DNA of 64,000 nt from Bacteroidia bacterium. Lineage in GTDB: Bacteria > Bacteroidota > Bacteroidia > Bacteroidales > Paludibacteraceae. How positions within the stretch are numbered: the first letter of the stretch is position 1; every line of letters starts with the position of its first letter. Positions 1 through 64,000 of this stretch are shown here, in pieces. A program made the translations under genes and the position numbers. The stretch spans positions 1 to 64,000 of the forward strand of contig SAAO01000017.1 in the NCBI GenBank assembly GCA_009929375.1. The letters run 5' to 3'. The notes beneath the pieces are model-generated. The model made no database searches. It saw only the letters and a program-made list of their open reading frames with translations, and was not told where the DNA came from.

Positions 1-72
1 GAAAAATTGTTCTCTGAAAATGAAAAACTTACAAAATACTTAAATTTCAAAAACCTACCGCAAGCGGGTTAA
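1..72 (+). CDS. C-terminal tail of an unrecognised gene cut by the window edge
   Basis: An open frame runs from the first base to a TAA at 70-72 and encodes 23 residues ending NLPQAG. It is too short to identify. The ATG at 73 follows the stop codon directly, as in a tight operon, and this supports 73 as the original start of the next gene. The only evidence is the open frame and this junction. Confidence 0.4.
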   Translation, partial: EKLFSENEKLTKYLNFKNLPQAG

Positions 73-101
73 ATGAAGCTTGCGAAAGTTGAATTATTTT
101 A

Positions 102-1700
102 GTGCTTAGCACTGTAGGTTCGCTTGCCGCAATAGCTCAAACTCAATATTTCTTCTATGTGCAGCTTAGTAATAAGCACAACAATCCGTATTCGCTAACG
201 CAACCGGAACAATATCTATCGCAAAGAGCCATCGACCGTCGAAATGCGTACGGACTGGAGTGCGATTCAACTGATTTGCCTGTAAATCCGGGTTATATCA
301 GCGAGATAAGCTCAAAAGGTGTCAAAGTTCACAACCGCAGTAAATGGCTCAACGGAATTACGATTCGAATGGCCGACACCAGTGTTGTATCGCAAATCAG
401 ATCATTGCCTTTTGTAAAATGGGTAAAATATTCAGGACAAATGAATTCTACAGCTCTGACCGCACCACGAAAGGCAAAGTTTGGTTCCGAAACTTACAAC
501 TATGGCACATCTGCCACACAAATCAATCAGTTGAATGGCAGCACACTCCACAATGCAGGATATACCGGAAAAGGCATTCACATAGCCGTTTTGGATGCTG
601 GCTTCAACAACGTAAATGTAAATCCCGGCTTCGACAGTTTGCGTATACAGGGACGATTGCTCGGAACAAAAGACTTTGCAGAACCTAATTCGAACATTTA
701 TTCACTCGACTCACACGGAGCCAACGTACTTTCTATAATGACCGGAAATCTGGCCGGACAATACCTTGGATCGGCTCCTCATGCCTCGTACTGGCTTTTG
801 CGAACCGAATATGCACCTTCGGAATACCTGATGGAACTTGACTTTTGGGTATCGGCCATTGAATTTGCCGACAGCGCCGGAGTTGATATGGTCAATTCGT
901 CATTAGGCTATACAACCTTCGACGACGCAAGCATGAATTTTACTTATGCCGACATGAACGGAAAAACAGCGAGAGCCTCCATAGCAGCTGCAATGGCTGC
1001 CCAAAAGGGAATTGTAGTTTGCAACAGCGCGGGAAATGACGGGAACAAAGCATGGAAATACATTGGTTCTCCGGCCGATGCAGAAGGAATTTTTACAATT
1101 GGCTCCAACATGTCCACCGGCGCAGCGAGTTACTTTACTTCGTTCGGACCAAGTTCGGACGGACGCACAAAACCCGAAATCAGCGGAATGGGCACTTCAA
1201 CTGCCATTATAAGTACTTCAGGAGTTACAAGCACAGGTAATGGCACATCCTATTCATCACCTTTGGTTTGCGGAATGCTGGCCTGCCTGCTTCAATATAC
1301 TAAAGAAAAAAATCCGGCAATGAGTCTGAATGCTTTTCGTCAGGTAGTCATAGAAAATAGCAACCTGTACAATGCACCCACTACGCAACTGGGCTACGGA
1401 ATCACAAATTTTCAGCAGGCAATGTCGACTGTAACGTCCTTTACCCAAACAAAAGATTCCAGAACCAATATTGCTGTAAAATACATTCCGGAACATAAAC
1501 TGATAAGGCTGAATTTTTCAGGAGAAATGTATAAAAACACAATTTCTGTATCCGACATTTCCGGACGGAACATCCTCGGAATAGTCACAGAATCATCGGT
1601 TTGCGAAATTCCCGTACAAAATTTCCGCACTGGAGTTTACATTATTCACATTCAAAATCCTCATGAGCAGTACAACGAAAAACTGCTGATACAGCTATAA
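102..1700 (+). CDS. Secreted subtilisin-like (S8) serine protease with T9SS sorting domain
   Basis: This is a subtilase-family endopeptidase of about 530 residues. Counting from the GTG at 102, the catalytic triad is visible as Asp165 (AVLDAGF), His205 (DSHGANV) and Ser383 (GTSYSSP). The last 80 or so residues form a type A T9SS sorting domain (SDISGRNI and GVYIIHIQN motifs, ending KLLIQL), so export across the outer membrane is expected. The N-terminus is odd: the hydrophobic signal-peptide core ending AAIAQ is present, but the frame closes upstream at the TGA at 90-92. An ATG at 73, immediately after the previous stop, starts MKLAKV in another frame. One extra A near 91-93 would join the two into a normal signal peptide. 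The coordinates given are the intact frame; the real start is probably 73. The gene ends 3 bp before xseA. Family assignment is firm; the substrate is unknown. Confidence 0.88.
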   Translation: MLSTVGSLAAIAQTQYFFYVQLSNKHNNPYSLTQPEQYLSQRAIDRRNAYGLECDSTDLPVNPGYISEISSKGVKVHNRSKWLNGITIRMADTSVVSQIRSLPFVKWVKYSGQMNSTALTAPRKAKFGSETYNYGTSATQINQLNGSTLHNAGYTGKGIHIAVLDAGFNNVNVNPGFDSLRIQGRLLGTKDFAEPNSNIYSLDSHGANVLSIMTGNLAGQYLGSAPHASYWLLRTEYAPSEYLMELDFWVSAIEFADSAGVDMVNSSLGYTTFDDASMNFTYADMNGKTARASIAAAMAAQKGIVVCNSAGNDGNKAWKYIGSPADAEGIFTIGSNMSTGAASYFTSFGPSSDGRTKPEISGMGTSTAIISTSGVTSTGNGTSYSSPLVCGMLACLLQYTKEKNPAMSLNAFRQVVIENSNLYNAPTTQLGYGITNFQQAMSTVTSFTQTKDSRTNIAVKYIPEHKLIRLNFSGEMYKNTISVSDISGRNILGIVTESSVCEIPVQNFRTGVYIIHIQNPHEQYNEKLLIQL

Positions 1701-1703
1701 CAA

Positions 1704-2939
1704 ATGACATCAATTTCACTGTCGCAATTAACTGATCGCATTCAGGAAGTTCTGAAATTCAGCTTTGACACTCCGGTATGGATTCGTGCAGAAATAAGTG
1801 AGTTACGCGAAAACTACAACGGACATTGTTATCTGGAACTCGTTGAAAAGGACAGCAATTCGGACGCTATACTGGCTAAATCAAAAGCCAACATATGGTC
1901 CACAACGTACAGAATGCTGAAACCTTACTTCGAAAACAGCACGGGTGAAAGTCTCCGGGCCGGACTCAACATACTCGTGGCTGTCACCGTTGAATTTCAC
2001 GGCGTTTACGGATTCAGTCTGAATATCCGCGACATCGATCCTGTTTTCACCATAGGCGAACTGGCTGCCCGCAGACTCAAAATTATTCGTCAGCTCGAGG
2101 CCGATGGCATTGCCGACATGAACAAACTGGTAGAAATGCCATTGCTGCCACAGCGTTTGGCCATCATTTCATCGGCCACAGCAGCTGGTTACGACGATTT
2201 TATGAATCAGTTGCACAACGACGAAAATCAGTTCGCATTTTACACAAAGCTTTTCCCTGCCGTCATGCAGGGCGATCAGGCTGAAAGTTCGATTATCCGT
2301 TCGCTCGAGAAAATATACGAGCATTCTGAACTTTTCGATGTGGTCGTTATCATTCGTGGTGGTGGTGCAACCACCGATCTTGCCTGCTTCGATTCGTACG
2401 AACTGGCTCTTAACTGCGCACAATTTCCGCTTCCCGTTATTTCGGGCATTGGTCATCAGCGCGATGTTTCCATTCTCGATATGGTAGCGCACAGCTCTGT
2501 AAAAACACCAACAGCGGCAGCCGAATTTCTGATTTCGAAAATGAAAGATGCTGAAAATGTGTGGAAAAATATATTTTCTGACATCAGCTATCTGGTTCAA
2601 AATAAAACTGAAAACGAATTCAGAAAACTCGACCAGACACAAATGCGCATTACCCACACGCTGCGTCAGTGGGTCACAAAACGCTCTCATGCATTTGAGA
2701 CACATCAGAACCGACTGCAAAACAGTGTCAGAATGCAGATTGTACGGCAGAAAAACAAGCTTCTGATACTCGAAAAAAGTATCGAAAGTCATTCGCCTTC
2801 ATATCTTCTGAAACATGGATACACAATTACCGCACTAAACGGCAAAAGAATATCGTCGACAAAAGAAGTAAAAGCGGGCGATAAAATTCGTACTTTTGTA
2901 CACGACGGGGAATTTGAAAGTGAGATAATCAATGGATAA
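1704..2939 (+). CDS. xseA: Exodeoxyribonuclease VII large subunit
   Basis: This is the large subunit of exonuclease VII, which degrades single-stranded DNA in both directions into oligonucleotides. The 411-residue length fits the family. The N-terminal OB-fold (about residues 1-100) is followed by the catalytic region with the conserved IISSATAAGYDDF and VIIRGGGATTDL stretches, then GIGHQRD, a helical segment, and the C-terminal LLKHGYTITALNGK region. The ATG at 1704 lies 3 bp after the protease stop, so the two may be co-transcribed. The small subunit gene xseB often follows in this phylum, but only repeat-rich non-coding sequence follows here. If the organism has xseB, it lies outside this window. 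Confidence 0.95.
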   Translation: MTSISLSQLTDRIQEVLKFSFDTPVWIRAEISELRENYNGHCYLELVEKDSNSDAILAKSKANIWSTTYRMLKPYFENSTGESLRAGLNILVAVTVEFHGVYGFSLNIRDIDPVFTIGELAARRLKIIRQLEADGIADMNKLVEMPLLPQRLAIISSATAAGYDDFMNQLHNDENQFAFYTKLFPAVMQGDQAESSIIRSLEKIYEHSELFDVVVIIRGGGATTDLACFDSYELALNCAQFPLPVISGIGHQRDVSILDMVAHSSVKTPTAAAEFLISKMKDAENVWKNIFSDISYLVQNKTENEFRKLDQTQMRITHTLRQWVTKRSHAFETHQNRLQNSVRMQIVRQKNKLLILEKSIESHSPSYLLKHGYTITALNGKRISSTKEVKAGDKIRTFVHDGEFESEIING

Positions 2940-3112
2940 TTAACAATGAACAGTTGATAATTTATTATTTACCATTTAGTCATTTACCATTTACTATTTA
3001 ATAGCATCGACTCTGAAAATAATAACCAAATAGCAGATCAACTAATCAGCCAATCAACTGATTAACCAATCAACCAATTAACGCAAAATTCGAAACTCGA
3101 AATAACAACATC
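2940..3112. repeat. AT-rich composite low-complexity repeat between xseA and folB
   Basis: This intergenic stretch is built from short near-repeats: CATTTACCATTTA units, then a core at 3002-3019 (TAGCATCGACTCTGAAAA), then CAATCAACCAATTAA units, then CGAAACTCGAAAT units. The same ordered architecture occurs at 20545-20694, and the last module recurs at 40441-40492. No coding potential or T-tract terminator is seen. Confidence 0.7.
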
Positions 3113-3469
3113 ATGAGCAAAATAATTCTTGAAAATATGGAATTCCACGCCTTTCATGGCTGTATGGAACACGAAAAAAAACTGGGAAATACATTTCTGG
3201 TTACTCTGAATATGAAACTCGATACCAAAAAGGCCGGGCTAAGTGATAAACTCGAAGACACTCTGAATTATCAGTTGGTGTACGATGTGGTTAAAGCACA
3301 AATGGCTATTCCCTCAAACCTGATTGAACATGTGGGGCAACGCATTATGGATGCGGTTATGTCGGAATTCAACCAGATTGAAATGATAAAACTTAAACTT
3401 TCGAAACTCGCTCCACCTCTTGGTGGAAAAGTGGAAGCCGTAAGCATCAAACTCGAGAAAAAAAGATAA
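3113..3469 (+). CDS. folB: Dihydroneopterin aldolase
   Basis: FolB converts 7,8-dihydroneopterin to 6-hydroxymethyl-7,8-dihydropterin and glycolaldehyde in folate synthesis. The 118-residue length is typical of the cytoplasmic FolB tunnelling fold. Diagnostic stretches are the N-terminal IILENMEFHAFHGC with a following acidic-basic run, LEDTLNYQLVYDVV in the middle, IEHVGQRIMD, and the C-terminal KLAPPLGGKVEAVSI with the conserved P-P region. The start at 3113 is the only sensible ATG. The gene stands alone between a repeat block and the hairpin at 3551. Confidence 0.93.
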   Translation: MSKIILENMEFHAFHGCMEHEKKLGNTFLVTLNMKLDTKKAGLSDKLEDTLNYQLVYDVVKAQMAIPSNLIEHVGQRIMDAVMSEFNQIEMIKLKLSKLAPPLGGKVEAVSIKLEKKR

Positions 3470-3518
3470 AAAATGTGTATTTACTTTGACATTTAATGAC
3501 ATTACAGTCTGTTCTCAT

Positions 3519-3526
3519 TACATTTG
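3519..3526 (+). promoter_or_regulatory. Candidate -7 promoter element (TACATTTG)
   Basis: TACATTTG matches the Bacteroidota TAnnTTTG element and lies 84 bp upstream of the peptide transporter. No good TTG is seen at the expected -33 spacing. ATTTGCA at 3522-3528 pairs with TGCAAAT at 3541-3547, so the following leader may be structured. Confidence 0.35.
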
Positions 3527-3550
3527 CATTGCATTTTCAGTGCAAATCAG

Positions 3551-3583
3551 AAAATGAACGCCCTCAAAAGCGTTCATTTTTTT
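3551..3583 (+). terminator. Hairpin with T-run after folB (or in the transporter leader)
   Basis: An 11-bp inverted repeat (AAAATGAACGC at 3551-3561, GCGTTCATTTT at 3570-3580) continues into a run of seven T. It is a standard intrinsic terminator for folB. If the element at 3519 is a promoter, the hairpin would instead sit in the leader of the transporter and could attenuate it. Confidence 0.75.
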
Positions 3584-3609
3584 CATTATGAAAAACCAAA
3601 AATAAAAAT

Positions 3610-5160
3610 ATGTCTGAAAATCAGATGAAAAAAGGCCATCCCAAAGGCCTGTACTTTGTATTTACCACTGCCATGTCGGAGCGAATCAGCTATTATGGCA
3701 TGCGCGCAATTTTTACGCTTTATCTTATTAAAGCGCTGGCCATGGACAAGGAACTTGCCTCGGCTATTTACGGAAATTACACCGGACTTGTATATTTAAC
3801 CCCGCTGATTGGTGGCTATGTGGCCGACCGTTTCTGGGGAATGCGAAAATCGATTTTCTGGGGTGCTGTGCTTATGTTTATTGGCCAAATGCTTATGTTT
3901 TTAAGTGCGCTGTATTACCAGAACAACGAATTTGCCCGTATCCTGATGTACACCGGTCTGGGTTCACTTATTTTTGGTAATGGATTTTTCAAACCCAATA
4001 TTACGACCATGGTAGGAAGTCTGTACGAACCCGGCGACAAACGATTAGATTCTGCTTACACCATTTTTTATATGGGTGTTAATGTAGGAGCTTTTATTGC
4101 GCCACTTGTAGCCGGATATCTGGGCGACACAGGCAATCCCGCCGACTTTAAATGGGGATTTCTGGCTGCTGCAATAGGTATGCTTCTGAGTTTGATTCTT
4201 TATGTGGGATGGAAAAACAAATTCCTGATTGGTCCTAACGGAGAGCAACTCGGAATTGAGGCTGCAGGAAAAGTAAAAGACAACCAGTCGGAAAAAGAAG
4301 CCGCTCCTGCCCGCTCGCTGAAACAGACAATTACCGAATTTGCACTTTGGGCTATTGGCGCAGTAGGTATTTTCGCATTATTTCGTTTTGTATTTCAATT
4401 CGATACTTTCGGAGCTGCCATTTTCGCTACCAGTTTAATCATGCCGGCATATGTTATTTCCGATCGTTCGCTTACTAAAATCGAGCGTCAGCGTATTTGG
4501 GTAATTTACATTATTGCGTTTTTTGTGATTTTCTTCTGGTCGGCTTTCGAACAGGCCGGTGCATCGCTTACTTATTTTGCCGACGAGCAAACCGACCGTT
4601 CATTTTTTGGTTGGGAAATGCCTGCAAGCTTCTTCCAGTCCTTTAATCCGGTATTTGTGGTACTTTTAGCACCACTGTTTTCGTCACTCTGGCTTAAACT
4701 AGGGCAAAGAAACATGGAACCGGCTTCGCCTGTGAAACAGTCGCTCGGTCTGTTGTTCCTCGCATTGGGGTATCTGGTGATTGCTTTTGGCGTAAAAGGT
4801 GTGGAACCAGGCATGAAAGTAAGTATTATGTGGCTTACCGGACTGTATTTTATTCACACTATGGGCGAACTTATGTTGTCGCCGATCGGACTTTCGATGG
4901 TAAACAAACTGGCTCCTGTGCGTTTTGCATCACTTTTAATGGGTGTGTGGTACCTGTCGATGGCCACAGCCAATAAGTTTGCCGGAATGCTCAGCGGACT
5001 TTATCCCGAAGAAGGAGTGGCTGCCAAGCACTTTATGGGATTCGAAATTGCAACTATGTTCGACTTTTTCATGCTGTTTGTGGCCATGTCGGGCATTGCT
5101 GCTGTGATCCTTTTTGCACTGTCGAGCCGACTCAAAAAACTCATGCACGGCGTTCAATAA
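3610..5160 (+). CDS. POT/PTR2-family proton-coupled oligopeptide transporter
   Basis: This 516-residue inner-membrane protein belongs to the proton-dependent oligopeptide transporter family (DtpT/PTR2 type), which imports di- and tripeptides. The N-terminal signature is visible: FVFTTAMSERISYYGMRAIF carries the ExxERxxYY-like motif on helix 1. It is followed by GGYVADRFWG after helix 2 and GNGFFKPNITTMVG on helix 4. About 12-14 hydrophobic helices alternate with short loops, and the FWSAFEQAGASLT segment on helix 7 is also typical. The ATG at 3610 precedes MSENQMKKGHPKG. The gene stands alone, with a hairpin before it and a strong bidirectional terminator after it. Confidence 0.93.
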   Translation: MSENQMKKGHPKGLYFVFTTAMSERISYYGMRAIFTLYLIKALAMDKELASAIYGNYTGLVYLTPLIGGYVADRFWGMRKSIFWGAVLMFIGQMLMFLSALYYQNNEFARILMYTGLGSLIFGNGFFKPNITTMVGSLYEPGDKRLDSAYTIFYMGVNVGAFIAPLVAGYLGDTGNPADFKWGFLAAAIGMLLSLILYVGWKNKFLIGPNGEQLGIEAAGKVKDNQSEKEAAPARSLKQTITEFALWAIGAVGIFALFRFVFQFDTFGAAIFATSLIMPAYVISDRSLTKIERQRIWVIYIIAFFVIFFWSAFEQAGASLTYFADEQTDRSFFGWEMPASFFQSFNPVFVVLLAPLFSSLWLKLGQRNMEPASPVKQSLGLLFLALGYLVIAFGVKGVEPGMKVSIMWLTGLYFIHTMGELMLSPIGLSMVNKLAPVRFASLLMGVWYLSMATANKFAGMLSGLYPEEGVAAKHFMGFEIATMFDFFMLFVAMSGIAAVILFALSSRLKKLMHGVQ

Positions 5161-5173
5161 AAAAGCTTATTTT

Positions 5174-5223
5174 CTTATCACAAAAAAACCTTTGCCAAAC
5201 GGCAAAGGTTTTTTTGTGATAAG
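5174..5223. terminator. Perfect 23-bp bidirectional terminator
   Basis: Arms at 5174-5196 and 5201-5223 are perfectly complementary around the 4-nt loop AAAC. A7 and T7 tracts inside the arms give a U-tract on both strands. It separates the convergent transporter and lipoprotein genes and should stop transcription from either side. Confidence 0.92.
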
Positions 5224-5229
5224 AGAGTC

Positions 5230-5682
5230 TTAAAGTTCTTCCAGAATAGCCTTTTTACGGGTTTCATATTCTTTTTCGGTAATCAGTTTGTCATCAAGCA
5301 ACTTTTTTAGTTCTTTAAGTCTTTCGGTCGGTGATTTAACCTGAACAGGGCCCGGCACTTCAGTAGTGATTGTATCACCTGTTGCTGGCAAAGGAATAAG
5401 TTCATAGTTGTGGGTTGGTTTATATTCCATTGTCCACAAAAATGGAAATAATAAGAAAAACCCACCTACAATAGCACCAGCATTAACCTGCTCTGTACGC
5501 GTAAAAGAAGTGTAAAGTGTTTCATAACCATCTTTCACTAAATCAACATTCACAACCGAGCCAAGCACTTTGGTATCGGTGTAAAGGTAAGGTGTGGTAC
5601 CCACCGACTCACCATTGATATAAACCTTAGCTCCCGAAGGAACAGAGTTAATCATGGTAGAACTTGCACAACCGGCAAACAA
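5230..5682 (-). CDS. PEGA-domain lipoprotein with C-terminal SHOCT-like motif
   Basis: The encoded protein has a lipobox-like start (LFAGC followed by ASS), a PEGA domain (about residues 10-60: VPSGAKVYINGESVGTTP and a later KDGYETL), a short hydrophobic segment (GAIVGGFFLLFPFLW), and a C-terminal SHOCT-like helix pair (RLKELKKLLDDKLIT then EKEYETRKKAIL). PEGA domains are common in surface-associated proteins; the specific function is unknown. The frame given starts at a TTG codon and lacks a proper signal-peptide N-terminus. An ATG at 5714 in another frame begins MKVSK, and one extra A near 5700 would join it to ILKNLVLFAGC, a classic lipoprotein signal. The start is therefore probably 5714 with a one-base lesion or sequencing error. 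Confidence 0.75.
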   Translation of the reverse strand: MFAGCASSTMINSVPSGAKVYINGESVGTTPYLYTDTKVLGSVVNVDLVKDGYETLYTSFTRTEQVNAGAIVGGFFLLFPFLWTMEYKPTHNYELIPLPATGDTITTEVPGPVQVKSPTERLKELKKLLDDKLITEKEYETRKKAILEEL

Positions 5683-5825
5683 AACAAGATTCTTAAGAAT
5701 TTAGATACTTTCATTTTTCGATAATTATTAATTTTTTATACGGTATAATTTCTGAATTAAGAGATTAACAAAGATAATACCTGATTAATAAAATTAACCC
5801 GAAAAAGAACTCCACATCTCGATTT

Positions 5826-6467
5826 TTATTGAATCTTAACAAATCGTCTTATATCCGACTGATAATCAAAAACCTCTCCTGTTTCAATAATATAATACCA
5901 ACCCAGTATTTTCAGATCACCATTCCGGTAGCGTTCAGCAATATAGGGATAAGTAAGTAAATGCCTCATTTGCTCCACGACGTTGAGCTGTTCGCTCATC
6001 CATTCGCGTACATCGGGATCGGCAATGTGAAGACGCGTCAGTTTTTCCCTCACTGCTTTCGACAGTTCGAGCCACTTACGCGTATGAGGTATGTGTTTCA
6101 GTGTAGATTCGTCGGCAAACAGAGCATTGCAACCTCCACAGTTCGAATGCCCGCATACAATAATAGTAGATACATTAAGAACCTGCACGGCATATTCGAT
6201 GGCCGAAGTTGTCGACAAAAACTCTTCCGATTCGCGATACATTGGTACAATGTTAGCAATATTACGAACCATAAAAAGTTCACCGGGCTGCGTTTTTGTA
6301 ATCAGGTTGGGAACCACACGGGAGTCGGAGCAGCCAATAAATAATGTATGTGGATCCTGTGAGCGTCCTATTTTTCCGAACAGCTCACGATAACGTTCAA
6401 ACTCCACTGAGTTAAATTCTCTTACACCATCGAAAAGAGATTGTATATCTGAGTTTTTATCTGGCAT
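5826..6467 (-). CDS. Beta-class carbonic anhydrase
   Basis: This 213-residue zinc enzyme interconverts CO2 and bicarbonate. Beta-class residues are visible: Cys46 with the Asp48/Arg50 dyad in CSDSRVVPN, and His107 and Cys110 in CGHSNCGGC. The substrate-pocket segment GELFMVRNIAN is also present. No signal peptide is seen, so it is likely cytoplasmic, supplying bicarbonate for carboxylations. It stands alone, facing the lipoprotein downstream and separated from the phosphodiesterase by 153 bp of AT-rich sequence with no clear promoter match. Confidence 0.95.
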   Translation of the reverse strand: MPDKNSDIQSLFDGVREFNSVEFERYRELFGKIGRSQDPHTLFIGCSDSRVVPNLITKTQPGELFMVRNIANIVPMYRESEEFLSTTSAIEYAVQVLNVSTIIVCGHSNCGGCNALFADESTLKHIPHTRKWLELSKAVREKLTRLHIADPDVREWMSEQLNVVEQMRHLLTYPYIAERYRNGDLKILGWYYIIETGEVFDYQSDIRRFVKIQ

Positions 6468-6620
6468 TTGGTAAAATATTTAAGAATAAAATTCTATCAC
6501 AGAAAGGGCTCAACACCTGTAAATTATTATGCACATGCATGAGGAAGTGAAGCAACCGGATTCTGTGTTTTTTTTTGACATTAAAACAACATTTTGTCCT
6601 TTTGGTTCACTTAACAGTTT

Positions 6621-7127
6621 TTATTCGCCGGGCAATTTAGTTTTCAGTTCAATCACTTCCAGATTCTGAATTTTATCTCCATCGATCTCAAAACGAATCA
6701 GGGTTTGCACCTTATGAAATCCGTATTTCCCGGCAGCACCCGGGTTTATATGTAATAAATTCAGCATTTTATCATACTGAACTTTCAGAATATGTGAATG
6801 ACCACACACAAACAGACCGGGAGGCTGCCTGAAAATATCGGGACGAACAAGAGCGTCGTATTTTCCCGGATAACCGCCGATATGCGTAAGCCAGACTTTT
6901 ACATTTTCGCACATAAAACGATTGTGTTGTGGCAAAAGTATTCTGATATCGTGTCCATCAATATTTCCCCAAACAGCCCTGAGAGGTTTGAAAGCCTGAA
7001 GTTTTTTCAGTACACTCAGGGAACCTATGTCACCCGCATGCCACACCTCGTCGCACGCTGCAAAATGTTCAAACACACGCTCATCCAACATACCATGTGT
7101 ATCCGAGAGAATACCAATTTTTTTCAT
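6621..7127 (-). CDS. YfcE/MJ0936-family metallophosphoesterase
   Basis: This 168-residue calcineurin-like phosphoesterase is of the small MJ0936/YfcE type. Metal-binding motifs appear in order: GILSDTHG (Asp8, His10), WHAGDIGS, VWGNIDGHD and FVCGHSHI, followed by HINPGAAG. Such proteins hydrolyse phosphodiesters in vitro, and the natural substrate here is not known. It diverges from the V-ATPase operon across a 189-bp intergenic region. Confidence 0.88.
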   Translation of the reverse strand: MKKIGILSDTHGMLDERVFEHFAACDEVWHAGDIGSLSVLKKLQAFKPLRAVWGNIDGHDIRILLPQHNRFMCENVKVWLTHIGGYPGKYDALVRPDIFRQPPGLFVCGHSHILKVQYDKMLNLLHINPGAAGKYGFHKVQTLIRFEIDGDKIQNLEVIELKTKLPGE

Positions 7128-7271
7128 CGCTGATTATATTCTGTTATTTTACGAACAAAAATAGTCAAAAACTGTTACAACACACGTGTTTCATCTCACA
7201 AATGCAACCCGTACAAAAACTTTTAGTTTATGAAATAAACATAAAAAATTTCGAATTGACAAATTAAAGTA

Positions 7272-7279
7272 TAAATTTG
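7272..7279 (+). promoter_or_regulatory. Candidate promoter of the V-ATPase operon (TAAATTTG)
   Basis: TAAATTTG matches TAnnTTTG exactly and lies 37 bp before the first ATP synthase gene. TTGAC at 7256-7260 is closer than the usual -33 spacing, so only the -7 part is convincing. Confidence 0.5.
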
Positions 7280-7316
7280 CAGGTCATTAAAAATACATAA
7301 ATCCCCACATAGAAAT

Positions 7317-7907
7317 ATGAACACAAAACTGCAGGAATTAACCGACAAAATCTACCTCGAAGGTGTGGAAAAAGGAAACGCTGAAGCCAAAGCCATCGTT
7401 GAAAAAGCCGAAAACGAAGCGGCTGCTATTGTAGCAAAAGCAGAAAATGAAGCAGCTCAGATTTTAGCTCAGGCTCAGGCAAAAGCCGACGAACTGAGCA
7501 AGAACACCAAAGCTGAGTTGAAACTTTTCGCACAACAGTCGGTCAATGCCCTCAAAACAGAAATTACCAACCTCATCAACGGAACAATTGTAACCGACTC
7601 GGTGAAAGCTGCCACTTCGGACAAAGCGTTTATGCAGAAAACCATTGGTTCGCTCGTACAGGAATGGGCTAAAAACCAGAACGTAGTGGTTGAAGCTAAA
7701 GATGCGAAAGCACTCACTGATTATTTTGCTGCGAATGCAAAAGATTTGCTCGATAAATCGGTAAAAATTACACAGGCCAATAACATCAAAGCCGACTTCA
7801 GTATTGTTCCGCAAAAAGATGGCTACAAAGTGACTTTTGGTGACGAAGAATTTATAGCTTTCTTCAAGGAATTCCTGCGTCCCAAACTGGTGGAAATGTT
7901 GTTTTAA
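7317..7907 (+). CDS. atpE: V-type ATP synthase subunit E
   Basis: This is the peripheral-stalk subunit E of a bacterial V/A-type ATPase, linking the catalytic head to subunit I. The N-terminal 75 residues are an Ala/Glu/Lys-rich helix with heptad-like repeats (KAENEAAAIVAKAENEAAQ), followed by a globular C-terminal domain, as expected for the E/G stator. The 196-residue length fits. It is the first gene of the operon, 37 bp after the candidate promoter. No separate subunit G/H gene is seen in the cluster. Confidence 0.9.
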   Translation: MNTKLQELTDKIYLEGVEKGNAEAKAIVEKAENEAAAIVAKAENEAAQILAQAQAKADELSKNTKAELKLFAQQSVNALKTEITNLINGTIVTDSVKAATSDKAFMQKTIGSLVQEWAKNQNVVVEAKDAKALTDYFAANAKDLLDKSVKITQANNIKADFSIVPQKDGYKVTFGDEEFIAFFKEFLRPKLVEMLF

Positions 7908-7993
7908 ACCAAAACAATATGCTTTTCCGGAATGAAATAATCAGATCCGGCACCAAAAAGATCATAAATATCTTCTTTTAAACAAAATACAGA

Positions 7994-8827
7994 ATGAACT
8001 ATTACTGTCTGATAGCGGGTTTGCCCGACATGCATGCAGACGATACGAAAAATATTTCGTCGGTAACCGAAATAAAAGCTGAACTTACCGAACAACTATC
8101 GGTGAGCGATGCTGCTTTGCTGAAGTTACTGTATGCAGTGTACGACAACCACAATCTGCTCACCTGGCTCGACAACAGAGAAGCTGCTTTGCTTGCTGCC
8201 GGAAACCTCACTTCCGCTGACTGGGAACAACTCGTGGCACTGATACGTGAAAACGAATTGCCGAAAGACGATCGATTGTTGCCCTATGTGCACACATTCC
8301 TCAGCACATACACCGACGAGAATATTGTGAACAATTTCTCCCGCGAGGACTATCTGACGGGCTTGTACTATGAGCACGCCATGAAATGTGGTAACCGCTT
8401 TTTGCGCGATTGGTTTGAGTTCAATCTGAATGTAAACAATATACTCACAGCTATTACCTGTCGCAAACACGGCTTCGATCCGAAATTGATGATTATCGGA
8501 CAAAATGAAGTTGCTGCTGTTTTGAGACAAACAAATGCACGCGATTTTGGTCTTAACGGAATTTTCGAACATTTGGAAATACTGATTCGCATTGGCGAAG
8601 AAAAAGACCTGCTTGAGCGCGAGAAAAAAATTGATGCTCTGAAATGGAACTGGCTGGAGGAAAACAGCTTTTTCAACTACTTCGGGATAGAAAAGATTCT
8701 GGCTTTTGTGCTCAGGGTTGAAATGATAGAACGCTGGAAAATGTTATCGGTCGAAAAAGGTGCATCGATATTCAGAGATATGCTTGCCAATCTGAAACAG
8801 GACATCAAAATCGAGGACAACGAATAA
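7994..8827 (+). CDS. DUF2764 protein, subunit C-like component of the V-ATPase operon
   Basis: This 277-residue protein is of the DUF2764 family, which in Bacteroidota and Spirochaetes sits between subunits E and A of the V-type ATPase. It starts MNYYCLIAGLPDM, typical of that family, and is mostly helical with no membrane segment. By position and size it probably replaces subunit C, which couples the rotor to the K ring; this role is inferred. The cluster has no canonical subunit C or F. The gap to subunit A is 89 bp. Confidence 0.85.
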   Translation: MNYYCLIAGLPDMHADDTKNISSVTEIKAELTEQLSVSDAALLKLLYAVYDNHNLLTWLDNREAALLAAGNLTSADWEQLVALIRENELPKDDRLLPYVHTFLSTYTDENIVNNFSREDYLTGLYYEHAMKCGNRFLRDWFEFNLNVNNILTAITCRKHGFDPKLMIIGQNEVAAVLRQTNARDFGLNGIFEHLEILIRIGEEKDLLEREKKIDALKWNWLEENSFFNYFGIEKILAFVLRVEMIERWKMLSVEKGASIFRDMLANLKQDIKIEDNE

Positions 8828-8916
8828 CCATTTTTTATACTCAGGAATAAAACAAAATATTAAATACAGCCTGTTGCTTTTTTAGAACAACAGGCACATT
8901 GACAAAAGAAATTTTT

Positions 8917-10671
8917 ATGTCAACAAAAGGAAAAGTAAAAGGGATTATATCGAATCTGGTAACCGTGGAAGTAGATGGCCCGGTAGCTCAGAACGAAATT
9001 GCTTATATTGCACTTGGCAATCAGAAGCTGATGGCTGAAGTGCTGAAAGTAGTTGGAAACAACGCATTCGTACAGGTTTTCGAAAGTACCCGCGGTCTGA
9101 AAGTAGGCAACGAAGTGGAATTTATGGGTCACATGCTCGAAGTAACACTCGGACCCGGCTTGCTCTCGCGCAACTACGACGGACTGCAGAACGACCTCGA
9201 CAAACTGACAGGCGTTTTTCTGCAACGCGGCGAATACAACTTCCCCCTCGACACCGAAAAACTCTGGAGTTTTAAACCCATTGCAAAAGCCGGCGACAAA
9301 GTGGAAGCAGGATCGTGGCTTGGCGAGGTGGACGAGAATTTCCAACCGCACAAAATCATGGTTCCTTTTAACCTCGATGGTCAGTTTACCGTAAAATCGG
9401 TAGTTGCTGCCGGCGAATACAAAATTCTGGACAAAATAGCTGTGATTGTGGATGCCGACGGAAACGAAAAAGACATTACAATGGTACAGAAATGGCCGGT
9501 AAAAAAAGCCATCAACGTACATGCCGAAAAGCCACGTCCTTTCAAACTGCTCGAAACCGGTGTTCGTACCATCGACACTGCAAATCCGATTGTGGAAGGT
9601 GGAACCGGATTTATTCCCGGACCTTTCGGAACAGGAAAAACCGTACTTCAGCATGCCATTTCGAAACAAGCCGAAGCCGACATCGTAATTATTGCCGCCT
9701 GTGGCGAACGTGCTAACGAGGTAGTGGAAATTTTTGTTGAATTCCCCGAACTCGAAGATCCGCACACCGGTCGCAAACTCATGGAGCGTACCATTATTAT
9801 CGCCAACACTTCGAACATGCCCGTAGCATCGCGTGAAGCATCAGTGTATACAGCCATGACCATTTCGGAATACTACCGCGCTATGGGACTTCGCGTACTG
9901 ATGATGGCCGATTCCACTTCGCGTTGGGCGCAGGCACTCCGCGAAATGAGTAACCGTATGGAAGAGCTTCCCGGTCAGGATGCGTTCCCGATGGACCTTT
10001 CGGCCATTATTGCCAACTTCTACAGCCGCGCTGGTTATGTATATCTCAAAAATGGCGAAACAGGTTCTATCACCTTTATCGGAACAGTATCGCCCGCCGG
10101 TGGTAACCTCAAGGAGCCTGTGACCGAAAGTACAAAAAAGGCAGCACGCTGTTTCTTTGCACTCGAACAGGCCCGCGCCGACCGCAAACGCTATCCGGCT
10201 GTGAATCCGATTGATAGTTATTCGAAATATATCGAATATCCTGAATTTGAGGAATATATTTCAAAACGCATTTCGCCCGACTGGACTTCGAAAGTAAACG
10301 ATATGAAAACCATTTTGCAACGTGGTAAAGAAGTACAGGAGCAAATCAACATTCTTGGCGACGACGGTGTACCCGTAGAATATCACCTTACTTTCTGGAA
10401 ATCGGAAGTAATCGACTTTGTTATTTTACAACAGGATGCATTTGATAAGATTGACTCGGTTTGTCCGCTCGAACGTCAGGAATTTATGCTGAATCTGGTA
10501 ATGGATATTTGTAAATCCGATTTCAAATTCAATGGTTTTATTGATGTAATGGATTATTTCAAACGAATAATAAATGTTTGTAAACAGATGAACTACTCTG
10601 TTTATCAGTCGGAAAGTTTTGAAAAATATGTTTCCGAACTGAATAACATTCTGTCAGAGAGACGAAAATAA
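8917..10671 (+). CDS. atpA: V-type ATP synthase catalytic subunit A
   Basis: This is the catalytic ATP-hydrolysing or synthesising subunit of the V1 head. The Walker A loop GPFGTGKT is at about residues 235-242 counting from the ATG at 8917. The A-subunit-specific non-homologous insert (about residues 110-190) precedes it, and the ADSTSRWAQALREMSNRMEE region (about 330-350) follows. The length of about 584 residues is normal. An ATG at 8917 (MSTKGKVKGI) matches the family N-terminus better than the in-frame TTG at 8899. Confidence 0.96.
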   Translation: MSTKGKVKGIISNLVTVEVDGPVAQNEIAYIALGNQKLMAEVLKVVGNNAFVQVFESTRGLKVGNEVEFMGHMLEVTLGPGLLSRNYDGLQNDLDKLTGVFLQRGEYNFPLDTEKLWSFKPIAKAGDKVEAGSWLGEVDENFQPHKIMVPFNLDGQFTVKSVVAAGEYKILDKIAVIVDADGNEKDITMVQKWPVKKAINVHAEKPRPFKLLETGVRTIDTANPIVEGGTGFIPGPFGTGKTVLQHAISKQAEADIVIIAACGERANEVVEIFVEFPELEDPHTGRKLMERTIIIANTSNMPVASREASVYTAMTISEYYRAMGLRVLMMADSTSRWAQALREMSNRMEELPGQDAFPMDLSAIIANFYSRAGYVYLKNGETGSITFIGTVSPAGGNLKEPVTESTKKAARCFFALEQARADRKRYPAVNPIDSYSKYIEYPEFEEYISKRISPDWTSKVNDMKTILQRGKEVQEQINILGDDGVPVEYHLTFWKSEVIDFVILQQDAFDKIDSVCPLERQEFMLNLVMDICKSDFKFNGFIDVMDYFKRIINVCKQMNYSVYQSESFEKYVSELNNILSERRK

Positions 10672-10703
10672 ACCGGGAATAAAAACGAAAGAACATTAAT
10701 ATA

Positions 10704-12023
10704 ATGGCAACAAAAGCATTTCAAAAGATTTACACTAAAATCACTCAGATTACTAAAGCCACATGTTCGCTGCATGCAAGCAATGTGGGCAACGACGAGC
10801 TTGCTACCGTAAACGGCAAACTGGCTCAGGTGGTAAAAATCATGGGCGAAGAAGTGACATTGCAGGTTTTCGAAGGAACCGAAGGGATTCCAACAGATGC
10901 CGAGGTAATATTTTTGGGTAAAGCACCTTCGCTGAAAGTGAGCGAGCAATTGGCTGGCCGCTTTTTTAATTCCTTTGGCGACCCTATCGATGGAGGTCCT
11001 GAGGTGGAAGGCGAAGAGCGCGAAATTGGTGGTCCGTCGGTGAATCCTGTTCGTCGTAAACAACCCTCTGAGCTTATTGCAACCGGGATTGCAGGTATCG
11101 ACCTGAACAACACACTGGTTTCTGGTCAGAAAATTCCATTTTTTGCCGACCCTGACCAACCTTTCAACCAGGTAATGGCCAATGTGGCGCTGCGTGCACA
11201 AACCGACAAGATTATTCTTGGAGGTATGGGACTTACCAACGACGATTACCTGTATTTTAAAAACGTATTTAACAACGCAGGTGTACTCGATCGTATCGTG
11301 AGTTTTGTAAACACCACTGAAAATCCTCCGGTTGAACGTCTGTTGATTCCGGATATGGCACTTACCGCAGCGGAATACTTTGCTGTGGACAAAAACGAAA
11401 AAGTGCTTGTTCTGCTTACCGATATGACTTCGTACGCTGATGCGTTAGCAATTGTATCGAATCGTATGGATCAGATTCCATCAAAAGATTCAATGCCGGG
11501 CTCGCTTTATTCGGATTTGGCAAAAATCTACGAAAAAGCAGTGCAATTCCCCGAAGGAGGTTCTATTACCATTATCGCTGTAACCACGCTTTCAGGTGGC
11601 GACATTACGCACGCCATCCCCGACAACACAGGTTATATCACTGAAGGTCAGCTATTCCTGCGTCGCGATACTGATGTGGGTAAAGTTATTGTCGATCCGT
11701 TCCGTTCGCTTTCGCGTTTGAAACAGCTTGTAATTGGTAAAAAAACACGCGAAGATCACCCTCAGGTGATGAACGCTGCTGTACGTTTGTTTGCCGATGC
11801 GGCCAATGCGAAAACCAAACTCGAAAACGGTTTCGACCTTACCGACTACGATGAACGTACACTTGCATTTGCAAAAGACTACTCAAACAAACTGTTGGCT
11901 ATTGATGTAAATATTGATGCAACTGCCATGCTCGATGTGGCCTGGGATATGCTTGGCGACCATTTCAAACCTGCCGAAGTGAGTATTAAGCAGGAACTTG
12001 TGGATAAATACTGGAAAAAATAG
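10704..12023 (+). CDS. atpB: V-type ATP synthase subunit B
   Basis: This is the non-catalytic nucleotide-binding subunit of the V1 head and alternates with subunit A. At 439 residues it has normal family length. Recognisable parts are the N-terminal barrel, the central fold with LVSGQKIPFFADPD in place of a Walker A loop (as is usual for B), LVLLTDMTSYADAL, and the RMDQIPSKDSMPGSLYSDL arginine-finger region. It begins 32 bp after subunit A. After its stop a hairpin (TTTTGCTC at 12027-12034, GAGCAAAA at 12040-12047) has an A-run rather than a T-run on the coding strand, so it is not a normal terminator. Confidence 0.96.
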   Translation: MATKAFQKIYTKITQITKATCSLHASNVGNDELATVNGKLAQVVKIMGEEVTLQVFEGTEGIPTDAEVIFLGKAPSLKVSEQLAGRFFNSFGDPIDGGPEVEGEEREIGGPSVNPVRRKQPSELIATGIAGIDLNNTLVSGQKIPFFADPDQPFNQVMANVALRAQTDKIILGGMGLTNDDYLYFKNVFNNAGVLDRIVSFVNTTENPPVERLLIPDMALTAAEYFAVDKNEKVLVLLTDMTSYADALAIVSNRMDQIPSKDSMPGSLYSDLAKIYEKAVQFPEGGSITIIAVTTLSGGDITHAIPDNTGYITEGQLFLRRDTDVGKVIVDPFRSLSRLKQLVIGKKTREDHPQVMNAAVRLFADAANAKTKLENGFDLTDYDERTLAFAKDYSNKLLAIDVNIDATAMLDVAWDMLGDHFKPAEVSIKQELVDKYWKK

Positions 12024-12088
12024 TTCTTTTGCTCCTTTTGAGCAAAAAACAGCTGTTCTCAATTCTGATCACTTAGAGAATATTCTGT

Positions 12089-12739
12089 ATGTCAGACATT
12101 ATAAAACTCAGCAATATCGAAAATAAAATTATAGAAATCAGAGATCAACAGGTGATTCTCGATTTTGATGTGGCTGAGCTTTATGGGGTTGTTACCAAAC
12201 GTGTAAACGAAGCTATCAAAAATAATCCTGAGAAATTTCCCAAAGGATATGTTTTTGAACTTTCAAAACAGGAATGGAGACAAGTAAAAATTACGAAAAA
12301 CAACTCAAATATATCTGAATCTGATAGTTACAGCGATGTGGTCGAAAATTTCGACCAGTTCAAAAACAGAAAACACTCCTATGTGATTCCAAAAGCATTT
12401 ACCGAAAAAGGTTTGTATATGCTGGCAACCATTCTGAAAAGCGAAAAAGCAACTGAAACAACTATTGGTATAATCGAAACATTTACCAAACTAAGGGCTT
12501 TCACACGCGCTGTATCGGAAATAGTGGAAACAAAAGAGGAAAAAGTACAGAAATCGTTGATGAAGCAAAGTGCCGAAATAATGACTGAACTTCTTGGCAA
12601 CGACAAAGATGTGGCAGAAACAGAGACCAGTATTGAGCTTAATTTTGCAGTTTTAAAAATTAAGCACACAATAAAAAGAAAAAACAGCGATAACGAGGTT
12701 CACGACGAAGAACCTGTTTATATCACTATAAAAAAATAA
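12089..12739 (+). CDS. ORF6N-domain DNA-binding protein inserted in the V-ATPase operon
   Basis: The N-terminal 90 or so residues form an ORF6N (KilA-N-related) domain: KIIEIRDQQVILDFDVAELY, VTKRVNEAIKNNPEKFP and YVFELSKQEW are typical. The C-terminal half is helical and Lys/Glu-rich. ORF6N domains occur in phage antirepressor-like proteins and many mobile Bacteroidota genes; the function here is unknown. It lies between subunits B and D of the ATPase on the same strand, 65 bp after B and 23 bp before D. A small hairpin (GGCTT at 12741-12745, AAGCC at 12749-12753) follows it. Intruding into a conserved order suggests acquisition, but neither a transposase nor target repeats are visible. Confidence 0.85.
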   Translation: MSDIIKLSNIENKIIEIRDQQVILDFDVAELYGVVTKRVNEAIKNNPEKFPKGYVFELSKQEWRQVKITKNNSNISESDSYSDVVENFDQFKNRKHSYVIPKAFTEKGLYMLATILKSEKATETTIGIIETFTKLRAFTRAVSEIVETKEEKVQKSLMKQSAEIMTELLGNDKDVAETETSIELNFAVLKIKHTIKRKNSDNEVHDEEPVYITIKK

Positions 12740-12762
12740 AGGCTTTTTAAGCCGAAAGCTAT

Positions 12763-13368
12763 ATGGCAATACAATTTCAATACAATAAAACATCACTTCA
12801 GACGCTCGAAAAAAATCTGAAAATGCGTGTACGAGCCCTTCCTACAATTAAAAATAAGGAAAGTGCATTACGCATGGAGGTAAAAAGAGCCAAAGATGAC
12901 ATTAAAAAACTTGAAAGCGAGATTGAACAACGCATAGCTGCATACGACAAAATGCTGGCTTTGTGGGGAGAGTTTGATACGTCGTTGCTTCAGGTGGAAG
13001 ATGTAAAAATGAGTATCAAAAAAATTGCAGGTGTGCGTATTCCTGTGCTCGACGAGGTATTGTACAAAACAAAACCATTCAGTCTTTTCAACTCACCCAA
13101 ATGGTATGCCGATGGACTCACACAGTTGAAAGAACTTGCTCAGGTAGGAATTGAACAGGAATTTTATGCCAACAAACTTCGTTTACTCGAGTTTGCGCGC
13201 AAAAAAACCACTCAAAAAGTAAACCTGTTTGAAAAGGTACAAATTCCCGGATATCAGGAAGCAATTATCAAGATCAAACGATTCATGGAGGATGAAGAAA
13301 ACCTTTCTAAATCGTCACAAAAAATTGTGAAATCGCGTCAACAGAAACTGAAGGAGGTTGAGTTATGA
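12763..13368 (+). CDS. atpD: V-type ATP synthase subunit D
   Basis: This is the central rotor-shaft subunit D. It is 201 residues, almost entirely helical, with long antiparallel coiled-coil arms at the N-terminus (KTSLQTLEKNLKMRVRALP) and C-terminus, as in family members. Its stop overlaps the start of subunit I by 4 bp, indicating translational coupling. Confidence 0.92.
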   Translation: MAIQFQYNKTSLQTLEKNLKMRVRALPTIKNKESALRMEVKRAKDDIKKLESEIEQRIAAYDKMLALWGEFDTSLLQVEDVKMSIKKIAGVRIPVLDEVLYKTKPFSLFNSPKWYADGLTQLKELAQVGIEQEFYANKLRLLEFARKKTTQKVNLFEKVQIPGYQEAIIKIKRFMEDEENLSKSSQKIVKSRQQKLKEVEL

Positions 13369-15197
13369 TTGTAAAAATGAAAAAATACTCTTTCATTGTC
13401 TATTACAGGCAATACAACAGTTTTCTCGAGAAACTCAGAGAAACAGGTGTACTGCACGTAATTGAAAGACCTGAAGGTGTAGCAGAGAATGATGCTTTGC
13501 GAGAAAAAATGCAATTGGCAGCGAGAGTGAAAAATGCAATCAAACTGCTCGAAAAACACACTCCCGAAAAAACCGTTTATGCGCAGGGTTCCGGTGTGCA
13601 AAGCATTGACACGCTGCTTAAAGTTGAATCAGTTTTTGCAGAAAAGGAGAATCTTTGGCAAAAACTTCAACATGCTGAAAAGGAATATGAAAGCATGGAA
13701 GTATGGGGCGAATTCAGTCATAACAGATTGTCGGAACTTAAAACTGCCGGACTTACTGTAAAATTTTTCAGCTGTAATATCAAGCGTTTCAATCCGGAAT
13801 GGGAAGCCATTTACAACGCATTCGAAATTGACACTGTGGGAAGTACTGTTTACTTCATCACTGTTACCAATCCCGATACGCAGATTGACATTGATGCCGA
13901 TCCGGTAAAAATTTCGAAAAACACTGCGCCTGAAATACTTAAAATCATTGCTGATATTCAGAAAAAAATTGAAGAACAGAATGCTTTGATTGCTCAAACC
14001 TGTGTCAATGAGTACAACAATCTGAAAGCTTTTCAGGCCGGATTGTCCGAAAACATCGACATGGATAAAGTATTGCTCAGTAGCAACAGTGCAGTAGAAA
14101 ACAAAGTCATGCTGCTCGAAGGCTGGTGTCCCGAAGAAAGTGAACCTGCACTCAACGAACTGCTCGAAAAAGAGAATGTTTACTTCGAAACTTTTATACC
14201 AACCGAAGATGACAAAGTTCCTGTAAAACTGAAAAACAACAAATTTGCCCGATTATACGAAATGATTGGCGAATTGTACGACATGCCTAATTATCATGAA
14301 CTGGATTTGACTCCGTTCTTTGCTCCGTTCTACATGCTGTTTTTCGGATTGTGTCTTGGTGATGCAGGTTACGGATTAATTCTGGTTTTAGTTGCTTTAC
14401 TTGCTCGTAAAAAAGTGAAAGAAGCAATGCGACCAATCATGTCTTTACTGATATGGCTGGGCTCTGCTACTGTTATTCTGGGTACAGTGAGTGGTACATT
14501 TTTCGGATATAACTTACTCGAATCGAAAATTGAATGGCTTGAATCGTTCAAAGTAATAATGCTCGACTCAAATCAACTGTTTTACACAGCATTGATAATC
14601 GGGGTGGTTCAGATTATTTTCGGAATGATTATAAAAGCTGTAGGCTTGGTTCGACGATTTGGTTGGGCTGCTTCCTTATCCACATGGGGTTGGATAGTTG
14701 TAATCTTAGGTGCCGGAGGAACTTATGCATTGTCCTCTTTTGCCGGATTAGCACCGGAAATCAGCAAATGGGGATATATCATTTTCGGAGGTGCAGGCGT
14801 TCTTCTGATTTTCCTTCTGAATAATCTGAAAAGAAATCCATTGATTAATGTCGGAGCCGGATTGTGGGATACTTACAACATGGCTACAGGATTGCTCGGC
14901 GATGTACTTTCGTACATTCGTTTGTTTGCTTTAGGTATTTCGGGAGCAGTAATGGGGTTCGTATTCAACGACTTAGCAATTCAACTCAGTGGCGACATAC
15001 CTGTCATTAGTCAGATAGTAATGGTATTGATTATGCTTGTGGGACATGGCATCAACATTTTCATGTCGGGTCTCAGTGCCTTTGTACACCCAATGCGTCT
15101 TACTTTTGTTGAGTTTTACAAAAACTCAGGCTTCGAAGGTGGTGGAAAAAAATACAAACCATTTTCGTCTTACAAAGAGGAAGAATCACTATTTTAA
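13365..15197 (+). CDS. atpI: V-type ATP synthase subunit I (a-subunit)
   Basis: This is the membrane stator subunit that forms the ion half-channels against the K ring. The 610-residue protein has a cytoplasmic, coiled-coil-rich N-terminal half (about residues 1-310). The C-terminal half has about seven or eight membrane helices, with PFFAPFYMLFFGLCLGDAGYG and LGDVLSYIRLFALGISG, the latter containing the essential arginine region. MIVKMKKYSFIVYYRQYNSFLEKL is the usual start of this family. It overlaps subunit D by 4 bp and is followed after 51 bp by K. Confidence 0.95.
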   Translation: MIVKMKKYSFIVYYRQYNSFLEKLRETGVLHVIERPEGVAENDALREKMQLAARVKNAIKLLEKHTPEKTVYAQGSGVQSIDTLLKVESVFAEKENLWQKLQHAEKEYESMEVWGEFSHNRLSELKTAGLTVKFFSCNIKRFNPEWEAIYNAFEIDTVGSTVYFITVTNPDTQIDIDADPVKISKNTAPEILKIIADIQKKIEEQNALIAQTCVNEYNNLKAFQAGLSENIDMDKVLLSSNSAVENKVMLLEGWCPEESEPALNELLEKENVYFETFIPTEDDKVPVKLKNNKFARLYEMIGELYDMPNYHELDLTPFFAPFYMLFFGLCLGDAGYGLILVLVALLARKKVKEAMRPIMSLLIWLGSATVILGTVSGTFFGYNLLESKIEWLESFKVIMLDSNQLFYTALIIGVVQIIFGMIIKAVGLVRRFGWAASLSTWGWIVVILGAGGTYALSSFAGLAPEISKWGYIIFGGAGVLLIFLLNNLKRNPLINVGAGLWDTYNMATGLLGDVLSYIRLFALGISGAVMGFVFNDLAIQLSGDIPVISQIVMVLIMLVGHGINIFMSGLSAFVHPMRLTFVEFYKNSGFEGGGKKYKPFSSYKEEESLF

Positions 15198-15233
15198 TCA
15201 GGAATAAAAACAAATAATAATATAACAATTTAA

Positions 15234-15695
<462 letters not shown>

Positions 15696-15713
15696 TAATA
15701 CTCAAAAACACAT

Positions 15714-15757
15714 AACGAAGCTCAAACAAGCCACTTGTTTGAGCTTCGTTTGTTTTG
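15714..15757 (+). terminator. Terminator of the V-ATPase operon
   Basis: A perfect 17-bp stem (15714-15730 with 15734-15750) closes on the 3-nt loop CCA and is followed by a T-rich tail (TGTTTTGC). It lies 19 bp after subunit K and marks the end of the operon. Confidence 0.9.
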
Positions 15758-15810
15758 CTTATCACACGAAAAAAGTTACTTTTGTATTCGTTTCATTCGT
15801 ACGAAAATAA

Positions 15811-16677
15811 ATGAAAAAGAAAACAAACAGGTTCAGGTCATTTTTACAGAAACTGCGTTTTCAGTACAGAGTATCGGTACTCAACGAAAACACACTTGAA
15901 GAATCTTGGCACATCAGGCTTTCGAGGCTTAGTGTGCTTATTTATGGTTCATCGCTGGTGTTGGGCACCTTCATTTTACTTACCATACTTATATTTACCA
16001 CCCCGATAAAATACTATCTGCCCGGTTATGGCGATACAGGCAACCGCGGACACATTATTTCAGAATCGATGTATGCCGATTCCTTATTGCGAAAAATTGA
16101 ACTTCAGGCCGGGTATATGGATATAATGCGGGATATCATTAAAGGAAATATAAAACCGGACTCGCTACTCTCACTCGATTCGGTACAACTGAAAAAGACA
16201 GCCACAGATTATCTCGAAAAATCGAAGAAAGAAAAAGAGTTTATTGAAAAATATGAACGGGAAGAAAAATACAATTTGTCGACAATTGAGTCCAAAACCA
16301 ACGACAATATGTACGTTTTCTTTCGCCCTGCAAAGGGAGTTATCTCAACAGCATTTAATCTTCAGGAAAATCAGACAGGAATTAGCATAATTACTGCTCC
16401 AAACGAAACTGTAGCCAGCGTATTGGCCGGGTCTGTGGTTTATACAGCGTTTACTTTCGAATATGGCTGGGTTATTCAGGTACAACACGAAAACAATTAT
16501 TTGTCGATATACAAAAACAATACACGTTTGCTAAAGAAAACAGGCGACAATGTAAAAGCCGGCGAAGGAATTGCTATTACAGGCGAAAGTGGTGAAAACA
16601 AAACCGGAACACAATTTTATTTTGAACTCTGGAAACAGGGAAAACCTGTAAATCCGGAAGATGTAATCATCTTTTAA
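15811..16677 (+). CDS. Membrane-anchored degenerate LytM/M23-like protein
   Basis: This 288-residue protein has a cytoplasmic N-terminus, one membrane helix (about residues 45-67), a helical linker and a C-terminal LytM/M23-like beta domain (about 170-288; VLAGSVVYT, YGWVIQVQHENNY, GEGIAITGESG, FYFELWKQGKPVNP). The M23 zinc ligands are not there: the usual HxHxE-type C-terminal motif reads QFYFE, and the upstream His/Asp pair is missing. It is therefore probably non-catalytic and may act as a regulator or scaffold of murein hydrolysis, as EnvC/NlpD-type proteins do. This role is inferred. It starts a run with dxr 61 bp downstream. Confidence 0.8.
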   Translation: MKKKTNRFRSFLQKLRFQYRVSVLNENTLEESWHIRLSRLSVLIYGSSLVLGTFILLTILIFTTPIKYYLPGYGDTGNRGHIISESMYADSLLRKIELQAGYMDIMRDIIKGNIKPDSLLSLDSVQLKKTATDYLEKSKKEKEFIEKYEREEKYNLSTIESKTNDNMYVFFRPAKGVISTAFNLQENQTGISIITAPNETVASVLAGSVVYTAFTFEYGWVIQVQHENNYLSIYKNNTRLLKKTGDNVKAGEGIAITGESGENKTGTQFYFELWKQGKPVNPEDVIIF

Positions 16678-16738
16678 GCAAAATTACTCTTTAATAAATT
16701 GGCAAATCAGCACATTGGCTTATTGGCACATTAAATTT

Positions 16739-17899
16739 ATGGTTGAAAACAAAAAACAAATAGCAATACTTGGCTCTACAGGTTCGATAGGCACACAGGC
16801 ATTGGAAGTGATCGAGGAAAACAGCGAACTTTTTGAGGTTTACGCCATCACAGCCAACAATCAGGTGGATTTACTTATCGAACAGGCACGCAAATTTCGT
16901 CCCGAAGTGGTTGCTATTGCCAACGAGACTCACTACAGCAAACTAAAAGAATCGCTGGCCGACCTTCCCATCAAAGTATTTGCAGGAAATGAAGCTATTG
17001 CTCAGGTAGCCGAAATGCAACCTATCGACATGGTACTTACAGCTATGGTAGGTTATTCGGGATTAAAACCAACCATAAAAGCCATCGAAGCCGGAAAAAA
17101 AATTGCGCTTGCCAACAAAGAAACATTGGTGGTAGCTGGCGAACTTATTTGCGATCTAGTTGAAAAACACAAATCTGCCATTTTGCCTGTCGACTCAGAG
17201 CACTCTGCTATTTTCCAATGCCTTACGGGAGAAGGAAACAATCCAATTGAAAAACTCATTCTTACAGCTTCGGGCGGACCCTTTCGCACTAAAAACCTTG
17301 CTGAACTGCAACACGTAACAAGTGCGCAGGCTTTGAAACATCCAAACTGGGACATGGGCGCTAAAATCACCATTGACTCGGCCAGCATGATGAACAAAGG
17401 TTTCGAAATCATTGAGGCTAAATGGCTTTTCGGAGTTGCTCCCGAACAAATTGATGTGGTGGTACATCCTCAGTCGATAATTCATTCGATGGTTCAGTTT
17501 GCTGATGGCTCCATCAAAGCCCAGCTCGGATTGCCTGACATGAAACTTCCTATTCAGTATGCATTTACATATCCCGACAGGCTGAAAACAAATTTCCCGC
17601 GTCTGGATTTCAATATCTGCACACAGTTTACATTCGAACAGCCCGACACCGAACGTTTTCGTAATCTGGCTTTTGCATATTATGCCATGGAAAAAGGTGG
17701 GAATATGCCCTGTATCCTGAATGCAGCAAATGAAATTGTGGTAGCTGAATTTTTGAAGGACAAAATAGGATTCCTGCAAATGAGTGACATCATTGAAACG
17801 GTAATGGCAAAGGCTACTTTTGTGGCAAAACCTACTTACGACGACTATGTAGCAACTGATGAAGCTGTAAGAGCGTTGACAAGTAGTTTTATCCGTTGA
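16739..17899 (+). CDS. dxr: 1-deoxy-D-xylulose 5-phosphate reductoisomerase
   Basis: Dxr catalyses the NADPH-dependent conversion of DXP to methylerythritol 4-phosphate, the committed step of MEP isoprenoid synthesis. The N-terminal NADPH-binding motif LGSTGSIGTQ, ANKETLVVAGE, PVDSEHSAIFQ, TASGGPFR, HPNWDMGAKITIDSASMMNKG and VHPQSIIHSMV are all recognisable. The length of about 386 residues is normal. I chose the ATG at 16739 (MVENKKQIA) over an upstream TTG because it matches the family N-terminus. In many Bacteroidota dxr is directly followed by rseP; here a methyltransferase gene lies between them. Confidence 0.97.
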   Translation: MVENKKQIAILGSTGSIGTQALEVIEENSELFEVYAITANNQVDLLIEQARKFRPEVVAIANETHYSKLKESLADLPIKVFAGNEAIAQVAEMQPIDMVLTAMVGYSGLKPTIKAIEAGKKIALANKETLVVAGELICDLVEKHKSAILPVDSEHSAIFQCLTGEGNNPIEKLILTASGGPFRTKNLAELQHVTSAQALKHPNWDMGAKITIDSASMMNKGFEIIEAKWLFGVAPEQIDVVVHPQSIIHSMVQFADGSIKAQLGLPDMKLPIQYAFTYPDRLKTNFPRLDFNICTQFTFEQPDTERFRNLAFAYYAMEKGGNMPCILNAANEIVVAEFLKDKIGFLQMSDIIETVMAKATFVAKPTYDDYVATDEAVRALTSSFIR

Positions 17900-17920
17900 T
17901 AAAAACCATTTTTATAATTA

Positions 17921-18997
17921 ATGAATACCACTAAAACAGAAGGAATTAACTATGCCGGATCGAAACTTAAACTTATTCCGTATATTATGGAAATGGTTTC
18001 TGAGCTTCGTGGCATTGATACTGTTTTGGATGGATTCAGCGGATCGACAAGAGTTTCGCAGGCATTGGCTTTAAACGGCTTCGAAGTAACTTCGAACGAC
18101 ATTTCAGACTGGTCGGAAGTTTTTGGTAATTGCTATCTTAAAGCCAATCAATCTGACAGTTATTACAAATCACTGATTGAGCATTTAAATGGGCTGAACG
18201 GTTATGAAGGCTGGTTTACAACTCACTACGGCGGTAGTGTCACCGACAGCAAAAAGCCTTTCAGAATTCACAACACAATGAAACTCGATGTCATACGTGA
18301 GGAAATTGATCGTTTGAATCTGAGTTTCGAAGATAAATGTGTGGCATTGACATCGCTCATCCAGGCATTAGACCGCGTGGATAACACATTGGGACATTAT
18401 GCTGCTTACCTTTCGAAATGGTCGGTTCGTTCAGCCAAAGAAATGCAGCTAAAAGTACCTGCCATTGTGCGCAGTGGAAAAAATCACAAAGTGATAAAAG
18501 GTGATATTTTCGATACGGTGGCGCAACATAGTTTCGATTTGGCTTATCTCGATCCGCCTTATGGCTCTAACAACGAAAAAATGCCGCCAAGCAGAATTCG
18601 TTACGCTGCATATTACCATTTGTGGACAACCATTATCCGGAACGACAAGCCTGAAATTTTCGGAAAGGTCAATCGTCGGTCCGACACCAGAGATGGATTA
18701 TCGGCCTCAGTGTTCGAAGAGTTTAGAAAAAATAAAAATGGTGATTTTATCGCCATGGATGCTTTACGAAAGTTAATACAGCAAACAAATGCGCGCTATA
18801 TTGTGTTATCGTACAGCTCGGGTGGCCGCGCCACACAAGAACAATTATTACACATAATTTCGGAGAATGCAAAGCTAATCGATGTAAAAAAAATTGATTA
18901 CAGAAAAAATATAATGAGCACTCTTCGCTCAACCAACGAATGGATTTCGAATGATGAAAAACATCAGGAATACATTTTTTTAATGGAGAAAATATAA
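17921..18997 (+). CDS. D12-class N6-adenine DNA methyltransferase, solitary
   Basis: This 358-residue enzyme belongs to the Dam/D12 class (MTH30K-like). The N-terminal YAGSKLKLIPYI motif and the AdoMet-binding DGFSGSTRVSQ motif are followed by the catalytic motif DPPYGSN at about residues 210-216. The late NARYIVLSYSSGGR and KNIMSTLRST stretches are typical of the class. No restriction endonuclease gene is adjacent, so it is either a solitary regulatory methylase or an orphan of a restriction system. It starts 22 bp after dxr and ends 60 bp before rseP, apparently inserted between two conserved neighbours. The recognition sequence cannot be read from the protein. Confidence 0.9.
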   Translation: MNTTKTEGINYAGSKLKLIPYIMEMVSELRGIDTVLDGFSGSTRVSQALALNGFEVTSNDISDWSEVFGNCYLKANQSDSYYKSLIEHLNGLNGYEGWFTTHYGGSVTDSKKPFRIHNTMKLDVIREEIDRLNLSFEDKCVALTSLIQALDRVDNTLGHYAAYLSKWSVRSAKEMQLKVPAIVRSGKNHKVIKGDIFDTVAQHSFDLAYLDPPYGSNNEKMPPSRIRYAAYYHLWTTIIRNDKPEIFGKVNRRSDTRDGLSASVFEEFRKNKNGDFIAMDALRKLIQQTNARYIVLSYSSGGRATQEQLLHIISENAKLIDVKKIDYRKNIMSTLRSTNEWISNDEKHQEYIFLMEKI

Positions 18998-19056
18998 ACC
19001 AACAAATTAAAACAATATGGCAGGCCGGCGCTTTGCCGGAAATTTAAAACACATTT

Positions 19057-20544
19057 ATGGAAACATTTCTTATCAGAACATTACAACTGATTCTCAGTTT
19101 ATCGATACTCGTTTTTTTGCACGAATTCGGTCATTTCTTCTTCGCACGTGTTTTCAAAGTGCGTGTGGATAAATTTTACATGTTCTTCAACCCGAACTTC
19201 TCGCTTGTCAGGGCAAAAAAAATAAACGGGAAATGGCAGGTACGCTTTTTTGCTAAAAACGTTCCGGCAAACGAACGTCCAAAACGCGATGCTGATGGCG
19301 ACGTCATGGTCGACAGCAAAGGCAGACAGCTGGTGGAACCCATTCCGGTAGAAGAACTTGAAGATAATGACTGGCGCAAATACCCCGATAACACTGAGTG
19401 GGGAATTGGTTGGTTGCCTCTGGGTGGATATTGCAAAATTGCAGGTATGGTCGACGAGTCGATGGATGCAGCCCAAATGAATCAGGAGCCACAGGAATGG
19501 GAATATCGTGCGAAACCCGTATGGCAACGTCTTCCCATTATTATTGGAGGCGTTTTGGTGAATTTCATCCTGGCTATGGTTATTTATTCGGCTGTGCTTT
19601 TCACATGGGGAAAAGAATATATGCCGTTCTCGAATGCGAAATACGGTTTGCATTTTTCCAAAACCATGCAGGAATATGGTTTCCGCAATGGTGACAATGT
19701 AATTTCGGTTGATGGAATTATGGTTGACCAGCGTGGCGATCTGATTGATTTAATTGTGTTCGATGGCAAACGTGAAGTGACTTTAGTTCGCGATGGTCAG
19801 GAAGTAAAAATAAATCTGCCACTGGACTTTGCAAAAAAAATCATTGCGTCGCAGGAAACTGATCTCGTAACTGTACGATTCCCGTTTGTGGTGGAAGAAG
19901 TGAGCGCAGGCAGTCCTGCCAGCGAAGCCAACCTTCAGAAAGGCGATAGTGTAGTGGGTATAAATGGAAAAACGATGAACATTTTCCAGGACATTGCAGC
20001 TGAACTCGATGCGTCGAAAAACTCTATGATCGATCTTCAGTTTGTGCGCAATGGTCAACTTATGCAATCGCAACTTCAGATCAACGAAAACGGAAAACTG
20101 GGTGTGGCATTGCGCGATGTAAAGAATTATCTGCAAACAAAAAAAATTGAATATGGCTTTTTCGAAGCCATTCCGGCAGGTATTTCACTCGGTTGGGAAA
20201 CGCTTACAGGCTACGTAAAACAGTTTAAACTTGTATTCTCGAAAGAGGGTGCATCGCAACTCGGAGGTTTCGGAAGCATTGGAAAAATGTTCCCTTCTGT
20301 ATGGGACTGGCAGGTTTTTTGGTCGATGACAGCATTACTTTCTGTAATTCTGGCATTTATGAACTTCTTACCTATTCCGGCACTCGATGGCGGACACGTA
20401 TTGTTCCTGCTCTACGAAATGGTAACACGTCGTAAACCCAACGAAAAATTTATGGAATACGCCCAAACAGCCGGAATGATGTTACTTTTTGCCCTGCTTA
20501 TTTTTGCCAACGGAAATGATATTTTCAGAGCAATATTTAAGTAG
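19057..20544 (+). CDS. rseP: RIP metalloprotease, site-2 protease family
   Basis: This inner-membrane zinc protease cleaves transmembrane substrates such as anti-sigma factors. The active-site HEFGH motif is on the first helix (His22, Glu23, His26), and the third ligand lies in PALDGGHVLF near the C-terminus. One or two PDZ domains occupy the middle (GYVIS-like segments such as GFRNGDNVISVDG and GSPASEANLQKGDSV). At 495 residues it is slightly longer than average; a cytoplasmic or periplasmic insert follows the first helix, as in other Bacteroidota. A small hairpin (CCGGC at 19025-19029, GCCGG at 19035-19039) precedes the start. Confidence 0.94.
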   Translation: METFLIRTLQLILSLSILVFLHEFGHFFFARVFKVRVDKFYMFFNPNFSLVRAKKINGKWQVRFFAKNVPANERPKRDADGDVMVDSKGRQLVEPIPVEELEDNDWRKYPDNTEWGIGWLPLGGYCKIAGMVDESMDAAQMNQEPQEWEYRAKPVWQRLPIIIGGVLVNFILAMVIYSAVLFTWGKEYMPFSNAKYGLHFSKTMQEYGFRNGDNVISVDGIMVDQRGDLIDLIVFDGKREVTLVRDGQEVKINLPLDFAKKIIASQETDLVTVRFPFVVEEVSAGSPASEANLQKGDSVVGINGKTMNIFQDIAAELDASKNSMIDLQFVRNGQLMQSQLQINENGKLGVALRDVKNYLQTKKIEYGFFEAIPAGISLGWETLTGYVKQFKLVFSKEGASQLGGFGSIGKMFPSVWDWQVFWSMTALLSVILAFMNFLPIPALDGGHVLFLLYEMVTRRKPNEKFMEYAQTAGMMLLFALLIFANGNDIFRAIFK

Positions 20545-20694
20545 TTGATAATGGACAATGGACAATTTTATCATTTACCATTTACTATTTATTAGTATCG
20601 TCTCTGAAAACAAAACCAATTGACCGATTAACTGATCAACTGATTGACTAATTAACTGATCAACACAAAACTCTGAAACTTGAAACTCAAAAAC
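20545..20694. repeat. Second copy of the composite AT-rich repeat
   Basis: The module order matches 2940-3112: ATTTACCATTTACTATTTA, then TAGTATCGTCTCTGAAAA at 20593-20610, then ATTAACTGATCAACTGATT units, then GAAACTTGAAACTC units ending at the next start codon. The core differs from the first copy at only a few positions. No gene is seen in it. Confidence 0.7.
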
Positions 20695-21051
20695 ATGAAA
20701 CCCAAAATACTCTGTTATCCCAAATGCGGCACCTGCCAAAAAGCAGAAAAATGGCTGAAATCGCATAATATTGAGTACAGCTATCGTCCGATAAGGGAGG
20801 AAAATCCAACTTCGGCTGAACTTACAGAATGGATTGCCAAAAGTGGTTTGCCTGTTGCAAAATTCTTCAACACAAGCGGATTGCTGTACAAAGAAAATAA
20901 CATGAAAGAGAAAGTGAAAACGCTTTCACAGGCTGAGCTGATTGACATTCTGGCAAGTAATGGCATGATGGTAAAACGTCCGGTTTTACTCATTGGCGAA
21001 AAAGTTCTGCTGGGTTTTAAAGAAGACGAGTGGGCAAAAGAACTTCTCTGA
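20695..21051 (+). CDS. ArsC/Spx-family thioredoxin-fold protein
   Basis: This protein of about 118 residues has the ArsC/Spx/YffB fold. The N-terminal beta-strand ILCYPKCGTCQKA carries a CGTC redox motif (Cys11, Cys14, with Cys7 before it), and the C-terminal VKRPVLLIGEKVLLGF segment is conserved in the family. Such proteins act as glutathione- or thioredoxin-linked reductases or as redox regulators; arsenate reduction is not certain. The ATG at 20695 is preferred over an in-frame TTG at 20680 that falls in the upstream repeat. Confidence 0.85.
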   Translation: MKPKILCYPKCGTCQKAEKWLKSHNIEYSYRPIREENPTSAELTEWIAKSGLPVAKFFNTSGLLYKENNMKEKVKTLSQAELIDILASNGMMVKRPVLLIGEKVLLGFKEDEWAKELL

Positions 21052-21070
21052 AAAAACCGAACGAAAACTC

Positions 21071-21478
21071 ATGATGACCATTGACCAGATAAACGAAATT
21101 TGCAAAAACACATTGATGGAACATTTGCAAATTATATTTACCGAAGTATCGGAAGGGCGACTTGTGGCCACTATGCCTGTTGACGAGCGCACTTTTCAGC
21201 CTATGAAACGCCTGCATGGTGGCGCAACCATGGCACTGGCCGAATCGGTTGGAAGTGCAGGTTCGATGACGCTTGTCGATCCGCAGCATTATGCGGTGCT
21301 TGGTGTCGAAATCAGCGGAAGTCATGTGGGCACAACACGCGAAAAAGAGGTTTTTGGTATTGGAACGCTTGTGCATCACGGAAAAACGCAGCATGTATGG
21401 GAAATAAGGGTGGAAGACAAAAACGGAAAACTCATTTCGCTTTGTCGCCTCACGAACCGTATTGTAGCAATAAAATAA
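21071..21478 (+). CDS. menI: Hotdog-fold thioesterase, probable DHNA-CoA hydrolase
   Basis: This single-domain hotdog thioesterase of about 135 residues is of the PaaI/MenI type. The catalytic region MKRLHGGATMALAESVGSAG includes the His-Gly-Gly loop and the helix with the active-site acid. It begins the menaquinone cluster and overlaps menF by one base, so hydrolysis of 1,4-dihydroxy-2-naphthoyl-CoA is a well-supported role. The frame is open back to 20993, inside the ArsC-like gene, but the ATG at 21071 (MMTIDQINEIC) gives normal family length. Confidence 0.82.
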   Translation: MMTIDQINEICKNTLMEHLQIIFTEVSEGRLVATMPVDERTFQPMKRLHGGATMALAESVGSAGSMTLVDPQHYAVLGVEISGSHVGTTREKEVFGIGTLVHHGKTQHVWEIRVEDKNGKLISLCRLTNRIVAIK

Positions 21479-22656
21479 TGACGAAACGAATAGCTTTCGG
21501 AGCTATGAACAACGAAAAAAACGAAAATACACTTATCCAACTTCAAAAGCTGCTTTTAGATAAAAACACGCCTTTTGTGTCGTATCGTTTACCCGGCGAA
21601 GAAGAAATCATCACACAAATTCAGTACAAATCATTGCCCGTGGAGATTGATTTTACGGTATTCGATTATTCTCAATCCGGATTTATTCTGTCGCCATTCA
21701 GTGTATCAGAGAACTCAAAAAGCTGGTTTCTGAAGCCTGATGTTGTTATTAAAGACAATTCCATTCCTGAAAATTTAGCTAAGGAAATAACTGATAATTC
21801 AGAATTTATATCAAAAAACACGGCAAACCTCAATCTACAGACGACTTCAGAAAATGAATTTTGCAACTATGTAAATGCTGCTATTGAAGACATTAAAGCC
21901 GAAAAGTTCAGAAAAGTTGTTTTATCCAAAGTCCGGAAACAGGAAAATCCGGCTGATTTCAGCGCTGCTGCATTTTTTCACACGCTTTGCAAAAAATATC
22001 CGCATGCTATGGTTTATTTATTGCAAATGCCCGGAGCAGGTTGCTGGATGGGAGCTACTCCCGAACCACTCATTCAGGTGAATGGTGCACAGGTACGCAC
22101 CATATCGCTGGCCGGAACACTGATTGCGACCGACAAAGCTGTTGAAGCATATACCTGGAGTCAGAAAGAAATTGAAGAACAGGGGATTGTAACCGATTAT
22201 ATAGAAAAATCGTTGCGCGAATCTGGTTTCACGAACATTACAAAAAAAGGACCGGCTAATCATCAGGCAGCCAATCTTATTCATTTAAAAACCGAATTCA
22301 GCTTCGACACTGGAAAGGAAACACGCACAGGCGAAATTCTGAAAATGCTGCATCCGACACCTTCAGTGGGTGGACTGCCCAAAGCTGAAGCGCATAGCTT
22401 TATTTCCACTCACGAAAAACACGACCGAACCTATTATACCGGTTTCCTCGGACCTGTAAATGTGGGTGCAAAAACTGATATTTTTGTCAATCTTCGCTGT
22501 CTGCAACTATTCGGAAACGAATTTGTTCTATACAGCGGAGCAGGTATTACAGCCTCGTCGGTAGCACAAAGCGAATGGATAGAAACAGACAACAAAATGC
22601 TGACCATGCTGAATGCAATGCGGACTTCAAAACCCCTAACCCCTAAAGGGGAATAA
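21478..22656 (+). CDS. menF: Isochorismate synthase
   Basis: This chorismate-binding enzyme converts chorismate to isochorismate, the first step of menaquinone synthesis. Conserved parts are KVVLSKVRK, HTLCKKYPHAMVYLLQ, GATPEPLIQ, LAGTL, HPTPSVGGLPK and YTGFLGPV. About 392 residues is normal. The ATG at 21478 overlaps the previous stop as TAATG; a further in-frame ATG lies at 21505. The last eight or so codons (ending SKPLTPKGE) are made of an intergenic repeat, CCCCTAACCCCTAAAGGGG, so the original C-terminus seems to have been altered. Confidence 0.93.
   Translation: MTKRIAFGAMNNEKNENTLIQLQKLLLDKNTPFVSYRLPGEEEIITQIQYKSLPVEIDFTVFDYSQSGFILSPFSVSENSKSWFLKPDVVIKDNSIPENLAKEITDNSEFISKNTANLNLQTTSENEFCNYVNAAIEDIKAEKFRKVVLSKVRKQENPADFSAAAFFHTLCKKYPHAMVYLLQMPGAGCWMGATPEPLIQVNGAQVRTISLAGTLIATDKAVEAYTWSQKEIEEQGIVTDYIEKSLRESGFTNITKKGPANHQAANLIHLKTEFSFDTGKETRTGEILKMLHPTPSVGGLPKAEAHSFISTHEKHDRTYYTGFLGPVNVGAKTDIFVNLRCLQLFGNEFVLYSGAGITASSVAQSEWIETDNKMLTMLNAMRTSKPLTPKGE
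22630..22653. repeat. Short dispersed C/G-tract repeat overlapping the end of menF
   Basis: The sequence AACCCCTAACCCCTAAAGGGG forms a small CCCCT/AGGGG palindrome and supplies the last menF codons. A related CCCACTCAAGGGGGAGTT stretch occurs near 47081-47097 after nrfA. A second small palindrome (CCGAAAATTTTCGG) follows at 22668-22681. Confidence 0.5.
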
Positions 22657-22700
22657 TATAATAATACCGAAAATTTTCGGGATAAATTGAGAATAGAAAT

Positions 22701-24392
22701 ATGCCACACTTCCGACAGGGAATTAAAAATATTGCAGAAATCTGTGTCCGTCAGGGTATAGAAAAAGTTGTCATTTCGCCGGGATCGCGCAATGCTCCGC
22801 TTATTTTTGCTTTTACAGCTCAACCCGAAATTGAATGTTTGAGCATTGCCGACGAACGTTCAGCCGCCTATTTTGCATTAGGAATGGCTCAGCAAAGCGG
22901 AAAAGCTGTGGCGCTTGTGTGTACATCGGGCACTGCAGTACTGAATTACGCCCCTGCCATTGCTGAAGCTTATTACCAGAATATTCCGCTGATTGTGATT
23001 ACCGCCGACCGTCCTGCTGAAATGATTGATCAGGCAGATGGGCAAACGCTTCGTCAGCACAACATTTTTGCAAATTACATAAAATCGGCTTTCGAGCTTC
23101 CTGTTGAAACAACTCTGGAAGCCGATTTGCAGTTTTCCGATCGTCAGGTTTCGCAGGCCATCGATACCGCTTTGTCGTATCCGGAAGGTCCGGTACAAAT
23201 CAATGTACCCCTGCGTGAACCTATTTACAGTGCTATTCCGGAGCATCATTCCAATCCGAAAATTGTAAAAACATTGCCTGCTTTACCCTCAGTAAACAGC
23301 GAAAGTTTGAAAGTGCTTGAGGAAAAATGGACCGGTTTCCGTCGTAAAATGATCGTGTTCGGGGTTTTTCCAAAAAACGAATGTCTCAACGATTTGGCCA
23401 ATCGCTTAGCAGCACAACCCGACGTGGTGGTCATTGCTGAAAATTTGTCGAACGTAACGGGAAATAACATCATTACACAACCGGAATCGCTTTTTTCACG
23501 TATCAATTCTCTTGAAAACAAATTGGAATTTGCTCCTGATTTATTGATTACCATTGGTCATTCAGTGATTTGCAAGCAGCTGAAAATTTTCCTGCGCACA
23601 CATCAACCTGCCGAACAATGGCAGCTGGAATCGTCGATGCCTTATGTAGATACCTACAAAAGTCTGACAACAGTTATTCCCGGATTTGCCACTGACACTT
23701 TAAATAAAATGCCTTTGGGAACAACCGAGAGTAATTTTTCCGGCAAATATAATTCTGAATATCAACAAATAAAATTGCTTCATAACAAATTCGTCAACCC
23801 GGCAGGATCAGATAGTCCGCTCTCAGACATGAATGTGGTTATGGAACTTTTGGCACAAACTCCACAGGGCAGTACGCTTCATTTGGCCAATAGTACTTCA
23901 GTGCGCTGGACACAACTCTTCCCTGCCCGCCCCGACCTGACCTACATTTGCAATCGAGGCACTTCGGGAATTGATGGAAGTCTCTCCACAGCAGTGGGTT
24001 ATGCTTACAGTTCAAAACAACCCACTGTTTTTCTGAGCGGTGATGTTTCGTTTATTTATGATTCAAACGGACTTTGGAACAATTATATTGGTACAAATCT
24101 GAAAATCATTGTCATGAACAACAATGGAGGAAATATTTTCAGGTTTATTGGCGATAAAGAATTGATGAAAAACAGTCTGGAATTTTTCACTACACCACAT
24201 CAGGTAAAAATTAAATCGCTCGTGGAAGCTTTCGGACTGAACTATATGAGTTGTGACAAAGTCGAAAATCTGAACGAAAGTATTTCCAAATTACTCAACG
24301 AACAGAATGCATGCGTTTTGGAAGTATTTACCGACAGTGATTTAAACACAGAGAATTATAGTGGATATTTTAAGAACATCAGAAACTCCTGA
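22701..24392 (+). CDS. menD: SEPHCHC synthase (MenD)
   Basis: This ThDP-dependent enzyme joins isochorismate and 2-oxoglutarate to give SEPHCHC. The N-terminal VISPGSRNAPL motif, TSGTAVLNYAPAIAEAYYQ, ITADRPAEMIDQADGQT, NRGTSGIDGSLSTAVG and the ThDP/Mg motif around LSGDVSFIYDSNGLWN with NNNGGNIF are all present. The 563-residue length is normal. It lies 44 bp after menF and about 100 bp before menB. Confidence 0.96.
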   Translation: MPHFRQGIKNIAEICVRQGIEKVVISPGSRNAPLIFAFTAQPEIECLSIADERSAAYFALGMAQQSGKAVALVCTSGTAVLNYAPAIAEAYYQNIPLIVITADRPAEMIDQADGQTLRQHNIFANYIKSAFELPVETTLEADLQFSDRQVSQAIDTALSYPEGPVQINVPLREPIYSAIPEHHSNPKIVKTLPALPSVNSESLKVLEEKWTGFRRKMIVFGVFPKNECLNDLANRLAAQPDVVVIAENLSNVTGNNIITQPESLFSRINSLENKLEFAPDLLITIGHSVICKQLKIFLRTHQPAEQWQLESSMPYVDTYKSLTTVIPGFATDTLNKMPLGTTESNFSGKYNSEYQQIKLLHNKFVNPAGSDSPLSDMNVVMELLAQTPQGSTLHLANSTSVRWTQLFPARPDLTYICNRGTSGIDGSLSTAVGYAYSSKQPTVFLSGDVSFIYDSNGLWNNYIGTNLKIIVMNNNGGNIFRFIGDKELMKNSLEFFTTPHQVKIKSLVEAFGLNYMSCDKVENLNESISKLLNEQNACVLEVFTDSDLNTENYSGYFKNIRNS

Positions 24393-24492
24393 GCTTCTGA
24401 AAAAGTGACACATATCTTTTAAAATTTAAAAACTAACATTACAAACTACTTTTTAGTCCCTTCCAGGGATTAAAGTAAATATCAATATAAAT

Positions 24493-25308
24493 ATGAGAAA
24501 CTGGACAACCATTAAAGAATTCGAAGAAATAAAATTCGAATATTTCGAAGGAATTGCAAAAATCACCATCAATCGTCCGCGTTACCGCAACGCATTTACG
24601 CCCGATACCATTAAAGAGATTATTCAGGCTATGGTGTATTGCCGCGAAAGTCAGGACATTGGCACCGTCATTCTTACCGGTGAAGGCGACAAAGCATTTT
24701 GTGCCGGTGGCGATCAAAATGTAAAAAACATTGCCGGTTATATTGGAAAAGATGGCGTTCCGCGCCTGAATGTGCTCGACCTTCAAAAAATGATTCGTTC
24801 GCTGCCAAAACCTGTTGTGGCCATGGTTAACGGTTATGCTATTGGTGGCGGACATGTATTGCATGTAGTTTGCGACCTTTCTATTGCTTCTGAAAATGCC
24901 ATTTTCGGACAAACCGGTCCAAAAGTGGGAAGCTTTGATGCCGGTTTTGGCTCATCGTATCTGGCGCGCATCGTGGGTCAGAAAAAAGCACGTGAAATCT
25001 GGTTCCTCTGCAAACAATATTCAGCTGCCGAAGCTCTGGAAATGGGACTTGTAAACACTGTAGTACCTTTCGATCAACTCGAAGACGAAACAGTAGCCTG
25101 GTGTAAAAAAATGATGGAACACAGTCCGCTTGCACTTCGTATGATTAAAATGGGATTAAATGCCGAAATGGACGGAATGGCTGGTATTCAAGAACTTGCC
25201 GGAAACGCAACTATGCTGTATTACATGACCGAAGAAGCGCACGAAGGTAAAAATGCATTTCTGCAAAAACGCAAACCGGATTTTGGAAAATTTCCGAAAT
25301 TACCGTAA
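24493..25308 (+). CDS. menB: 1,4-dihydroxy-2-naphthoyl-CoA synthase
   Basis: This crotonase-fold enzyme closes the second ring of the naphthoquinone head from o-succinylbenzoyl-CoA. Signature segments are [64 protein letters not shown] and the late [18 protein letters not shown]. The 271-residue length is standard. It is inside the men cluster and is followed by a 346-bp repeat-rich gap before menA. Confidence 0.96.
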
Positions 25309-25654
25309 TTTATAACCACTAAGGCACTAAGTACAGCAAGAAACACTGAGGAAATAAATTGGAAACAAGCAAAAAATTAGTGATTTAAAGTATTCTAAGT
25401 TCGATGAGATATTAAATGATATGTTTCTAACACAATAGAACACTTAGAAATTATTTAAGAAAAAAAACTTAGTTCACATAGTAAAAGTATCTGTCGATAC
25501 TTTTATCGCTCTGAAATTATCCCGTTATTCGGGATAATACTATGTGTTCTTAGTCTTTTCTGTTGTTTTCAAAACTACTGTGTTCTATGTGGTGAAAACA
25601 TATCAATAATAATTATCGATTACTTATGTAGCTTAGATGTAAATTTTATTTCTT
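25309..25654. repeat. Intergenic region with a branched inverted-repeat element
   Basis: The region has no convincing gene. Its core is a nested structure. A 9-bp outer stem (25475-25483 with 25538-25546) encloses two perfect 9-bp hairpins (25483-25491 with 25496-25504, and 25516-25524 with 25530-25538). Flanking sequence such as CCACTAAGGCACTAAG on the left and TGTTCTATGTGGT on the right resembles the ends of dispersed elements. It separates menB from menA. Confidence 0.65.
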
Positions 25655-26551
25655 ATGATTAATCCCTGGATACAAGCATTTCGTTTAAAGACTTTACCGC
25701 TGGCACTGTCGAACACCATTATGGGTTCGGCACTGGCAGTGTTGGATGGAGGCTTTCGCTGGTCGGTTTTTGTATTGGCAGCGTTGACCACCGTATTTCT
25801 TCAGATTATTTCGAACATGGCCAACGACTATGGCGATTTTGTAAACGGAAAAGATACAGCTGAACGAATTGGTCCGAAACGCATGGTTCAGTCCGGCGAA
25901 ATATCTGCCAAAGCTATGCTGCGTGGCATAATCATTCTGGGCGTGCTTACCGCCTTTACAGGACTTGCACTTATTCTTGTAGGAACAGCCGGTATCGACA
26001 TTACTAACATACTGATTTTTGCTGTTTTGGGAATTGCGTCTATTGTAGCTGCACTGAAGTACACAGTGGGCAAAAATCCTTACGGTTATCGCGGTTTGGG
26101 CGACATTTTTGTTTTTGTGTTTTTCGGACTGGTAGGCGTCATGGGCACTTACTTCCTGCACACACAAACTTTGAGTTGGGAAATAATACTTCCCGCTTCG
26201 GCCATTGGTTTGCTGAGTACTGCCGTGCTGAACATGAACAACATGCGTGACTACGAAGCCGACAAAAACGCAGGTAAACAAACCATTGTGGTAAAAATGG
26301 GAATACCGAAAGCCCGTATTTATCATCTTGTTCTTATTTCGGGAGCTTTTACAGCGCTTGGAATTTTCGGAATTATACGTTTCGAAAGCATTTGGCAATG
26401 GCTGTTTTTGCTCAGCACGCCATTGTTTGCTGTGAATCTGAAAAAGGTTTTTACATTTAATCAGGGTAAAGAATTGTTTCCCGAACTCGCACGCGTATCG
26501 ATGGGAACTTTGATTTTTACGCTATTGTTTCTGATTGGAATTTTATTGTAA
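25655..26551 (+). CDS. menA: 1,4-dihydroxy-2-naphthoate polyprenyltransferase
   Basis: This UbiA-family membrane enzyme attaches the polyprenyl tail to DHNA to give demethylmenaquinone. The first aspartate-rich motif is visible as NDYGDFVNGKDTAE with GPKRMVQSG after it, and the second as NNMRDYEADKNAGK. About eight or nine membrane helices are evident. The 298-residue length fits. It lies in the men cluster, downstream of the repeat-rich gap. Confidence 0.94.
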   Translation: MINPWIQAFRLKTLPLALSNTIMGSALAVLDGGFRWSVFVLAALTTVFLQIISNMANDYGDFVNGKDTAERIGPKRMVQSGEISAKAMLRGIIILGVLTAFTGLALILVGTAGIDITNILIFAVLGIASIVAALKYTVGKNPYGYRGLGDIFVFVFFGLVGVMGTYFLHTQTLSWEIILPASAIGLLSTAVLNMNNMRDYEADKNAGKQTIVVKMGIPKARIYHLVLISGAFTALGIFGIIRFESIWQWLFLLSTPLFAVNLKKVFTFNQGKELFPELARVSMGTLIFTLLFLIGILL

Positions 26552-26609
26552 TACTGTTGAAAAGGTAAGTCGAACATAATCAGTATCAGATCATTTTCTG
26601 CATTCAACT

Positions 26610-26642
26610 TTCAAATTTTCAAATCTTCAAATTTTCAAATTC
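26610..26642. repeat. Short AT-rich tandem repeat before menC
   Basis: Four near-copies of a TCAAATTT-type unit with a period of about 8-9 bp fill the space just upstream of menC. It resembles the low-complexity modules seen at other intergenic sites in the window. Confidence 0.5.
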
Positions 26643-26651
26643 TAATGAATA

Positions 26652-27692
26652 ATGAAAGTACGCTATATAAATTACAATCTGGACTTTAAGTTCCCGGCCG
26701 GAACTTCGAGAGGCGTGTTGTATTCAAAATATTCGGCATTTCTGTTGCTTGAAGAAAACGGCGTTGTAGGCATAGGCGAATGCTCCACAATTCCCGGTTT
26801 GAGCATCGACCCTGAAAACGGATATGAACAGAAATTGAGAGAGCTCTGTGATGCGCTGAAACATAATCAACATCCCGAAACTGTAGATTTGTCTTTGTTT
26901 CCCTCCATTTCTTTCGGACTTGAAACAGCTTTGCTCGACCTAAAAACGGGTGGAAAGAGACTGTTTTTCAACACAGAATTTCCGAAAGGCACAGCAGGAA
27001 TTCCCATAAACGGTTTGGTATGGATGGGGGATAAGGCCTTTATGCAAAAGCAGATCAGGGAAAAAATTACGGCAGGTTATCGTTGTATAAAACTAAAAGT
27101 GGGTGCACTCGACTTTGAAACCGAACTGGAAATTATTGCCGACATTCGTGCAGAATTCCCGGAAAGTGAAATTGAAATTCGTTTGGATGCGAACGGAGGA
27201 TTCAGCGCCGACGATGCTTTGCTGAAACTCGAAAAGCTGGCAAAATTTCAGATTCATTCCATTGAACAGCCCATCAAGCAGGGTCAGTTAGATAAAATGG
27301 CTGAGATTTGTCAAAAATCACCCATTCCAATTGTACTTGATGAGGAATTAATTGGCATAAAATCCACAGATAAAGAAGCACTTATTGACAAAATAAAACC
27401 TGCATACATTATTTTAAAACCATCGCTTCTTGGGGGTTTCAAAGCTTCGGAAGAATGGATTCAACTGGCTGAAAAACATAATGTAAAATGGTGGATTACC
27501 TCTGCACTCGAATCAAATATCGGACTGAATGCTATTGCACAATGGACCTCAACACTTGGTTCGGATTTGCCTCAGGGACTTGGTACCGGGCAACTTTATC
27601 ATAATAATATTCCCTCGCCACTTGAAATCAGGAATGCAATGCTTTTTTACGAAAAAAATAAAGAGTGGGATTTGAGTTTGCTGAATATTTGA
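26652..27692 (+). CDS. menC: o-succinylbenzoate synthase
   Basis: This enolase-superfamily enzyme dehydrates SHCHC to o-succinylbenzoate. The catalytic KxK motif is in CIKLKVGAL, and the metal ligands are in RLDANGG, SIEQPI and VLDEEL. The second catalytic lysine is in ILKPSLLGG. The 346-residue length is normal. The N-terminal capping domain (about residues 1-110) begins with the usual RYINYNLDFKFP. It lies between menA and menE, with the first 239-bp repeat copy following. Confidence 0.93.
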   Translation: MKVRYINYNLDFKFPAGTSRGVLYSKYSAFLLLEENGVVGIGECSTIPGLSIDPENGYEQKLRELCDALKHNQHPETVDLSLFPSISFGLETALLDLKTGGKRLFFNTEFPKGTAGIPINGLVWMGDKAFMQKQIREKITAGYRCIKLKVGALDFETELEIIADIRAEFPESEIEIRLDANGGFSADDALLKLEKLAKFQIHSIEQPIKQGQLDKMAEICQKSPIPIVLDEELIGIKSTDKEALIDKIKPAYIILKPSLLGGFKASEEWIQLAEKHNVKWWITSALESNIGLNAIAQWTSTLGSDLPQGLGTGQLYHNNIPSPLEIRNAMLFYEKNKEWDLSLLNI

Positions 27693-27751
27693 CTAACATA
27701 AGAAACGTGGATTTCAAGATATAAAAACCTTATAGTCACCACCATCTTCAT

Positions 27752-27990
27752 GGGGCGTCTGCCCCAAACCCCGACTTACTTTTTGTCTTAACACAAAAAG
27801 TAAGCAAAAAAGTCAAGACTTCGGACGCTTCACTCGAAAAATTAGCGTTCGGAAGGCTCAAATCGTCCAAACTTGTTGAAGTTCGACAATTACTCTAAAA
27901 AAAAGAAGCTATTTGTACGAACTTCAACTTCAAACAAGGACGATTTTTAACCGCCTTCCTCTCTAATTTTTCGGCTCACCGTCCGAGGTC
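27752..27990. repeat. 239-bp structured dispersed repeat, copy A
   Basis: This fills most of the 417-bp gap between menC and menE. It starts with a GGGGC/GCCCC hairpin and then a 12-bp hairpin (CTTACTTTTTGT paired with ACAAAAAGTAAG). Its inner half is a long imperfect palindrome around CAAACTTGTTGAAGTTCG and CGAACTTCAACTTCAAAC. Copy B at 32622-32860 has the same length and orientation and differs at scattered positions. No protein is encoded. Confidence 0.85.
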
Positions 27991-28109
27991 GCGCGTTTAG
28001 GAAGTGTAGCGATAAATCAGAAATATATTGTTCCAACAAATGAAAAGTCAATAAAAGTGATTATCATTGTACTGGAATCAGGTCAGTTATTGATTAAATA
28101 AAAAGAATC

Positions 28110-29183
28110 GTGAATTTGAACAAAATAATCATCAACCACAAAGTATATCAGGCTGACAATCTGCATACTTTATTGGAAAACGAATCTACAGAGGTTTCTT
28201 GGCCGGGTTTGGTATACGCATTTTTGCAAAACTGGTTCGACGATTCGGATGTGATTATCACGCATACTTCCGGCTCAACCGGACAGCCTAAAGAGATCAG
28301 ATTAAAAAAGCAGGCCATGATAAATTCCGCAACCATGACCAATAGTTTTTTCGGACTTGGTGCCGGGAAAACGGCTTTGCTTTGTCTGCCAGCTTCGTAT
28401 ATTGCCGGTAAAATGATGCTTGTGCGCGCCATTGCGGGTGGATTCAACCTTATTTGTGTGGAACCCGAAGCCAATCCTTTTAAAAATTTATCCACAAAAA
28501 TTGATTTTGCGGCCATTACACCTTATCAGTTGAATCACTCGCTGAATAGTCTTCGCACATTTCCCGTGAAGAATATTATTGTGGGTGGAAGTCCGGTGAA
28601 TGCGGCCTTAGAAAAAGCCTGCGAAAATATTCCCGCTGCACTTTACGAAACCTACGGCATGACCGAAACGGCTTCGCACATTGCTTTGAGAAAATTCAAT
28701 GGTGAAAAATCGGAATACTTTCATGTTCTTGACGGAGTCAGCATTCGTCAGGACGAACGAAACTGCTTAGTAATAAATGCGCCGCACCTCACTGACGAAG
28801 AATTGATTACGAACGACATTGTGGAGATTCAGGATGAACAGAATTTTCGTTGGCTCGGCCGTGCCGATTCGGTGATTAATTCGGGCGGAGTAAAAGTATT
28901 TCCGGAACAGTTGGAACGAAAACTGCAAACGCTGATCGACATTCCATTTTTCATCAGTGCTATTGACGATAAAATTCTGGGTCAAAAAGTGGTGCTTGTG
29001 GCTGAATGTAATGCCAATGAACTCCGCAAAATTGAACTGCTACTGCAAAAACCACTTTCAAACATTTCAAAATACGAAATTCCGAAAGCATTTCACCATC
29101 TTGAAAAATTCGTTTATTCCTCCTCCAATAAGGTCCTGAGAAAAGAGACGCTAAACGAAGCACTTAAAGCTGATAAACGCTGA
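28110..29183 (+). CDS. menE: o-succinylbenzoate-CoA ligase (short Bacteroidota form)
   Basis: This AMP-binding acyl-CoA synthetase activates o-succinylbenzoate for MenB. The phosphate-binding loop IITHTSGSTGQPKEI, YETYGMTETASHIALR, and the late WLGRADSVINSGGVKVFPEQ hinge are clear. At 357 residues it is shorter than canonical MenE (about 450-490), as is common in Bacteroidota. The likely start is the GTG at 28110. Its last 20 bp overlap the end of the convergent lyase gene. Confidence 0.9.
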   Translation: MNLNKIIINHKVYQADNLHTLLENESTEVSWPGLVYAFLQNWFDDSDVIITHTSGSTGQPKEIRLKKQAMINSATMTNSFFGLGAGKTALLCLPASYIAGKMMLVRAIAGGFNLICVEPEANPFKNLSTKIDFAAITPYQLNHSLNSLRTFPVKNIIVGGSPVNAALEKACENIPAALYETYGMTETASHIALRKFNGEKSEYFHVLDGVSIRQDERNCLVINAPHLTDEELITNDIVEIQDEQNFRWLGRADSVINSGGVKVFPEQLERKLQTLIDIPFFISAIDDKILGQKVVLVAECNANELRKIELLLQKPLSNISKYEIPKAFHHLEKFVYSSSNKVLRKETLNEALKADKR

Positions 29184-32100
29184 AATCAGAGAATTCAGAA
29201 ATACGGGAACCCATCAGCCGGAGACCAATCCGACCCGATTTTAATTCCGGGAAATCACCTATGTTCCAATGAAAAATCCGTTCGCGGGTAGTATTTTTCA
29301 CCTTCAGATACACATCGTTGCCTTTTCGAATAACGCTAATGCGATGCGGTTCGTTCGGTTTAAAAAATCCTGTGCGCAGATATTCGGGTAACACTTCGGT
29401 ACCCTGCAAGCCTTTTCCACGTTCGGGCAAATAGCGGCGCGCACGTACATAATCGGCTTCGGGCAAATAATTATCGTTTTCGAATCCGGCAAAACTAATG
29501 TGTAGTGCATTCATGTGTTCAAAATACCACTTCATGGCCGGCACTTTTCGTAAATCAGTCCATTTGCTGATATCTTTTTCGTACGCTCCCACGCCACTTC
29601 CTTCTGCAAAAAGATAAATAATGTTCACATATTTTGTAGCCTCATCGCGTCGTGTATAATTAAATTCAACCCAAATATCACCCTCGAAACTTTGTTTTGT
29701 CCACAATACCGAATGATCGGCATCGCTGGCAGGAGTGGCTCCGGCTTTGAATAAAAGCCCTTTACGACTATTTTTCAATTGTAATTTTTCGCCATCGGCA
29801 AACCAGTTTTTCGAATAATGCGATTGCATCTCGTCAGAAAAAAGCAGTTTACGTTCCGATTTCGAAAGCTTCTCAAAATCATTTTTGATTTTCAACTCAC
29901 CGGCATCAGGAATTTTATCTCCAATTAACTCAGGTAAAATAATGGCATTCAGCGCCCATTGCGAAGTTCCGTTGGTTCCCACAAAAGGATTTTCGTGTAC
30001 CGGATTCAACACTTCAGAACCACTCAGCCTTTTTACACCGTAAGTATCGCGCTGTCGGTTTCCCAAAAATTCGCTCCAGGCACGGGCAGCCAGTTTGTCA
30101 TCGTTCAGTTCACGGGCTGCAAAGGCTGTAAGTCGCGGCGTACGGAAGCCAATATCACCGAGTTTGCGGTTATCGTCATTGCGTTCCGGATCGTTGGCAG
30201 GCATGCTATAAAGGCGACAATATTCAGTAAATTTCTTTCTGAAAGGTTTATGATCGACCAGATCGAAAAGTTCCATCAAAATTTCGTAACCACCCATAAT
30301 GGTCGACAAATGATTCTGATTTGTGCGTCCTTGAATTCCATCGTACCATATTTTTCCGGTTTCGGGATCGTAACTTAAACCTCCTGTACCTGTAAAAAGA
30401 TTATCGGGCAAAGCCGCGAGTCCATCAAGTCCGGTGATGATTTTGTTACGGTATTTCACATCGCCTGTTCTCTCCCATTCCGTCATCCAGTTGCCCGCCA
30501 AAGCAAGCCAATCTGGTCCCCAACGCAAACGCGTCGGACCGCTGAAAGGAAATTTTCCGCGTGGCTGTGCAATGCGCAAAGGTTCGTATTTCATCAACGC
30601 TTTTTCCACATCTAAAGCCTCGCGCATGAGGTCGCCACTACGTTCGTCGGTAGTGAGATAATACTGAAAACGCTTCCACGCAGCCTGACCAATGCGGGCT
30701 TCCTTGGCTCCGCAACCCCAGTGCGACACATTGTGACGTGTACCCAAACCTTTCATTTCGCCCAAATGATACACATCCACTTCGGCCGTATGACGACTCA
30801 TTGCAATGGCCATTTGGTAAATATTGGCCCGTCCGGTACGAAGGAACGAATACCAAAGCCAGTTTCCGGGCGCCAGTTCGGTATTTGCCCAGGCAAAACC
30901 ACCCACATCGTATTTCCAGGTGTGACGGTTGGGATCGTAACTGTGCATCACGTCGCCATAATTCCAGAATCCGTACCAATGCCGTTCGTCAATTGATTTT
31001 TGATAATAAAAGACTGAACTGTCGAGCTGATTCTCAATATTTTTACGCGTTTGATTCGAAAAATCGGGCAAACTCCATGTGCCAAAAGCTTTTACTGCAT
31101 GTAAATATTCAGGTGTGCACATCAATTGCGGGGCATTTGCGCCTCGTTGCGACATGGCTACAGTTTCGTTTTTCGAAGGAACTTTATCCAGCACAAAAAT
31201 GCTCAGTTCGCTGGTGCGTGCCACGCCATAAGGTGTGCTGAGTCCCGGTTGAATATCCTCGTAAGTGGAAAGCAAATCGTGCGGAATGGTATCGTAATGA
31301 CGTAAATCCATAGCTTCAGCCTCAGGCGACCACAACCAGACCTTTAGCTGCGCTTTGTCCGAACGCGCTTTGCACACTTCGAGCGAAGCCGGATACGACT
31401 GCCAGAAATCTTTGAGTGACACCGCCAATCCGCCAGTTGCATCGCACAGCATCACATGACCTTCACTTCGCTTGCCATCGTCGGCATGCACCCAGGCACT
31501 TTTGTGATTGGTACGTTTCGAAATACTGAAACCATTTGGATTCAATTGCGTAAGTTTATAATCGTCCCACGATGGAAAATTATTGAAATGCGTAAGCGCA
31601 GCCACATCGGTTGAATCAATATCGGGCATTGCCTCGCCTGCAAACTGTTTGCCCGGCAACGATCTGTCGCCGTTAAACACAAAAGGATACCGACCGCTCA
31701 GAGGTTTTACCGATTCGCTCCACAAGCCAGCATTTTGACCGGAAAAACGAATATGACGGTTGTGATGCTGTTCGCGCAAAGGCACATCGATAACCACACC
31801 CAGCGATTTTACAAAATCACGTTCCTGATCGCCATCGAACACAAAAGAGTGAACCATTCGGATTTCGGGAATTCCGGTAAAGAAATAAAGACGAACCGTA
31901 AAGGGCAATAGTTCCTGCTTCTTTTCTTTTGAATAATGTACTCCCGTAAGTTTAACAACCGCACGCACAGTACCGGATTGTTCAAGTTCTGCATTGTCAA
32001 TTCTGCTTTCGTAATCGTTGAAAGTGATAATTCGTGCTGCTGCTTTTTCACGGTTTTCAAGCGTACAAACAAGACGCGCATTTTCGGAAATGACTTTTTC

Positions 32101-32541
32101 ACCAATGCTAATTTTTTGATAAAGGGTATTTCCTTTTTGTGGAATGACACATTTAAACAGGCCATTATCGATATTGATAACACCCGATTTTTGTTCTGCC
32201 ACAATTCCGCGGGATTGCAAAACAGACTTTTTTACAGGTTCTATAAAGAAATGATCTGACGAAGGCAGAACTGCTGTAAAAGCCAACCATTTTAGTGAAC
32301 CATCGGGCCAAAAAGCCAGAGGCCATGTTTGGTGCGGCACTTCTTTTCCATTTTCATCTTTCAACACAAACTGCTGCCCCGGCTTAAACTGTCCTTTTTC
32401 GAACGGAACACCCCAACTCACTCCTGTTTTGGTGGAAGGCATCTCTCCTACCCAGTTTAAACGGATTGAATTTGCGTTTAAAAACAGATTTAAACAAATG
32501 AATATGAGAAGGATTGCTGGGCGTAGAATCTGTATAAGCAT
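29164..32541 (-). CDS. Exo-rhamnogalacturonan lyase-like secreted protein (PL26-type)
   Basis: This 1125-residue secreted protein has an N-terminal hydrophobic signal (LLIFICLNLFLNANS). It begins with a RIFT-barrel-like domain (SIRLNWVGEMPSTKTGVSWGV, FWPDGSLKWLAF), continues with a long (alpha/alpha)-barrel region (HWYGFWNYGDVMHSYD, NTELAPGNWLWYSFLRTGR, VSHWGCGAKEARIGQ) and ends with a jelly-roll-like domain. This pattern matches the PcRGLX/YetA-type exo-rhamnogalacturonan lyases (family PL26). No T9SS sorting domain is present at its C-terminus, so it may stay periplasmic. It would release unsaturated disaccharides from rhamnogalacturonan I made accessible by the PL11 protein encoded upstream. 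Family assignment is from memory of motif order. Confidence 0.72.
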   Translation of the reverse strand: MLIQILRPAILLIFICLNLFLNANSIRLNWVGEMPSTKTGVSWGVPFEKGQFKPGQQFVLKDENGKEVPHQTWPLAFWPDGSLKWLAFTAVLPSSDHFFIEPVKKSVLQSRGIVAEQKSGVINIDNGLFKCVIPQKGNTLYQKISIGEKVISENARLVCTLENREKAAARIITFNDYESRIDNAELEQSGTVRAVVKLTGVHYSKEKKQELLPFTVRLYFFTGIPEIRMVHSFVFDGDQERDFVKSLGVVIDVPLREQHHNRHIRFSGQNAGLWSESVKPLSGRYPFVFNGDRSLPGKQFAGEAMPDIDSTDVAALTHFNNFPSWDDYKLTQLNPNGFSISKRTNHKSAWVHADDGKRSEGHVMLCDATGGLAVSLKDFWQSYPASLEVCKARSDKAQLKVWLWSPEAEAMDLRHYDTIPHDLLSTYEDIQPGLSTPYGVARTSELSIFVLDKVPSKNETVAMSQRGANAPQLMCTPEYLHAVKAFGTWSLPDFSNQTRKNIENQLDSSVFYYQKSIDERHWYGFWNYGDVMHSYDPNRHTWKYDVGGFAWANTELAPGNWLWYSFLRTGRANIYQMAIAMSRHTAEVDVYHLGEMKGLGTRHNVSHWGCGAKEARIGQAAWKRFQYYLTTDERSGDLMREALDVEKALMKYEPLRIAQPRGKFPFSGPTRLRWGPDWLALAGNWMTEWERTGDVKYRNKIITGLDGLAALPDNLFTGTGGLSYDPETGKIWYDGIQGRTNQNHLSTIMGGYEILMELFDLVDHKPFRKKFTEYCRLYSMPANDPERNDDNRKLGDIGFRTPRLTAFAARELNDDKLAARAWSEFLGNRQRDTYGVKRLSGSEVLNPVHENPFVGTNGTSQWALNAIILPELIGDKIPDAGELKIKNDFEKLSKSERKLLFSDEMQSHYSKNWFADGEKLQLKNSRKGLLFKAGATPASDADHSVLWTKQSFEGDIWVEFNYTRRDEATKYVNIIYLFAEGSGVGAYEKDISKWTDLRKVPAMKWYFEHMNALHISFAGFENDNYLPEADYVRARRYLPERGKGLQGTEVLPEYLRTGFFKPNEPHRISVIRKGNDVYLKVKNTTRERIFHWNIGDFPELKSGRIGLRLMGSRISEFSDFSVYQL

Positions 32542-32621
32542 TATTGATTTCTATAGTATATATGGATTTTTCATGCTGCAAACTAAAAGGTACATTTTAA
32601 ATAGTTATAAAAATGACCAAA

Positions 32622-32860
32622 GGGGCTTCCGCCCCAAACCCCGACTTACTTTTTGTCTTAACACAAAAAGTAAGCAAAAAAGTCAAGACTACGCCCGCTT
32701 CACTCGAAAAATTATCGTTCGGAAAGCTCAAATCGTCCAAACTTGTTGAAGTTCGATAATCTTTGAATAACCAAAAAGCTATTTACACGAACTTCAACTT
32801 CAAACAAGGACGATTCTTAACCGCTTTCCTCTCTTATTTTTCGGCTCATCGGACGAGGTC
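32622..32860. repeat. 239-bp structured dispersed repeat, copy B
   Basis: This is the second copy of the element at 27752-27990, in the same orientation and of the same length, in the 389-bp gap between the two lyase genes. It has the same hairpins (GGGGC/GCCCC, then the 12-bp CTTACTTTTTGT stem) and the same long imperfect palindrome. The two copies bracket menE and the exo-lyase gene, about 4.9 kb apart. Confidence 0.85.
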
Positions 32861-32930
32861 AACGTTAGCGAGACTTTGTTCAAATAATCATTTCAAATGG
32901 ACAAAAGATATTCTCAATCATTCAACTAAA

Positions 32931-35900
32931 TTATTCTTTTACAATTTTTCGGCTGAATGATTCTTTATTTCCTTTTAAATAAAGCATATAAATACCTTTC
33001 GACAAATGTTCGGTTTCGATCACGATATTGCTTTCGTTGTGATAGGTATTTCGGAAAAGTTCAGAACCTGTAAGACTGAAAACCGACACTTCAAGCGTTT
33101 CAATTTGCTGATCGAGACGAATGTTCAGGTAGTCGCGGAAAGGCACAGGAAAAATAGCCGAATTTGATTCGAGTTTAGTGACTCCGGTTGCAGCTTTTAT
33201 TTTCAGTTTTCCTGCAGCAAATTCAGTCAGATCCCATTCGAGATTGGCTCCCGGCATAGCAGGAATTATCTCAGAAGGTGTTCCCGTTACAATACCTGAA
33301 ACGATTTGAAACACATCACCTACCGCAGGAACTGAATTATTGAGCCATTCCACTTTTAGTTTTCCGGCCATATTTAAAGTCCCCGTGACAGCAAGTAAAT
33401 CATTTTTTGAAGTCGTTTTATCTATTTCAACAGACAATATTGCACCCTGCAAAATAGTCACATTATTATTCACTGTAAAAGTGCCCGCTTCATTATTTCC
33501 CGGAGCAATTACGCCACCTTCATTCACAGTAACCGAACCTGTGATACTTCCTTTTCCGGAAAGTGTTCCTCCTGCAAAAATATTTACATCGCCGGTTCCA
33601 AGTCCGCTACTGGTAGTATTATTTACCATCAAAACACCTTCAGAAATCGTTGTCCCTCCGCTAAAAGTATTCGCATTTGTAAGCGTCCATATTCCTGTAC
33701 CGACTTTGCGGATGGCAGCTACAGCACCCGTGCCGCTAAACTGATCGTTGGTGATTTTTCCGTTAAACACTGAGTTTGCGTTTCGCGCACCCACTTCCCA
33801 GGTGATTGTACATGCAGCTGTTCCACCGGCGCCGAGTACCGAGCTTGCAGTTCCGGTAAGATCGCCCAGTGGCAAAGTTATGGTGGAAGTTGTGCGATAA
33901 ATCATTTTCACCTGATTATTCAGATTCACCTTCATTTCTTTGTAACCCTTTGGATTAAAGAGTACAAAACTTCCGCCATCAGCATCTGTAGTCACATTAA
34001 TAGTGCCCGCATAGGCCGATAAATCAGCACTAAGAAAATTGGTTGTTGCCGGAACGTTATAGTATAAAGTACCCGCACCATTCAGCGATCCGGCAATAAT
34101 TGAATTTTCGTCGACCACAAGCGTGGAAGTACTTCCGGGCTGTACTTTCAGTTTCCAGCTGCAGGTATTCGAAGTCGTCGGACTATTGAACATAACAAGC
34201 GACCCTCCTGCAAGCGTAATGGTGTCTGTTCCCAAACCTGACGAATTTGCCAGATCGCTTGTAAAAGCCACAGATCCAGAACGAATAATGCTTCCACCGC
34301 TGAAAGTGTTTGTATTAGCAATACTTAATCTTCCCGGCCCTTCCTTGCTGAGAGTTCCAGAGCCTTCAATTTTTCCGGCAGCAGTAAGTGATACAGAGCT
34401 ATTGTTTACTGCAATTGTACCTCCGTTTACACCTAATGTAATATTCCGGTTGGTACTCACAGTATTTCCTATGTACACAAGTTTTCCTCCGTTTAGAATT
34501 AAATTTCCTGACGCACTTGAGGCTGCACCAATTGCCGAAGGTTCACCACCATTCGCAAGTTTTGTGATTTCAACAATGCCATCGTTGATAATTGTTTTTC
34601 CTGTGTAAGTATTTGTATTTGAAATGGTGACTTTTCCGGTGCCATTTTTGACAAATTCAGCATTTCCGATAATTGACCCGGTACCCGAAAAACTGAAATT
34701 TTGGGCTGCATCGATTTTCACAGCAGCAGGACTTACCGGCTCATTGACAACTACAAACTGTGAAGCAGCCCCATCGAAAAAACTGACTGTATCGCTGGCA
34801 TTAAAAGCTGTAGGCATAGTTCCGTTGAGCCAATTAGCCGTTTTTCCGTTGTCCCATTTGGTATCGGTTGCAGCTGACCATATCAACGATGCCGGAGCTG
34901 CAATGACCAGTGAAATGACATTCGATACTTTTTTCAGATAAAAACTAAAACCAGCAGGAGCTCCGTTTATCCGAATCTGATTCAAATCGCCTGTAATTTC
35001 GGCATTACAAATTATCAGGGGATATTCTCCGGCAGGAAGAGCGCCACCACTTACGTTCAGATTCATAAAACTACGATTGCTCAGTTTCCAATCGCCACCA
35101 ATCGAAATGCTATCATGTTCAATCACTACTCCATTCAACACTTTTATATCAATTAAATAAGTCACACTTCCCTTTTCAGCAAGCGAAGCTCCAAAAGTCA
35201 GTTTCGAGCAAATTCCTGCTGCTGTTCCGGGACTTAGCTCGGATAAATGTCCTAACTCCACATCCTGTCCGAAAACACCTTTACCACTTATTTTTGTAAA
35301 CGGACGGACAATTACTTCAGATTTCTGTAACGAACCGTTATTGATAAGTTCTCCGTTCGAAAGCTCTGTTTTTCCTGAAAAATCGTTTTGATTATTGATG
35401 GTCAGCACACCTGCGCCGGCTTTTCGTAAACCTGTAATTCCGGTTATTTTTCCTGTTCCATTCCAGGTTACATTAAATGGCGAATTCACTTTCAGAGTAG
35501 CAGGAGCCACATTTTCATCAATGCTTATGGCAACTGAAGCTCCGTTACTGATATCGAAACTTACTTTATCGCCATCGGCAAAAGTGCTTGCCGCATTATT
35601 TTTATCGAGCCATGCGGAAGCCGACTTATTCCACTGAGTTCCGGTTTTCCAGCGCTTTTCATTGTCGTACATATCCGAAACCGGCACCGCATCCATATCG
35701 TTTCCAATATAAAATCCGGCATGCGGAGGTTGGTTGTAAGCCGTATTTTGCCATGCAATACTGTTGCGATAGACAGCATCGTGCATCAAAGTGTACATGC
35801 GATACTGTGTGGGTGTAGTCGTTGTGAAAATCCGAAGTTTTTTATTATCCGAAGTTCTGAAAACGACTTCTTCGCGCCAGTCACCAAACAGGTCAGCCGA

Positions 35901-37478
35901 AAGATTGGGAGTCGATTTTGTTCCGTTATTCGACGAACAACCTGCTGCTGAGAAAATACTTCCCACACCCCATTTTGTAATGGTTGTACCATCGAGCAGT
36001 TCATCCTCCAAATCACCATCCCAGTAAATGCGAAAGTTCATCGAAGGTTTGGAGCTACTGAGAATAGTTCCGTTTGTGCTCATAAGTCCCGGACCCGAGC
36101 CACTCCACATTTCAAAACCACGATTATTCGGAATTACATTTCCGGCCATTCCGCGACCATTATCAGTACCTGTATGCGTTCCCCAGATAATTTCACCTGT
36201 GCGGGCATCGTGAAGTTCTTCGCCATAAGCTGCACCGGTCGATTCGTGTACTGTCCACAATTCAAGTCCTTTACGATCAGGAATATGATCAGTAAGATGC
36301 ATTGCATCACCATGTCCCAGGTTGGTACGATAAAGCACTTTACCATCGTGATCAAGCGCAGCAGAACTCCATGTAATTTCGTCTTTTCCATCATTATCCA
36401 CATCGCCCACGCTCATGTTGTGATTTCCCTGACCGTAAAGTCCTACGTTGCTATTTCCTGAATCATAAGTCCAGCGATTGGTGAGTGTTCCGTTGCGATA
36501 ATCCCAGGCAGCCACTACAGCACGAGTATAATAACCGCGACACATAATAATGCTCGGTAAAACGCCATCGAGCCATGCAATACCGCCCAAAAATCTATCG
36601 ACGCGATTGCCATAACTGTCGCCCCACGAAGAAACCGTTCCGCGCTGAGGATTGTAATTTGCAGTAGCAAGCTCTTCGCCGGTGAGTCCGCTGAAAACAG
36701 TCATATACTCGGGCCCGGTAAGAATGTAACCACCTGAATTGCGGTAATCTGAATTATGTGAAGCGGTAGCGGCCGGGCCTTTTGAGATAAAGTTTCCCTT
36801 TCCATCTTTTGTGCCGGGCGCTGTTTTGCAGGCAATTTCGGCTTTACCATCTCCGTCAAAATCGGCCACCATAAATTGTGTATAATGTGCTCCTGCACGG
36901 ATATTTTTACCCAAATCGATGCGGTGCAGATGTGTGCTGTTCAATTTGTACACATCGATATATACATTTCCGGTATGTCCCGATTGTGAATTGTCTTTGG
37001 CATTCGAAGGATCCCATTTCACAATAATTTCGTATTCACCATCACCGTCCACATCACCTGTACTGCAATCGTTGGGCGAATAAGTACAGGTTGAATTATC
37101 CGGCATGGTCATAGCTGCAGGCACATTCAGAACAATGTCGATATAGTTTGTATTAAGAGGAGTGACAGTTTGTGTTTCGCCCGTTTCCACACCGTTCAAG
37201 AGAGTTTTGACGCTATATTGTGTTCCGGCAGCATTGTCGGAAAAGTTTGTGCGATCGGTAATGGGTTGAGTATTTATTTTGGTTCCATCGCGATAAATAT
37301 CAAAAGATATATTGTCAGGATCGTTACCCAACAGTCGCCACGAGAGGAAAGTTAGCGAGGAAGTCACTTTCACAGCAACCAATCCACGATTGAGTATTTC
37401 AGCTTTGCGTTGAGCTGTAACAAATGAGAATAAGCCTGATAGTAAAAATGCAAGAAGAAAGAGTAATTTTTTATACAT
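32931..37478 (-). CDS. Rhamnogalacturonan endolyase (PL11) with autotransporter-like repeats and T9SS tail
   Basis: This 1515-residue secreted protein starts with a signal peptide (LLFLLAFLLSGLFSFVTAQ). Residues about 22-620 form a PL11 rhamnogalacturonan lyase (YesW/YesX-like). It opens with AEILNRGLVAVKVTSSLTFL, and its calcium-binding propeller motifs include GDVDGDGEYEI and DFDGDGKAEI. The middle (about 640-1430) holds several autotransporter-associated beta-strand repeats, such as GAGVLTINNQNDFSGKTELSNG and TGKVTISNTNTYTGKTII. The last 80 or so residues are a T9SS type A sorting domain (SLTGSELFRNTYH, GIYMLYLKGN). It should cut the rhamnogalacturonan I backbone outside or on the cell surface. 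PL11 enzymes are often about 600 residues, so the repeat region is a large addition that may serve as a stalk. Confidence 0.88.
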   Translation of the reverse strand: MYKKLLFLLAFLLSGLFSFVTAQRKAEILNRGLVAVKVTSSLTFLSWRLLGNDPDNISFDIYRDGTKINTQPITDRTNFSDNAAGTQYSVKTLLNGVETGETQTVTPLNTNYIDIVLNVPAAMTMPDNSTCTYSPNDCSTGDVDGDGEYEIIVKWDPSNAKDNSQSGHTGNVYIDVYKLNSTHLHRIDLGKNIRAGAHYTQFMVADFDGDGKAEIACKTAPGTKDGKGNFISKGPAATASHNSDYRNSGGYILTGPEYMTVFSGLTGEELATANYNPQRGTVSSWGDSYGNRVDRFLGGIAWLDGVLPSIIMCRGYYTRAVVAAWDYRNGTLTNRWTYDSGNSNVGLYGQGNHNMSVGDVDNDGKDEITWSSAALDHDGKVLYRTNLGHGDAMHLTDHIPDRKGLELWTVHESTGAAYGEELHDARTGEIIWGTHTGTDNGRGMAGNVIPNNRGFEMWSGSGPGLMSTNGTILSSSKPSMNFRIYWDGDLEDELLDGTTITKWGVGSIFSAAGCSSNNGTKSTPNLSADLFGDWREEVVFRTSDNKKLRIFTTTTPTQYRMYTLMHDAVYRNSIAWQNTAYNQPPHAGFYIGNDMDAVPVSDMYDNEKRWKTGTQWNKSASAWLDKNNAASTFADGDKVSFDISNGASVAISIDENVAPATLKVNSPFNVTWNGTGKITGITGLRKAGAGVLTINNQNDFSGKTELSNGELINNGSLQKSEVIVRPFTKISGKGVFGQDVELGHLSELSPGTAAGICSKLTFGASLAEKGSVTYLIDIKVLNGVVIEHDSISIGGDWKLSNRSFMNLNVSGGALPAGEYPLIICNAEITGDLNQIRINGAPAGFSFYLKKVSNVISLVIAAPASLIWSAATDTKWDNGKTANWLNGTMPTAFNASDTVSFFDGAASQFVVVNEPVSPAAVKIDAAQNFSFSGTGSIIGNAEFVKNGTGKVTISNTNTYTGKTIINDGIVEITKLANGGEPSAIGAASSASGNLILNGGKLVYIGNTVSTNRNITLGVNGGTIAVNNSSVSLTAAGKIEGSGTLSKEGPGRLSIANTNTFSGGSIIRSGSVAFTSDLANSSGLGTDTITLAGGSLVMFNSPTTSNTCSWKLKVQPGSTSTLVVDENSIIAGSLNGAGTLYYNVPATTNFLSADLSAYAGTINVTTDADGGSFVLFNPKGYKEMKVNLNNQVKMIYRTTSTITLPLGDLTGTASSVLGAGGTAACTITWEVGARNANSVFNGKITNDQFSGTGAVAAIRKVGTGIWTLTNANTFSGGTTISEGVLMVNNTTSSGLGTGDVNIFAGGTLSGKGSITGSVTVNEGGVIAPGNNEAGTFTVNNNVTILQGAILSVEIDKTTSKNDLLAVTGTLNMAGKLKVEWLNNSVPAVGDVFQIVSGIVTGTPSEIIPAMPGANLEWDLTEFAAGKLKIKAATGVTKLESNSAIFPVPFRDYLNIRLDQQIETLEVSVFSLTGSELFRNTYHNESNIVIETEHLSKGIYMLYLKGNKESFSRKIVKE

Positions 37479-37535
37479 GGAATCAGATTTTTACAATCCG
37501 GGTTGAAAAGCCCGAAAACAGATTGATTTAAAGTA

Positions 37536-37557
37536 TCCGTAATGAATACATTACGGA
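37536..37557. promoter_or_regulatory. Perfect hairpin or operator-like palindrome upstream of the PL11 gene
   Basis: TCCGTAATG (37536-37544) and CATTACGGA (37549-37557) are perfect inverted repeats around AATA. The site lies 58-79 bp upstream of the PL11 start. It lacks a T-tract, so it is more likely an operator or leader hairpin than a terminator for the PepSY gene. Confidence 0.4.
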
Positions 37558-37648
37558 CACTGCAAAATAAATCATTTCAAATGAGATACCATATAGAAAT
37601 ATGTACAGATAGGGAGGACATATATACATATTTAGTGACTCAGATTGA

Positions 37649-39193
37649 TTATTCAGTTCTCACAATGTGTTTTTTAGCTGATCTGGACTTACGATGGTAT
37701 TTAAACCACAGCACAATGCCACTAATGAGAATCAGCATTGTAAACATACCTGTGAGTGGTACAATCAGAATATAAAAATTGCCAAGTATCACTTTATAAA
37801 ACCTTGCTGTATGCACTTCGAGCGCCACATTCCAGAGTGACATAGGCGATTTTTTCAATATTTCGGCGGGCATTTCGGGAAAATCGGCTTTGCCAAAAAT
37901 ACCCGTAGCGCCATGACTGTAATCGAAGACAATTTCACGACCCTTTTTATCGAATCCGTAACCTGTTATTTTGAAATCACCAACAGGCGGACCTGCTTTT
38001 ACAGGGCGAATATATTCCTGTTGTTTCATTACATCGTACACATAACCGGTATGATAATCCCAGAGAAAAAGTCCTTCAAACGAACCTACCACCAGAGCAC
38101 CATTTTCAGCATTTTTGAGCACTGTTACACCCATCACACTTGCGGGAGGTTGATGGCGAAAACGATTCAGAGTTTTAAGATTATCACCCGAAAAATAGAA
38201 ACCTTCGGATGTGGAAATAATAAACATATCCTCAGCAGGCAAATAAATCATTCGTCGCAAAATATCAAACCACGGATTGGGAGTGTCGAGTTCGGTAAAT
38301 GGAATTTTTTTCACCCTCACATTTCCAATCATGGCCAAAAGTGGCGGACGCAGAAAAATACCGGTAAAAGTTGTAATCAATAGCAAAACAATAGTGATCC
38401 AGCCCACTTTATTGTGCCATTTTATATTCCAGCGGTATTTTTGTTTCAGCTTTTTCTGCGCTTCGGCTTTTGCTTTTCGTTGCTTTATTTTTTTACGGTT
38501 GAAAAATAAAAGAATGCCTGTTACCGACAAAAATATCATAATCAAAGCAGCAAAATCCACTATTAATTTACCCACATTACCATAAATTTCGCCGCTATGA
38601 ACCACCCAAAGCGTTTTAAACAAACTCACCCTGTTGTCGTAGCCATAAGGAGTTGGTAAATCCATAGCCCTGAAATTCTGCATATCGGTAGTGAGTAAGA
38701 TACCCGAACGTAGCATCACCATCAAACTATCGCCCTTCACAAGTAAATCCACCACATTTTTCTCGTGTACAGGCAAAGCAATATTCTGCCATTTCTGTTC
38801 ATTTTGACTGTACCCGTACAAGCCAAACAAAGTACCAGCGAGCAAATATTGCTTGTAACGCAACACTTTAAATATCTTCCGGTTGTCAATTCCATCAGGA
38901 AAACCCGCATTCATATCGCGAAACTGCGATACAGTGCTGTCGGTCAGCCACACACCCACATTTCCATACAACAGAACCGAGTCCTGCGATAATCCATACA
39001 TATCGCGCACCGCTGCAATATTCCAGTTCTCGTAACGATAATCGTCCGGAAGATAATTGCGGTTGACAGAGACGCGCGAAAGGAGATCGCGGTGATTGAG
39101 AATGATACCCGAAATGGCGAATAAAACCAATAAAACGGTCAGTACAACTCCTGCCCATTTATGATATTTTCTGAAGAATTTAAGCATTGACAC
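37649..39193 (-). CDS. PepSY-associated membrane protein with propeller-like periplasmic segments
   Basis: This 514-residue inner-membrane protein is of the PepSY_TM type. The first helix (HKWAGVVLTVLLVLFAISGIIL), a central pair (LIVDFAALIMIFLSVTGILLFF and WITIVLLLITTFTGIFL) and a final helix (LIVPLTGMFTMLILISGIVLW) are separated by two periplasmic parts. HKWAG-like and KWHNKVGW motifs put conserved histidines at the membrane edge, as in iron-reductase-like PepSY proteins. The periplasmic parts contain blade-like repeats (LLAGTLFGLYGYS, IISTSEGFYFSGDN, LVVGSFEGLFLWD) resembling beta-propeller sensors. A role in electron transfer or metal uptake is possible but not shown. Confidence 0.72.
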   Translation of the reverse strand: MSMLKFFRKYHKWAGVVLTVLLVLFAISGIILNHRDLLSRVSVNRNYLPDDYRYENWNIAAVRDMYGLSQDSVLLYGNVGVWLTDSTVSQFRDMNAGFPDGIDNRKIFKVLRYKQYLLAGTLFGLYGYSQNEQKWQNIALPVHEKNVVDLLVKGDSLMVMLRSGILLTTDMQNFRAMDLPTPYGYDNRVSLFKTLWVVHSGEIYGNVGKLIVDFAALIMIFLSVTGILLFFNRKKIKQRKAKAEAQKKLKQKYRWNIKWHNKVGWITIVLLLITTFTGIFLRPPLLAMIGNVRVKKIPFTELDTPNPWFDILRRMIYLPAEDMFIISTSEGFYFSGDNLKTLNRFRHQPPASVMGVTVLKNAENGALVVGSFEGLFLWDYHTGYVYDVMKQQEYIRPVKAGPPVGDFKITGYGFDKKGREIVFDYSHGATGIFGKADFPEMPAEILKKSPMSLWNVALEVHTARFYKVILGNFYILIVPLTGMFTMLILISGIVLWFKYHRKSRSAKKHIVRTE

Positions 39194-39267
39194 AATATAC
39201 TACTTTTATATAGCATTTAAAGTAAAAAGAAAACCGGACATAGAAATCCGGCTTCTATACAGTTGTT

Positions 39268-39606
39268 TTACAATAATTTTCCTGCTGCAGTTGGTTTTGG
39301 AGCCTTTACCACCAAAATACGTGCATTTTCATTTGTCTCGTTCGAAAGGCAATGTACAATACCTTTAGGACTATCCACAAGACAATCCTTTTCAACCGCA
39401 ATAATTTCTTCGCCAATCTGAACTGTAGGACGCCCCTCGAGCACATAAAAAAACACATCCACAGGAGTAATGTGAGGTTTCAACGATTCGCCCGGTTTCA
39501 GAGTCATGTGCATCACCTGTGCGTTGTCTCTGTCGTACAATCTGCGTACATCTACTTTATGCGGTGTATCTACAATTACTGTATTTTTTACTTCTGTAAT
39601 ATTCAT
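39268..39606 (-). CDS. Small cupin-domain protein
   Basis: This single-domain cupin of 112 residues has both metal-binding motifs recognisable: HMTLKPGESLKPHITPVDVFFYVLEG and DCLVDSPKGIVHCLSN. It has no signal peptide, so it is cytoplasmic. It lies 11 bp downstream of the amidotransferase-like gene, so the two are probably co-transcribed. Small cupins of this kind are seen beside nitrosative-stress genes in anaerobes, which fits the location, but the ligand is unknown. Confidence 0.8.
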   Translation of the reverse strand: MNITEVKNTVIVDTPHKVDVRRLYDRDNAQVMHMTLKPGESLKPHITPVDVFFYVLEGRPTVQIGEEIIAVEKDCLVDSPKGIVHCLSNETNENARILVVKAPKPTAAGKLL

Positions 39607-39617
39607 GTCTGTAATTT

Positions 39618-40322
39618 TTAATTGTTTGTTTTTATTAATTTATCGAGCAGACTATTCATTAAACGATTGGTTTTAAGGCATAACAAATAGTTCTGTTTTA
39701 TTTCGGTTACTGTCTGTACACATTTTCCACCCACATTCATCTCATGTAAACCATTTTCAATCATTGCCTCGAGTAATTCGGGAACGGTTTCGAGGTGAAA
39801 CTGAAGCCCCACTACCCTGCCTTGATATTCGAAAGCCTGATGACAACATTCATTGCTAATAAACAAATGTGCACAGCCAGCGGGCAAATCGTAAGTATCA
39901 CCATGCCAGTGAAAAACCTCAGAGGTAACAGGAAAATCGGCAATGAGAGCTGATGTTTTTCCGCTTTCGGTTTTGGTCACCGGAAACCATCCAATTTCCT
40001 TCACTGCATTCGGATAAACTTTTGCACCAAGCACTTCGGCAATGAGCTGCGAACCCAGACAAATGCCCAGCACTTTCTTTCCGGCCTGAATAACAGCACG
40101 GATAAAGTCTTTTTCTTCCCGCAACCACGGATATTCATCTTCGTCGTACACGCTCATTGGGCCACCCATAATAAGCAGAAAATCAACATCGTCCACTTCT
40201 GGAAAAGTCACTTTTTCGTAAATACGTGTAAAAGTCAGCGAATAATCCTTTTCAAGTAAATATTCTTCCACGCAGCCCGGCCCTTCGAACGGAACGTGCA
40301 TGATACAATGTGCATGTGACAT
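39618..40322 (-). CDS. Class I glutamine amidotransferase-like protein
   Basis: This stand-alone class I amidotransferase fold is of the GMP-synthase-like type. It has the nucleophile elbow GICLGSQ, the oxyanion segment LLIMGGPMSVYDED, and the C-terminal His-Glu pair in GLQFHLET. The C-terminal extension of about 60 residues after the catalytic domain is typical of this subfamily (GMP synthase-like YfeJ type). The substrate is unknown. The ATG at 40322 is used rather than the preceding TTG. It lies upstream of the cupin gene and downstream of the DUF438/PAS gene. Confidence 0.85.
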   Translation of the reverse strand: MSHAHCIMHVPFEGPGCVEEYLLEKDYSLTFTRIYEKVTFPEVDDVDFLLIMGGPMSVYDEDEYPWLREEKDFIRAVIQAGKKVLGICLGSQLIAEVLGAKVYPNAVKEIGWFPVTKTESGKTSALIADFPVTSEVFHWHGDTYDLPAGCAHLFISNECCHQAFEYQGRVVGLQFHLETVPELLEAMIENGLHEMNVGGKCVQTVTEIKQNYLLCLKTNRLMNSLLDKLIKTNN

Positions 40323-40325
40323 CAA

Positions 40326-40499
40326 TTTAAAATTTACAATTTATTCATTTACGATTTACAATTCGAAAAGATAATGAGTATAATCTTATAAAACCAAATC
40401 TTCAAATTTCCTAACCTAAAGTTTGAATTACTGTTAACACGAAACTTTGAAACTCTGAAACTTTGAAACTCTGAAACTTTGAAACTTTGAAAATACGTC
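40326..40499. repeat. Low-complexity repeats with a GAAACTTTGAAACTCT array
   Basis: The region between two minus-strand genes contains ATTTACAATTTATTCATTTACGATTT-type units, and at 40441-40492 six copies of a 9-bp GAAACTTTG/GAAACTCTG unit. The latter resembles the last module of the composite repeats at 2940-3112 and 20545-20694. No coding sequence is seen. Confidence 0.65.
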
Positions 40500-41690
40500 T
40501 CACCAATCCAGCAAACGTCTGTCGCCTTCAAGTTTCTGTATTTCCGAAATCTCCTGCGACACTTCGAGCGTTCCGCGGTAATTTCCTTCTGCATCACGCA
40601 CCGCAAAATACTGTATCAGTACAAATTTTGGCCCCATATGAATCCAGAACGAAGCCACACTTTTTTCGCCACTGCGAAATGAATTGACGATTTGTTCCAC
40701 CACATGCACACTTTCGGGCGGGTGGCAAAACTGCACCTTTCGGCCAATAATAGCCGGTGTACGTGCAAAAATCCTATGCGGAGGATTAGAGTAAAAACGC
40801 ACCGTATCATTTTCGTCCACATAAGTAATATCCACCGGCAGATGCGAGAAAATAAGATGAAACTGCTCGGCAGTAAGCACACCTGTAGGTAAATGTACCT
40901 TATCGTTGGAAGTAAAAAACTCATTTCCGGATTTGGGTTTCACTCCCGAAATATCGGCAAACGGTAAGCCTGTTTCGAGTGTTTGTTGCAGCATATCGTC
41001 AAACAGCGACTCCGGAAAACTCTCCAGCATCATAGGAAAAAGAATCTTCTCTTCCCTCAGAATAATGGTATTTACATTAAAAAAAACCGATCCGCTCACA
41101 TTATTAAACTCCTTCAGATCAATTTCATCCGCACGAAGCATTTCGATAAGTTTTCGGATATTTCGCCGTATATCGTCGTGAAACGACCACATGATTTTCA
41201 CACATTTATGATGTTCCCAACGGGTTTCGAGCAGTGGGAAAACCACATTTTCAATTACGGTATAATGCAAAGTAAACTTCTCGAATACCTCAAGTGCAGC
41301 AGCTAACTGCATTCTGAGCGCTTTATCGGGATTTTTATTGATAGCCTTGATTAACTCACGCGTACTTTTCAGTTTTTCGAGTCCGGCAGCATTGTCGCGC
41401 ATATAAAAGTCGAGCACCGAACCCTTCTTCGGAGTCAGTGCAGGATATTCGAGCAGTCGTTGATACAGAATATTGAAAAGTTTGTTCGACACAAATTTCA
41501 AATCCTCTACCGACACATTTTTATCCAGCAAAATATCAAAAGCATTCACCACATCGTGCGGGATAAATTTTGCTGTTTTGAGTTGATGTTTTTCAATCAG
41601 TTGCAGACCATTTTCCCCATCGAGCAAACCGAGCATATAATCGGCAAGTTCATGAGCTCTGTAGGTTGCATTATTTGTAAATTCCGACAT
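40500..41690 (-). CDS. DUF438/hemerythrin-like/PAS protein
   Basis: This cytoplasmic protein of about 396 residues has three parts: an N-terminal DUF438 domain (about residues 10-75), a central hemerythrin HHE-like domain with LHYTVIENVVFPLLE, HHKCVKIMWSFHDDIR and REEKILFPMML, and a C-terminal PAS domain (about 265-390; VDITYVDENDTVRFYSN, GRKVQFCHPPESV). This architecture is typical of DUF438 proteins of anaerobes. The HHE part probably binds a di-iron site and could sense or scavenge NO or oxygen. The start ATG at 41690 (MSEFTNN) is chosen over an upstream extension rich in hydrophobic and basic residues. Its neighbour is the NO reductase gene, which supports a nitrosative-stress role. Confidence 0.85.
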   Translation of the reverse strand: MSEFTNNATYRAHELADYMLGLLDGENGLQLIEKHQLKTAKFIPHDVVNAFDILLDKNVSVEDLKFVSNKLFNILYQRLLEYPALTPKKGSVLDFYMRDNAAGLEKLKSTRELIKAINKNPDKALRMQLAAALEVFEKFTLHYTVIENVVFPLLETRWEHHKCVKIMWSFHDDIRRNIRKLIEMLRADEIDLKEFNNVSGSVFFNVNTIILREEKILFPMMLESFPESLFDDMLQQTLETGLPFADISGVKPKSGNEFFTSNDKVHLPTGVLTAEQFHLIFSHLPVDITYVDENDTVRFYSNPPHRIFARTPAIIGRKVQFCHPPESVHVVEQIVNSFRSGEKSVASFWIHMGPKFVLIQYFAVRDAEGNYRGTLEVSQEISEIQKLEGDRRLLDW

Positions 41691-41806
41691 AAGATATTGT
41701 TTTGTTGTTGAAAACCAGCTTTTTCTTACAACAAATATAAGCATTATTAGCAGAGAAATACCGACAGCTATACAAAAACATATAGCTGCCGGATTCCCAA
41801 ATTATT

Positions 41807-44029
41807 TTATTTCAACTTTTTAGCCAGAAATGTTTTTTGCAACAAATCATAGAACACAATCAGTCCACCCAGAATCATCATACCATCGGGCAATGTACGC
41901 GCCCACATCCAACCTTTCATCGACTCTACTGTTTCGCGCAAGCGGGCAGCAAAATATCCATCTTCCATTGCCACACGTGTTTGCTCCATACCTACCACAT
42001 AAGTAGGAATTGCATAAAGCAAAGCTCCGATTGTCAGAATCCAGAAACCATATTTACTAAGCTTGTCGTCCCATTTCAAATTGTTGGCCAATGCATTTGT
42101 ACGCGAAGTCATGTACAAAAATGCGATGGAAATATAACCAAATGCGCCCAGCAAAGCCACGTGTCCGTGAGGCATAATCAGATATGTTCCGTGCGAATAA
42201 TAACTAATGGTTGGGGTATTAATCATCATTCCAAAGAATCCTGCACCAATCCAGTTAAGCACAGCCGAACCTGCAATCCACATAAAAGGCACTCCAAAAT
42301 TGAAGTTTTCGCCTGAGTACACACGTTCGCGCTTATTTTTCATGGCTTCGATAATCATTAAAGCCAGCGGAAGTGGTTCGAGTGCCGAGAAAATACCGCC
42401 AATTGCAATCCAGTATTCATCAAGTCCCTGCCAGAAATAATGGTGACCCACACCCAGCGTTCCACTCAACGAAATCAGAAACAATTCGAAGAACATCACC
42501 TTTACAGCCACTTTATGACTAATCAGTCCGAGCGACACAGTGAAGAAGGCAATCACCCCGGCAGCAAACAATTCGAAAGTAAGTTCCACCCAAAGATGAA
42601 TCACCCACCAGCGGTAATAATCGTCCACCGTATAGTTCGGCATAATTTTATGCACTGGCATCATACCGGCCATATAAAGTGTGGCAATGGCAAAAGCTGA
42701 CCAAATAATGGTGCTGACAATAGGGTTGTTGGTAGCCGATTTCCGGATAAGAGAAATAATCAGCAGGAACCAGAATACCAGCCCAACCACCAATCCTATA
42801 TCCCACACACGCCCCAGATTGATAAGTTCCCGACCCTCGTTTCCGAGCCAGAACCATGTTTCGCGCATCTGACCTGTAGCCCCCATATACAAACCAATCA
42901 TACTACCTACAGCCACCACAAGCAACGAAGCCCAAAGTACATCCACCAACCATGGATATTTATGATCTTTGTTAGCCACCCAGGGAGCTATAAGCAAACC
43001 GCCCACAAGCCAACCTACAGCTACCCACAAAATTGCAATCTGCGTGTGCATGGAGCGAATGACGTTGAAAGGCAACAAATCCTGAGAAATTAGAAAATCC
43101 TTGGATGGCTCGGTGTAAAGATGTGCCAGATAACCACCCATAAAGAGCTGTACCACAAACAATCCTGCCACAATAGGAATATATTTCAGCAATTTTTTCT
43201 GCGAACGGAAAATTCCTGTAATCTGAATAGGGTCTTCAAGCTTATCGTCCGGTTCTTTTTTGAAAAGATATTCGTACGAAAGATAAATCACCACAATGGT
43301 AAGCGTCCATAAAATCAGGAATTCCCACAATGAAATTTTATGCGCATTAAAATTTAAATCCTGATCGATAAGTGGTTCGCCAGGCCAGTTATTCGACCAT
43401 GTGCGTTCCGTACCCGGCCGAAGCGACGAAGCAACCAGCTGTCCCCAATCGAAGAAAGCCGCAATTTTTTCAGCTTCTTCAGGCAGAATAACACCGCCAC
43501 GATATCCGCGTTCCGGATCACCATTTACCAACAGATTTTTGATATACTCCACATTCCACTTGTAAGCCTGTGCCGAAGCTTCGGTATAAACAGTAGTTCC
43601 TTCGAGCAACTGTGTCTGACGTTTCACATCCTGTTTTACACGTTCTTTTACAGCACCGCGCTCCACCTCAGTTAAATCTGCATTCTTTTTCCCATATATT
43701 TCCATTCCATAAAAATCATACAGAAACACAGCACGATAATGCAACATATCGGTCGAAAAATCCGGTCCAATATAAGCGCCCATGCCGAGCATTGAGCCCC
43801 AGTCGGTAAGGTCGAATTGCTGAAAATAAGCTTTTCCGGCAATCACATCATCGTACGTGTAAAGTACTTCTCCATTTACCGATTTCACTTCCTGCGGAAT
43901 TGGAGGCACTTCCTTTTGCAGGTTGGCGGTGTAATAAATCAACGCCGACACCATAATTAACGCAATGATCCAGAACGAAGTTGCCAAACCCTTCCGGCTC
44001 ATGAATTTGTCTAAAAATGACTGTTTCAT
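41807..44029 (-). CDS. norB: Quinol-dependent nitric oxide reductase (qNOR)
   Basis: This 740-residue single-chain membrane enzyme reduces 2 NO to N2O using quinol electrons. The N-terminal helix and the periplasmic cytochrome c-like domain without heme motifs (VLYTYDDVIAGKAYFQQ) identify the quinol form. About twelve further helices carry the heme-copper oxidase-like core, with histidine-bearing segments such as SMHTQIAILW, VIHLWVELTFELFAAG, GVGHHYFWQG and SHGTYLIMPHGHVALLG. It is encoded 104 bp downstream of the Rrf2 regulator on the same strand. An inverted repeat (ACTAC at 44099-44103 with GTAGT at 44110-44114) lies in that gap. Together with NrfHA it would remove nitric oxide formed by nitrite reduction. 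Confidence 0.95.
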   Translation of the reverse strand: MKQSFLDKFMSRKGLATSFWIIALIMVSALIYYTANLQKEVPPIPQEVKSVNGEVLYTYDDVIAGKAYFQQFDLTDWGSMLGMGAYIGPDFSTDMLHYRAVFLYDFYGMEIYGKKNADLTEVERGAVKERVKQDVKRQTQLLEGTTVYTEASAQAYKWNVEYIKNLLVNGDPERGYRGGVILPEEAEKIAAFFDWGQLVASSLRPGTERTWSNNWPGEPLIDQDLNFNAHKISLWEFLILWTLTIVVIYLSYEYLFKKEPDDKLEDPIQITGIFRSQKKLLKYIPIVAGLFVVQLFMGGYLAHLYTEPSKDFLISQDLLPFNVIRSMHTQIAILWVAVGWLVGGLLIAPWVANKDHKYPWLVDVLWASLLVVAVGSMIGLYMGATGQMRETWFWLGNEGRELINLGRVWDIGLVVGLVFWFLLIISLIRKSATNNPIVSTIIWSAFAIATLYMAGMMPVHKIMPNYTVDDYYRWWVIHLWVELTFELFAAGVIAFFTVSLGLISHKVAVKVMFFELFLISLSGTLGVGHHYFWQGLDEYWIAIGGIFSALEPLPLALMIIEAMKNKRERVYSGENFNFGVPFMWIAGSAVLNWIGAGFFGMMINTPTISYYSHGTYLIMPHGHVALLGAFGYISIAFLYMTSRTNALANNLKWDDKLSKYGFWILTIGALLYAIPTYVVGMEQTRVAMEDGYFAARLRETVESMKGWMWARTLPDGMMILGGLIVFYDLLQKTFLAKKLK

Positions 44030-44133
44030 AAAATTGATTTTAAAAATTAAACTTATATATAATACTTCTAAACGGTATTTTGTTAAAAGAAACTATATAC
44101 TACCTCAAAGTAGTGTTTTGTGATAAAAAAATA

Positions 44134-44547
44134 TCAGAACTTACTGACATCATTGATATCCAAGTCACTAATGGTTTTCGTAGTGAACATTTTCACAAAT
44201 TCGGCTCTTACACTTACCCACGAATTATGCATTGCACATGGGTTTTCGTCGCTGCATTTTTCAAATCCGAGCACACAACCTGTGTATTTCTTCATACCTT
44301 CTACTGCATCAATCACTTCGGAAAGGAAAATATCGTTTGGCATTTTGGCAAACCTATATCCACCATCACGCCCCTGAATACTATAAATAAATCCGGCTTT
44401 TGCAAGATCAGTCATTAGTCTGCGAAGGTATTTGTCTGAAATATTGAGTTTTTCCACCAGAGACTTAGCCGAAAACAATCCCTCCGGATTTCTGGCCATA
44501 AAAGTCAGAATTCTCAATGCATATTCGGATGTATTCGTTAGCTTCAT
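44134..44547 (-). CDS. Rrf2-family regulator with three-cysteine cluster motif (NsrR/IscR-like)
   Basis: This winged-helix repressor of about 137 residues is of the Rrf2 family. The N-terminal helix-turn-helix part contains EYALRILTFMARN and LNISDKYLRRLMTDLAKAGF, followed by the wing GRDGGYRFA. Cys91, Cys98 and Cys104 (CVLGFEKCSDENPC) match the spacing of the Fe-S cluster ligands in NsrR and IscR. It sits between norB and the divergent nrfHA genes, so an NO-sensing repressor of both is a reasonable inference. An in-frame extension to 44694 is possible, but MKLTNTSEYAL at 44547 is the family start. Confidence 0.9.
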   Translation of the reverse strand: MKLTNTSEYALRILTFMARNPEGLFSAKSLVEKLNISDKYLRRLMTDLAKAGFIYSIQGRDGGYRFAKMPNDIFLSEVIDAVEGMKKYTGCVLGFEKCSDENPCAMHNSWVSVRAEFVKMFTTKTISDLDINDVSKF

Positions 44548-44575
44548 TTTACTACAAGGAGATATTATTTCGTTG

Positions 44576-44583
44576 CAAATGTA
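44576..44583 (-). promoter_or_regulatory. Candidate promoter of the Rrf2 gene (TACATTTG on the minus strand)
   Basis: The minus strand reads TACATTTG, an exact TAnnTTTG match, 28 bp upstream of the Rrf2 start codon. There is no clear TTG at -33. It lies in the 339-bp divergent region between Rrf2 and nrfH, which otherwise holds only AT-rich sequence. Confidence 0.45.
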
Positions 44584-44790
44584 TATGAAAGTTTTGAAAA
44601 AAACACATTCACAGCCAAAAAAATACAATTGAACACATAAAACACCTAAAGAACATGATATATTTTTCTCAATAACAAACAAATACAAATTCACATAAAC
44701 AACAGACTACAAAGCACTTACAACACTTATTATTTAGAATTAATAAAAATACAATCATTAATAAATATAAAGCAAACCAAAGGACTTTAA

Positions 44791-44815
44791 ATAAAGATTT
44801 TATTCTTTATATTTG
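44791..44815 (+). promoter_or_regulatory. Candidate nrfHA promoter with overlapping palindromic operator
   Basis: TATATTTG at 44808-44815 matches the -7 element. An inverted repeat ATAAAGA-N6-TCTTTAT (44791-44797 and 44804-44810) overlaps its upstream end. The position suits a repressor site, possibly for the Rrf2 protein. This is inferred from symmetry and location only. The distance to the nrfH start is about 70 bp. Confidence 0.45.
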
Positions 44816-44886
44816 TCAGGAAAATGAAATGACTACAGAATTATTTGTTATCAAATTTCTGAAGTAATAGTTTATCACCTTAAATC

Positions 44887-45492
44887 ATGATTTGTATGGG
44901 ATTTCTGAAAAGATTGCTTCACATACCGACAAACTTAATTCTCCCCATCATCATTTTCGGAGGAATTATTGCCGGACTGGGCACATATACAATTTATATG
45001 TCGAAAGCCCACATGTATCTGTCGGACGACCCCGCAGCCTGCGTCAATTGCCACATTATGACGCCATACTACCAAACCTGGTTCCATAATTCACATTCAA
45101 AATGGACCAATTGCAACGATTGTCACGTACCTCAAAACAGCGTTATCAGTAAATATTATTTCAAAGCAATGGATGGATTACTGCACTCAGCAGTTTTCAC
45201 CATGCGCACCGAACCATTAGCCATTCGTGCCCGCAATGCCAGTTCTAATGTCGTAATGGACAATTGTATTCGCTGCCATACGCAACTCAACAATGAATTT
45301 GTAAAAACCGGCATGATCAGCTTCAACGACGCCCGCGAAGGCAAAGGAAAAGCCTGCTGGGATTGCCATACGTCTATAGCGCACGGCAAGGAAAGCAGCA
45401 TTGCGTCCACTCCCAATGCCATAGTTACACCACTGCCCGAGTCGCCCATTCCCGAATGGTTGAAGAAAGCAATGGCAAAACCAAAAGAATAA
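44887..45492 (+). CDS. nrfH: NrfH, tetraheme quinol dehydrogenase of nitrite reductase
   Basis: This NapC/NirT-family tetraheme cytochrome c takes electrons from menaquinol and feeds NrfA. One N-terminal membrane helix (ILPIIIFGGIIAGLGTYTIYM) is followed by four heme-binding motifs: CVNCH (Cys52), CNDCH, CIRCH and CWDCH. The length of about 200 residues is a little above typical NrfH. The ATG at 44887 is used; a second ATG at 44896 (MGFLKRLL) is equally plausible. It is followed after 62 bp by nrfA. Confidence 0.95.
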   Translation: MICMGFLKRLLHIPTNLILPIIIFGGIIAGLGTYTIYMSKAHMYLSDDPAACVNCHIMTPYYQTWFHNSHSKWTNCNDCHVPQNSVISKYYFKAMDGLLHSAVFTMRTEPLAIRARNASSNVVMDNCIRCHTQLNNEFVKTGMISFNDAREGKGKACWDCHTSIAHGKESSIASTPNAIVTPLPESPIPEWLKKAMAKPKE

Positions 45493-45554
45493 ATAAATAA
45501 ATTCATATTTCAGAAATTTTTTCCTCAATAGAAAACCATTAAATCCTGAATATT

Positions 45555-47063
45555 ATGTTACAGCGCTTATCCGATTTTATCCGTCGTAAACCCGTTTGGG
45601 GTTGGATACTTTTTTTATCAATTATGGTGGTTGTATTTCTGATCGGTTTGCTGGCAGCTTCCATCACCGAACGCCGTGCCGAAATTGCCACTTTATTCAA
45701 CAACCGCAAAGTAGAAATTGAAGCTTTCGAATCGCGCAGCGATGTGTGGGGCGTGAATTATCCGCGCGAATACGAAACATGGAAAAAAACTACCGACATG
45801 GACTTTAAAAGCAAACATTTAGGCAACACACGCCAGGATGTGCTCGAAGATCGTCCCGAAATGGTAGTACTTTGGGCCGGTTACGCATTTGCCATGGACT
45901 ACGAAGCGCCACGCGGACACAGTCATGCCATAACCGATGTGCGTAACACTTTGCGTACTGGCTCGCCCGAAAAACCCGAAGACAATATGCAACCTGCCAC
46001 CTGCTGGACCTGTAAAAGTCCGGATGTGCCACGCATGATGCACGAAATGGGTATTGCCGAATTTTACAAGGGAAAATGGTCGACACTGGGCGAAGAAATT
46101 GTAAACCCCATTGGTTGTGCAGATTGTCACGACCACAACACCATGCAGCTAAATATTTCGCGCCCCGGACTTATTGAAGCCTTCGAACGTCAGGGAAAAG
46201 ACATTAAAAATGCAACAGCACAGGAAATGCGTTCGCTGGCTTGCGCCCAATGCCATGTGGAATATTATTTCAAAGGCGATGGCAAATATCTGACGTTCCC
46301 CTGGGATAAAGGGATGACAGTAGAAGATATTGAAAAATACTACGATGAAGTGCAACATGTGGACTGGGTACATAAACTCAGCCGTGCGCCTATGCTGAAA
46401 GCACAACATCCGGATTTTGAAATTTTCAATCTCGGACCTCACGCACAACGTGGTTTGTCGTGTGCCGATTGCCATATGCCTTACAAAGTGGATGGCGGTA
46501 TCAAATACAGCGACCACCAGATTATGAGTCCGTTGAAAAACATCAACAACACCTGCCAAACCTGCCACCGCGATTCAGAAGAGAACCTGCGTCGTTATGT
46601 GGAGGATTATCAGGACAAAGCACTCGAAATCCGCGACCGCATTGAAGTGGAATTAGCCAAAGCACACGTATTTGCAAAATATGCTTGGGACAATGGTGCT
46701 ACCGAAAACCAAATGAAACCGGCGCTCGAATTGCTTCGTCAGGCTCAGTGGCGCTGGGATTTTGTAGTGGCCAGCCATGGTGCTACTTTCCATGCTCCGG
46801 TAGAGTCGCAACGTATTTTGGCTCATAGCCTCGACCGCACTTTGCAGGCTCATTTGGCATTACAAAATGTACTTTTCGCACTCAATGTAAATCCGAAAGA
46901 CCTGAAAATGCCGGACATTTCGACCAAAGACAAAGCACAGGAATACATTGGTCTGGATATGAAAACATTGAAAGAAAAGAAAGAAAAATTCAAAAACACA
47001 GTCATTCCTGAGTGGATTAAAAAAGCGGAACAAAAAGGCCGCCTCACTACTCAAAAGATTTAA
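45555..47063 (+). CDS. nrfA: NrfA, pentaheme ammonia-forming nitrite reductase
   Basis: This periplasmic cytochrome c552 reduces nitrite to ammonium with six electrons. An N-terminal hydrophobic signal or anchor (WGWILFLSIMVVVFLIGLLAASI) precedes five heme sites. The catalytic heme has the CxxCK motif (CWTCKSP), and the others have CADCH, CAQCH, CADCH and CQTCH. The segment CAQCHVEYYFKG contains the calcium-site and active-site region typical of NrfA. The 502-residue length is normal. It pairs with nrfH and depends on cytochrome c assembly, for which ResB and CcsA are encoded just downstream. Confidence 0.97.
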   Translation: MLQRLSDFIRRKPVWGWILFLSIMVVVFLIGLLAASITERRAEIATLFNNRKVEIEAFESRSDVWGVNYPREYETWKKTTDMDFKSKHLGNTRQDVLEDRPEMVVLWAGYAFAMDYEAPRGHSHAITDVRNTLRTGSPEKPEDNMQPATCWTCKSPDVPRMMHEMGIAEFYKGKWSTLGEEIVNPIGCADCHDHNTMQLNISRPGLIEAFERQGKDIKNATAQEMRSLACAQCHVEYYFKGDGKYLTFPWDKGMTVEDIEKYYDEVQHVDWVHKLSRAPMLKAQHPDFEIFNLGPHAQRGLSCADCHMPYKVDGGIKYSDHQIMSPLKNINNTCQTCHRDSEENLRRYVEDYQDKALEIRDRIEVELAKAHVFAKYAWDNGATENQMKPALELLRQAQWRWDFVVASHGATFHAPVESQRILAHSLDRTLQAHLALQNVLFALNVNPKDLKMPDISTKDKAQEYIGLDMKTLKEKKEKFKNTVIPEWIKKAEQKGRLTTQKI

Positions 47064-47259
47064 TTCTTAGTCCGCCAACCCACTCAAGGGGGAGTTCTAA
47101 ACAGTTAGAAAGGTTTGAGTAAGTTTAATTTTCAGGAATTTCTGTTCAAAAATAAATTTTAAAGACACAGGAATCACATAAGGAGTGATTTCTGTGTTTG
47201 TTTAAATATCCTTCGACATATTATATTTCATATAAGTTGGAATATTATGAAGATAATAG

Positions 47260-47463
47260 AACGCGGATTTACGCTAATTAAGCGGATTTTAAAACGGATC
47301 TTAATCTTCGATTCCGACCTGTCGGAATCGAAGATTAATGAAGTTAACACTTAAGACTCCGCTCTTAAATCTTCCCCGATTTATCGGGGATTAGATCCGT
47401 TTTCATATCCATTTTATTACATTTAATCAGTGAATATCCGCTTTATCTGAGTAAATCAGCGTT
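47260..47463. repeat. Multi-hairpin dispersed repeat element after nrfA
   Basis: The 595-bp gap between nrfA and the resB-like gene contains this element. Outer arms (47260-47287 and 47436-47463) pair at 23 of 28 positions. Inside are a perfect 18-bp hairpin (47301-47318 with 47321-47338, 2-nt loop), a 6-bp hairpin (47351-47356 with 47363-47368) and an 8-bp hairpin (47373-47380 with 47383-47390). The rest of the gap is AT-rich with no gene. The core TAGTGTCGTCTCAGAAAT at 47586-47603 resembles the core of the other composite repeats. Confidence 0.75.
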
Positions 47464-47658
47464 ACTAATCTTTTTTTTATATAATTCAATTTATCAGATA
47501 CATATAACTTGTATAATATCTATTATGTATTCTGAGAAAATAATAGGCAAAACGAAAGTAACTTCAAGCCCCTCGGGATGTTGATTAGTGTCGTCTCAGA
47601 AATTTCTTAAGAGTTAATCTAAATCTGTAAAAGTCAAATAAAAATAAACGTTTCACGA

Positions 47659-48903
47659 ATGAATAAAAACTCAAGTCCGTGGTGGAAAGCACCCTGGTCG
47701 TACAAAGAAAGTTTTGCAGTGGTAGGTGGACTTATAGCTTCCGGTATCATGCTGCAACTCAGCATTGGAAATTTCGATTACGAAATTATACGTTATCCGG
47801 TCAATATTTACCTGCTTATACTCACGCTGATTGCTGTTGCCGTACTTACATTGCGACACAAATCTCATTTATTTCAATGGCTGGCAGGTGTTCCGCTGAG
47901 CGTGGCCAATATCAGCGGATTGCTGCTTTACAGCATGATAATGGGACTCACCATGCAGGCTCCTGCAAATGCTGATGGACAATCAGCGCTTGGATTCGAC
48001 ACTGTAACACGCTCATGGCCTTTTGTGATCGTGTTTTATTTTACATTGTTGAACCTTAGTTGTGTTACATCACGGCGGTTGCTGAATTTCCATTGGCGCG
48101 ATTACGCCTTTTATCTCAACCATTTGGGTTTACTTGTACTGCTTTATGCCGGCGGATTTGGCGCTGCCGACCTGCGCCGCTACGTGATGCATGTGGAAGA
48201 AGGCGCTACCGAATGGCGCGTGTACAACGAAAAGGACGATGTACTTGAATTGCCTTTGGCCATTAAGCTGAACGATTTTTATATGGAGGAATATATCCCG
48301 AAATTAGCCATTATCGACCGTCGCACAGGCGATGCCATTCCGAACGGAAATCCGCAAATGTGGCAAATTGACACTACGAGAACCACTGCGAATATTGCAG
48401 GTTGGAATATTCAGCTTGAAAAATACATACACGAAGCCGTGCGTAAAAGTGACAGCACTTATCAGCAAATTCCCATGCCCGGCTCCTGCCCTGCTGCATT
48501 GGTAAAAGTTGAAAACAGCGCGACAGGCTTTAATCAGTCGGGTTGGATATGCTGCGGAAATTTTGCACAATTGTATATGACCATGCAACTCAACGACACG
48601 CTGAGCCTTGTAATGACGCGCCCCGAACCCAAACTTTTCCGCTCTGACATTGAAGTGTACACACCTGACGAAAAAACTTATCAGGCGCAACTCGAAGTAA
48701 ACAAACCCCTGCGCGTGGGGCATTGGATGATTTACCAGTACAGCTACGATGCCGATGCCGGAAAAGCCTCGGCCTACAGCAGTTTCGAGCTGGTTTACGA
48801 CCCCTGGATGACATGGGTGTATGTGGGAATCTTCATGTTCCTGGCAGGTTCAATATTTTTATTGTGGGAAGGTAACAAAAAAGCAAGGAGGAAAAACGCA
48901 TGA
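47659..48903 (+). CDS. ResB/Ccs1-like cytochrome c biogenesis protein
   Basis: This 414-residue membrane protein is of the ResB (Ccs1) type in system II cytochrome c maturation, which keeps apocytochrome cysteines ready and helps heme ligation. There are four N-terminal membrane helices (SFAVVGGLIASGIMLQLS, YLLILTLIAVAVLTLR, and two more through LGLLVLLYAGG), a large periplasmic domain (about residues 175-370) and a final helix (WVYVGIFMFLAGSIFLLW). GHWMIYQYSYDADAGKAS resembles conserved ResB sequence. It overlaps ccsA by 4 bp (ATGA). Assembly of the NrfH and NrfA hemes is the obvious need. Confidence 0.85.
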   Translation: MNKNSSPWWKAPWSYKESFAVVGGLIASGIMLQLSIGNFDYEIIRYPVNIYLLILTLIAVAVLTLRHKSHLFQWLAGVPLSVANISGLLLYSMIMGLTMQAPANADGQSALGFDTVTRSWPFVIVFYFTLLNLSCVTSRRLLNFHWRDYAFYLNHLGLLVLLYAGGFGAADLRRYVMHVEEGATEWRVYNEKDDVLELPLAIKLNDFYMEEYIPKLAIIDRRTGDAIPNGNPQMWQIDTTRTTANIAGWNIQLEKYIHEAVRKSDSTYQQIPMPGSCPAALVKVENSATGFNQSGWICCGNFAQLYMTMQLNDTLSLVMTRPEPKLFRSDIEVYTPDEKTYQAQLEVNKPLRVGHWMIYQYSYDADAGKASAYSSFELVYDPWMTWVYVGIFMFLAGSIFLLWEGNKKARRKNA

Positions 48904-49694
48904 ACATAAGTTGGGATCATTTTACAGCATTTGCCATTCCGGTTTTAATCAGCTGGATGCTGGCCATTATCACACTTTTTGCTACTAAAAAGCGCTGGCT
49001 GAATAAGATTTTTACGCTCGCAGGAATTGTTGGTTTTGCCACCTTTATCGTATTGTTGTGGATAAGCCTCGACCGCCCGCCCATGCGTACGATGGGCGAA
49101 ACACGGCTTTGGTACACTTTTTTCCTCTCTACCATAGGTTTTGTAATGTATGCCAAATGGAAATACAGCTGGATTCAGGCATTTAGCCTGGTGATGGCTT
49201 CGGTGTTTATTTTCATCAATATTTTCAAACCCGAAATACATTCCAAAAACCTGATGCCTGCATTGCAAAGCATTTGGTTTGTACCTCATGTTACCGCTTA
49301 TATTCTTTCGTATTCGTTTCTGAGTGCAGCTGCTATTTCCGCCGTCATTTTACTTTGGCAATATAAAAAACAAAAGGAAACAGCCACTTTGGAAGCTTTT
49401 ACCGACAACCTGGTTTATGTGGGTTTCGGGTTGCTAATGACCGGTTTGTTGATTGGTGCTATTTGGGCAAAAGAAGCGTGGGGACATTACTGGAGCTGGG
49501 ATCCGAAAGAAACCTGGGCATTTGTTACCGGAGCTTCGTATCTTATTTACATTCACGTGCGACTGCGCGAAAGCCGCCCGAAAAAATTCACGCTCTGGCT
49601 TATCATTTTCTCGTTTATTTTTCTGATGATTACCTGGAAAGGCGTGGCATATTTACCATCAGCTCAGGGAAGTGTGCACGTGTATTCGCAATAA
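48900..49694 (+). CDS. ccsA: CcsA/ResC heme-handling protein for cytochrome c assembly
   Basis: This 264-residue membrane protein carries the tryptophan-rich WWD heme-handling motif WGHYWSWDPKETWAF near residues 197-211. It has about eight helices and conserved histidines in helix loops (for example VPHVTAYILSYSF). In system II, CcsA exports heme and, with ResB, attaches it to CxxCH motifs. It starts within the last codons of the resB-like gene (4-bp overlap), so the two are translationally coupled. It is followed by the 11-bp tandem repeats and the left boundary of the mini-island. Confidence 0.93.
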   Translation: MNISWDHFTAFAIPVLISWMLAIITLFATKKRWLNKIFTLAGIVGFATFIVLLWISLDRPPMRTMGETRLWYTFFLSTIGFVMYAKWKYSWIQAFSLVMASVFIFINIFKPEIHSKNLMPALQSIWFVPHVTAYILSYSFLSAAAISAVILLWQYKKQKETATLEAFTDNLVYVGFGLLMTGLLIGAIWAKEAWGHYWSWDPKETWAFVTGASYLIYIHVRLRESRPKKFTLWLIIFSFIFLMITWKGVAYLPSAQGSVHVYSQ

Positions 49695-49720
49695 AAATTG
49701 CATAAATAACCAAATGACGG

Positions 49721-49753
49721 GATCTGTATAGGATCAGTATAGGATCAGTATAG
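49721..49753. repeat. Three tandem 11-bp repeats
   Basis: The unit GATCAGTATAG occurs three times (the first as GATCTGTATAG), followed by a partial GATGAG. The array lies between ccsA and the left island boundary. No function is evident. Confidence 0.7.
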
Positions 49754-49858
49754 GATGAGCTTATGATAAAGCGGGCTAAAACGTATTATTATAGAGTAAA
49801 ACTGTATATTTATTACATATTCAATCTCTGAATTCTATCATGTTAAATAAAAAAACAT

Positions 49859-49916
49859 AGAGAGTGCCTGTCGATACGAACAAGCACTCTCTGTGCATTT
49901 TGTCGGGATGACAAGA
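49859..49916. repeat. Left direct repeat of the tRNA-Pro 3' end (attachment-site-like)
   Basis: This 58-bp segment duplicates the right repeat at 52137-52193. The first 37 bp (AGAGAGTGC hairpin through GTG) are identical, a short C/A/T difference follows, and GTCGGGATGACAAGA is identical again. The latter is the minus-strand complement of the 3' end of tRNA-Pro. Only the 3' 15 nt of the tRNA are copied, so this is not a second tRNA gene. It marks the probable left end of the inserted segment. Confidence 0.85.
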
Positions 49917-50008
49917 CTCATTTTCAATTTAATTAGTCTTATAACACTCCTTAAGAACACAACTTTAATGTTGAATTCTTTTATTGTGTCATTTTGGAAC
50001 TTTATTTG

Positions 50009-50016
50009 TAAATTTG
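50009..50016 (+). promoter_or_regulatory. Candidate promoter of the abiH-like gene (TAAATTTG)
   Basis: TAAATTTG matches the -7 consensus and lies 114 bp upstream of the AbiH ATG. A TTTGG at 49993-49997 is closer than the usual -33 spacing. The 435-bp gap from ccsA to AbiH holds the tandem repeats, the left direct repeat, this element and AT-rich sequence, with no other gene seen. Confidence 0.45.
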
Positions 50017-50129
50017 CAGAATACTAACAAAAATAACAATGTATTTATAACGTCATTGCTGCAATCGTAATTTTAGCAACTATTACTGGTCTTTTGACTG
50101 GCGAGAAAAAAAATCTAATTCTAAAAATT

Positions 50130-51425
50130 ATGAATCGAATAATCCTTATCGGCAATGGTTTTGACTTGGCTCACGGGCTTGAAACGAGCTATTCACATTT
50201 TATTGATGACTTTTGGAAAAAGAGGATAACCTTGATTAAAGAAGTATTATCAAAAAATGGCATCTTTGCAGACGAGTTTATTACGGTAAAAAAGAAAAGT
50301 AATAATTTAATCCCATTTAAAACAGAGACGTATTCTGATTTAAAGAAGTTGAAAGACAGTTTAATTATAGATCTTACATTTAAGAACGAATTCTTCGAAA
50401 AAATCACAGAAAAAAGATATCAAAATTGGGTTGACATTGAAAATTTTTACTTTCAAGAGTTAATGAAGATAATTAACAACTATGAGTTTATCAAAAGATC
50501 AAAAAGAGAATACGAACTTAATATACAACAGGTGGTCCAGTTAAATAAAGAACTACAAGATATAAAAGTAGAACTTGAAATTTATTTATTATCAATAATC
50601 CATGTAGACCGATTTCAGATCACAAGAGATAATTTAATTACACAGCATATTTTTTCTACGATGCATTTAACTGATTTTACATCAGCTGGGTGTGATTCAA
50701 TCATTGATGAACAGGCGCATGTATACAAATCTGAAATTGAAGAATATAACGAAACAATCGCTAATAATCCAGAAGCCCGCAGAAATTACTTACTAAATAG
50801 ATTTTGCTTAGAACAACAAGATAGCACATATAAGTTTAATGATGAAAAGTGGGAAACCTTCACAAAAAAAAAGGACCAATTTCATAAATATATAGAATGT
50901 AAACCATCAAACTACTTGTTCTTAAACTTCAATTACACATCTACTGAAACAGAATATACGAACCTAAGAGAAAGTTCCTTCGTGGAGAAAGTTCCATCTA
51001 TTATTCATATTCATGGCGAACTTAACAAACAAAATAATCCTATCATATTTGGATATGGAGATGAAATTTCAAAAGATTACTTGAGACTAGAAGAATTTTC
51101 AGAAAACGAATTATTGAATAACGTAAAATCGATAGAGTATTTAAATACTGACAATTATAGACGACTTTTAGAATATATTGACTCTGACATGTACCAGATT
51201 TTTATCATGGGGCATTCGTGTGGCAATTCCGACAGGACATTGCTGAATACGTTGTTTGAGCACGAGAATTGTGCTTCTATAAAAGTGTATTATCACCAGG
51301 AAAGCCCTACAAAAGATAATTACAGTGACATTGTAAGAAACATCTCTCGAAATTTCAAAGACAAAAAACTAATGAGAGAAAGGGTTGTGAATAAAAAACA
51401 ATGTGAACCTCTAAGAAAACATTAA
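50130..51425 (+). CDS. AbiH-family abortive infection protein
   Basis: This protein of about 431 residues matches the AbiH family (bacteriophage abortive infection AbiH). The N-terminus MNRIILIGNGFDLAHGLETS is the family signature, with a Rossmann-like GNGFD loop. The later segments YLFLNFNYTSTETEY, IIHIHGELNKQNNPIIFGYG and IFIMGHSCGNSDRTLL follow the family order. A helical, Lys/Glu-rich middle lies between. AbiH proteins are reported to stop phage infection at the cost of the host cell; the biochemical activity is not established. The ATG at 50130 is preferred over a TTG at 50094. The gene is visibly AT-richer than its neighbours and lies inside the mini-island bounded by tRNA-Pro repeats. 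Confidence 0.88.
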   Translation: MNRIILIGNGFDLAHGLETSYSHFIDDFWKKRITLIKEVLSKNGIFADEFITVKKKSNNLIPFKTETYSDLKKLKDSLIIDLTFKNEFFEKITEKRYQNWVDIENFYFQELMKIINNYEFIKRSKREYELNIQQVVQLNKELQDIKVELEIYLLSIIHVDRFQITRDNLITQHIFSTMHLTDFTSAGCDSIIDEQAHVYKSEIEEYNETIANNPEARRNYLLNRFCLEQQDSTYKFNDEKWETFTKKKDQFHKYIECKPSNYLFLNFNYTSTETEYTNLRESSFVEKVPSIIHIHGELNKQNNPIIFGYGDEISKDYLRLEEFSENELLNNVKSIEYLNTDNYRRLLEYIDSDMYQIFIMGHSCGNSDRTLLNTLFEHENCASIKVYYHQESPTKDNYSDIVRNISRNFKDKKLMRERVVNKKQCEPLRKH

Positions 51426-51448
51426 TAAATTAAACCAACACAAAACAA

Positions 51449-51829
51449 ATGGAAGAATCAATTACTCAAATCATTACAATTGCCGGGATAGTTTATACGA
51501 TCTTCGGAATAGTTATTTTAGTTCGCTGGTGGAGAATGACATCGGATATACGAGATATCCGTGATCACTTACTGAATAGCAACTCTAAAAACGAGTCATA
51601 CAACCAGGAGATTAATAGCAGCAATAAAATTGACTCTAAAGCTGAACAAACTATTGCAGAAAATGCTGAAGTCCTTAATAAACTTATTGCAAAACTTAAA
51701 CCCAATCAATGCATTGTAAAAGTATTGGCTAATTCGAAAGTCGAAATCTGGAATATGTCAGATTGGGAAGAGGTTGTAAAAGCCGGTAGAAAAGATATGT
51801 TTCAAATGCTCTTCAATAATTACGAGTAA
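51449..51829 (+). CDS. Small single-pass membrane protein beside AbiH
   Basis: This 126-residue protein of unknown function has one N-terminal membrane helix (ITIAGIVYTIFGIVILVRWW), a basic-acidic linker (RMTSDIRDIRDHLLNSN), a polar, helical stretch (about residues 55-80) and a short C-terminal globular part (CIVKVLANSKVEIWNMSDWEEV). It begins 23 bp after AbiH on the same strand and is the only other clear gene in the mini-island. Similar small membrane proteins occur as stand-alone hypothetical genes in Bacteroidota, so the link to AbiH is by position only. Confidence 0.75.
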   Translation: MEESITQIITIAGIVYTIFGIVILVRWWRMTSDIRDIRDHLLNSNSKNESYNQEINSSNKIDSKAEQTIAENAEVLNKLIAKLKPNQCIVKVLANSKVEIWNMSDWEEVVKAGRKDMFQMLFNNYE

Positions 51830-52062
51830 TCAATTCTTTGAAACCATTTGATTTGTTTTTAACAAATTAGTCATTGTTCTGATATTTGAAACGAAGAAAA
51901 AACCAAAAGGAAACAAAATAATTTCGACCAACTACAGATATAAAAGAAACCCTTAAAATGGTAGAACCTCTTGATACAGCACTACAAAAAGGTCATTCAC
52001 AGCACAATAAATGGACACAGCTTATTTCCGTCTGATTAATTTTTTATGAGCCATACTACCGG

Positions 52063-52082
52063 ACATGTAAAGACATGTTTTT
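52063..52082 (+). terminator. Small hairpin with T-run at the right end of the island
   Basis: ACATGT (52063-52068) and ACATGT (52073-52078) form a 6-bp stem around AAAG, followed by five T. It probably ends the AbiH transcript. The stretch from 51830 to this site holds no convincing gene. Confidence 0.5.
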
Positions 52083-52136
52083 CCTTTTAAAATCCACTTA
52101 GTCATGGCTGTTTTCACCTATGAACCACAATAAAAC

Positions 52137-52170
52137 AGAGAGTGCCTGTCGATACGAACAAGCACTCTCT
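52137..52170 (-). terminator. Terminator of tRNA-Pro
   Basis: Arms AGAGAGTGC (52137-52145) and GCACTCTCT (52162-52170) form a 9-bp stem downstream of the tRNA on the minus strand, followed there by GTTTTATTG. The same hairpin is present in the left direct repeat. Confidence 0.7.
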
Positions 52171-52193
52171 GTGTTTTTGTCGGGATGACAAGA
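52137..52193. repeat. Right direct repeat at the tRNA-Pro 3' end (attachment-site-like)
   Basis: This 57-bp partner of 49859-49916 includes the tRNA terminator hairpin and the last 15 nt of the tRNA gene (through 52193). Together the two copies bracket 2.2 kb, as expected for insertion at a tRNA 3' end. No integrase gene is present between them. Confidence 0.85.
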
Positions 52194-52252
52194 TTCGAAC
52201 CTGCGACCTCTACGTCCCGAACGTAGCGCGCTACCAACTGCGCCACATCCCG
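52180..52252 (-). tRNA. tRNA-Pro(CGG)
   Basis: The minus strand folds as a cloverleaf. The acceptor stem is CGGGATG with CATCCCG, and the D arm contains AGTTGGTA. The anticodon stem is CTACG with CGTAG around the loop TTCGGGA, and the T arm contains GGTTCGAAT. The anticodon CGG reads proline codon CCG. The 3' CCA is not encoded (the sequence after the discriminator A is CAAAA). Its 3' end forms the core of the flanking direct repeats. Confidence 0.95.
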
Positions 52253-52467
52253 AGCAATTTTGCGGCTGCAAATTTACTGATTTTTTCATAAAATGATAAA
52301 AGAATTCGGCTTTTTTATTGGCAAAAATAAATTTTCAGTTTATCAGAAAAACAATGCAGATTACAATTATGTTACATTTTCGAGTCGAATGACATATAAA
52401 TGAAACACTTATGTCATCACGTCCTGTACAGAGGCAGCTTCGGCTCCTTATTATCGATATAAAACAG

Positions 52468-52475
52468 TATCTTTG
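52468..52475 (+). promoter_or_regulatory. Candidate promoter of the HAD phosphatase gene (TATCTTTG)
   Basis: TATCTTTG matches TAnnTTTG and lies 21 bp before the ATG at 52496. No TTG is seen at the usual -33 distance. Confidence 0.4.
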
Positions 52476-52495
52476 CACAAAAATTTCAATGCCTT

Positions 52496-53224
52496 ATGTT
52501 TGCAGATTCCATCTCTCATTATCAAAACAATACAAGTAAAGAACTCAACCCCAAAGCTATATTTTTCGATATGGACGGTGTGCTTTTCGACTCCATGCCC
52601 TACCATGCCACAGCATGGGTAAACGCCATGACCGACATAGGTATTCCGTTTACCGAACACGAAGCTTACATGAACGAAGGGCGCACGGGACATTCCACCA
52701 TCGACGGCGCTTTTAACCGCGAGTGGAACCGCAATGCCACTGAAGACGAGAAACAACAGATTTACAAAATAAAATCCAAATACTTCGAGGCCTATCCGCC
52801 TTCCCCGGTAATGCCTTTTTCGGCTGAATTACTCAGCAAAATCAAAGCACAGGGTTTGCGCATTTTCTTAGTGACCGGCTCAGGGCAACCAAGTCTACTC
52901 GACAGATTGCAGGTATTTTTCCCGGATGTTTTTGCTCCCGAAAACATGGTGACAGCTTTTGATGTAAAACACGGGAAACCGCATCCTGAGCCCTACCTGA
53001 TGGCCTTGGAAAAAGCAGGACTGGAAGCACACGAAGCTGTGGTGGTGGAAAACGCACCTCTTGGCGTAGAATCGGCTACTGCTGCCGGCATTTACACCAT
53101 AGCAGTCAACACTGGTCCGCTCGACGACAAAGTGCTGACCAACAGTGGTGCTGCTTTGGTATTCGACAGCATGAAAGATTTATTTGATAATTGGGAAACA
53201 TTTATAAATCAGTTCAAATCATAA
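52496..53224 (+). CDS. HAD-superfamily phosphatase, beta-phosphoglucomutase-like
   Basis: This 242-residue cytoplasmic HAD hydrolase is of subfamily IA. Motif I FFDMDGVLFDSMPYH holds the nucleophile aspartate and the general acid. FLVTGSG is motif II, the lysine lies in KHGKPHPEPY, and motif IV is in VVVENAPLGVESATAAG. A helical cap (about residues 40-100) follows motif I. Sugar phosphates are the likely substrates, but the exact one is unknown. The gene lies between tRNA-Pro and the porin gene, 13 bp before the latter. Confidence 0.88.
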   Translation: MFADSISHYQNNTSKELNPKAIFFDMDGVLFDSMPYHATAWVNAMTDIGIPFTEHEAYMNEGRTGHSTIDGAFNREWNRNATEDEKQQIYKIKSKYFEAYPPSPVMPFSAELLSKIKAQGLRIFLVTGSGQPSLLDRLQVFFPDVFAPENMVTAFDVKHGKPHPEPYLMALEKAGLEAHEAVVVENAPLGVESATAAGIYTIAVNTGPLDDKVLTNSGAALVFDSMKDLFDNWETFINQFKS

Positions 53225-53237
53225 TCTTTTACAGCTA

Positions 53238-54242
53238 ATGAAACGGGCAATAAAACCAATAGCTTTTGTGTGTGTTTTCATTTTCAGCTCAATTCAATCG
53301 AAAGCTCAGACAAGTTACGAGCCGCAGATTGATGGAACTATCAGAGCCAAATACGAGTACAACACCAACGATGCCGAACATCGTTTTCAGGTGCGAAACG
53401 CACGATTCAGTATCAGAGGAAATTTCAGCCCCATTGTGAACTACAAAGCTGAAATTGATCTTTCGGACGAAGGTGTAACCAAAATGCTCGATGCCTATCT
53501 GCGCCTGCAACCGTCGAAATGGTGGCATTTTACCATAGGCCAGCAAAAAGTTCCTTTCAGCACCGACAATCTGCGTTCGCCACATCAGCTTTACTTTGCA
53601 AACCGCTCGTTTATAGGGAAACAGCTCACCGGGCTGAGAGATGTGGGAGCCACTTTCGAATTTGAAAACTTTACCGAATTTCCTCTTTCATTTCAGGCAG
53701 GTGTATACAATGGTACGGGGCTTTATAATCAAAAATCGTGGCGCAAAACCAACGAACTTAGTTATGTGCTTCGTTCGGTGATTCGCCCCGTAAAATTGCT
53801 CGAACTGTCGGTCGATGTAAACTCAATAAATCCATCAGGACTTCGGATGAATCTTTACAGCGGAGGCATTATGTACGACATTGAAAATCTGCATCTCGAA
53901 AGTGAATATTTTTACAAAACATACGAAAACAACCTCTATACTCCCACACAGGGTTTCTTTGGTTTTGCAGCTTACAACATTGCCACTCCCAAAAGCAAAA
54001 ACATCACCAAAATTACTCCGGGTATACGTTACGACATGATGACCGAAAACAAAAAATTCGATTCAGCAGGAACACTTATTGCACCCGACATTGCCCGCTC
54101 ACGTATTACAGGCGGTATCACCATTAGTTTGGCTAAACCGTTTCTGAATGATATTCGTCTCAACTACGAACAGTATTTTTACGGAGTCGGGATTCCAAAT
54201 TCCGACAACAAGTTTGTAGCTGAATTTGTAGTCAGATTTTAA
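53238..54242 (+). CDS. Outer-membrane porin of the OprP/OprO-like family
   Basis: This 334-residue protein begins with a signal peptide (AFVCVFIFSSIQSKAQ). The mature part has alternating polar and aromatic residues typical of a beta-barrel, with VRNARFSIRGNFSPIVNYKAEIDLS and WHFTIGQQKVPFSTDNLRSP characteristic of phosphate-selective porin O/P-like proteins, and it ends in FVAEFVVRF with a terminal Phe. Substrate specificity, including phosphate, is not shown by the sequence. It lies 13 bp after the HAD gene, so co-transcription is likely. Confidence 0.85.
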   Translation: MKRAIKPIAFVCVFIFSSIQSKAQTSYEPQIDGTIRAKYEYNTNDAEHRFQVRNARFSIRGNFSPIVNYKAEIDLSDEGVTKMLDAYLRLQPSKWWHFTIGQQKVPFSTDNLRSPHQLYFANRSFIGKQLTGLRDVGATFEFENFTEFPLSFQAGVYNGTGLYNQKSWRKTNELSYVLRSVIRPVKLLELSVDVNSINPSGLRMNLYSGGIMYDIENLHLESEYFYKTYENNLYTPTQGFFGFAAYNIATPKSKNITKITPGIRYDMMTENKKFDSAGTLIAPDIARSRITGGITISLAKPFLNDIRLNYEQYFYGVGIPNSDNKFVAEFVVRF

Positions 54243-54258
54243 ATAATTATACATTTTC

Positions 54259-54300
54259 TGTGCCCGTATTATGGAATAATTATTCTGTAATACGGGCACA
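54259..54300. terminator. Hairpin after the porin gene
   Basis: A 13-bp perfect stem (54259-54271 with 54288-54300) encloses an AT-rich loop with a smaller palindrome. There is no T-tract on either strand, so it may be a weak terminator or a 3' stabilising structure. Confidence 0.55.
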
Positions 54301-54368
54301 AAACGTTAAAGTACCCTTTAAGCTTGATTTTATAACATTTCGGGGGGCTGAAATATAAAAAAATAAAG

Positions 54369-54376
54369 TATTTTTG
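54369..54376 (+). promoter_or_regulatory. Candidate promoter of hisD (TATTTTTG)
   Basis: TATTTTTG matches TAnnTTTG and lies 28 bp upstream of the hisD ATG. No good -33 TTG is visible. Confidence 0.4.
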
Positions 54377-54404
54377 TGAGCTAATTTTTTAGTTGAATAT
54401 TTTT

Positions 54405-55721
54405 ATGCAAATTTTCAGATATCCCGCCCGCGAACAATGGTCAGAAATTCTGGCTCGTCCTGTTTTCGACAGTACCGCTCTTTTCGGCACTGTACAGAAA
54501 GTACTCGACGATGTGCGACATCGTGGCGATGAGGCTGTCAGAGAATACACCCTTCAGTTTGACAAAGTAGCTCCTGAGAGTATTGAGGTGAGTGCTGAAG
54601 AAATTGAAGAAGCCGTAAAATTGGTGCCTGTACCTTTGCGTCAGGCCATAGAAATGGCGCGTCGTAATATCTGGAAATTTCATGTCGAACAACTACAGGA
54701 TTTGCCTGAGATACAGACATCGCCCGGTGTATATTGCTGGCAAAAAGCCATTCCTATCGAAAAAGTAGGACTATACGTACCGGGAGGAACTGCACCTTTG
54801 TTCTCCACTGTGCTAATGCTCGGCATTCCGGCTCAGATTGCCGAATGTAAACAGGTAGTGCTTTGTACACCTCCGGGAAAAGACGGAAAAGTACACCCGG
54901 CAGTGCTTTATGCAGCAAAAGTAGCAGGTGTTCACCGTATTTTTAAAATTGGTGGCACTCAAGCTATTGGCGCAATGGCCTATGGTACCGAAACTGTTCC
55001 GAAAGTATATAAAATTTTCGGGCCCGGCAATCAGTATGTGACCGCCGCCAAGCAACTCGTTTCGTTGCGCGATGTGGCTATCGACATGCCTGCAGGTCCT
55101 TCGGAAGTGGAAGTGCTGGCCGACGCCTCAGCCAATCCGGCTTTTGTGGCAGCCGATATGCTATCGCAGGCCGAACATGGAGTGGACAGTCAGTCAATAC
55201 TGATTACTGTGTCAGAGCCGTTGATTGAAAAAGTGCAGGAACAAATAGCCATACAACTGGAGCAATTGCCCCGGAAAGATCTGGCTCAGAAAGCACTCGA
55301 AAACAGCAAAATAATACTGCTTCAAACGCTGAACGAAGCAGTGGAAATGACTAACGAATATGCGCCTGAACACCTGATTATCTGTACGCAGTATTATATG
55401 GGTGTGGCAGCAAATATAGTAAATGCAGGCTCGGTATTTCTGGGCAATTACACCCCCGAAAGCGCCGGCGATTATGCCTCGGGTACTAACCATACCTTGC
55501 CTACTAATGGTTACGCCAAAGCCTATAACGGCGTGAACCTTGACAGCTACTTACGTAAAGTAACCTTCCAGCAAATCACAAAGGAGGGACTTACAAACCT
55601 GAGCAATGCCATTATTCTGATGGCCGAAAACGAAGAGTTACAGGCTCACAGCAACGCAGTAAAAATCCGTCTCGACGAAGAGGAGGAAGTATTTGTGAGA
55701 GAAAGCAGCCATCGCCGCTAA
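54405..55721 (+). CDS. hisD: Histidinol dehydrogenase
   Basis: HisD oxidises L-histidinol to L-histidine in two NAD-dependent steps with a zinc ion. Recognisable parts are the N-terminal RGDEAVREYTLQFDK, GLYVPGGTAPLFSTVLMLG, FKIGGTQAIGAMAYGTETVPKV, DMPAGPSEVEVLAD, QAEHGVDSQ and GDYASGTNHTLPTNGYAK. About 438 residues is normal. The ATG at 54405 (MQIFRYP) is preferred over the in-frame TTG at 54393. hisC follows after 197 bp. Confidence 0.97.
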   Translation: MQIFRYPAREQWSEILARPVFDSTALFGTVQKVLDDVRHRGDEAVREYTLQFDKVAPESIEVSAEEIEEAVKLVPVPLRQAIEMARRNIWKFHVEQLQDLPEIQTSPGVYCWQKAIPIEKVGLYVPGGTAPLFSTVLMLGIPAQIAECKQVVLCTPPGKDGKVHPAVLYAAKVAGVHRIFKIGGTQAIGAMAYGTETVPKVYKIFGPGNQYVTAAKQLVSLRDVAIDMPAGPSEVEVLADASANPAFVAADMLSQAEHGVDSQSILITVSEPLIEKVQEQIAIQLEQLPRKDLAQKALENSKIILLQTLNEAVEMTNEYAPEHLIICTQYYMGVAANIVNAGSVFLGNYTPESAGDYASGTNHTLPTNGYAKAYNGVNLDSYLRKVTFQQITKEGLTNLSNAIILMAENEELQAHSNAVKIRLDEEEEVFVRESSHRR

Positions 55722-55918
55722 AAAAGCTGCATTGATTGTAACCATCTGATAATGTTTGTTATTTTTAGTTGAACCGATCCCCTCATTAACTTTTGGAGTT
55801 GTAAATTTACAGTTTGTTTGACTATGTCATGACATCTGTGTGGTTACATTGTAAATACATTTAAAAGTATTTTTACATATCAGTTATTGTATCATTCTAA
55901 AACCACAAATATATCAAA

Positions 55919-56959
55919 ATGAACCTAAAAGAATTGTTAAGAGAAAATATCCTCAATCTTAAGCCCTATTCATGTGCTCGTGACGAGTTCAAGGGTCAGG
56001 CCTCCGTATATCTGGATGCCAACGAAAGTCCGTACAACAGCCCCTGCAACCGATATCCGGATCCTTATCAGTTAAAGCTGAAAGAGCAAATATCAGCGAT
56101 TAAACATGTGCCGGTATCAAAAATATTTCTGGGCAACGGCAGCGATGAAGCCATTGACTTGCTTTATCGTGCGTTTTGTGAACCCGAAGTGGACAATGTA
56201 GTGGCTATTGAGCCTACATACGGTATGTACAGAGTGTCAGCCGACATCAACAATGTGGGTTACCGTCCTGTAATGCTCAACAGCGATTTCGACATTGAAG
56301 CTTACCGGATAATGGATGGTACTAATGCCCGTACAAAAATCATTTGGCTTTGCTCGCCCAACAACCCTACAGCGAACAGTCTGAACACCGAAGAAGTTCT
56401 CAAAGTGTTACGCTGGTTCCGCGGCATTGTAGTGATCGACGAAGCGTATATCGATTTCTCGGAACGCGAAAGCTACAGCAAATATCTGAAAGAGTACCCG
56501 AACCTGGTTATTCTTCAGACATTCTCAAAAGCCTGGGCAAATGCAGGTGTTCGTCTGGGAATGGCATTTGCTTCTGAAGAAATTATTGCAGTGCTCAACA
56601 AAATTAAATATCCGTACAACATCAACATTCTGACTCAGGAGCATATACAAAAAGCGCTGAAAAAGAACAATGTTGCACAGGTACAGGAATGGATACGTCA
56701 AATAAAAGAACAACGCGCTGTGCTGATGGAGGAACTTAAATCGCTGCCTATGGTGCTTGAAGTATATCCTTCGGATGCTAACTTCATTCTGGCCAAAATG
56801 GACGGTGCGATTCATGTGTACAACATCCTTGTAAAAAAATCAATTATTGTACGCGATCGCTCGAAAGTAAGCCTGTGCGACGATTGTTTACGCATCACTG
56901 TGGGAACTCCCGAAGAAAATCAGGCACTCATGAGTGAATTGCGCAAATTGCGTTATTAA
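55919..56959 (+). CDS. hisC: Histidinol-phosphate aminotransferase
   Basis: HisC is a PLP enzyme that converts imidazole acetol phosphate and glutamate to histidinol phosphate. It is a 346-residue fold-type I aminotransferase with SVYLDANESPYN, IFLGNGSDEAIDLLYRA, WLCSPNNPTANS, VVIDEAYIDF and the PLP lysine motif TFSKAWANAGVRLG. The ATG at 55919 gives the usual N-terminus. The 197-bp gap from hisD has no clear gene or strong hairpin. Other his genes are not in this window. Confidence 0.97.
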   Translation: MNLKELLRENILNLKPYSCARDEFKGQASVYLDANESPYNSPCNRYPDPYQLKLKEQISAIKHVPVSKIFLGNGSDEAIDLLYRAFCEPEVDNVVAIEPTYGMYRVSADINNVGYRPVMLNSDFDIEAYRIMDGTNARTKIIWLCSPNNPTANSLNTEEVLKVLRWFRGIVVIDEAYIDFSERESYSKYLKEYPNLVILQTFSKAWANAGVRLGMAFASEEIIAVLNKIKYPYNINILTQEHIQKALKKNNVAQVQEWIRQIKEQRAVLMEELKSLPMVLEVYPSDANFILAKMDGAIHVYNILVKKSIIVRDRSKVSLCDDCLRITVGTPEENQALMSELRKLRY

Positions 56960-56981
56960 ACAAAGAAAAATACTCTTTTTC

Positions 56982-57032
56982 AAACACTTACTGCCGGATA
57001 CATTCAAAGAATGTATCCGGCAGTAAGTGTTT
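56982..57032 (+). terminator. Perfect 24-bp terminator hairpin after hisC
   Basis: Arms 56982-57005 and 57009-57032 are perfectly complementary around a 3-nt AAA loop, and the tail continues TTCTAAATAA. It ends the hisDC transcript. Confidence 0.85.
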
Positions 57033-57142
57033 CTAAATAAGGTTTCAGCACTGCAAAAGCCGGTGTGACTACACGCCAAGAGAATCTTATTTAATTCACA
57101 AAAAATAAATGAGAAAAAACTCTTACATTAACAAAAACTCAT

Positions 57143-57150
57143 TAACTTTG
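57143..57150 (+). promoter_or_regulatory. Candidate promoter of the repeat-protein gene (TAACTTTG)
   Basis: TAACTTTG matches TAnnTTTG and lies 49 bp before the ATG at 57200. No convincing -33 TTG is seen. Confidence 0.45.
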
Positions 57151-57199
57151 TCGCATCGAAATTTCACAAATACGTTTAACCTCCAAATTCTGAACTCTT

Positions 57200-58069
57200 A
57201 TGAAAAAAATTATTTTTACGCTGGCATTCTTTCTTGCAGCTCTGACCTCGAACAGCCAAACCAATGAAACAGGAATCGAAATCTCAGTCAGTATTTTTGG
57301 CGACACAATTATAAAAGACCTGAATGGCAAAGTACTGAAAACAATTTCGTACGACATTTTCGGACAACGTATTGTAACAAACGGACGCGGAGAAGTGATA
57401 TCGGTTTACAAAAAGGACATCTTTGGAAATACTGTTATCGAAAACGGACAGGGAGGACTTGTGGCAAGCTGCGAAAAGGACATCTTTGGAAATACAATCA
57501 TCAGGGATGAAAACAGGCAGGTTGTGAGGCGATATGAAACGGATATTTTTGGAAACAAAGTAGTAAAAGACGGAAGTGGAACCCGTATCGCCAGCGCTGA
57601 AAAGGATATCTTTGGGAATACAATCATCAGAGATGAAAACAGGCAGGTCGTGAGGCGATATGAAACGGACATTTTTGGCAACAAAATAGTAAAAGACGGA
57701 AGTGGAACCCGTATTGCCAGTGCCGAAAAGGATATTTTTGGGAATACAGTCATTAAAGGCAAAGATGGAATGCGACAATTTGTTTTCGGAAAGGACATCT
57801 TTGGAAATACTATCGTAAAAAACAATCTCGGCGAGGTATTACTACGCTACGAAACCGATATTTTTGGCAATTTGAAAGTAAAAGATAAGAACGGCAGAAT
57901 AATCGCCTCTATCGAAACAGATATCTTTGGCCACACAATTGTAAAAAGCTCACAGGCCATTAAACTTGCAGAATACGATTCAGAACTCCCCGCTGACTAC
58001 AGTTCCGGGCTTTTCAGCAACCTGCCTAATATACTATTGCAGCTGCTTGACGAACAACAACCGGAATAA
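57200..58069 (+). CDS. Secreted protein of eleven 21-residue DIFGN repeats
   Basis: I do not recognise this 289-residue protein. A signal peptide (MKKIIFTLAFFLAALTSNSQ) is followed by eleven repeats of exactly 21 residues from 57290 to about 57982. Most begin D-I-F-G-N, continue T-I-[IV]-[RK]-[DN] and end with a charged or aromatic [RS]-x-E-[KT] turn. The first repeat has SIFGD and the last DIFGH. No gaps occur in the period. The alternation of hydrophobic and polar residues suggests stacked beta-strands, perhaps a beta-solenoid or RHS/YD-like fold; this is inferred. The C-terminal 35 residues (ELPADYSSGLFSNLPNILLQ) form a short cap. No T9SS sorting domain is seen. It precedes a small lipoprotein gene. 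Confidence 0.85.
   Translation: MKKIIFTLAFFLAALTSNSQTNETGIEISVSIFGDTIIKDLNGKVLKTISYDIFGQRIVTNGRGEVISVYKKDIFGNTVIENGQGGLVASCEKDIFGNTIIRDENRQVVRRYETDIFGNKVVKDGSGTRIASAEKDIFGNTIIRDENRQVVRRYETDIFGNKIVKDGSGTRIASAEKDIFGNTVIKGKDGMRQFVFGKDIFGNTIVKNNLGEVLLRYETDIFGNLKVKDKNGRIIASIETDIFGHTIVKSSQAIKLAEYDSELPADYSSGLFSNLPNILLQLLDEQQPE
57479..57730 (+). repeat. Tandem 126-bp duplication inside the DIFGN repeat gene
   Basis: Units 4-5 (57479-57604) and 6-7 (57605-57730) are almost identical at DNA level, while other units have diverged. This points to a recent duplication of a two-repeat block within the array, whose 63-bp period is otherwise unbroken. Confidence 0.85.
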
Positions 58070-58153
58070 ATATATATCAACCACCGGAAATTATGTAAAT
58101 AAAAGTCTCTATACATTTCAAAACAATCAAAATACATTTCAACAAAAAAATTT

Positions 58154-58621
58154 ATGAAGAGAAAATCAATCATTCTGACAACTGCCTTACTCATTAGTTT
58201 TAATTTCTTATTCTGGTCGTGCGGCGAAAACACCGTTGATTCTCCCGAAGAGGAAGAATCAAATCTGGAGCAATATGCAGGTTTCTGGAACGGATACGAA
58301 AAAGGCGTAACCAGCATTGTAAGCACCTTTGGCAACAGTTCCGAGGCGTACAACGAACCTGTAACCAATGTGGAAGTCAAAAAAATATCGGAAACCGCCC
58401 TGCTTATCGGAGGAGACACAGCCAGAGTAGATGGTCTGAACTTATCATTCACCACAAAGTCGGTATATGCACCCGAGCTGGAAATGAATGTAAACGAAAC
58501 AAAGTCGGGCAAACTTCTCGACAATAAAATTGAAATTTATCGCCGCAGTTCGGGTGGATATTCCATTATGGGCATCACAGTTTCGATGACTGACAGCGCC
58601 ACCATCACACTTACAAAATAG
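58154..58621 (+). CDS. Small lipoprotein of unknown function
   Basis: This 155-residue protein has a lipoprotein signal peptide (SIILTTALLISFNFLFWSCGEN; the lipobox cysteine follows FWS). An acidic linker (VDSPEEEESNLE) then leads to a beta-rich domain without familiar motifs (ISETALLIGGDTARVDGLNLSF). It lies 84 bp after the DIFGN repeat gene on the same strand and may be co-transcribed with it. Function is unknown. A strong terminator follows. Confidence 0.8.
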   Translation: MKRKSIILTTALLISFNFLFWSCGENTVDSPEEEESNLEQYAGFWNGYEKGVTSIVSTFGNSSEAYNEPVTNVEVKKISETALLIGGDTARVDGLNLSFTTKSVYAPELEMNVNETKSGKLLDNKIEIYRRSSGGYSIMGITVSMTDSATITLTK

Positions 58622-58669
58622 AATACAAAAAATTGCGTATCAGAACTCTCTCTGATATGAAAAAGATAT

Positions 58670-58712
58670 GAAAGTAAAACCAGATTGAATAAATCAATCT
58701 GGTTTTACTTTC
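58670..58712 (+). terminator. Perfect 19-bp terminator hairpin after the lipoprotein
   Basis: Arms 58670-58688 and 58694-58712 are perfectly complementary around ATAAA. It closes the repeat-protein and lipoprotein transcription unit. Confidence 0.8.
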
Positions 58713-58921
58713 AGGCTTGATATTTTACAGATAATATTTAAGACATAGTCGTCGCAAATTATTATCAACAATAGTGAAAAAACAATCCAAAATTTAGGAT
58801 TACAGGATTCTTATCGGAAAATTCTGTTCTCACATTTATTGTTTTCGTTGCTAATGAAAACAAAATCGCTCTGTTTAATAAATTTTTAAACAAAAGAATG
58901 ATTTTTTTTATTCTGAAAGCA

Positions 58922-58952
58922 TTGAATAAGTGACCCTAATTTATTACTTTTG
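58922..58952 (+). promoter_or_regulatory. Best candidate promoter in the window, upstream of the XylR-like gene
   Basis: TTG at 58922-58924 and TACTTTTG at 58945-58952 are separated by 20 bp, fitting the Bacteroidota -33/-7 arrangement. The start codon is 39 bp downstream. The intergenic stretch 58713-58991 otherwise holds only AT-rich sequence. Confidence 0.6.
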
Positions 58953-58991
58953 TGGGTATCAGTATACTAAATTTTGTATCAACACATTTCC

Positions 58992-60179
58992 ATGGATTTA
59001 AACACACAACCGGATTCCGAAAAACCTCAGATAATCAAGATTCTTTTGTTGATTGATTATTCCAGTGAGTTTAGTCGCCGCTTACTGAGGGGGGGTGTGC
59101 AATATGCCAAAGAACATGGCCGATGGATATTTTACAGACTTCCCTCCTATTACAAATCGCTTTACGGAAACGAAGGTATTGTAAAATGGGCAAAGGAATG
59201 GAACGCGGATGCAATTTTAGCACACTGGGATAACGAAGAAAGCCAGATTTTAAAAACGCTTGATATTCCGGTAATTTTACAGAACTACAAAGATCGAAGC
59301 AGCCTGTTTTCAAATCTGACAGGAAATTATATCGGCACAGGAAAAATGGCTGCCAATTATTTTGCGCAAAAACGATTCCACAGCTTTGCCTTTTATGGCA
59401 ACCGCAGAGTGGTGTGGTCGCGCGAACGAGCCGAAGGATACCAACGGGAAGTGGAACGAATAGGAGGAAATTACTTTTATTTTGAAACGGAAAACCTCGA
59501 TGAGAGCCAATGGAACCAGGATCACATTGAACTCGAAAAGTGGCTTTTGAATCTCCCGAAACCTGTGGCTCTGTTTGCCTGCGACGATAGTTTTGCTTTA
59601 CAGATTTCCGAACTTTGTAAAATCAACAACATCAACATTCCGAACGATGTCGCCTTGCTGGGTGTGGATAACGACGAACTTATCTGTAATTTGTCCGACC
59701 CTCCCATCTCATCCATTGTGTTGGACGTTGAAAAAGGAGGCTATGAGGTAGGTAGCCTGATTCACCATATGCTGCTTACGGGAAAAAAGAAATCTACCGA
59801 CATTGTCATAAATCCTACCCGTATTGAGCAACGCCAGTCAACCGAAAAATACAATATTTCGAACAAATACATTTTGAAGGTGGTGAAATACATTGAGGAG
59901 AACTTTACATCCGAAATCAGTATCGAATCGCTTACCCAGCTTGTCCCCCTCTCGCGACGAAATCTTGAGGTGAAATTTAAAAAAGAACTGGGAATTTCCA
60001 CTTACCAGTTTGTATTGTCATGCAGAGTTGAACTTTTCGCAAATTTATTAATCACCACAAACCGTACTCTATTTGAACTGGCCTACGAGTCCGGATTTAA
60101 TGATTACAAAAACATATCGCGGATATTTAAAAAGTTCAAAGGTTACACTCCCGTCGAATACCGCCAAAAATATTCCTGA
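58992..60179 (+). CDS. XylR-like AraC-family regulator with periplasmic-binding-type sensor domain
   Basis: This cytoplasmic transcription factor of 395 residues has an N-terminal LacI/periplasmic-binding-like sensor (about residues 20-275; KILLLIDYSSEFSRRLLRGGVQYA, FACDDSFALQISELC, DVALLGVDNDELICNLSDPPISS) and a C-terminal AraC-type double helix-turn-helix (about 295-393; SIESLTQLVPLSRRNLEVKFKKE, LFELAYESGFNDYKNISRIFKKF, GYTPVEYR). This matches XylR-type sugar regulators. It likely controls the following transporter and glycosidase genes; the inducer is unknown. The ATG at 58992 is preferred over an in-frame TTG. Confidence 0.9.
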   Translation: MDLNTQPDSEKPQIIKILLLIDYSSEFSRRLLRGGVQYAKEHGRWIFYRLPSYYKSLYGNEGIVKWAKEWNADAILAHWDNEESQILKTLDIPVILQNYKDRSSLFSNLTGNYIGTGKMAANYFAQKRFHSFAFYGNRRVVWSRERAEGYQREVERIGGNYFYFETENLDESQWNQDHIELEKWLLNLPKPVALFACDDSFALQISELCKINNINIPNDVALLGVDNDELICNLSDPPISSIVLDVEKGGYEVGSLIHHMLLTGKKKSTDIVINPTRIEQRQSTEKYNISNKYILKVVKYIEENFTSEISIESLTQLVPLSRRNLEVKFKKELGISTYQFVLSCRVELFANLLITTNRTLFELAYESGFNDYKNISRIFKKFKGYTPVEYRQKYS

Positions 60180-60248
60180 AAAAAGCAGATACTGCGTTTT
60201 TTGAAGATATCTTTACGGATTTCCTGCAAAAAGTAGGATGGTAAGGTA

Positions 60249-60256
60249 TAATTTTG
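60249..60256 (+). promoter_or_regulatory. Candidate promoter of the transporter gene (TAATTTTG)
   Basis: TAATTTTG matches TAnnTTTG between the regulator and the transporter. It lies 57 bp before the favoured ATG at 60313 and only 15 bp before the alternative ATG at 60271, which supports the downstream start. Confidence 0.4.
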
Positions 60257-60312
60257 TAGTATTGATTTAGATGCACAGAATTATCTTTAAAAAGATATTG
60301 AAAAAACACAAA

Positions 60313-61674
60313 ATGAATAATACCACTTCCCCTGCTGCCGATAAACGAACCACCGTTTATTCAATGATTATCCTTGCTACCCTGTTCTTCATTTTCGGAC
60401 TGGTTTCCTGGGTAAATACAATTCTGATTCCCTACTTTAAACTAACATGCGAGTTGACTGTATTTCAGTCATACCTCGTTACTTTCGCTTTTTTCATTGC
60501 CTATCTGGTTATGGCCATCCCATCATCATTTCTGCTGAATAAAGTAGGATATAAAAGAGGAATCATGTATGGATTATGGACTATGGCTCTGGGAGCACTT
60601 CTATTTGTTCCTGCAGCGTATTTTCGTACCTATCAGATTTTCCTTACCGGATTATTCCTTTTAGGTATCGGTCTGGCCATTTTACAGTCAGCCGCCAATC
60701 CATACGTCACCATTATTGGTCCGCGCGAGAGTGCTGCAAAACGACTCAGTATTGTAGGAACAGGAAATAAGCTCGCTGGTATTCTGGCGAATCTGATTTT
60801 TGCAGCAGTTGTCATCAAGGAATCGGACAAAGTATTAATGCAACAAATAAAACAGGGCGCATTTTCAGGTCCTGAACTCGAAAACGCTTTGGATACGCTT
60901 ATCAGGGGTGTTATGCTTCCGTATGCAATTTTAGCTGTATTGTTGTTCGTTTTCGGAATTGTGGTACGTTACTCAGTGTTACCCGAGCTTGATACAAAAA
61001 CGATGAATAAAAGCGCAGAAGATGAAACAGACAACCGCACTTCAATTTTTCAGTATCCTGCGTTGATACTTGGCGCAGTAGCCATTTTCTTTCACGTAGG
61101 TTCGCAAATGATTTCGCTGGCAACCATCATCGATTTCGCCGGATCAATGGGATTGGGACTCGAAGGAACTGCCAAAAATTTCCCATCATTCACCATGACA
61201 TTTACATTTTTAGGATATCTCTCAGGTATTGTGCTGATTCCTAAATATCTGAAACAAAGAAAAGCCCTGCTTTTATGTTCTTCTTTAGGACTGATTTTGT
61301 CTTTTCTCACCATATTTGCAAGTGGACAGATCAATATTTTAGGCATGAATACCGACATTTCGATATGGTTCCTCGTACTCATGGGCTTCCCTAATGCTTT
61401 AATTTACACAGGCATATGGCCACTGGCAATTAACGGACTGGGCCGTTTTACAAATCTCGGATCTTCATTTCTTGTTATGGCTCTTTGCGGTAGCGCTATT
61501 ATACCTCTAGTATTCAGCTATTTTGTTGATGCAAGTACTGCAGCCACAACTTTTGAGGCAATGAAGTCAGCCTATTGGGTTTTGGTACCATGTTTTACTT
61601 ATCTTTTGTTCTATGCCACAATAGGTTATAAAATTAAATCATGGTCGCGTAAACCTTCAGTCTCCAAATCTTAA
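60313..61674 (+). CDS. FucP/NagP-family MFS sugar transporter
   Basis: This inner-membrane symporter of about 453 residues belongs to the fucose-galactose-glucose (FucP) branch of the major facilitator superfamily, which includes the N-acetylglucosamine transporter NagP. Twelve helices are evident. Family motifs include FFIFGLVSWVNTILIPYFK on helix 1, SYLVTFAFFIAYLVMAIPSS, the LAILQSAANPYVTIIGP stretch on helix 4, and FFHVGSQMISLATIIDFAG at the start of the second half. Given the next genes (NAGPA-type glycosidase and NagA-like), an amino sugar is a reasonable substrate guess. An upstream ATG at 60271 would add a basic extension. Confidence 0.88.
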   Translation: MNNTTSPAADKRTTVYSMIILATLFFIFGLVSWVNTILIPYFKLTCELTVFQSYLVTFAFFIAYLVMAIPSSFLLNKVGYKRGIMYGLWTMALGALLFVPAAYFRTYQIFLTGLFLLGIGLAILQSAANPYVTIIGPRESAAKRLSIVGTGNKLAGILANLIFAAVVIKESDKVLMQQIKQGAFSGPELENALDTLIRGVMLPYAILAVLLFVFGIVVRYSVLPELDTKTMNKSAEDETDNRTSIFQYPALILGAVAIFFHVGSQMISLATIIDFAGSMGLGLEGTAKNFPSFTMTFTFLGYLSGIVLIPKYLKQRKALLLCSSLGLILSFLTIFASGQINILGMNTDISIWFLVLMGFPNALIYTGIWPLAINGLGRFTNLGSSFLVMALCGSAIIPLVFSYFVDASTAATTFEAMKSAYWVLVPCFTYLLFYATIGYKIKSWSRKPSVSKS

Positions 61675-61689
61675 TAAATAAGTTTGAAT

Positions 61690-63879
61690 ATGCAGCGAGC
61701 AATATTATCTGTTCTACTATTGTTCCTGACGCTTACGTTAAGTGCCAGATCAATAGTGATTGATGGGAAAATTTATACTGTCGATACAACAGCTCATTAT
61801 CAAATCGGACCAGCGACGTACTATACAGCTGTAAAATTCAAAAGTAATGATTTGCTGGTAGTTTATTTTGTAAAAACCCGTGTCGACAATCCTTATATTA
61901 AAATGAAGGTCGGCCTGAGTCGCGATTCTATCTACGGCGTGGAAAGACCATCGGCACTTGCCAAACGAAAAAATACTGATGCAGCACAATACATTGCCGG
62001 AACAAATGCCGACTTCTACGACATTTCAACCTATGTAGGCTATACATCAGGAGGTTGCATGGTGGATAATCAGATTTCCAAAATACCATCGACAGCTCGA
62101 CCGACTCTTGCATTCAATCAGCAGGGCTTTCCCTACATGGGATTAATGGGCTACAAAGGAACTGTGTCTACAGGTACTTCAACCTGGGATATTAAAGGAG
62201 TAAATCATCTCAGAGGAACTGATGCTCTGATACTTTATAATCAGCACAATGGAAAAAGCACCCGTACAAATACTTACGGAACCGAATTGCTTGTTCAGTT
62301 ACTACCCGGTTACAACTGGGGAGTAAATAAAGCAGTAAAAGTGAAAGTAATCAGCGTTGAAAAAGGGAAAGGGAATATGCTGATTCCTGCCGGTCATGCA
62401 GTATTGTCGGGCAATGGAACGGCAGCGGGCAACCTTGCCACAGTTACCGAAGGCCAAGAACTGACCATAAACCTGAATTTATCACTCGATGGTTTGGGAC
62501 TCGATTTTCGTGAAATAATCGGAGGCGACTATCGTAACCAAATGTTGAAAAACGGAATCGTCGAACAGGATCAGATATGGAACGAACGCCACCCACGAAC
62601 AGCTGTAGGTTATAGCAAGGACAGTAAAACCATGATAATGTGCGTAGTGGACGGACGTGGAGTTTCAGCCGGTGTAACCACAAAGCAACTCGCTCAGATA
62701 ATGAAAAATGCAGGAGCTCACAATGCATTTAATTTTGATGGCGGTGGATCGAGCACTATGTACCTGAAAAATGCGGGCGTGGTAAACGTACCCAGCGATG
62801 GAAATGAAAGAGCGGTAGCCAACAGTCTGTATGTAGTTTCGTCGGCTCCTATCACACAGGTAATTTCTGAAATACAGGCACTTACTCCGGTTATAAAATT
62901 AATTTCCGGCAACACACATACTCCAAAGTTCAATGGATATAATGAACACGGGACTCTTATTGTGTCCGACCTTAAGGGTCTTCAGTTAAGCTGCACACCC
63001 GGAATTGGTCAAATCAGCAACGGTGTTTTCACAGCCTCGGGAACCGGCGAAGGTTATATCAATGCTGAATACAACGGAATAAAAACAACGATAAAGGTAA
63101 TTGTAAATTCCGGAGCTACAACCGATCTGCCCTCTTCCATATCTGAAGATTTCTCGTCGAAGGACTGGGAGCTTGAGTTTCAGAAATACAATCCAGGTTA
63201 CTTTCGTTTAGCCCCCGGTTTTTCATACACAGATATAAACAGCCTCGATTTGTATTTCGATTCGTATTTATTGTCGGGCTCGTTAGTCGGATTTGAACCC
63301 AGTCCCAACTGTGTTTCTTCCGAATCGACACACACAAACGGGCAATCGGCCATAGCTTTTCAGCTAAATAACGATGGAAATTCACACATTGAATTACCTG
63401 AAATAAAAAATGCAGAAACGCTTTATTTACACGTACGGAATTCGAACCGAACAACAGCCACCACGCTTACTGTGCAGAAATGGCAAAGCAATGCCTGGGT
63501 CGACATTCAAACCTTAGCAGCAAAAGCTTATGGCGAGTACAGTTCTAAATCGCTCGATGAATTATTGATTTGCCCGATACATTCACCAGAATCGGTAAAA
63601 CTCCGTATTACAGGAGGCGATTTAAAAGTAAATATTTTCAAAATTGATCTTGTGCCCTACGGAACCAGTGCACTCGAAAAAATCCACGAAGGAGAATTAA
63701 CTATTCAGGGTAGAATGGTATATGTATCAGAGCCAATGTTGGTTGAGCTGTATAATTTTACCGGAACTAAAATACTGGAAACGAAAGCAGAAACCATGTT
63801 TGAGCTTCCTGCAGAACTCCCCTGCGGAATTTATATCATTAAAGGAAACAACAGAGTATTGAAAACATACATTGACTAA
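61690..63879 (+). CDS. Secreted NAGPA-domain phosphodiester glycosidase with T9SS tail
   Basis: This secreted protein of about 729 residues has a signal peptide (LSVLLLFLTLTLSA), then a phosphodiester glycosidase domain (NAGPA/DUF2233; about residues 60-400). Its diagnostic segments are NADFYDISTY, GYTSGGCMVDNQI, HPRTAVGYSKDSKTMIMCVVDG and the conserved FNFDGGGSSTMYL. A beta-sandwich-like middle follows, and the last 70 or so residues form a T9SS sorting domain (VELYNFTGTKILET, CGIYIIKGNN). Family members remove GlcNAc from phosphodiesters or related caps; the natural substrate here is unknown. It lies 15 bp after the transporter gene. The ATG at 61690 is preferred over a TTG at 61684. Confidence 0.87.
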   Translation: MQRAILSVLLLFLTLTLSARSIVIDGKIYTVDTTAHYQIGPATYYTAVKFKSNDLLVVYFVKTRVDNPYIKMKVGLSRDSIYGVERPSALAKRKNTDAAQYIAGTNADFYDISTYVGYTSGGCMVDNQISKIPSTARPTLAFNQQGFPYMGLMGYKGTVSTGTSTWDIKGVNHLRGTDALILYNQHNGKSTRTNTYGTELLVQLLPGYNWGVNKAVKVKVISVEKGKGNMLIPAGHAVLSGNGTAAGNLATVTEGQELTINLNLSLDGLGLDFREIIGGDYRNQMLKNGIVEQDQIWNERHPRTAVGYSKDSKTMIMCVVDGRGVSAGVTTKQLAQIMKNAGAHNAFNFDGGGSSTMYLKNAGVVNVPSDGNERAVANSLYVVSSAPITQVISEIQALTPVIKLISGNTHTPKFNGYNEHGTLIVSDLKGLQLSCTPGIGQISNGVFTASGTGEGYINAEYNGIKTTIKVIVNSGATTDLPSSISEDFSSKDWELEFQKYNPGYFRLAPGFSYTDINSLDLYFDSYLLSGSLVGFEPSPNCVSSESTHTNGQSAIAFQLNNDGNSHIELPEIKNAETLYLHVRNSNRTTATTLTVQKWQSNAWVDIQTLAAKAYGEYSSKSLDELLICPIHSPESVKLRITGGDLKVNIFKIDLVPYGTSALEKIHEGELTIQGRMVYVSEPMLVELYNFTGTKILETKAETMFELPAELPCGIYIIKGNNRVLKTYID

Positions 63880-63899
63880 TTATAAAAGACTAAAATACA

Positions 63900-64000
63900 A
63901 TGTCAGGAAAAGTTATAACAAACGGCATTATCATCACTCCTTTCCGAAACTTAGGAATTGGCTATGTAGTGATTGAGGATGGAAAGATAGCCGAAATTGC
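63900..64000 (+). CDS. N-terminal fragment of a NagA-like amidohydrolase
   Basis: The frame from the ATG at 63900 runs off the window edge. Its 33 residues (MSGKVITNGIIITPFR, then VVIEDGKIAEI) match the N-terminal beta-sandwich of N-acetylglucosamine-6-phosphate deacetylases and related amidohydrolases. Following the NAGPA gene by 20 bp, NagA is the most likely identity, but the metal-binding motifs lie outside the window. Confidence 0.6.
   Translation, partial: MSGKVITNGIIITPFRNLGIGYVVIEDGKIAEI

Follow-up and report, generated by a model that had tools for sequence, protein, structure and literature searches.

A 2.2-kb AbiH-bearing segment without an integrase gene lies between two copies of a tRNA-Pro(CGG) 3' end

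The window analysed here, a stretch of DNA 64 kb in length (64,000 nucleotides), contains one tRNA gene, an intact tRNA-Pro(CGG) on the minus strand at 52179-52252 (ARAGORN; 65.7 bits for RF00005), which is the presumed integration target. The terminal 18 nt of this gene and an adjoining terminator-like hairpin (-29.8 kcal/mol, z -8.1) form one copy of a direct repeat, 68 nt in length (52129-52196, minus strand). The other copy, which also comprises the tRNA 3' end and the hairpin, is 71 nt in length and is located 2.3 kb away from the tRNA (49849-49919, minus strand); its hairpin has a z of -6.3 on the minus strand and -6.1 on the plus strand. A direct repeat that contains the terminator and the end of tRNA-Pro had been described in the original prediction, and it is real and slightly longer than described; the end coordinate of that description, 52252, takes in the tRNA itself. 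The repeat begins in the T-loop of the tRNA and ends beyond the terminator hairpin. Over 68 aligned bases the two copies agree at 65; their alignment has two small gaps (3 nt) and includes exact stretches of 37 nt and 19 nt. The tRNA part comprises the last 18 nt, with a single mismatch that falls outside the final 15. A T-loop base differs between the copies, being A in the tRNA and G in the distal copy. The folding suggests that each hairpin could terminate transcription from both sides.

Searched against the whole 3.87-Mb genome, the left copy matches no place other than its own and that of the right copy (E 6.9e-21), and a dispersed repeat was rejected because the genome has two copies only. 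Nothing besides the tRNA is detected in an RNA family search of positions 49700-52300 at E up to 0.1. When the tRNAs of the genome are scanned (49 rows, of which some are listed twice, corresponding to 44 tRNAs by Rfam; downstream reads of at least 393 nt), a downstream copy of the 3' end is found only for tRNA-Pro(CGG) and for a tRNA-Gly, which has an 18-nt copy 66 nt downstream. The locus thus holds an intact tRNA-Pro and, in the same orientation, a cognate 3' fragment downstream of it, which is the arrangement that Islander looks for. Joining the flanks by script, with the enclosed DNA removed, yields an intact tRNA-Pro. The T-loop is a sublocation used for integration within tRNA genes, and the two repeat copies may have acted as att sites.

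Hairpin-bearing repeats of ~70 nt on both sides of a small ORF cassette are also the layout of an integron-type gene cassette, in which the hairpin repeat would be attC. The core motifs of attC are RYYYAAC and GTTRRRY. However, no such cores are present around the right copy, the one place found near the left copy lies just outside the repeat, and the repeat itself is a near-perfect hairpin with a tRNA tail, so that an integron cassette is highly improbable.

The DNA between the two copies (49917-52136, 2220 bp) has a GC content of 30.6%, far lower than the 44.1% and 42.2% of the 2-kb stretches on either side, which agrees with the earlier remark that it is richer in AT than its surroundings. 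Only two of 618 sliding 2.2-kb windows are equally poor in GC. Two genes are enclosed, as originally noted: an AbiH-family gene and a small ORF. The AbiH gene has the lowest GC among the ORFs compared (30.1%; the 44 others have a mean of 42.5%, a standard deviation of 2.7 and a minimum of 34.4%). In codon usage the two genes are the most deviant of 28 compared, AbiH narrowly so and the small protein partly as an effect of its short length. The 2.2-kb AT-rich DNA is probably of foreign origin.

The AbiH gene (50130-51425, plus strand) encodes 431 residues from an ATG at 50130, and an alternative in-frame TTG at 50094 would give 443 residues. The protein matches PF14253 with 98.8 bits, three times the cut-off of 30.9 (E 7.5e-28), and its best full-length relatives are 41-45% identical, with C-terminal pieces reaching 61%. 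In an alignment with four relatives, the MNR start and the GNGFDLAH motif are invariant. The PADLOC AbiH model gives a weak match (19.7 bits, residues 15-67). AlphaFold yields a poor model (mean pLDDT 53.6), and a comparison with solved structures yields none at E <= 0.001, with a SIR2 chain at E 0.29; a sequence profile search gives a similar outcome. No function is therefore drawn from the fold. By analogy with its family, the protein is predicted to block phage growth: according to PMC12322248, an AbiH from Streptococcus thermophilus acted against a single phage genus, inhibiting it by a mechanism that is described there as unknown.

The second gene (51449-51829, plus strand) starts 23 nt after AbiH and encodes a protein of 126 residues that, as read by eye, has a hydrophobic N-terminus followed by a soluble tail. 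Only weak family matches are obtained, none of them above a curated cut-off. The protein occurs in one of 48 genus genomes, the present one, and besides this genome three weak matches are found among 393 order genomes. A fixed pairing of the two genes was rejected as a rule. By tblastn, the 126-aa protein is found neither in 29 short-flank AbiH loci (L065-L093) nor in L125-L129, in a search that did not extend to the later AbiH loci L195-L226 and L271-L290, and AbiH is not found beside the three weak homologues (L130-L132).

The segment holds no match to the PF00589 integrase family, in line with its original description as integrase-less, and the 10 matches in the genome are all elsewhere. 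Neither of the two genes matches a recombinase family in a scan that covered these genes; outside them the frames are at most 41 aa in length and were listed rather than scanned. A conjugation or mobilization module is absent, as the two genes are the only ones and neither is of that kind. An origin from a phage was rejected, with no match to AbiH in 50,697 phage records, as was an origin from a plasmid, with one partial match to AbiH (32%) in 72,556 plasmid records and none to the segment DNA in plasmids. No confirmed relative of AbiH or of the 126-aa protein is found in viral contigs by a method suited to close relatives.

On the distal side, the segment is bordered by a cytochrome c assembly gene of an nrf/ccs cluster (48900-49694, plus strand), presumably ResC/CcsA-like, which is convergent with the tRNA. 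Between the end of the ccs operon and the distal repeat lie 11-bp tandem units (49720-49763, plus strand), two exact copies of GGATCAGTATA and two near copies. No tRNA-Pro is present in the ~1.5-kb flanks of 29 relatives' loci of the left neighbour (L005-L033), many of which are distant paralogues. Beyond the tRNA, away from the segment, lies a gene that we take to be a HAD-type phosphatase (52496-53224, plus strand).

A query with the tRNA region matches 45 of the 48 genus genomes, some of them merely via the tail of another tRNA-Pro, and the loci with long matches, 30 from 29 genomes, were used as the comparison set. The phosphatase-like gene has a match in 29 of these loci (not in L095), which indicates conservation on this side of the locus. 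In none of the 30 loci does the tail of tRNA-Pro(CGG) recur downstream of the gene, as judged over at least 4.9 kb of readable sequence in 24 of them and 199-1929 nt in six, by a scan that could miss copies much shorter than ~14 nt. Three short hits (10-13 nt; L105, L111, L116) fall after the tRNA and outside its tail. The tRNA 3' end is altered in two loci (L121 and L122), and a search of all 48 genus genomes for the exact 15-nt tail pattern reveals no extra copy on their contigs. The left repeat is thus not a conserved tandem tRNA relic, a possibility that the original prediction had raised against itself and that was rejected. A model derived from three integrases flags no integrase downstream of tRNA-Pro(CGG) in any of the 30.

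Downstream of the tRNA, 22 of the 30 loci carry a conserved small gene, presumably lipoprotein-like, which is the first ORF of at least 80 aa in 21 of them; in L103, four other ORFs precede it. In the present genome this gene is found on another contig (C53), and its place beside the tRNA is taken by the nrf/ccs operon. A query with phosphoglucose isomerase finds no match in this genome, in a search run without a positive control, and no conclusion is based on it. A strict empty site, consisting of the ccs operon, a single copy and the tRNA, is not found among the relatives' loci, which is explained by the rearrangement of the tRNA-Pro neighbourhood in this genome. The related loci therefore include island-free sites, such as the original prediction proposed to look for, but do not reveal the vacant site specific to this lineage.

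Because this neighbourhood is rearranged, the repeat could itself stem from rearrangement. A chromosomal rearrangement, or homologous recombination with DNA of a sister lineage, would then have produced the second tail and terminator, and AbiH would have come along. The displacement of the usual downstream gene to another contig speaks for such an event, as does the T-loop base that differs between the copies, both variants of which exist in the genus (GAGTC in 17 loci, GAATC in 12 and another in 1; n=30). However, no tRNA-Pro tail is present near the relocated gene on C53 beyond chance matches of 11-12 nt, and rearrangement alone predicts neither a repeat that starts inside the T-arm nor a foreign composition. 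We regard this origin as quite unlikely.

Islands at another proline tRNA of the genus provide a comparison. At tRNA-Pro(GGG), a 7.8-kb island with 58-bp exact repeats is present in one genome (G004:C187), and a 22-kb island with 87-bp exact repeats, which by eye include the hairpin after the tRNA, in another (G066:C5). In each, a tyrosine integrase is located just inside the distal copy. In a third genome (G027:C10), two tail copies lie 73.5 kb apart. The first two islands indicate that repeats running from inside tRNA-Pro, possibly past its end, are the footprint of integrase islands in this genus. The repeat in the window starts later, in the T-loop, which suggests that its recombinase probably differed from that of the GGG islands.

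Site-specific insertion at the tRNA-Pro(CGG) 3' end, giving a small integrated element that resembles a CIME (cis-mobilizable element) and whose recombinase has since been lost or acted in trans, is probably the origin of the segment. In such an event, a site-specific recombinase would join incoming DNA to the chromosome within the tRNA 3' end, from the T-loop onward; the tRNA would retain its whole tail and terminator, and a second copy of both would be displaced by 2.3 kb. The recombinase would have been supplied in trans at insertion or deleted since, and the two-gene cargo of AbiH and the small protein may have been kept because defence pays. In favour of insertion, the repeat runs from the T-loop to beyond the hairpin and has the orientation that a restored tRNA gene and its displaced end would show. 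Further support comes from the uniqueness of the repeat in the genome, the rarity of 3'-end copies among the scanned tRNAs, the intact tRNA-Pro given by the joined flanks, the lack of tail copies in the 30 genus loci, the patchy distribution of AbiH, the low GC, the comparable 58- and 87-bp repeats of the GGG islands and, for the defence role, the phage inhibition reported for the streptococcal AbiH. Against insertion, the two copies differ at several positions, which implies that the event is not recent or that the sites were never identical, and no integrase remnant, helper of matching specificity or excised form was found. The original interpretation is supported in part: the segment fits an island that carries a defence gene at the end of a tRNA and has no integrase, and it may be either passively mobilised or integrase-trimmed.

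To place the segment among other AbiH genes, the distribution of the family is informative. AbiH is patchy, being present in 38 of 250 family genomes and, by profile at E 1e-8, in 25 of 396 class genomes, the present one included in both counts. Among AbiH loci with wider flanks, a tRNA lies in the stretch in 3 of 37, and among the class-level matches (L243-L270, n=28, own included), with flanks of 1.5 kb, only in the present one. Several AbiH genes lie between unrelated chromosomal genes and have no such repeats. Two lone AbiH genes in other genomes resemble the present arrangement. The first (L213, G101:C51) has tRNA-Lys(CTT) on one side and, 1.5 kb from that tRNA, a 14-nt repeat of the tRNA 3' end on the other, in a segment of 24.5% GC with flanks of 33-35%; a separate hairpin follows the distal copy, and the contig has no PF00589 match. 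The second (L254, G810) is flanked on either side by 31-bp perfect repeats at a terminator and has 25.4% GC; the repeat copy that adjoins the neighbouring gene, which we take to encode a protein like single-strand-binding protein, lies within an intact hairpin, of which the distal copy comprises one half that folds poorly. A further AbiH (L217, G006) lies ~170 nt after tRNA-Val and has no tail copy, and in L204 a tRNA-Phe is oriented away from AbiH. The proposed search for the same cargo beside other tRNA genes thus yields one case with a tail copy, at tRNA-Lys(CTT), and one without, at tRNA-Val. An imperfect 98-nt repeat on both sides of L222, one of the AbiH hits in the enrichment test below, appears dispersed, and L222 was not counted as an island.

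Flanking exact repeats, 14 nt or longer and sought within 800 bp, are found for 4 of 50 AbiH genes and 6 of 215 control ORFs (58 loci entered, those short of flank being dropped), which is not significant (p 0.098); with the window left out, the count is 3 of 49 (p 0.37). Within 1500 bp, the values are 4 of 45 for AbiH and 17 of 191 for controls. This lack of significant enrichment of AbiH loci as a class was counted against insertion.

The segment might also be a living minimal hitchhiker that never had its own integrase and still moves by means of the integrases of other elements, which would act on it in trans at this tRNA end, both in excision and in insertion. This is consistent with the long exact stretches (37 and 19 nt) kept in both copies, with the integrase-free AbiH-only segments at tRNA-Lys(CTT) and at the terminator, and with a tyrosine integrase on the same contig ~26 kb from the segment (L194:13953-15353). 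However, the genome has no second copy of the element, a matching helper was not found, two exact patterns from the repeat have no match in viral contigs, and the small protein is confined to a single genus genome; we consider continued movement unlikely. A broader proposal is that AbiH repeatedly travels as a recombinase-free element of one gene or one operon, 1.3-2.3 kb in length, bounded by repeats at a tRNA 3' end or terminator and moved in trans by the integrases of other elements. The three cases would be the window (tRNA-Pro), G101 (tRNA-Lys(CTT)) and G810 (terminator), and the generalisation is tentative and rather doubtful. Within the literature covered, searches on AbiH, islands, CIMEs, tycheposons, integration sublocation and defence hotspots listed no report of AbiH-only tRNA islands, and one on integrase-less tRNA genomic islands found no paper.

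Among known systems, the closest likeness is to the CIMEs of streptococci, which lie between two attachment sites at a target gene's 3' end and consist of cargo, with no genes for recombination or transfer. In S. salivarius, classical CIMEs are described as 1.2-13 kb in length; in 303 S. agalactiae genomes, tRNA-Lys(CTT) is reported to harbour 215 CIMEs, either alone or in accretion (PMC7563491, PMC5704250). Unlike these, the present segment has no visible remnant of an ICE or IME and is not in tandem with one, its cargo is a single AbiH operon, and its host is distantly related to streptococci. Islander-type islands share with it a regenerated tRNA gene and a displaced 3' fragment that mark the ends, but Islander as described demands an integrase gene and would miss this segment (PMC4383910). 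The I55-type elements and the islands of the E. coli hotspots likewise carry phage-defence genes at the end of a tRNA or tmRNA gene, with direct repeats in the I55 type; in the published descriptions, however, I55-type elements encode a tyrosine integrase and many more genes (up to 39 ORFs), and a gene for an integrase or recombinase is typical of those E. coli islands whose mobility is unclear (PMC12595487, PMC10121019). Tycheposons, given as 4-200 kb, are also tRNA-bounded cargo elements (PMC10872708), but the present segment is below that size range and has no recombinase. The tandem ssrA islands of Dehalococcoides, many but not all of which are described as carrying an integration module (PMC3146451), may by analogy be precedents for integrase-less islands at an RNA gene.

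Stripped-down tRNA islands are thus already known as a kind, and the segment described here is another member. Since integrase-based tools such as Islander skip cargo segments that have no integrase, defence genes that hitchhike or outlast the loss of their mover are undercounted. AbiH may be a recurring minimal hitchhiker. If the AbiH-only segments of the three genomes prove movable, they would be very small units that carry defence, and the tRNA end alone would suffice to find more of them. If AbiH is indeed moved in trans, there would exist a class of minimal defence hitchhikers that is invisible to integrase-based finders.

A lone AbiH segment in another genome (contig G101:C51, L213:5318-6919) is flanked by tRNA-Lys(CTT) and a 14-nt copy of the tRNA 3' end; its GC content is 24.5%, and no match to the tyrosine integrase family PF00589 is present on that contig. 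At a second locus (L217, contig G006:C20), an AT-rich AbiH gene (26.6% GC) starts approximately 170 nt after tRNA-Val(TAC) on the same strand, and a search of this locus for a copy of the tRNA 3' end revealed none. A further lone AbiH segment (contig G810:C9, L254:1319-2636) lies between 31-bp perfect direct repeats, which are part of a terminator-like hairpin adjoining a single-strand-binding-protein-like gene.

In the loci of five relatives (L107, L109, L112, L114 and L119), a V-ATPase-like operon is located 10-14 kb downstream of tRNA-Pro. In the window this operon (7317-15197) is inverted and lies 37 kb from tRNA-Pro (compared stretch, 52179-53224), which is a sign of rearrangement around tRNA-Pro(CGG). 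In two other relatives (L121, contig G009:C378; L122, contig G018:C37), the tRNA-Pro(CGG)-like genes have TCATTCAGAT at the 3' end in place of TCATCCCGAC; the tail has been replaced or lost, and the surrounding gene order is unchanged. In the window's own genome (L169, contig G000:C50), the 3' end of tRNA-Gly(GCC) is copied exactly over 18 nt, 66-83 nt after the tRNA; an island that has since been lost may have left this copy as a scar. In the window, an AMP-binding (menE-like) gene and a gene for a PcRGLX-domain protein are enclosed by a 239-nt direct repeat (27752-27990 and 32622-32860, 90% identity), which has the look of a dispersed repeat.

The window's own contig, C44, carries a tyrosine integrase gene (L194:13953-15353, at approximately 77.95-79.35 kb), accompanied by further ORFs that reach near the contig end; some 26 kb separate this gene from the AbiH island. 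Islands at tRNA-Pro(GGG) measure 7.8 kb (L227), 22 kb (L228/L229) and possibly 73.5 kb (G027:C10, 37801 and 111334), the 7.8- and 22-kb islands containing integrases. In the genus of the window's genome, tRNA-Pro(GGG) is an integration hotspot.
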